Assembly (NCBI GenBank): GCA_016788945.1
Contig: JAEUSA010000414.1
Span: forward strand, 1-22,078
Direction: 5' to 3'
DNA from: Leptospiraceae bacterium
GTDB lineage: Bacteria; Spirochaetota; Leptospiria; Turneriellales; Turneriellaceae
Length of the DNA stretch: 22,078 nucleotides
Shown here: positions 1 through 22,078 of the stretch, piece after piece
How the letters are laid out: every line of letters starts with the position of its first letter
Numbering within the stretch: the first letter of the stretch is position 1
The notes under the pieces: generated by a model
Databases searched by the model: none
What the model was told of the DNA's origin: nothing
The model's input: only the letters and a program-made list of their open reading frames with translations
Translations under genes and position numbers: made by a program

Positions 1-61
1 AGGGTCCTGAGGCTGTTCCGCACTAACTTCTGCGAACACCTGACGGCATATTTTTTAACCC

Positions 62-1294
62 ATGCCATTTGCCATCGAAGCCACCGACGGATCAGCCCGC
101 GCCGGCCGCCTCACCTTCAGGCGCACGGCACCGCGCAAAGACGGCCTCCATGCCGGCGCGGAGTCCGAGACTTCCTGTTTCACGACACCGCGCAAAGACG
201 GCCTCCGGCCGGCCGCTGGCCGGGCAACGCCCGGCGCGGAGTCCGATGCCTCTTCTATCACGATCGATACCCCTGTTTTTATGCCTGTCGGCACGCAGGC
301 CACTGTCAAAGCAATCACACAGGAAGACCTCGAAGAAATCGGCTTCAGGCTGATTTTAGGTAACACCTACCATCTATACCTGCGGCCCGGTGAGGATGTC
401 ATACGCGAGGCGGGCGGCATACACAACTTCATGTCGTGGCCGTTTGCCGTACTGACCGATTCGGGTGGTTATCAGGCTTTTTCACTGAGTGAAAATGTTA
501 AACTCGCCGATCACGGCGTCATCTTCCGTTCGCACCTCGACGGCAGCGAACATCTATTTTCGCCCGAGCGCACCGTAGCAATACAGCGGGCAATCGGCTC
601 TGATATCATGATGCCGATCGATGACTGTGCGCCCTACCCTGCTGACGAAAAACGCCTCAAAGAAAGCCTCGTTCGCACGCACCGCTGGCTTGCCGAGTGC
701 AAACAGCACTGGCTGCGCGACCCCCGCCATCAGAAGCTGTTCGGCATATCACAGGGCGGGGTTAACGCCGCTCTGCGCGCTGAAAGCGCACGTGCGGTCA
801 GCGATCTCGATCTGCCAGGTTATGCGATCGGGGGACTCTCGGTCGGTGAACCGCTCGAACATTTTGTGCCTTCGCTCGGCGCGGCAATCGAACATTTACC
901 GCAACACAAACCGCGTTACGTGATGGGGGTCGGCACCATTCCTGAAATTCTCAACGGCGTCGAACTTGGCGTCGACATGTACGACTGCGTATTGCCGACG
1001 CGTAACGCGCGCAACGGGCAGGTATTTACCTCTACAGGCAAAGTTAATTTGCGCAACCTGAAACATGCTCGCTCAGACGATGCCATCGACGGCGAATGCG
1101 GATGCAAAGTGTGCAAAAAATATTCACTGGGCTATATCCGCCATCTGCATAAGCAGAGCGAGATTCTCGGCCTCATGCTCAGCACATACCACAACCTCTA
1201 CTTCATGTACGGATTTATGAAGAATATGCGCAATGCGATCATAGCAGGTAAATTTGCCGAATACCGGGCGCATTGGTTAGGTATCTTTAAGTAA
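62..1294 (+). CDS. tgt: queuine tRNA-ribosyltransferase (tRNA-guanine transglycosylase) with in-frame N-terminal insertion
   Basis: Exchanges guanine-34 for a 7-deazaguanine precursor (preQ1 in bacteria) in GUN-anticodon tRNAs, in the queuosine pathway. Visible motifs are LTDSGGYQ (about 131-138), the active-site GGLSVGE (257-263), the nucleophile region MYDCVLPTR with Asp308, and a zinc site C346-x-C348-x2-C351 with His377 in the STYHN motif. The start ATG gives the expected opening TDGxARxGRLxF. About six residues normally separate that from TPxFMPVGT; here there are about 50. The extra residues (roughly 22-67) come from a duplicated palindromic DNA element and contain two copies of PRKDGL...GAES. 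The total of 410 residues is therefore longer than the usual 370-380. The core looks intact, so the enzyme is probably functional. A PlsC-like gene follows 63 bases downstream on the same strand. Confidence 0.96.
   Translation: MPFAIEATDGSARAGRLTFRRTAPRKDGLHAGAESETSCFTTPRKDGLRPAAGRATPGAESDASSITIDTPVFMPVGTQATVKAITQEDLEEIGFRLILGNTYHLYLRPGEDVIREAGGIHNFMSWPFAVLTDSGGYQAFSLSENVKLADHGVIFRSHLDGSEHLFSPERTVAIQRAIGSDIMMPIDDCAPYPADEKRLKESLVRTHRWLAECKQHWLRDPRHQKLFGISQGGVNAALRAESARAVSDLDLPGYAIGGLSVGEPLEHFVPSLGAAIEHLPQHKPRYVMGVGTIPEILNGVELGVDMYDCVLPTRNARNGQVFTSTGKVNLRNLKHARSDDAIDGECGCKVCKKYSLGYIRHLHKQSEILGLMLSTYHNLYFMYGFMKNMRNAIIAGKFAEYRAHWLGIFK
129..168 (+). repeat. copy A of coding palindromic repeat inside tgt
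   Basis: The left half CACCGCGCAAAGACGGCCTCC (129-149, 21 bases with both ends counted) recurs without change at 186-206. The right half GGCGCGGAGTCCGA (155-168) recurs at 233-246. In this copy only five bases separate the halves. It is translated in frame as part of Tgt and sits where Tgt homologues have only a short turn. Confidence 0.85.
186..246 (+). repeat. copy B of coding palindromic repeat inside tgt
   Basis: Second copy of the element at 129-168, offset by 57 bases (19 codons). Here 26 bases separate the two conserved halves, against five in copy A, a difference of exactly seven codons. The extra core holds the self-complementary GGCCGGCC and a hairpin CCGGGC-AAC-GCCCGG. The outer halves are themselves loosely complementary (GGCCTCC against GGAGTCC). 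Together the two copies account for most of the roughly 44-residue insertion in Tgt. Confidence 0.85.
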
Positions 1295-1357
1295 ATAGTC
1301 CCAAAGCGCCCTACCGTTCTTAATTTTGCAGCCTGTCTTAATTCCACAATTTGCCCT

Positions 1358-2290
1358 ATGGCAAAATTCCCGTGGGAAGACCAGTTCATGGCCAGCGTTG
1401 AATCGTTCGTTGCGGCGGGCATGCCCGCGCACGAGGCGGCAAGCTTATTGAAAGAATACATCCGCCTTTCGCATCTGACAAAACTGCCGGCGATTCTCGA
1501 TTTCGAACACCACCCCGAATTGCTCGACGGCTCACCGCTGCTCGAACCCGACACGGATATTCACGCGCTGATGCATGCCATTTTCGTACCTCTGCTCAGC
1601 CGTTTTACTCTTGAAGGAAAGGAAAATTTCTCGCGCGTGATACCTGCACTCAAGGGTACGGGGGTAACGATTGTCTCAAACCACCTGAGCCTGTTTGATG
1701 CGACCGTCACACAAATGCTGTTGGGTCGCGAGGCGGATTTCACCAAGTACGCAGAACAATTTTTCTTCATCACCGGCCGATTGGTCTTTACTTCAGATTT
1801 TACGCGCGTCGCCGGCCGGGCATTCCGCACGATGCTCGTCGCCTCACCGCGTGACATGGCCGATAACGAATCGATCAGGCGCGAACTGATGCGCCTGAAC
1901 CTGCGTTCGTTCAAAGAAGCGAAAGAGCGACAGAGAAATGGTGAGGCGTTGGTGCTTTACCCCGAAGGCACGCGCAGCCGCAACAACACTATGTTACCTT
2001 TTCACGGCCCGCTTTTCAGCTACCTCGATGGCACCGTCGTTCTACCGGTAGCGGTCGAAGGACCCGAAAAAATTCTGCACGCCGAAAGTTTTATGTTCGG
2101 TTTTACCGAGGGTGCGATGCGTATCGGTGAGCCGGTATTTATCGGCGCGGCCAGCGACGCTCCAGCGGGAATTCCAGCGCTTGATGCGTCGCAATTTCCC
2201 AAAGATACACGCAAACAAGAAACCATGGACGCCATCGGACGCATGGTGGCCGCGCTGTTACCTGCGCAGATGCGCGGTGCATATGCCTGA
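1358..2290 (+). CDS. PlsC-family 1-acyl-glycerol-3-phosphate acyltransferase-like protein
   Basis: Probable glycerophospholipid acyltransferase acting at the cytoplasmic face of the inner membrane. The catalytic HX4D motif is NHLSLFD (His109, Asp114). The third family motif is YPEGTRSR (201-208), and VVLPVAVEG (227-235) matches the fourth block. The N-terminal 100 residues are longer than in a minimal PlsC, and I see no clear transmembrane helix, so the protein may be peripheral. The exact acyl acceptor cannot be read from the sequence; it could be lysophosphatidate or another lysolipid. It lies between tgt and an adenylate cyclase on the same strand, with gaps of 63 and 52 bases. Confidence 0.85.
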   Translation: MAKFPWEDQFMASVESFVAAGMPAHEAASLLKEYIRLSHLTKLPAILDFEHHPELLDGSPLLEPDTDIHALMHAIFVPLLSRFTLEGKENFSRVIPALKGTGVTIVSNHLSLFDATVTQMLLGREADFTKYAEQFFFITGRLVFTSDFTRVAGRAFRTMLVASPRDMADNESIRRELMRLNLRSFKEAKERQRNGEALVLYPEGTRSRNNTMLPFHGPLFSYLDGTVVLPVAVEGPEKILHAESFMFGFTEGAMRIGEPVFIGAASDAPAGIPALDASQFPKDTRKQETMDAIGRMVAALLPAQMRGAYA

Positions 2291-2342
2291 CAGCACCACT
2301 ATTATCGTTTGACACCCCCTACGGTACTACGCTTCGTGAGGC

Positions 2343-4757
2343 GTGGAAGAGCATAAGCGTTCAGCCGTAAAAAATCTGCTGCTATTCAAGATCTTTACCA
2401 ATGGCAAGGCGCGCCTGCAGTTCGCCGTCACGTCGATACTCGTCGTTCTGCTCGCGGTCTCATCAATCGTTACGCTTGCCTACACCTATATACACGTCTC
2501 CGATGCCGCTCTGCGTTCGGCGCGGCAGATGATGAAGCAGGCGAACAGCGCAACATCGCGCGATATTCTGCGCTTCATGGGCATGGCGCGTCGCACCGTG
2601 CGGGCCGCGGCATGGAGTTTCCGTGATATTAAGGCGGTGCATTCAAACCGCGAGCGGTTATTCCCTTTGATGGCCGGGCTGTTGCGCGCGCAGCGAGAAA
2701 TTTTTGCGATCAGCGTCGGCGACAGCCACGGATCGTTGCTGATGGTGGGCAAAATCTTCGACGACCCTAAGTACAGCGTCGATAAGAAAAAGCCATTGCC
2801 CAAAGAGGTGGTGTATCGCTCACACTTTGTCGACCGGCAGAGCACGCCGATGACGGAGTATTATATCTACATGGACAAGGACATGAAAGTCATCGACCGT
2901 GAAAATGTCCCGGCGGGTAAAATCAAATATGACGCGCGCACCAAACAATGGTATAAAGACGCAGACGAACACAAAGAAAATACGTGGACCGACATGCGCA
3001 TCTACTCAAACGGCGAATTTGGGACAGCAAATGTGCAGGCGATTACCAACGACGCAGGTGATACCCGCCTCGTGGTATCGACCAGTATCGCCCTGTCTTT
3101 GAAAGAAGGTATTTCGTCACGCTTGCATATTGGCCAGAACGGCATTGGGTTTCTGGTCGATGGCGACGGACAGTTGATCGCATATCCAGAACGCAATAAG
3201 ATTACCAAGTGTGCTCCCCCCGGCGAAGACGGGCGTGCCAAATGTGAGTTCCAGAAAGTTACCGAGGTGGGTAATCCGGCGCTCGCCGCCGCATTTGCCA
3301 AATACAAAGAACGCACCAACCTCGATGATGAAAAGAACATACCGAAACGACTGAACTTTCAAGATTATATGCGGGCGATCAAACGCCTTGACGAAGACGG
3401 CCGCGAGGCATTCGACAAAGCCTACGCGATCAATGAGGCAGAAAAAACCATTCTGCTCAAGAAACCCGTCACCAAAGAGGTGAAAGAACTCATACCCGAC
3501 ATACTCGACTCGATCGGTTACACCTATAATGTACGCTTCAGCGCCAATGATCAAGAGTATCTCGCGAGCTTTCGCGAGTTTCCCGAGAGTTATGGCAAAG
3601 AATGGATGATCGGGGTTCTGGTTCCGGTCAACGACTTCATCGGCGGCCTGCGCAAGACCATCTTCGAAGTGATATTGATGTCGGCGGGCATCTTATTGTT
3701 ATCGATAGGGTTAATTATCTTTCTCGCACACCGTATTCTGAAACCGCTGAAACTGATCGCACAGGACATGAACCGCATTCAACATCTCGACATCGACGAA
3801 GCGGTGACTCACAAATCTTTTTTCTACGAAATCTCTCTCATATCCGATGCGCTCGCATCGATGAAACATGGATTAAAAGCGTTCAGCAAATTTGTACCGT
3901 TCACTCTCGTCAAACAGCTGATCGCGTCAGGTAAAGGCGCCGAACTGGGCGGCGAAAAGCGACGCCTGACCATGATGTTCACCGACATTGCCAATTTTAC
4001 CACAATTTCGGAGAGTATGACGACCGAAAGCCTGCTGCAGCATATTTCAGAATACCTCGACAACCTGACGACGATCATTCTTGCTGAGCAAGGCACGGTC
4101 GATAAATATATCGGCGATGCGATTATGTGCTTCTGGGGTGCTCCGAACCCGGTTGAAGAACAAGAAGCCCACAGTTGTCTGACAGCGCTGCGTTGTCTGG
4201 CAAAACTCCGCGAACTCAATGCGCGCTGGGCAACCGAAGGCAAGCCGGCACTCAACACACGTTTTGGCATCAGCTCGGGAGACGTCAGCGTCGGCAACAT
4301 GGGTTCGAGCGACCGCATGAACTATACCGTACTCGGCGATGCGGTGAATCTCGCCTCGCGCCTCGAAGCTATAAATAAATATTATGGCACTGATATCATC
4401 ATCGGCGAAAACACGTATGCGGCTGTCAAAGACCGGTTCTGTTTTCGTCCGATCGATGTCGTCGCCGTAAAAGGCAAAACGCGCGGTGTGCGTATTTACC
4501 AGCTGCTTGCCGGCAGTGAGAACGACGGTGATCTCGCACCGAGTGCGGCCATATTATCTCTCAAGTCACTCACCGAACGCGCTTTCACCGCATATCTGAA
4601 AAAAGATTTCAAAACCGCCCTGAAGCATTATACCGAACTCAGAAAAAAAGATCCCGATAGTCCACTGGGTGAAATGTTCATCGAACGCTGCCGCGATTAC
4701 ATCAAGAAGCCGCCGGCCGCCAACTGGGACGGGGTGACGCATATGAAAACCAAATAG
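2343..4757 (+). CDS. membrane-bound class III adenylate cyclase with extracytoplasmic cache-type sensor, HAMP and TPR-like tail
   Basis: Makes cAMP from ATP. Order of parts: TM helix at about 25-50; an extracytoplasmic sensor at about 51-435 that contains a cache-type motif (DARTKQWYKDA, 197-207); TM helix at about 439-463; a HAMP-like linker at about 464-517; the cyclase catalytic domain at about 540-722; and a C-terminal helical TPR-like segment. The catalytic set is complete: metal Asp548 (FTDIANF) and Asp592 (YIGDAIM), ATP-selecting Lys588 and Asp666, and transition-state Asn669 and Arg673 (VNLASR). The GTG start is the first possible codon after an in-frame TGA at 2337-2339. GTGAGG lies almost against it, so the ribosome-binding spacing is short. 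The sensed ligand is unknown. Its cAMP may act through a Crp-type regulator such as the one at 9264, which is inference. Confidence 0.93.
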   Translation: MEEHKRSAVKNLLLFKIFTNGKARLQFAVTSILVVLLAVSSIVTLAYTYIHVSDAALRSARQMMKQANSATSRDILRFMGMARRTVRAAAWSFRDIKAVHSNRERLFPLMAGLLRAQREIFAISVGDSHGSLLMVGKIFDDPKYSVDKKKPLPKEVVYRSHFVDRQSTPMTEYYIYMDKDMKVIDRENVPAGKIKYDARTKQWYKDADEHKENTWTDMRIYSNGEFGTANVQAITNDAGDTRLVVSTSIALSLKEGISSRLHIGQNGIGFLVDGDGQLIAYPERNKITKCAPPGEDGRAKCEFQKVTEVGNPALAAAFAKYKERTNLDDEKNIPKRLNFQDYMRAIKRLDEDGREAFDKAYAINEAEKTILLKKPVTKEVKELIPDILDSIGYTYNVRFSANDQEYLASFREFPESYGKEWMIGVLVPVNDFIGGLRKTIFEVILMSAGILLLSIGLIIFLAHRILKPLKLIAQDMNRIQHLDIDEAVTHKSFFYEISLISDALASMKHGLKAFSKFVPFTLVKQLIASGKGAELGGEKRRLTMMFTDIANFTTISESMTTESLLQHISEYLDNLTTIILAEQGTVDKYIGDAIMCFWGAPNPVEEQEAHSCLTALRCLAKLRELNARWATEGKPALNTRFGISSGDVSVGNMGSSDRMNYTVLGDAVNLASRLEAINKYYGTDIIIGENTYAAVKDRFCFRPIDVVAVKGKTRGVRIYQLLAGSENDGDLAPSAAILSLKSLTERAFTAYLKKDFKTALKHYTELRKKDPDSPLGEMFIERCRDYIKKPPAANWDGVTHMKTK

Positions 4758-4759
4758 GT

Positions 4760-5563
4760 TCAGACTTTTGTTTCGCCGAGTAACAACCTGCGCAACCAGT
4801 GCATCGCCTCTTGCTGGGGATAATCCGCATATTCGGCGTGCAGAAAATACAAGGCATCAGGCTTTTGTGTCACCCCCGCAGCGAGACGGTCGGCGCTGCC
4901 GACGATTTCTCTTAGACTTTCGGGGGCGATTTTACCACGCGCCACATCGATAAGCGTGCCGGTCAAAATACGAATCATGTTGTGCAGAAAACCCGAACCG
5001 CGAATATAGATAAATATGTAAGGGGTGGATTCAATAATTTCTACCGCATCGATACGCCGGAACGTACGTTCGCCGCTTTTGACTAATGCGGCCTTCGTAA
5101 AACTAGCGAAATCCTTTTCGCCAATCAGGTGTTCTGCCGCATGCCGCACCGGAGCCCAGTCGAGCTTACCGCGCAGCCAGAGAGATTTAAACCACAGGGT
5201 GCCGGGCCGGTAAGGCGCATTACAGATAACGTAAACATATTCGCGCGCCAAACACGAAAAACGCGCATGAAAGTTTTCCGGCACGTGCGCTGCATAGCGA
5301 ATCGCAATGTCACGCGGTAGAAGACTGTTCAGTGAATAAATCAGCTCGTCGATCGTCTGCCGGTATTCTGCGGCAAAATGCACAACCTGTCCCAGTGCGT
5401 TGACTCCGGTGTCGGTGCGCCCGGCGCAATAGACCCGCACCTTTTGCCTGAGGGCGATGGCGAGGGCTTTCTCCAGCTCGGCCTGTACCGAGTTCTGTTG
5501 TTTCTGTAACTGGAAGCCGTAATACGCCGCCCCGTCGTACTCGATTGTCATTGCAGTTTTCAT
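4760..5563 (-). CDS. truA: tRNA pseudouridine synthase A
   Basis: Isomerises uridines 38-40 of the tRNA anticodon arm to pseudouridine. The catalytic Asp51 lies in CAGRTDTGVNALGQV, the TruA signature. IEYDGAAYYGFQ (8-19) and GSGFLHNMIRILTGTLIDV (about 198-216) match the conserved N- and C-terminal blocks. At 267 residues it has the family's usual size. The gene is convergent with the cyclase gene, leaving only 2 bases between stops, and divergent from dnaN. The start chosen is the first ATG; a second ATG lies four codons inside and cannot be excluded. Confidence 0.95.
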   Translation of the reverse strand: MKTAMTIEYDGAAYYGFQLQKQQNSVQAELEKALAIALRQKVRVYCAGRTDTGVNALGQVVHFAAEYRQTIDELIYSLNSLLPRDIAIRYAAHVPENFHARFSCLAREYVYVICNAPYRPGTLWFKSLWLRGKLDWAPVRHAAEHLIGEKDFASFTKAALVKSGERTFRRIDAVEIIESTPYIFIYIRGSGFLHNMIRILTGTLIDVARGKIAPESLREIVGSADRLAAGVTQKPDALYFLHAEYADYPQQEAMHWLRRLLLGETKV

Positions 5564-5648
5564 GGTTTCGGGGTGCAGCCTGAGTGCAGGACGACGTCTT
5601 TTTTGCTTTATGTCTTATCAATGCTTTCTCAATGTGCATACCCGCGCT

Positions 5649-6791
5649 ATGAAATTCCAGACGCACAAAGACTCCATTGACAAGGCGGTGCGCCGCATCG
5701 ACGCAATTATACCGCACCGCGACATGGGCACGATGCTTTCTAACCTGCTCATTGCCGTTGAAGCCAAGCAGGTCTCGATAACAGCCTCTGATATGGAAAC
5801 CACAGCGCGCATTACGGTGCCCGTTGAAAGCAGCAAGCCGGGCGAGTTTATTATTCCCGCAAAACAATTTCAAGAATACGTCGGTTCTCTCGTTTCCAAA
5901 GACCTGATCGTCGAAGTCGAATCTGAAGAAAACCCCGACGAAGGCGCGGCGGCATTTCGTGTCAATCTGCGTGGCACCAGCGAAGCCTCCGCGGCATACG
6001 TCATGCCCGGCAACTCGGCAAAACATTTTCCGACACTGAACCGCCTGAGCGATAATAAGCTATTCGCTATCTCGTCTGCAATACTCGAAGAGATGATCCG
6101 TAAAACACAGTACGCCATCTCGCAAGAAGACAACCGTTACATCTACAATGGTGTTTGTTTTCAAGGTAACGGCGACCGCCTGACTCTTGTCGGCACCGAT
6201 GGCCGCCGTCTCGCCGCGATCACGCGCAAACTTTCGGCACCGGTTAACCTGCCGCAAGGGGCCGATGTCGTCGTGCACGCCAAAGCAATACGCGAAATGC
6301 AGAAGCTCATCGACGTCGCCGATGAAGTGTTGATCGGTGTCGAGCAACGCGACCTGTTTGTGCGTGTCGGTGATGCGCAATTGTCGAGCCGTCTGCTCGA
6401 AGGCAAATTTCCTGACTACAAACGCGTGCTACCGCAAGACATTGCGGTACAACTCGATCTCAGCCGCGACAAGCTGATCGAAGCGTTGCAACAAATTCGC
6501 CCCGTCACCGAACCACCCTCGCACCAGTGCCGCGTCGTGCTCGAAGGTAAAAAAATGCATATTACCGGGCAATCTTCAGGCCAGGGCAGCCGCGCCGAAG
6601 TCGCCATCGACGCTGATTACAGCGGTGAACGCCTCGAAATCGGGTTTAATATTACTTACCTGATAGACATCCTCAAAGCACTGACTTGCCCGCGCGTGCG
6701 CATCGGCATGAACGATGCAAACAAACCCCTTGTCGTGCAAGACATCGACGATCCTGATTTTATCGCGCTCGTGATGCCGATGAAGATCTAA
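5649..6791 (+). CDS. dnaN: DNA polymerase III beta sliding clamp
   Basis: Ring-shaped processivity clamp that tethers replicative and repair polymerases to DNA. The reading frame is open from 5562, but the family N-terminus (MKFxxxKDxL-like) begins at the ATG at 5649. The upstream 29 residues are unlike DnaN and overlap the start of truA, so I rejected them. The 380-residue product contains YNGVCFQ, LVGTDGRRLA (about 203-212), LEGKFPDY and the canonical C-terminus ALVMPMKI. No good Shine-Dalgarno precedes the ATG. recF follows five bases after the stop, so the two are probably cotranscribed. dnaA is not directly upstream, which differs from the common dnaA-dnaN-recF order. Confidence 0.96.
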   Translation: MKFQTHKDSIDKAVRRIDAIIPHRDMGTMLSNLLIAVEAKQVSITASDMETTARITVPVESSKPGEFIIPAKQFQEYVGSLVSKDLIVEVESEENPDEGAAAFRVNLRGTSEASAAYVMPGNSAKHFPTLNRLSDNKLFAISSAILEEMIRKTQYAISQEDNRYIYNGVCFQGNGDRLTLVGTDGRRLAAITRKLSAPVNLPQGADVVVHAKAIREMQKLIDVADEVLIGVEQRDLFVRVGDAQLSSRLLEGKFPDYKRVLPQDIAVQLDLSRDKLIEALQQIRPVTEPPSHQCRVVLEGKKMHITGQSSGQGSRAEVAIDADYSGERLEIGFNITYLIDILKALTCPRVRIGMNDANKPLVVQDIDDPDFIALVMPMKI

Positions 6792-6796
6792 GGGGG

Positions 6797-7879
6797 ATGT
6801 CCCTCGCTCGCGTCAAGGCGCTCAAGCTCCACAATTTTCGTAACGCGGAAAAAGCTGAATACGAATTTTCTGACGGCCTTATATTCATCACCGGCAACAA
6901 CGGCGCCGGAAAAACAACGATCCTCGAAGCGATCGGTCTGATCTCATTTCTCAAGTCATTCCGCTCTGCACTCGACCGGGATATGATAAAATCCGGTGCG
7001 AGTTTTTTTCGCGTCGAAGCCGATTTTCTCACAACCGACGCGCACCGCATTGCGATCAGCTATGGCAGAAATCCCGGTGACTTGTCTTCTGCGCTGGCGA
7101 AAAAATATGCATTCGACGGCCGGCAGAATGAAAAGGCCGCCAATATTATCGGCCGTGTACCGAGTGTTGTGCTCTCACCCGACGACATGCGCATCATCGC
7201 GGGCGATCATGCCGAGCGTCGTCGTTTTCTCGATCTCTTGCTTTCGATGCTTTACCCCGCTTACTTTGCAGCGCTGCAGCATTACCAGCGTGCGCTGAAG
7301 CTGCGCAGTCAGGCGCTCAAATCACGGCCCGACGAAGGCGTGCTGACGGCGGTCGACCGCGAACTCGCACAGGCAGGTGTCGAGATACTGGAAAAGCGCC
7401 GGCAGTTTATTCCGGAGTTTGCCACACCCTTCTCAGAAAATGTGGCAAAAATATCTTCAGGCAGCGACACCTGGCTCATTCAATATAAAGGCGATACCAG
7501 TGCAGTGAAAACCCGCGATGACTATCTTGCCATGCTGAAAGAGCACCGGGCAACCGACTTACGGCTCAGACAGACAACCGGGGGCATACACCGCGACCGC
7601 ATTTTTTTCACTCAGGGTGGCGAAACAGAATCGGGTCAGCCTTCCGCCATCCGTGGCTCGGCCGACGGCGCGGTTTCCTCCGGAAACCGCATCCCATCCG
7701 TGCCCCAAGAAATTCGAACAGTCGGGTCGCAGGGGCAAAAACGCACCGCTGCGCTCGCGCTCAAGATGGCACAATTCAGTTATATGCGCGCAAAACTCAA
7801 CGCGACGCCCGTGCTGCTGATCGACGACATTCTCAATGAACTCGATCTGAAGCGGCGCGCGAGCTTTATCGATTTTTGA
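6797..7879 (+). CDS. recF: RecF recombination/repair ATPase, C-terminally truncated by an in-frame TGA and carrying an insertion
   Basis: RecF loads RecA at single-strand gaps as an SMC-like ATPase. Present here are Walker A GNNGAGKTT (33-41), the family block LSPDDMRIIAGD (126-137), GGIHRD (262-267), the ABC signature GSQGQKR (310-316) and Walker B plus D-loop LLIDDILNELD (340-350). The frame then meets TGA at 7877-7879. The same frame continues for 36 codons to 7990 with a typical RecF tail (QVFFTTTDLIGMQDF), so the stop truncates the protein. Neither -1 nor +1 reading restores that tail. Residues about 272-308 are some 26 longer than usual between the GGIHRD and signature blocks. The ATG is preceded at once by AGGGGG, suggesting coupling to dnaN. 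The product lacks the switch region (TTTD), so activity is doubtful unless TGA is read through. Confidence 0.9.
   Translation: MSLARVKALKLHNFRNAEKAEYEFSDGLIFITGNNGAGKTTILEAIGLISFLKSFRSALDRDMIKSGASFFRVEADFLTTDAHRIAISYGRNPGDLSSALAKKYAFDGRQNEKAANIIGRVPSVVLSPDDMRIIAGDHAERRRFLDLLLSMLYPAYFAALQHYQRALKLRSQALKSRPDEGVLTAVDRELAQAGVEILEKRRQFIPEFATPFSENVAKISSGSDTWLIQYKGDTSAVKTRDDYLAMLKEHRATDLRLRQTTGGIHRDRIFFTQGGETESGQPSAIRGSADGAVSSGNRIPSVPQEIRTVGSQGQKRTAALALKMAQFSYMRAKLNATPVLLIDDILNELDLKRRASFIDF
7670..7690 (+). repeat. hairpin within the recF insertion
   Basis: A perfect 9-bp inverted repeat, arms GCGGTTTCC and GGAAACCGC with a 3-base loop, lies in the part of recF that has no counterpart in typical RecF (about 7610-7720). 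A 9-base direct repeat CCATCCGTG flanks it at 7647-7655 and 7694-7702. The sequence does not resemble the tgt repeats, so it may be a different element family. Confidence 0.7.
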
Positions 7880-7990
7880 GGGGCGGGCAATGTCGGGCAA
7901 GTATTTTTCACCACGACCGACCTTATCGGCATGCAGGATTTTCTGAAGACGCTTCGCCAATCGGCGCCAGTGCAGAATATAGAATTGTGA
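7880..7990 (+). pseudogene. detached recF C-terminal coding remnant after the premature stop
   Basis: This stretch continues in the recF frame directly after the TGA and encodes GAGNVGQVFFTTTDL (first 15 residues), ending in SAPVQNIEL before its own TGA at 7988-7990. TTTDL is the conserved switch region of RecF. No start codon or ribosome-binding site lies in it, so it is not an independent gene. It would be restored by a single substitution of the TGA (for example from TTA or CGA) or by stop readthrough. Confidence 0.8.
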
Positions 7991-8024
7991 TTTGCTTCAC
8001 TGCGCTTTGGCGCAGTGAAGCAAA
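7991..8024. terminator. long perfect hairpin between convergent recF and acyl-CoA dehydrogenase genes
   Basis: Arms TTTGCTTCACTGCG and CGCAGTGAAGCAAA form a perfect 14-bp stem with a 6-base loop. It starts the base after the restored recF stop at 7990 and ends five bases before the convergent gene. No U-tract follows on either strand, so it may act as a bidirectional 3'-end structure rather than a classical intrinsic terminator. Confidence 0.6.
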
Positions 8025-8028
8025 CTCG

Positions 8029-9210
8029 TCATTTCAGGGTTGAAGATTCTTTGATGATATAGGCGCCGATTTCGTTCTTCTGAATCTGGCTCGTACCTTC
8101 GTAGATTGTCAGAATCTTGGCGTCGCGGTACATCTTCTCGATCGGGTAATCTTTGGTAAAACCGTAACCGCCGTGCAGCTGTAGCGCATCGTTGGCAACG
8201 GCCACCGCAGTTTCTGAAGCAGCATATTTTGCCATCGCCGAATATTTTGCCGCTTCAGGGTGGCCCGCCATCGCATACTTTGCCGCGCGGTAGGTAATGA
8301 GGCGTGCTTGCTCGATGCGGGTTGCCATATCAGCAAGCATGTGCTGCACTGCTTGAAAATTGATGATGTTTTTTCCAAACTGCTCGCGTTGGCGTGCATA
8401 TTTGACAGCTTCTTTGTAGGCACCGATTGCGAGGCCTACCGCAGAAGCGGCAACCGCCGGCCGCGAAGAACTCAGAGTCTGGAATGCATGGATAAAACCG
8501 CGGTTAGGTTTGAGACCGACGAGGTTTTCTTCTGGCACTTCAACGTCTTCCATAATCACTTGGCGTGTATGCGAACAGCGAATGCCCATTTTCTGTTCGA
8601 GTTTGCCATAAGAGAGGCCCTTCATATCTTTTTCGACGATGAAGCATGACATACCACGCGGGCCTTTGCTCTTATCGGTCAGCGCAAAAATCGTGTAGAC
8701 ATCCGCCACACCTGAATTTGAAATCCACTGCTTGGTGCCGTTGAGAATATAGCGGTCACCTTTTTTCACCGCCGTCGTCGACAGGTTCGGCACGTCAGAA
8801 CCGGCATTGGGTTCAGTGAGGCCAAATGCGCCGATCTTTTCACCGCTCGCAAATGCGCTGAGGTATTTCTGTTTCTGTTCTTCAGTACCGCCGTGTTCGA
8901 TGGGCAACGCACCAAGCTTGGTAGCCGAAATGGCGGTATTCACACCGAGGCAATATTCAGAAACAATTTCGGCAAACATGATCGAGGCAAACAGGCCAAG
9001 CCCGGCCCCGCCGTATTCTTCGGGATACATTACCGCCGGTAAGCCGGCTTCTTTGAATTTGGCGAAGACTTCAAAGGGGTACTTTTCGTGCTCGTCCATT
9101 TCTGCGCGGCGCGGCACCACTTCTTTCTGGCAGATTTCATGGAGCAGATCGCCCATTTCCTGCAGTTCGGGAGATATATTAAAGTCCAAAAGACCTGTAT
9201 CTGTTGCCAT
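8029..9210 (-). CDS. acyl-CoA dehydrogenase
   Basis: FAD enzyme that oxidises acyl-CoA to trans-2-enoyl-CoA, passing electrons to electron-transfer flavoprotein, in fatty-acid or branched-chain amino-acid catabolism. Visible are the FAD/substrate block AFGLTEPNAGSD (128-139), WISN (162-165), QFGKNIINFQAVQHMLADM (about 277-295), LHGGYGFTKDYPIEKMYRD (345-363) and catalytic Glu371 in IYEGTSQIQ. This Glu position is the one used by short- and medium-chain and butyryl-type enzymes. The 393-residue length is normal. The chain-length preference cannot be fixed from sequence. It is a single gene, divergent from a Crp/Fnr-type regulator, with a perfect palindrome just before its start codon. Confidence 0.94.
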   Translation of the reverse strand: MATDTGLLDFNISPELQEMGDLLHEICQKEVVPRRAEMDEHEKYPFEVFAKFKEAGLPAVMYPEEYGGAGLGLFASIMFAEIVSEYCLGVNTAISATKLGALPIEHGGTEEQKQKYLSAFASGEKIGAFGLTEPNAGSDVPNLSTTAVKKGDRYILNGTKQWISNSGVADVYTIFALTDKSKGPRGMSCFIVEKDMKGLSYGKLEQKMGIRCSHTRQVIMEDVEVPEENLVGLKPNRGFIHAFQTLSSSRPAVAASAVGLAIGAYKEAVKYARQREQFGKNIINFQAVQHMLADMATRIEQARLITYRAAKYAMAGHPEAAKYSAMAKYAASETAVAVANDALQLHGGYGFTKDYPIEKMYRDAKILTIYEGTSQIQKNEIGAYIIKESSTLK

Positions 9211-9211
9211 A

Positions 9212-9235
9212 ACGCGTCGATATTCATCGACGCGT
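9212..9235. promoter_or_regulatory. 10-bp palindrome abutting the acyl-CoA dehydrogenase start codon
   Basis: Arms ACGCGTCGAT and ATCGACGCGT, separated by ATTC, form a perfect inverted repeat that ends two bases upstream of the minus-strand ATG at 9210. It fills the place of a ribosome-binding site, and no Shine-Dalgarno is visible. It could be an operator for a dimeric repressor in the 53-base divergent gap or a translation-controlling hairpin. Its role is inferred. Confidence 0.5.
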
Positions 9236-9263
9236 CAGGCCGTAAAGCGTTTCAGGCTGATTC

Positions 9264-9938
9264 GTGCTCGACGATCAGGTTGCCGCCGAAATATTCCGGT
9301 TCTTGCCATTCTGCGCCACCGCCCCGGCTGAGTTTCTATCCGAATTGCGTACCCACGCGGTAAAAATGTCTTTCAGCAAAGGGCAGCAGATTCTGCACGA
9401 AGAAGACCGCTGCAACTACCTGCCGATTGTCATCGCCGGTGACCTGCGCGTTTACCGCACACACGGCTCGGGCCGCGAAATTACGCTCTATCACATCAAC
9501 CGCGGTGAAACCTGCTTTCTGACCATGCACTGCATTTTTCTCGACCAGACTTTTCCGGCTGCCGCGCGCGCCGAAGAATACACCGAGGCGCTGATGGTCG
9601 AAGCCCGATCAATGCAGCGCTGGCGGGAAAAATATCCCTTCTGGCAGAAGTATGTATTCGAAATGGGTGCCCAGCGTCTAATTTCGGTTATTTCCGCCTT
9701 GTCAGATATTGCCTTTACCCGCATGGACGAACGCGTCGCACATTTTCTACTCGCGCACGGGGGCGATCAGGCGAACAGTGATCTGCACCTGACGCACCAG
9801 GACATCGCCAACGAACTGGGCACTGCCCGAGAAGTCGTCACGCGGGTTTTGCGCGCGCTCGAAGATGACGGGGCGATACGCATTTCCCGCGGGACGCTGA
9901 CAGTGATTGATCCTGCCTTGCTAAAAAAATCCAGATAA
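9264..9938 (+). CDS. Crp/Fnr-family transcriptional regulator
   Basis: Dimeric regulator with an N-terminal cyclic-nucleotide-binding-like beta barrel (about 5-115), a dimerisation helix and a C-terminal winged helix-turn-helix at about 174-215. The recognition region AREVVTRVLRALEDDGAI is typical of the Crp/Fnr family. It lacks the N-terminal Cys cluster of FNR; Cys17, 50, 84 and 90 are present but not in that pattern, and no clear cAMP-pocket RxS motif is obvious. The ligand is therefore unknown. The start is GTG with a weak AGG seven bases upstream. The gene diverges from the acyl-CoA dehydrogenase gene, and a CRP-like palindrome lies just downstream, before a small-membrane-protein operon that is a likely target. 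Confidence 0.88.
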   Translation: MLDDQVAAEIFRFLPFCATAPAEFLSELRTHAVKMSFSKGQQILHEEDRCNYLPIVIAGDLRVYRTHGSGREITLYHINRGETCFLTMHCIFLDQTFPAAARAEEYTEALMVEARSMQRWREKYPFWQKYVFEMGAQRLISVISALSDIAFTRMDERVAHFLLAHGGDQANSDLHLTHQDIANELGTAREVVTRVLRALEDDGAIRISRGTLTVIDPALLKKSR

Positions 9939-9953
9939 TAATCATTACTCCTG

Positions 9954-9968
9954 TGTGACTTTGTCACA
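9954..9968. promoter_or_regulatory. CRP-like palindrome TGTGAC-N3-GTCACA
   Basis: A perfect inverted repeat TGTGAC/GTCACA with a TTT centre. It resembles the E. coli CRP half-site TGTGA, but its half-sites are one base closer together. It lies 16 bases after the regulator stop and 34 bases before the next small ORF. That suits control of the downstream membrane-protein genes by the adjacent Crp/Fnr protein, which is inference. Confidence 0.5.
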
Positions 9969-10001
9969 GACAAATCACTCGATTCATGTTATTCTTTTAG
10001 C

Positions 10002-10100
10002 ATGGGGACACGGGTCAAGGTACTGAAACTGCTTGTTGTCTGCCTGCTGTGCGTCGGCATTATCACGGCGGTGGTATTGTTCGTACAGGCGTTTGGCTAA
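10002..10100 (+). CDS. small hydrophobic membrane protein, 32 residues
   Basis: A short ATG-to-TAA frame encoding a basic N-terminus (MGTRVKVLK), then one strongly hydrophobic stretch of about 20 residues (LLVVCLLCVGIITAVVLFV), ending QAFG. This is the layout of a single-pass small membrane protein. I do not recognise a family. No convincing Shine-Dalgarno precedes it. It sits between a CRP-like palindrome and a DUF2892 gene that starts 23 bases after its stop, so the two may form an operon. It could be a chance frame; the shape of the peptide and the context are the only support. Confidence 0.45.
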   Translation: MGTRVKVLKLLVVCLLCVGIITAVVLFVQAFG

Positions 10101-10110
10101 TAAATTACGA

Positions 10111-10117
10111 AAAGGAG
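10111..10117 (+). promoter_or_regulatory. strong ribosome-binding site for the DUF2892 gene
   Basis: AAAGGAG lies six bases before the ATG at 10124. It fixes this start over the longer open frame that begins at 10049. It is one of the few clear Shine-Dalgarno sites in the window. Confidence 0.75.
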
Positions 10118-10123
10118 ATCTTT

Positions 10124-10327
10124 ATGAAACTCAATATGGGAACAGTCGACCGCATTATCCGGGCATTAGTTGCGGGGGTTGTGGCAGTGCTTTATTTCAC
10201 TAACCAGATAACCGGCACGGCGGCAATTATTCTCGGGGTTCTGGCAATCGTATTTCTGCTCACGAGCCTCGTCGGTTTCTGTCCGTTGTATTTGCCATTA
10301 GGATTATCAACGCGCAAATCGGCTTGA
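10124..10327 (+). CDS. DUF2892 (YgaP-type) small inner-membrane protein
   Basis: A 67-residue protein with two hydrophobic segments (about 12-28 and 31-53) and the family endings VDRIIRALVAG and GFCPLYLPLGLST. DUF2892 domains occur alone or fused to rhodanese domains, as in YgaP, and are often linked to sulfur handling and Crp/Fnr- or ArsR-type regulators; the molecular function is not established. The start is set by the ribosome-binding site at 10111. Its Cys in GFCPLY is a family feature. It follows the regulator and the 32-residue ORF on the same strand and ends in front of a hairpin. Confidence 0.85.
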   Translation: MKLNMGTVDRIIRALVAGVVAVLYFTNQITGTAAIILGVLAIVFLLTSLVGFCPLYLPLGLSTRKSA

Positions 10328-10334
10328 TGTGTAT

Positions 10335-10369
10335 GTCTGCATCCTGATGCTTACGCTCAGGATGCAGAC
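10335..10369. terminator. perfect 13-bp hairpin after the DUF2892 gene
   Basis: Arms GTCTGCATCCTGA and TCAGGATGCAGAC flank a 9-base loop, starting eight bases after the DUF2892 stop. There is no U-run after the stem. Position suggests a transcript 3' end, as for the hairpin at 7991. The remaining 50 bases before the next gene show no clear promoter. Confidence 0.55.
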
Positions 10370-10419
10370 CAATCGATAGAATTTGCTTGCGGACCTCATT
10401 GGTTCGGTAAAACTGCGCC

Positions 10420-11031
10420 ATGGCATACCGTGGCATGATAGGCGCAAGCGCGAGCGAAGACCGATTGGAGAGGCTGATCGAAGAACGACTTAAACCCGGG
10501 GCAAATAAAGAAAAGATAGATAACCGCATCTGGGACCTGTTTGGCGAATCATGGGCAATCATGTTCACCGACCTGTCGGGCTTTTCACGCAATGTCGCCA
10601 AATTCGGCATCATCCACTTTCTGCAGACGATCTTCGAATCCGAGCGATTGCTGATACCGATTATCGAAGACCACGACGGCATCTTGCTCAAAGCAGAGGG
10701 CGACAGCCTCCTCGTCATTTTCCGCAACGTCACGAAGGCGATGCAGAGCGCCGTTGCCATGCAACGTGCATTATTGATCTATAATGAAGACAAGACCGAT
10801 GAAGAAAAGGTTCTACTCTGTGTCGGTATTGGCTACGGCAAGGTACTCAGAATCGGCGACATCGATGTCTTTGGCCATGAAGTAAACACCGCGAGCAAAC
10901 TCGGGGAAGATACCGCCGAAGCCTATGAGATACTTGTTACTCCATCCGTGCGGGAAACCGCTGCCGACAACACGGAATTCCGCTTTGAATCGGTAGATAA
11001 TGGTCATCACTACCGATTAGAGTGGAAGTAA
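10420..11031 (+). CDS. small soluble class III nucleotide cyclase-domain protein
   Basis: A 203-residue protein that is essentially one cyclase catalytic domain (about 44-170) with a short N-terminal helix. The metal-binding Asp51 (MFTDLSGF) and Asp95 (KAEGDSLL) and Lys91 are present. In the last motif, FGHEVNTASKLGED, Asn156 is kept. His153 stands in place of the base-selecting Asp, and Lys160 replaces the transition-state Arg. This pattern recurs in a subgroup of single-domain cyclases, but catalysis and ATP preference cannot be assumed. There is no membrane segment or sensor domain, so it may work with a partner protein. It is convergent with the DnaC-like gene, with 13 bases between stops. 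Confidence 0.85.
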   Translation: MAYRGMIGASASEDRLERLIEERLKPGANKEKIDNRIWDLFGESWAIMFTDLSGFSRNVAKFGIIHFLQTIFESERLLIPIIEDHDGILLKAEGDSLLVIFRNVTKAMQSAVAMQRALLIYNEDKTDEEKVLLCVGIGYGKVLRIGDIDVFGHEVNTASKLGEDTAEAYEILVTPSVRETAADNTEFRFESVDNGHHYRLEWK

Positions 11032-11044
11032 TTTACGAAGCAAG

Positions 11045-11950
11045 CTACAAGTTTTTCTGAATATCTTCGCGGTAATCGCGCACTTGAAAAAATTCGACGG
11101 TGTGCAGCATTTCGGTAAAACGCGAATAGATGCGGCCTTTGAACAGATTTTTGACCGAATCGAGATCGATGTTTGACGTGACTATCGTCGGCAGATCACT
11201 TTCATAGCGCGCATCGATCAGATCGTAGAGCATGCGTTGTTCCCATTCTGAATCGGACTGTATTCCGAAATCGTCGATTACAAGAATATCTTGCCTCGCG
11301 ATGTCGTTAAACACCGATTCGGTTCTGCCATAGGTACCCGAATCATTACTGAACGTCGAGCGCAGCTGCTGAAAAAAGTCGCGCGAAATTTTAACGTAAC
11401 GGCAATGCAGCTCGGCCGTTAAAATGAGTTCGTTGAGAATCATCGCGGCCAACAATGATTTGCCTGTCCCCGGCGGGCCGATAAAAAACAATCCCCTGAG
11501 GTCTGACGCATTGACCGTGTGCGGGGCGCTGATCAACCGTTTCTGCGCCTCGATAAATACGCGCGCCCGGTCAAACGCTGCGGTAAGCGCCAGCTGCGCA
11601 TAGCGTTTGGCCGTTTCGAGCTCCGGCGATTTCGTCGGATTCGGATATTGAGGCTGCAGGTTAAAATCATTCAGACGCTGATAACGGTATTTCAAGGGTA
11701 TGTTCGAATTCCGGAAAAGTTCGTGCACACGCGCAAGCCTGTCGCGCGGTGTTTTGCATTCGCAGGGCCTGATGACACCAGCCGTCGTATCGAGATAAAG
11801 ATACGGTGCTACACCGTCACCAGGGCAACTGCGGCACAGAATAGAGACGCAGTCGCAGATTTCGAGTACATGCGTCGCGCGGCGGCGCGTCATCTGCGGC
11901 TGCGTGCGGTAGCCGAGGCCGTCGCACTTATTGCATCCCCATTTTTTCAT
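11045..11950 (-). CDS. DnaC/DnaI-like AAA+ ATPase (helicase-loader type) with Cys-rich N-terminus
   Basis: Probably loads the replicative helicase or acts as a related AAA+ adaptor. The AAA+ core has Walker A GPPGTGKS (158-165), Walker B ILVIDDFG (222-229), sensor-1 region TIVTSN (255-260) and a probable Arg finger in GRIYSRF. The N-terminal 66 residues contain Cys pairs CNKC (6-9), CDC (32-34), CRSC (39-42) and CEC (63-65), likely zinc binding. This recalls the zinc-bearing N-domain of Bacillus DnaI but is not identical to it. IstB-type transposition ATPases share the core, but no transposase is nearby. The ATG overlaps the upstream TraB-like stop as ATGA, so translation is probably coupled. 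Which helicase it serves is unknown. Confidence 0.85.
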   Translation of the reverse strand: MKKWGCNKCDGLGYRTQPQMTRRRATHVLEICDCVSILCRSCPGDGVAPYLYLDTTAGVIRPCECKTPRDRLARVHELFRNSNIPLKYRYQRLNDFNLQPQYPNPTKSPELETAKRYAQLALTAAFDRARVFIEAQKRLISAPHTVNASDLRGLFFIGPPGTGKSLLAAMILNELILTAELHCRYVKISRDFFQQLRSTFSNDSGTYGRTESVFNDIARQDILVIDDFGIQSDSEWEQRMLYDLIDARYESDLPTIVTSNIDLDSVKNLFKGRIYSRFTEMLHTVEFFQVRDYREDIQKNL

Positions 11951-12837
11951 AACCGCTCGATTTTAAAGCCTGCTTTGGCGAGATAAGAAAGAATGCTGCG
12001 ATCACCGATCAGGTGCAATGCCCCTGTGACAACGAAGTGCGGCCCCTTGTAACGCGAGATCAGATCAAGGCGGCTTGCCATACGTGCGTTGCGATCATAG
12101 AGCAACACGCGCGTGAACAGGTTTTCATCGCTGCTGTTTTCGTCATAGTAATAGTGAAAAATTTTCAACACTTTTTCATCATCGCCACGCCGCCAGAAAT
12201 CCTGCATTTCGATCGCATTGCTTTCACCCATTTTTTCTGAATAGGCGAGAAACGTTCTGAAGCGGTTCAGCTGATGATTCATGGGCACGCGGTGCATCGT
12301 GCGCAGCACTTCGTCCGAGGCCTCGAGAGCAAACACACGGGGCCGATTTTCTGCCGGTAGCTGACGGTCAATAAACCTTAAGAGGCGGTGTTCGGTACCG
12401 TATTCAAGCACAAACCCCTGATTGAACGCCATGCGGTAGCCGAACATGAACTCGATGAACCAAGGTTCGAAGCGCTCGAAATTTTCCATTCTGATGCCGA
12501 GTTTGGCACAGACATCTTGTAGCTGTTTTTTCTCTTTTTTGTTGAGCAGGCTCGTGATCGTCGTACCCGCGGGCAGATACGTGAAGCTCATGTCAGGTGG
12601 GCGGATTTTCTCTTTGCGCACCTCGCCTTCAAGAATAAACAACCGGCTCTCCCTGAGCGCTGCGTAGACTTTCGCCGGATAATCGGGATCGCTTGGCCGG
12701 CCCATATGCATTGAGCCAAGAAGGTAAATTGTATTATCTCCTTTTGTTGCCCGGTAGAAAAAATAACGAAAATCTTCAGCATGAAGATTGGCGACGGTAA
12801 ACAAGAAAGAAAAGATGAAGAACAAGGCGCCGCGCAT
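11947..12837 (-). CDS. TraB/GumN-family secreted protein
   Basis: Member of the TraB/PrgY/GumN group, which is related to the Tiki-type metalloproteases; the bacterial role is poorly known. A signal peptide (1-20, ending NLHA before ED) predicts export. Family signatures are GSMH (41-44), ILEGE (68-72), LLYDRNARMA (245-254) and the C-terminal TGALHLIGDRSILSYL with AKAGFKIERL. The frame is open from a TTG at 12861, but the ATG at 12837 is preferred because AAGGG lies seven bases before it. The 296-residue length is normal. The gene starts 10 bases after the glycosyltransferase stop and overlaps the DnaC-like gene by four bases, so it sits inside an operon. Confidence 0.88.
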   Translation of the reverse strand: MRGALFFIFSFLFTVANLHAEDFRYFFYRATKGDNTIYLLGSMHMGRPSDPDYPAKVYAALRESRLFILEGEVRKEKIRPPDMSFTYLPAGTTITSLLNKKEKKQLQDVCAKLGIRMENFERFEPWFIEFMFGYRMAFNQGFVLEYGTEHRLLRFIDRQLPAENRPRVFALEASDEVLRTMHRVPMNHQLNRFRTFLAYSEKMGESNAIEMQDFWRRGDDEKVLKIFHYYYDENSSDENLFTRVLLYDRNARMASRLDLISRYKGPHFVVTGALHLIGDRSILSYLAKAGFKIERL

Positions 12838-12844
12838 TATACCA

Positions 12845-12849
12845 CCCTT
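12845..12849 (-). promoter_or_regulatory. ribosome-binding site selecting the TraB/GumN start
   Basis: On the minus strand AAGGG precedes the ATG at 12837 by seven bases and overlaps the stop codon of the upstream glycosyltransferase gene. This supports the ATG rather than the more distal TTG and implies translational coupling. Confidence 0.6.
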
Positions 12850-13912
12850 ACCGATAAGCAAAACGGCGGGTAAAACAGAATATGCCCCATGCCGTGGTCG
12901 TCACGACAAAGCCGATGGCTTTGTATTCGGGGAAATAACCCAGATAAGACAGCGGTGACAGCAGACAGACCGTCACCATACCCCAGCGCCATCGGGGCGA
13001 GAGCAGTATGACAGGAAAAAGAATGAAATAATACCACGGATGTTGTACGGGAAAAAAAACCACCAGCGAACCAAGCGAAAAATACAGCGCATCGTAATAC
13101 CGCACCTTTTTTAATAAATATAAGGATAAAGCGATTGCACCTGCGACAAGAATGCCACGTTGCACAAGGTAGACGCCGTGGGGCGCAGCAAAACCGAATT
13201 TTTCAAATAAAAGAACTAAACCATTGCCATGATGCCAATATTGCGCATAGACCAATACCCCCTGTTCGGCGAACGGCGTGATGTAAAGCGCGGGAACGAA
13301 CTGCAGCAGAAAAAACAATCCGCACAAAATGCCGAAAACCGAAAAGCCCCTGTCGAGCAGCCTCTTCCAGCGTAGAGCGCTGCGCCGTTGTTGATAAAAT
13401 GCAACCGCGAGAATGCCGTAAAACTTAAAAGCAATAGCACCGAGTGCATAAAGATACCTGCGCAGCGCCGAACGCCGGTAAGCAAACGCAGCTCGGGCAT
13501 TGACGATGGCCATATAGAGAAGAAATGCGGCAATATGATCGAGGTGCCCTTCGCGCCAGATTTCGTGCAAACTGACGGGATTAAACAAGAGAAATACGGC
13601 GAGCCATTGGTTCGTAGCTGTCAGCCGGTGCGCGCGAGAAAACTGGCGCCGCAAAAACCAGAAAAGGAATACAAGCTCGGCGAAACCGGCGCACAGACGA
13701 AATACGAATGGCGAGGGAAAAACACTGACCGCGGCACCAAAAAAAATCTGCTGCAGCGGAGGATAAAACGAGCGCAGATGACTGTATTCAATTTTGACCG
13801 GCGACGGCGCTGTGTACGGGTTTTTTCCCTGCGCGACATTCAGCCCGTCGGCGAAAAAGCGCTGCGTATCAGTCGAGAACGGGGGCAACGCGAGCAGCGC
13901 CAAGCGCAACAA
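12848..13912 (-). CDS. multi-pass GT-C-type (GT87-like) glycosyltransferase
   Basis: Hydrophobic protein with about eight to ten membrane helices. It probably moves sugars from a polyprenyl-phosphate donor on the outer face of the inner membrane. Supporting motifs are FSTDTQRF with Asp15 near the N-terminus, GKNPYT (29-34), YPPLQQ (50-55), EGHLDH (a GHxD-like loop) and HPWYYF near the C-terminus. The acceptor is unknown. The start is uncertain: the TTG at 13912 has no ribosome-binding site, and the frame is open back to a TAA at 13982-13984. It adds a hydrophobic segment (KHKVWLLVILSAIL) that would complete a first TM helix. Only a CTG at 13954 could start it, so initiation is non-standard or misplaced. 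It lies downstream of the lipoprotein gene. Confidence 0.75.
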   Translation of the reverse strand: MLRLALLALPPFSTDTQRFFADGLNVAQGKNPYTAPSPVKIEYSHLRSFYPPLQQIFFGAAVSVFPSPFVFRLCAGFAELVFLFWFLRRQFSRAHRLTATNQWLAVFLLFNPVSLHEIWREGHLDHIAAFLLYMAIVNARAAFAYRRSALRRYLYALGAIAFKFYGILAVAFYQQRRSALRWKRLLDRGFSVFGILCGLFFLLQFVPALYITPFAEQGVLVYAQYWHHGNGLVLLFEKFGFAAPHGVYLVQRGILVAGAIALSLYLLKKVRYYDALYFSLGSLVVFFPVQHPWYYFILFPVILLSPRWRWGMVTVCLLSPLSYLGYFPEYKAIGFVVTTTAWGIFCFTRRFAYR

Positions 13913-13993
13913 GATTGCCGAAAGTATAACGAGTAACCAAACTTTATGTTTCAGAAAGTCGTCAGGCCCTTGCGCGGAAGCTTACAGGAAAAT

Positions 13994-14010
13994 CCGGCCG
14001 GAAACGCCGG
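13994..14010 (-). terminator. weak hairpin after the propeller lipoprotein gene
   Basis: Read on the minus strand, a CCGGC/GCCGG stem with a 7-base loop begins eight bases after the lipoprotein stop and is followed by ATTTTC. The stem is short and the U-run brief. It could partly terminate transcription or mark an attenuated boundary between the lipoprotein gene and the glycosyltransferase gene. Confidence 0.35.
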
Positions 14011-14017
14011 TAAACGC

Positions 14018-16615
14018 CTAAGGCACATAGGTGCTCCACACATTTTTGTTTGCACCCGACAGCACGACAAATGCCGTCGGATAAAGTCCGCCATAGGTAC
14101 GAAATGCCACCGAACCGTTCGAAATGGCAAAACCCGGCGAACCGTTTGCATTCACGACTGATGCCGAACCAAACGAATTCGTCGCCGGGTCGTAGAGGCA
14201 GTAGACGGGGCTGCCACCGGGTGAACCACCGACGATCAGAGCCGCTTTACCGGCATTCTGGCCGTAGGGTATCGGCAACAGCTGCGCGCCGGCGTCTACA
14301 ACGACGGTGTTACCGCAGGCGGCGACTCCAGCGACAGAAGGCCCGGGAGAAGCCATAAGTGTATCACGGTTGATGATCGATGTAGTGGCAGTACCACCCC
14401 CATGGATAACGAGTACATTACCCGCTTCAGTGCCCGAGGGTATGGTGTACATCTGCAGACCGGCCCCCCCTGGACCGCTGAGCGTGGTTGACGAAAAACT
14501 TAGTCCTGTGTGGTCGAATATGGTGACTTGGTTGGTCTGGCAAAAGACAGCCTGCTTCACGACACCGGCTGTTGTGCGGAATTGCACATTCGCCGGAGTA
14601 GAATTTACCGTACAACTCGTCACGGGGCCCGCCGAAATGCCCCCGCCCGACTGATCGAAAATATGTGTCCCGGTTCCATTACCCCGCACAATTAATATCT
14701 GCAAACTTCCCGATATGGTAAAGGCGGTGGCACCCGTATTTATAGCCGCCACCGCTCCGCTCGTGGGTAATCCGGCTGCACCCGATGATAAATACTGATC
14801 GGTTGCCGCGTTATAGACGTTGAAAACGAAGCTGCCACCGCCGAGAAAGGTTAGCACGTTACCCGCGTACGACCCCTGTGTCAGCGGCACGCTGAGTGAT
14901 GTCGCCGTTGCCGAATTCACGAGATCTTTACCCGCGGTCATGGTATGGCGCAGCGGATCATAGATGGCGGTGTGTCGCGTGGCCCCGGCCGCGACAATCA
15001 TCGTCTTGCCATCGTGTTCGCCCCCGCTGATGCGAAAAGCATGCGCCCCCGCATTCGGTACGCTCAGAGGCATACGGGTGCCACTGAATGATTTGGTCGC
15101 GGGAAAGTATACCGATGTCGATGGCGTAGCATTGCCGTTCACAATAAAGAACGCCCCACCGCCTTGAATACCGGGAATAAAAACGTGGGTCGACCCAGCG
15201 AGTATAGCCCCCGTGGTGACCGGCCCGACCTCAAACTCGCCGGTGCCGCTGTTATATATGCTCGTCGCATGTGCCGAACCGGAACCGTGCAACACGACAG
15301 GTGCAGTTTCGGTTGCGGTGCCCGTCTGTCTGAGCAGGCGACCACCGTCGTTCACGTTAGCCGCGAGGTTTGCAGGTTGTGTCGGTACCGTGCCTGCGCT
15401 GACATCATAAGCATATAAAGAAGCCCGGTTGTTTCCCCGCACGGTAATTACCTGATTCTGGCGGACGCCGGATGTGACCTCGAACGACGATGCTCCTGCA
15501 CCAACGCCGTTCGTGCCATCGATCGGAATCGTATACCCAGGACTCCATCCCGGTGCCGATTCGGAAAACACCTGAACGTTTGCCGCATTCGTGAACAGCA
15601 GAAAACTATTCGCATACGTCAAAGTATTCACACGAATGGAGTGAGCGCCGAGGTTTACGCCGACACCGGTGGTGTATGCCGTACCGGATGTGACATCAGT
15701 CTTGCTGTACTTATGCGTCCACATGTTGTTGTGCGCGCTCACCAGTAGAGTGTGGTCTGCTTCGGTGCCTGTCTGTGGTACGAATGCATGGCCGCCCAAC
15801 CCACTCAATGAGCCCATGACAATTTTGGAAAATGTATTCGCTGCATGATCGTACACGCACGCATTCGTTCCACCGGCACCTCTGAGAATGATCTGTTTAG
15901 TACCGGCAAAATTGAGAAAGTCAAACGTTGCCTGATTCGGTGTATGATCCGGTGCACCGTCACACGAACCGGCAAAACTCGGCCCCGCCTGAGACGTGAC
16001 GGCAACGGGGTCGATCAAAGTCGTGGATGTTTGTCCCCATGTGTAGACCAAATATTTGCCAGCATGCGGTCCGGCACGTACAAGAAAAACACCTGAAGCG
16101 CTCCCCGCATTGGTTATCAGCGGCGTCGAATAACTGAAGAAACAATTCTGCGCACCGCAGGGTGCGCCTAATTTGAAGCCGACGGGTGAAGTGTAAGGTT
16201 TCGCCGGTGCTTCATTGCTGCCAATGATGGCGGAGCTCGTGCGAATCTGCAAGCCAAGCCCTTTCGGAAATATTACCGGGTTAAAACGAATACGCGGGTT
16301 TACTGAAGCGTCGATGCTGCCGCCGAGGCAGTTGGTGAAACCGTCGTAGCTGACCTGAAATGAACCGCTGCACGCGCCAAAATTGGCCTGCGCCGTGATC
16401 GTCTGCGCATCGAGCGGTGAAGAAAACGTCACCTCGATATAGGTCTGGTTGTACGGCCCGATCGAACTGTCGGCCGGGTCGGTGGCAACGACCAACGGGC
16501 CATTCTGCTCATTGTACTGCGCCCGTATGCGGTCGACTTCGTTGACAAGAGAACCACAACGGAGCAGCACCCCGGAGGCGATGGCCAAGCTGATGATGTA
16601 TGCCGGTCGCTTCAT
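14018..16615 (-). CDS. large probable lipoprotein with Ig-like domain and Kelch-type beta-propeller repeats
   Basis: An 865-residue exported protein. A hydrophobic signal (5-19) ends LLRCG with Cys20, resembling a lipobox, although Arg just before the Cys is unusual. Residues about 40-140 read as a bacterial Ig-like domain (TDPADSS, YIEVTFSSPLDAQTI). The rest is repetitive: about 11-13 units of 45-55 residues, most with a core like (I/V)(Y/F)(D/N)xxTxxF, for example near 254, 453, 502, 551, 600, 651, 699 and 808. This is Kelch-like and predicts one or two beta-propellers. It probably sits on the cell surface or in the periplasm as a binding protein; no enzyme motif is seen. It heads the minus-strand run containing the glycosyltransferase, TraB-like and DnaC-like genes. 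Confidence 0.8.
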   Translation of the reverse strand: MKRPAYIISLAIASGVLLRCGSLVNEVDRIRAQYNEQNGPLVVATDPADSSIGPYNQTYIEVTFSSPLDAQTITAQANFGACSGSFQVSYDGFTNCLGGSIDASVNPRIRFNPVIFPKGLGLQIRTSSAIIGSNEAPAKPYTSPVGFKLGAPCGAQNCFFSYSTPLITNAGSASGVFLVRAGPHAGKYLVYTWGQTSTTLIDPVAVTSQAGPSFAGSCDGAPDHTPNQATFDFLNFAGTKQIILRGAGGTNACVYDHAANTFSKIVMGSLSGLGGHAFVPQTGTEADHTLLVSAHNNMWTHKYSKTDVTSGTAYTTGVGVNLGAHSIRVNTLTYANSFLLFTNAANVQVFSESAPGWSPGYTIPIDGTNGVGAGASSFEVTSGVRQNQVITVRGNNRASLYAYDVSAGTVPTQPANLAANVNDGGRLLRQTGTATETAPVVLHGSGSAHATSIYNSGTGEFEVGPVTTGAILAGSTHVFIPGIQGGGAFFIVNGNATPSTSVYFPATKSFSGTRMPLSVPNAGAHAFRISGGEHDGKTMIVAAGATRHTAIYDPLRHTMTAGKDLVNSATATSLSVPLTQGSYAGNVLTFLGGGSFVFNVYNAATDQYLSSGAAGLPTSGAVAAINTGATAFTISGSLQILIVRGNGTGTHIFDQSGGGISAGPVTSCTVNSTPANVQFRTTAGVVKQAVFCQTNQVTIFDHTGLSFSSTTLSGPGGAGLQMYTIPSGTEAGNVLVIHGGGTATTSIINRDTLMASPGPSVAGVAACGNTVVVDAGAQLLPIPYGQNAGKAALIVGGSPGGSPVYCLYDPATNSFGSASVVNANGSPGFAISNGSVAFRTYGGLYPTAFVVLSGANKNVWSTYVP

Positions 16616-16679
16616 GTTAATCTCTCTATGAGACGTCTGGGGACGTTATTATTCGACCATGGCGGCCTGCAAACTCCTT

Positions 16680-16685
16680 TACAAT
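16680..16685 (+). promoter_or_regulatory. candidate -10 box before the third cyclase gene
   Basis: TACAAT lies 25 bases before the GTG at 16711, in the 95-base divergent gap with the lipoprotein gene. No good -35 hexamer is found 16-18 bases upstream. In the same gap the minus strand has an AT-rich AATAATAAC that could serve the lipoprotein gene. Both are weak calls. Confidence 0.3.
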
Positions 16686-16710
16686 CGCCGCGCCCGCTCT
16701 ACAACAACGC

Positions 16711-18522
16711 GTGACCGACCCCGCAACGAGCCCTGCCGAAGCCTGTTTGACGCTTTTCCCCTGGCGAAAAGACCAGCTCGATACCGGTGACCTTTATGAT
16801 TTTGCTTGGCGTTACGAATTGCCTATTACGCGTGAAGATCTTTGGCCTTACCTCATCGACAGCTCGCGGTTCAACAAGGCTGTCGGTTACGACGGTATCA
16901 CTTATTCAGAAGAAAACGGCCTGCTGTTCGGTTCACGCGGCGAGGGCAAAACGCGCGAAGAATGGGTCGAATATCCTTTCGAATGGTCGCGACCGTTTTA
17001 CGTTCACCGCATGCGAAAATATTCACGCGGATTCATTACGTACAACAAAACGATATTCCATCTCGAAGCTCTTGCCAATCATTGCGCGATAACCGTATAC
17101 ATTGGCAATATTTCTGCGCACCCACTATCGCGCAAGCTTGTACCTGCATTTCTCAAGCCATTCGAAGAAAAATACCGCGCGGCATTCGACCGCATCGTCG
17201 AGGCAGCGGCCTTGCAGAAATCTGCCGAGACTATTTTTGATCTCAACCGCATTCAGCTGAGCGACGAGAGACAGCAATTGCTCGATCGACTGATCGCCCG
17301 CCTACCGGAAAACATCCATGCGAATTTGCGCAATCGCCTGAGGCAACTGATTACCGGCGCCGAAATTGAAGCTCTAGCAAAAATCAGACCTCTGGCGCTG
17401 GCGCGCGAATGGAACGAACCGGCCGATGCGGTGTTGCGCCTGCTATTGCATGCAACACGTGCGGGAATACTGACGCTGACATGGAACACTATCTGCCCGC
17501 ATTGCCGCGGCGAACGCGATAGCGTGGCATCGCTGGGCAGCATACCCGAAGCGAGCCATTGTACCGTATGCGACATCGATTTTACCATCGGTGATCTTCA
17601 CTCCGTCGAAGTGAATTTTCGACTCAACAGCCAGATCGCCGATTTACCGCGCGTCATGTACTGCGCAGCAGAACCGGCAAAGAAGCGTCACGTCATTGTA
17701 CAGCAAATCGCCCCGCCCGGGGAAACACTGATTCCGGTGTCGGTAGCGACGCATGATCCAACCCGGCGCATCAGGTATCAGACCGCGATCGAACACCGGC
17801 CACTCGACACGGCCGGTAAAGCGGTGTGGAGCAAAGCCGATTTACCCGGCGGCGGCCAGGCACTTTTGATTAAGAACTCCGCCACGGCACCGGTACAACT
17901 CATCTGTGAAGATTTGCCTTGGGCTGAAGATATTCTCACGCCAGGCGAGATTTTTCGCCTGCAAGATTTTCGCGATCTGTTCAGTGAAGAACATCTGGGG
18001 ACACAGCTTAAACTCGACGTCGGCGAGCAGACCATTATGTTCACCGACCTCGTCGGGTCGACACGCTTCTACGAAGAGGCCGGTGATGCACAGGCGTTCG
18101 GCACGCTGCGTAACTATTTTCGTGCCATCTATGATGAGGCGCGCCGCGCGGGTGGCGCCGTCGTCAAAACCATCGGTGACGGTGCCATGCTCGTATTCGC
18201 CGACCCGGCAAGTGCCATGCGCGCGGGGCTCAGACTGATCGCGCATTTCGGCGCTACGTCGCATCGCATACGCATAACCATACATAGCGGGCCATGCCTC
18301 GCGGTGAATTTTAATACCGGAATCGACTACTTTGGTAAGACCGTGAATCTCGCGGCTAAACTACAGGGCGATTGCCAAGGGCAGCAGATAGTCTGCACGC
18401 AGGCGATTGCCGAGTTTCAAGGGGTTTCCGAACTGGTGCGGGCATCGGGAGTCACGATGAAATCCGACAGTTTCGAACACCCGTCTTTTTCGCGCCGTGT
18501 ACCGGTGTTTCGCATAGGCTGA
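16711..18522 (+). CDS. cyclase-domain protein with SRPBCC-like N-terminus and zinc-knuckle middle region
   Basis: A 603-residue soluble protein. Residues about 30-160 read as an SRPBCC-like (START/Bet v1) ligand-binding domain (ITREDLWPYLIDSSRFN). Residues 250-300 hold a Cys4 knuckle, CPHC (262-265) and CTVC (284-287), within a region that looks like DUF5939. Residues 440-603 form a class III cyclase domain with metal Asp446 (MFTDLVGS) and Asp490 (TIGDGAM), Lys486 and Asn546. In FGKTVNLAAK, Lys543 replaces the base-selecting Asp and Lys550 replaces the transition-state Arg, so product and activity are uncertain. The start is GTG without a clear Shine-Dalgarno. The gene diverges from the lipoprotein gene and lies 48 bases before cdsA. 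Confidence 0.85.
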   Translation: MTDPATSPAEACLTLFPWRKDQLDTGDLYDFAWRYELPITREDLWPYLIDSSRFNKAVGYDGITYSEENGLLFGSRGEGKTREEWVEYPFEWSRPFYVHRMRKYSRGFITYNKTIFHLEALANHCAITVYIGNISAHPLSRKLVPAFLKPFEEKYRAAFDRIVEAAALQKSAETIFDLNRIQLSDERQQLLDRLIARLPENIHANLRNRLRQLITGAEIEALAKIRPLALAREWNEPADAVLRLLLHATRAGILTLTWNTICPHCRGERDSVASLGSIPEASHCTVCDIDFTIGDLHSVEVNFRLNSQIADLPRVMYCAAEPAKKRHVIVQQIAPPGETLIPVSVATHDPTRRIRYQTAIEHRPLDTAGKAVWSKADLPGGGQALLIKNSATAPVQLICEDLPWAEDILTPGEIFRLQDFRDLFSEEHLGTQLKLDVGEQTIMFTDLVGSTRFYEEAGDAQAFGTLRNYFRAIYDEARRAGGAVVKTIGDGAMLVFADPASAMRAGLRLIAHFGATSHRIRITIHSGPCLAVNFNTGIDYFGKTVNLAAKLQGDCQGQQIVCTQAIAEFQGVSELVRASGVTMKSDSFEHPSFSRRVPVFRIG

Positions 18523-18570
18523 GGCCAATACCCTACCGCGCGGCCCAATCTGCTATCGTTGACAGCCTCA

Positions 18571-19509
18571 ATGAAATACCGGCCCTCGCATATGGGCGAA
18601 ACTCCAAAACGCGTCATCAGCGGCCTCATTATTGCCGGCGCGTTCATTTTCGGCATCACGTACCAGGGAATGTATATGTTCCCGCTGTTTGCTTTTACGG
18701 TGACTTTTGCCGTTTTAGGTGTCATTGAATTCTACCAGTTGGCCGGTGCCAAGATACAACACCGCATACCACCGACACTGGGCATTATCAGCACGATCGC
18801 GTTTCTGACCTTCGTTTACCTCGCCTGGCAGGCAAAAGTTTATGTGCCCGGCCAGCCGCTCTATTCCGAAGGTTTTAAGAAGGTTTTGAACTTAGTTAAG
18901 TTTAACTATGCGCTGCTCGGCGGATTAATATTTGTTTTCCTGTTTGCCCTGTTGAAAATACAGCTGCTCAAGAACAAAGTCGAACATTCGCTGTTTATTC
19001 TTGCGGTCTACGTGATGTCGGTAATCTACATACCGTTCACGTTTTCCCATCTGTTTCTGCTCTACAGCCTCGACAATGGCCTGTTCTATGTGTGGATCGT
19101 CACTTGGGCAACCGCAATGGCCGATACCGGCGGCTATTTTATGGGGCGCGCGTTCGGCAAACACAAGGTTGGTTTTGCGGTCAGCCCCAACAAAACCTAT
19201 GAGGGTTATATTCTCGGCGGTTTCATGCAGATGGGTCTTACCGTGCTATTTTATTTCGTCGCAAAAACCTATTTTACCGTCCCGCACTACAGCTACTTCG
19301 AAATCGCACTGTTCTCACTCATTATTTACCTCGCCTCGATTCTCGGCGACCTTTCTGAATCCATGCTCAAACGCGATGCCGGCATCAAAGATTCGGGCCA
19401 AATGATTCCGGGGCACGGCGGGGTGCTCGATTTGCTCGATGCGATGCTGATTACCATACCGGCGGCGTATTATTATTTTTATGTCGTACAAGAAATAAGG
19501 CACCTTTAA
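18571..19509 (+). CDS. cdsA: phosphatidate cytidylyltransferase (CDP-diglyceride synthase)
   Basis: Integral membrane enzyme that makes CDP-diacylglycerol from CTP and phosphatidate, the branch point to phosphatidylglycerol and phosphatidylethanolamine. The CDP-DAG synthase signature is near the C-terminus: LKRDAGIKDSGQ followed by MIPGHGGVLDLLDA. About seven to eight hydrophobic helices precede and surround it. Starts are possible at TTG 18559, ATG 18571 and ATG 18592. None has a good ribosome-binding site. The last gives MGETPKRVISGL, which looks most like the family N-terminus. In many bacteria cdsA follows uppS and precedes dxr; here a cyclase gene takes the place of uppS, but dxr is still downstream. 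Confidence 0.93.
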   Translation: MKYRPSHMGETPKRVISGLIIAGAFIFGITYQGMYMFPLFAFTVTFAVLGVIEFYQLAGAKIQHRIPPTLGIISTIAFLTFVYLAWQAKVYVPGQPLYSEGFKKVLNLVKFNYALLGGLIFVFLFALLKIQLLKNKVEHSLFILAVYVMSVIYIPFTFSHLFLLYSLDNGLFYVWIVTWATAMADTGGYFMGRAFGKHKVGFAVSPNKTYEGYILGGFMQMGLTVLFYFVAKTYFTVPHYSYFEIALFSLIIYLASILGDLSESMLKRDAGIKDSGQMIPGHGGVLDLLDAMLITIPAAYYYFYVVQEIRHL

Positions 19510-19511
19510 CG

Positions 19512-19604
19512 ATGAAAGATTTTTTCGCCGCCATAATTCTGGGTGACGCACCCGGGAAAGATGGCGGCGAAAAATATCTTGGGCAAATTGGTCAAATAGC
19601 ATGA
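19512..19604 (+). CDS. 30-residue ORF bridging cdsA and dxr, possible leader or coupling peptide
   Basis: A short frame opens with ATG two bases after the cdsA stop and ends with a TGA that overlaps the dxr start as ATGA. It encodes MKDFFAAIILGDAPG, then a polar segment rich in Gly and Lys, ending QIGQIA. I recognise no family. The frame runs right through a strong stem-loop. dxr itself has no Shine-Dalgarno, so ribosomes finishing this ORF could restart at dxr. It may instead be a chance frame across a structured spacer; conservation would decide. Confidence 0.4.
   Translation: MKDFFAAIILGDAPGKDGGEKYLGQIGQIA
19516..19580 (+). promoter_or_regulatory. 19-bp stem-loop between cdsA and dxr
   Basis: Perfect arms TTTTTCGCCGCCAT (19521-19534) and ATGGCGGCGAAAAA (19561-19574) extend by five more pairs, AAGAT with ATCTT, if T19575 is bulged. 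A second hairpin, GGGTG-ACG-CACCC (19541-19553), sits in the loop. U precedes and A follows the GC core, the reverse of an intrinsic terminator. A role in processing, translation control or mRNA stability is more likely. Confidence 0.65.
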
Positions 19605-20707
19605 AACGCAAGTTCATTCTTTTCGGCGCAACCGGCTCGATCGGTGACTCAACGCTCGACATCTTGCGACAACACCCCGATGATTTTGAACTTACTGGCT
19701 TCACCTATCATAACAACGAAGCAAAGGCCCGGCTGATCCAAAAAGAGTTTTCCGTAAAACATGCACACTCCACGGCCTCAGACGACGCCGCAGAAAAAAC
19801 ACGCCGCCTGCTCGATGAGCCACATGACTTTATTCTGCAAGCAATCGTCGGTGCCGCGGGTGTAACAACAACCCTTGAGGCGGCACGGCGCGGCGACACC
19901 ATACTCTTAGCAAATAAAGAAAGTCTGGTCATTGCAGGCGATGTCGTCATGTCAGCGGTAAAGTCCGGTAAAGCGAAATTGCTGCCCGTTGATTCAGAAC
20001 ACTCAAGTTTGTTCCGGCTTCTACAGGGCGCGGCAGATCATCAGGTGGCAAAAGTTTTTCTCACAGCCAGCGGCGGGCCGCTCTTGCATGTGCACGGCGA
20101 CAATTTCTACAACGCGCCCAAGAGTCTCGTATTGAAACATCCGACCTGGGTCATGGGGCAAAAGATCACTGTCGACTCGGCTGGGCTGACCAACAAGGCG
20201 CTCGAGATCATCGAAGCGCACCATCTTTTTAACCTGCCCTATGAAAACATTCAGGCCGTGATTCATCCGCAAAGTTTTGTACACGCTGCGGTTGAATTCA
20301 GCGACGGTACTGTCACGCAACACGTCAGCCATCCCGACATGCGCTACCCAATTGCCTATGCGATGTATTATCCACAACCGCCGAAAGTCAGCGTTCCGGG
20401 ACGCAGTCTTTCGGGTTATCCCGCGCTCGAATTTTTTCCCGTCGACGAACAGAAATTCCGCTCGTATGCCCTCGGGCGCCGCGCCGGCAATATGGGTAAA
20501 TATTTTCCCGCTGTCTATAACGCCGCTAACGAAGCCGCGGTGGCAGCATTTCTCGCAGATGAAATCCGCTTTGGTGAAATCGCTGATTTGATCGGGCGCG
20601 CTTTAGAGCAGAAATACGCAGCATGGGATTACAGAAGTATTGAAGGCCTGATGGCGTATGACAAAGCGGCGCGGGATTTTGTAAAAGAACAGGCACTCAG
20701 CATCTAA
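19601..20707 (+). CDS. dxr: 1-deoxy-D-xylulose 5-phosphate reductoisomerase
   Basis: Second step of the MEP isoprenoid pathway: DXP plus NADPH to MEP. The NADPH-binding loop is GATGSIG (9-15). LANKESLV (103-110), metal ligands Asp131 and Glu133 in PVDSEHSS, ASGGP (156-160), and the block WVMGQKIT with DSAGLTNK (183-199) and Glu202 are all in place. The length of 368 residues is slightly short of the usual 385-400 but no motif is missing. The ATG overlaps the stop of a 30-codon ORF. proB begins one base after its stop. It lies in the cdsA-dxr-proB-tdk run, so expression is probably operonic. Confidence 0.96.
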   Translation: MKRKFILFGATGSIGDSTLDILRQHPDDFELTGFTYHNNEAKARLIQKEFSVKHAHSTASDDAAEKTRRLLDEPHDFILQAIVGAAGVTTTLEAARRGDTILLANKESLVIAGDVVMSAVKSGKAKLLPVDSEHSSLFRLLQGAADHQVAKVFLTASGGPLLHVHGDNFYNAPKSLVLKHPTWVMGQKITVDSAGLTNKALEIIEAHHLFNLPYENIQAVIHPQSFVHAAVEFSDGTVTQHVSHPDMRYPIAYAMYYPQPPKVSVPGRSLSGYPALEFFPVDEQKFRSYALGRRAGNMGKYFPAVYNAANEAAVAAFLADEIRFGEIADLIGRALEQKYAAWDYRSIEGLMAYDKAARDFVKEQALSI

Positions 20708-20708
20708 G

Positions 20709-21497
20709 ATGACCCGCGATGATAAATTAAAGAAGATTACGCACGTGGTGCTGAAGTTCGGCACCGGCGTTTTGACCGAACATATCGAAAAGCGCAGTAA
20801 TGCATACTTTCGCGCGATTGCCAAAGAATGCCTGCACCTGCAGAAGATAGGCAAAAAAGTTATTATTGTATCGAGTGGTGCCGTTGGTTTCGGCCGGGCA
20901 ATTCTCAAGGAACGCAACCGGTTGACGCTGCCCAAAGCATCGGTCAGCGAGAAACAGGCGCTTGCCTCCCTCGGCCAGAGCCTGCTGATTGATACCTACC
21001 GTACGAGCTTCGCCAAACAACGTTTGGCTGCGGCACAAGTGCTACTGACGCGCACCGATTTCGAGAATAAGTTGCACCTGCAAAACCTGAAAGCCACATT
21101 AGGGCAGTTGCTCGACTGGGGTGCTGTACCCGTCATCAACGAAAACGACACGATTGCCAACGAAGAAATCCGCGTCGGCGACAACGACAACCTGTCAGCC
21201 GACATTGCGTTGCTGTTTCCGAGATCGTTGCTAATTCTGCTCACCACGGTCGACGGTTTCTACGAAAATCACTCCCGCGTTGGCGTCATTCGCCGTATCA
21301 CAGCCGAGACAAAAAAGCATGCGGGCGATGCCGTCGAAGGCGGTGGCGGCACGGGCGGCATGATCACCAAACTGCAGGCCGGTGAGAAAATACTCAAAGC
21401 GGGCCAGATCATGAGCATCGCTTCAGGAAAAGACATACGCATTGTGCGAAAAATTCTCGCCGGCGAAGATGTCGGTACGTGGTTTTACGGAGAGTAG
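20709..21497 (+). CDS. proB: glutamate 5-kinase, short form without PUA domain
   Basis: Phosphorylates glutamate to gamma-glutamyl phosphate, the first step of proline synthesis. The amino-acid-kinase fold is shown by LKFGTGVLT (15-23), VIIVSSGAVGFGR (51-63), VPVINENDT (140-148), VGDNDNLSA (156-164) and GTGGMITKLQAG (214-225). At 262 residues it ends where the kinase domain ends. The C-terminal PUA domain of the 367-residue E. coli enzyme is absent. PUA-less forms are known elsewhere and can be active. The start is one base after dxr, and the last codons hold the ribosome-binding site of tdk. proA is not in the window. Confidence 0.93.
   Translation: MTRDDKLKKITHVVLKFGTGVLTEHIEKRSNAYFRAIAKECLHLQKIGKKVIIVSSGAVGFGRAILKERNRLTLPKASVSEKQALASLGQSLLIDTYRTSFAKQRLAAAQVLLTRTDFENKLHLQNLKATLGQLLDWGAVPVINENDTIANEEIRVGDNDNLSADIALLFPRSLLILLTTVDGFYENHSRVGVIRRITAETKKHAGDAVEGGGGTGGMITKLQAGEKILKAGQIMSIASGKDIRIVRKILAGEDVGTWFYGE
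21489..21494 (+). promoter_or_regulatory. ribosome-binding site supporting the TTG start of tdk
   Basis: GGAGAG lies in the final codons of proB, five bases before TTG at 21500. No in-frame ATG occurs before the Walker A motif of the kinase, so this site fixes the unusual TTG start. Confidence 0.65.
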
Positions 21498-21499
21498 TT

Positions 21500-22078
21500 T
21501 TGTCAGTCAATCAATCGGCCCGAGGCAAAATTACCGTAATTCACGGCCCGATGTTTTCCGGCAAAACGGAAGAGTTGCTAAGACGCGTCAGACGGGCGAA
21601 AATTGCCCGAAAGGCAGTACAGCTGTTCAAACCGGCGATCGACAACCGCTATCACGCCACACAGGTGTTACCGCACTTTTTGGCCGCCGAGTTTGGTCAC
21701 CAAAACCGTAGCTCAGCGCAAGCCGAGGACGCGGTCGAATCAATTCAGCTGGGCGAGGCGGCTCATGTCGTCGCGCATGCTCGTGATATTTTGCCGTTGG
21801 TCGAAAGCAGCACCGATCTGGTAGCCATTGAAGAAGCCCAATTTCTCGACGATTATCTTTTTGAGGTACTGCGCCGTCTGTCGCGTGCCGGAAAAGACAT
21901 CATTTTGTCGCTGCTCGATCAAGATTATCGGCGCATGCCTTTCCCGATTTCGGGTTCTGAAAAAACGGTCGGCGATTACCTCGCCATAGCGCATGAATCA
22001 CTCAAACTTGCTGCGATATGCGTCGTCTGCGGACAAGATGCGCACCACAGCCAAAAGCTGACCCTCGCCGCTGTGTCG
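21500..22078 (+). CDS. tdk: thymidine kinase, 3' end beyond window
   Basis: Salvage enzyme that phosphorylates thymidine to dTMP. It reads from TTG to the window edge (193 codons, no stop). Walker A is GPMFSGKT (16-23), followed by KPAIDNRY (44-51), AIEEAQF (109-115), LLDQDYRRMPF and the first zinc-ligand pair CVVC, beyond which the window ends. In AIEEAQF the usual Mg-binding Asp of DEAQF is replaced by Glu111, while the catalytic Glu112 is kept. LDQDYRRMPF also departs slightly from the usual LDxDFRGxPF. It starts two bases after proB, so it is probably translated in the same operon. It was confirmed by direct translation of the sequence. Confidence 0.9.
   Translation, partial: MSVNQSARGKITVIHGPMFSGKTEELLRRVRRAKIARKAVQLFKPAIDNRYHATQVLPHFLAAEFGHQNRSSAQAEDAVESIQLGEAAHVVAHARDILPLVESSTDLVAIEEAQFLDDYLFEVLRRLSRAGKDIILSLLDQDYRRMPFPISGSEKTVGDYLAIAHESLKLAAICVVCGQDAHHSQKLTLAAVS

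Follow-up and report, generated by a model that had tools for sequence, protein, structure and literature searches.

The tgt gene in the window, the whole stretch of 22,078 nucleotides that was analysed, carries an insert which is very probably a member of a genus-wide family of palindromic elements of about 57 nt with two hairpins. It would have entered the gene in frame and then been duplicated in tandem. The window is a contig of G000, a draft genome of 3.70 Mb that is split into 465 contigs and is 94% complete, and the features of the insert are collected in Table 1. The two units, A and B, are placed between the N-terminal strands of Tgt and the TPVFMPVGT block. The initial annotation had described two copies of one element with identical left and right halves. 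The left halves are identical over the 21 nt claimed (129-149 and 186-206), and the right halves agree over 16 nt (153-168 and 231-246) where 14 had been claimed. When recomputed, the spacers of 5 and 26 nt between the halves agreed, as did the offsets of 57 and 21 nt, multiples of three which keep both copies in frame. The repeat is thus real, but it extends beyond the halves described and consists of tandem units of 57 and 78 nt: positions 124-149 match 181-206 at 96% and positions 153-185 match 231-263 at 82%. Exact repeats within 62-300 reach a length of 21 nt, compared with a maximum of 11 nt in 500 random 239-nt windows of the remaining contig.

Table 1. Features of tgt and its insert in positions of the window; R1 is the family model described in the text.
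Feature	Position	Strand	Basis and details
tgt, tRNA guanosine(34) transglycosylase, 410 aa, host gene of the insert	62..1294	+	TIGR00430, 449 bits against a cut-off of 307 bits; PDB matches; AlphaFold pTM 0.87
Unit A, 57 nt (19 codons), two hairpins	124..180	+	R1 match at 124-188, 61.1 bits, E 2.7e-11 in the window; direct repeat with unit B
Hairpin 1 of unit A	129..163	+	Outer arms CACCGCGC / GCGCGGAG with one A:A mismatch; bulge AAAGA; inner stem CGGCC/TGCCG (innermost C:T unformed); loop TCCA
Hairpin 2 of unit A, weak, loop TTCC	167..181	+	Strict stem of only 2 bp in one test
Unit B, 78 nt (26 codons), tandem copy of unit A plus 21 nt	181..258	+	Alignment; R1 match only at 192-213, 17 bits
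Nested GC-rich palindrome (GGCCGGCCGCTGGCCGGGCAACGCCCGGC type), hairpin 1 of unit B	205..235	+	Inverted-repeat pairs I2 and I8; alike sequence elsewhere in the genus

A palindromic addition of 21 nt inside the first hairpin is what makes unit B longer than unit A. The strong palindromes claimed for this copy were found in the inverted-repeat pairs I2 and I8, with a fold of -34 kcal/mol on the plus strand and -42 kcal/mol on the minus strand. The two copies had been taken as insertions. Copy B is no second independent insertion but a tandem duplicate, made locally, of a single 57-nt unit, and it contains a nested palindrome. A search for the nested palindrome with up to two mismatches gave 11 matches in four of the seven Turneriella genomes, one of them the tgt site, and none in the backwards control, and the palindrome may be a second small repeat family. 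At the same tolerance, GGCCGGGCAACGCCCGGC was seen to recur in longer hairpins, mostly in G006 (L041, L048, L053 and L244) and also in G001 (L234).

Counted in alignments, the window's Tgt has 44 extra residues compared with G001 and P0004 and 43 compared with G003, in agreement with the figure of about 44 given initially. The AlphaFold model predicts the insert as a disordered loop at the turn of the N-terminal beta-hairpin, which fits the placement at a short turn that had been assumed. Against PDB structures the insert was not seen as a gap, and the local alignment begins at residue 53, inside the insert. Searching the genome contigs for loci related to tgt returned only distant Tgt proteins with 39-50% identity. 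Inserts of other sequence occupy the same beta-hairpin turn in G006 (L019, about 20 residues), P0015, P0016 and P0030, the one in P0016 being bounded by repeated GGTSCATP. The turn is thus prone to insertions.

Relatives have both filled and empty tgt sites, as had been expected of an inserted element. One unit is present in G002, P0001, P0002 and P0003, and the interior of the P0002 unit resembles copy B at the protein level. The unit is missing from the Tgt of G001, G003 and G004, and no Tgt match was found in G005. The names carried by the close homologues P0001 and P0011, the latter T. parva, identify the genus as Turneriella. In a tree of the Tgt core the window stands beside P0001 (92/85) within a group of 17 rows (84/95). 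G002 groups with forms without the unit (96/94), apart from the window's group, so an old single gain followed by losses, repeated gains, and exchange are all compatible with the pattern in tgt. Two partial rows of this tree, P0019 and P0027, begin at MPVGT and are labelled empty, yet the insert region is not covered in them.

Filled and empty sites were also seen in rdgB. The rdgB unit is present in G001, G003 and G004 and absent from G000, G005 and G006, and outside the genus from G007, G008 and G012. The exact difference between G003 and G006 is 19 amino acids, which equals 57 nt, and rdgB of G004 and G001 has more than one unit each. The comparison left out the loci of G002, G010 and G011, and G009 had no match; the G002 gene matches in two pieces around the insert, as expected of an empty site.

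Plain sequence searches of the window's own genome found no further copy of the element. The next match after tgt had only E 0.6, and the 18-mer core with up to three mismatches gave 9 matches, two of which were tgt itself, versus 10 in the backwards control. The initial annotation had named the lack of other copies in the genome as evidence against an inserted element, and this search taken alone would therefore have led to the wrong verdict. A DNA search of 13 genomes of the bacterial family gave dispersed pieces in other Turneriella genomes, at loci common in layout, and the core pattern had 70 matches over both strands of the seven Turneriella genomes versus 8 in the backwards control. We describe the element by R1, a model of structure and sequence made from 22 seed units, mostly from different sites and aligned nearly without gaps. 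With it, many further copies were found, both in genes and between them.

According to R1, hairpin 1 combines 8 modelled pairs in its outer stem and 5 pairs in its inner stem with a 5-nt bulge (AAAGA) and the loop TCCR. Hairpin 2 follows about 26 nt after the first and has the loop TCC in 15 of the 22 aligned units. The copies have in common the AAAGA bulge, the two TCC loops and the period of about 57 nt, whereas their stems differ and covary. The proposed structure pairs 77.8% of the cells in the 22 units (59.5% when shuffled), and the covariation score is 0.461 versus 0.155 for shuffled alignments, a value that none of 500 shuffles reached; slid versions scored 0.07-0.14. The number of pairs with a double change is a weak measure, 14 versus 11.9 when shuffled, and was equalled by 44 of 500 shuffles. 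Seeds were picked by the core pattern and retained only if at least four of the five inner-stem pairs formed, and the covariation figures for the inner stem (helix 2) are therefore biased, while helices 1 and 3 are free of this bias. Helix 1 was paired at 81.8%, with double changes in seven of its eight pairs, and helix 3 at 57.6%. Since unit A is one of the 22 seeds, its R1 score holds by construction; support that does not depend on the seeding comes from its DNA match in G002 and other genomes. Unit B matches R1 only in part because of its nested palindrome, as expected.

At E<=0.01, R1 had at least 37 matches in G000 and at least 52, 28, 20, 32, 17 and 33 in G001 to G006, these counts being lower bounds with 150 candidates scored out of 570-2124 per genome. 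Six genomes of other genera in the same bacterial family gave 0, 0, 1, 3, 0 and 0 matches at this threshold. Across the phylum, where stricter filters were used and 17 candidates were scored per genome shown, 7 of 296 genomes matched at E<=1e-4, every one of them Turneriella. All genomes are drafts, and within the genus only G001 and G004 reach 99% completeness. Many R1 sites hold arrays, with a spacing of mostly 57-59 nt. Near-identical copies at different loci are a mark of recent transposition; among the loci examined, they occurred only inside larger repeats of G006.

This distribution bears on the possibility of ordinary loop growth, in which the Tgt loop was simply duplicated in tandem and the likeness to sequences elsewhere is a convergence of GC-rich palindromes. 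Unit B is indeed a local tandem copy, the own genome gives no other copy by sequence search, and other Tgt proteins (G006, P0015 and P0030) have different inserts at the same turn. However, the single unit matches a family found in all seven Turneriella genomes and in none of the 289 others at E<=1e-4. It has the bulge, loops, spacing and 57-nt period of that family, and at this turn some relatives have it while others lack it. We consider loop growth of this kind very improbable.

We next consider the copies within protein genes. From 116 R1 matches, 91 copies were analysed, mostly one per array, at loci themselves chosen from R1 matches. ORFs were taken from stop to stop; 53 of those spanning a copy passed the length filter and 40 were scanned with Pfam, which found a family in 35. 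In 22 of the 40, as read from the printed coordinates, conserved domain matches contain the copy, flank it or break off at it. These are rdgB (three genomes), glgA, ndh2, phosphoglucomutase, a 7TM guanylate cyclase (three genomes), a pseudouridine synthase, an alpha-amylase, valS, a metallo-beta-lactamase fold protein, a 2-hydroxyacid dehydrogenase (where the match ends at the copy), an Lhr-type helicase, pheS, a HAD/cytidylyltransferase protein, a nitronate monooxygenase, an FMN oxidoreductase, purT, nadE and an alpha/beta hydrolase. Structural alignments give the same picture: ValS has a 17-residue gap against 1gax at the copy, PheS residues 178 to 211 fall between residues 162 and 164 of 4p71_C, GlgA residues 224 to 271 stand against residues 187 to 206 of 6gne_A, and RdgB residues 80 to 108 fall between residues 68 and 69 of 3tqu_A. 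The copy is outside the domain or at its edge in 13 ORFs, including the purC side (three genomes) and the ispF side, and some of these copies may really be intergenic. Copies in one and the same orientation precede the purC domain in G002 (L054), G005 (L181) and G001 (L142), lying at the start of the gene or before it.

Each 57-nt copy has a mean of 4.5 stop-free frames out of six, versus 3.5 out of six in 166 control stretches. Since the length of 57 nt is divisible by three and all six frames of the unit are poor in stops, the tgt reading frame would have survived the entry of a single unit at the turn of the N-terminal beta-hairpin. In the lineage of the window, this unit would then have been duplicated in tandem, the second copy carrying the nested palindrome. 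We propose that the element is tolerated where frame and fold permit, rather than being useful to the host protein.

Copies at sites common to several species are a natural experiment, since pairing within protein genes is often kept there by double changes. At ten shared sites, the pairs of hairpin 1 gave 172 unchanged cases, 34 double changes with pairing kept, 4 tolerated single changes and 34 breaks, counted over species pairs within groups, which are not independent events. Double changes were thus as common as breaks. The shared sites were set by alignment of the flanks, and L168/L180 and L163/L196 are shifted by about one unit. In tgt, the codons GGC...GCC of G000 correspond to GCC...GGC in G002, and the inner stem is paired in both although the peptide reads DGLHAG in one and DALHGG in the other. 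Two causes would explain the double changes: the hairpin may be under selection, or one arm may be copied onto the other by template switching. The shared sites bear on the question of which of these maintains the hairpins.

Regarding the mutational cause, the hairpins could persist since template switching during replication copies arm onto arm (quasipalindrome correction), making stems and mending them. Such switching has been proposed to create and maintain hairpins, with the argument made for RNA genes (PMC8794818), and it agrees with double changes that keep pairing even when the protein is altered, as in tgt. It gives no account of the conserved letters of bulge and loops, the fixed spacing or the dispersal of one blueprint. 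We regard it as possible, though somewhat short of probable. It is compatible with a dispersed element family and is a complement to that explanation, not a replacement for it.

Selection would point to a role of the hairpins as functional RNA sites, for instance sites bound by CsrA. CsrA sites have ANGGAN loops. The loop of hairpin 1 on the minus strand is of the AYGGAY kind in most copies, and the pairing is often kept between species as described, yet with 34 breaks. CsrA (PF02599) is encoded in all seven Turneriella genomes, which fits such a role, but since it is present in every one it does not discriminate between the explanations. Hairpin 2 is without TCC, hence without GGA, in 7 of the 22 aligned units. 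The copies also lie deep within unrelated housekeeping genes, and their orientations in the 22 domain-interrupted ORFs are nearly equal, the coding strand being the TCC strand in 10 and the opposite strand in 12. About half of the in-gene copies would therefore show TCC loops in the mRNA, which makes a regulatory RNA role less likely. The Rfam TwoAYGGAY model (RF01731, 168 positions) matched none of the seven Turneriella genomes, though its control was silent everywhere too. Rfam scans of the window region and 14 element loci returned no informative family, with a chance mir-1225 match below the cut-off and a tRNA beside one array. A functional RNA site is an unlikely, though not negligible, explanation.

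Direct repeats of 8 nt or more that span the unit were found in 41 of 90 copies, and in 25 of 68 copies without a full neighbouring unit, compared with about 2.5% of 3000 mismatched pairs. Offsets of 50-65 were allowed and were mostly 57-59; copies too near the end of a locus were dropped. Since a left-hand hairpin 2 is often present beside the copies, many of these direct repeats are remnants of a neighbouring unit and not target duplications.

The 3' ends of RNA genes were more telling. At 8 of 83 loci a tRNA or tmRNA gene has the copy at its 3' end (L138, L162, L049, L171, L182, L186, L198 and L149). Five of these are tRNA-Arg genes, three of which represent one tRNA-Arg ccg site in three genomes, and the others are one tRNA-Leu, one tRNA-Met and one tmRNA. 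L146, with a copy 47 nt past tRNA-Met, was excluded from the count. A tRNA-Val reported by ARAGORN in L189 was likewise dropped, as it looks like a false match inside the element. The final 7-10 nt of the tRNA are repeated 47-50 nt further downstream at L138, L049, L186 and L198, and repeat and body together measure 57-59 nt. At L171, 11 nt of the tRNA end recur at 105, and a direct copy of the RNA end was looked for at L162, L182 and L149 and not found. These repeats suggest that the element body measures about 47 nt and that a target of about 10 nt is duplicated.

An inverted copy of 5-6 nt directly after the tRNA was observed at L138, L162, L186 and L198, each of these short matches being weak singly. 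Hairpin 2 would therefore be partly built by the end of the host tRNA at these loci, and at L171 the tRNA end serves as the outer arm of hairpin 1. It is conceivable, if rather doubtful, that the family is inherited as structure and not as sequence: a hairpin core would be retained, and the arms would be written to complement the adjoining host DNA. At tRNA 3' ends the acceptor end would then be an arm, usually of hairpin 2, though at L171 it is the outer arm of hairpin 1. Several of the elements contain a short inverted copy of it, and a direct copy of 7-11 nt lies further on in five of eight. If true, this would mean insertion by replication-based template switching and not by cut-and-paste transposition.

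On the main reading, the elements would spread as DNA through a process that acts on single strands or is based on replication, with a target duplication of about 10 nt, and the arrays would grow locally by slippage or recombination. Y1 transposases (Y1_Tnp) were found in five of the seven Turneriella genomes. Near ten such loci, R1 gave nothing convincing, with a best E of 0.29, and these searches linked no mobilising enzyme to the family. A repeated small gene (MEYHQTSVSLREKSYRRLKAAQ...) beside copies on several G006 contigs (L189:2411-2983, L190:1702-2175, L192 and L059) was weighed as a partner and dropped. Its product may resemble the Leptospira DUF1564 proteins.

The insert had been compared with the protein-coding palindromic elements of Rickettsia (RPE) and Wolbachia (WPE), here in a spirochaete. 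The likeness stands, given the dispersed family, the in-frame insertions, the empty sites and the modelled loop, while kinship with RPE amounts to likeness only. RPE and WPE are described as short palindromic repeats lying in frame in many unrelated genes and also between genes, several RPE being at solvent-exposed places (PMC10969869, PMC3767692). The Turneriella family is similarly dispersed, palindromic and in frame in many unrelated ORFs, and its peptide is predicted to lie in an exposed loop, the disordered loop of the Tgt model. It works like RPE and WPE, a likeness drawn from their published descriptions. However, it belongs to another phylum, and its unit is 57 nt instead of about 100-150 bp, although its arrays can be longer. 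It also has two covarying hairpins, almost free stem sequence, in-frame tandem arrays and both orientations about equally often in genes. The difference in unit length is not decisive, since the short CGTC REPs are taken to include RPE-4 and RPE-6 (PMC3733652).

GTAG and CGTC REPs are described as small dispersed hairpins that occur in dimers and clusters, are sometimes intragenic and are found also in some free-living bacteria; the CGTC families are without a known transposase and come from five phyla including Spirochaetes (PMC3733652). The main text of that report makes no mention of Leptospira, Leptonema, Turneriella, Spirochaeta or Treponema. Like REPs, the Turneriella hairpins are small, dispersed, arranged in dimers and clusters and partly intragenic. 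Unlike REPs, by inspection of the alignment, their near-invariant unpaired letters are the AAAGA bulge and the TCC loop, with no unpaired GTAG or CGTC tag. Although most copies read CGTC on the minus strand, half of these four letters fall within the covarying inner stem, the first pair of which varies (CG 18, UA 3, GC 1). The link of GTAG REPs to a RAYT gene was also not seen, the 10 Y1_Tnp loci being without a convincing R1 match.

The TwoAYGGAY motif consists of two hairpins with AYGGAY loops. On the minus strand of the Turneriella element, hairpin 1 usually has such a loop, and hairpin 2 sometimes has one and is often otherwise altered. The listed range of RF01731 is human gut, gamma-Proteobacteria and Clostridiales (PMC2864571). 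Dispersed hairpin-forming repeats, some of them in genes, are also described from sponge mitochondria, with conserved stems and varying loops (PMC2800124); in the Turneriella family it is the loops that are conserved and the stems that vary. Among the best matches in the open-access literature we found no description of such elements for Turneriella. The family differs from RPE, WPE and REP in unit length, unpaired letters, covariation and distribution.

Opitutus terrae and Thioalkalivibrio are free-living bacteria. Intragenic REPs have been reported in both (PMC3733652), and coding insertions are therefore not peculiar to Rickettsiales. Since a plain sequence search missed the family in its own genome and a structure model was needed, similar families may hide elsewhere. 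Palindromic elements that spare the reading frame are best known from Rickettsia and Wolbachia, and the spirochaete copies in valS, pheS, nadE, glgA, rdgB and tgt widen that range.
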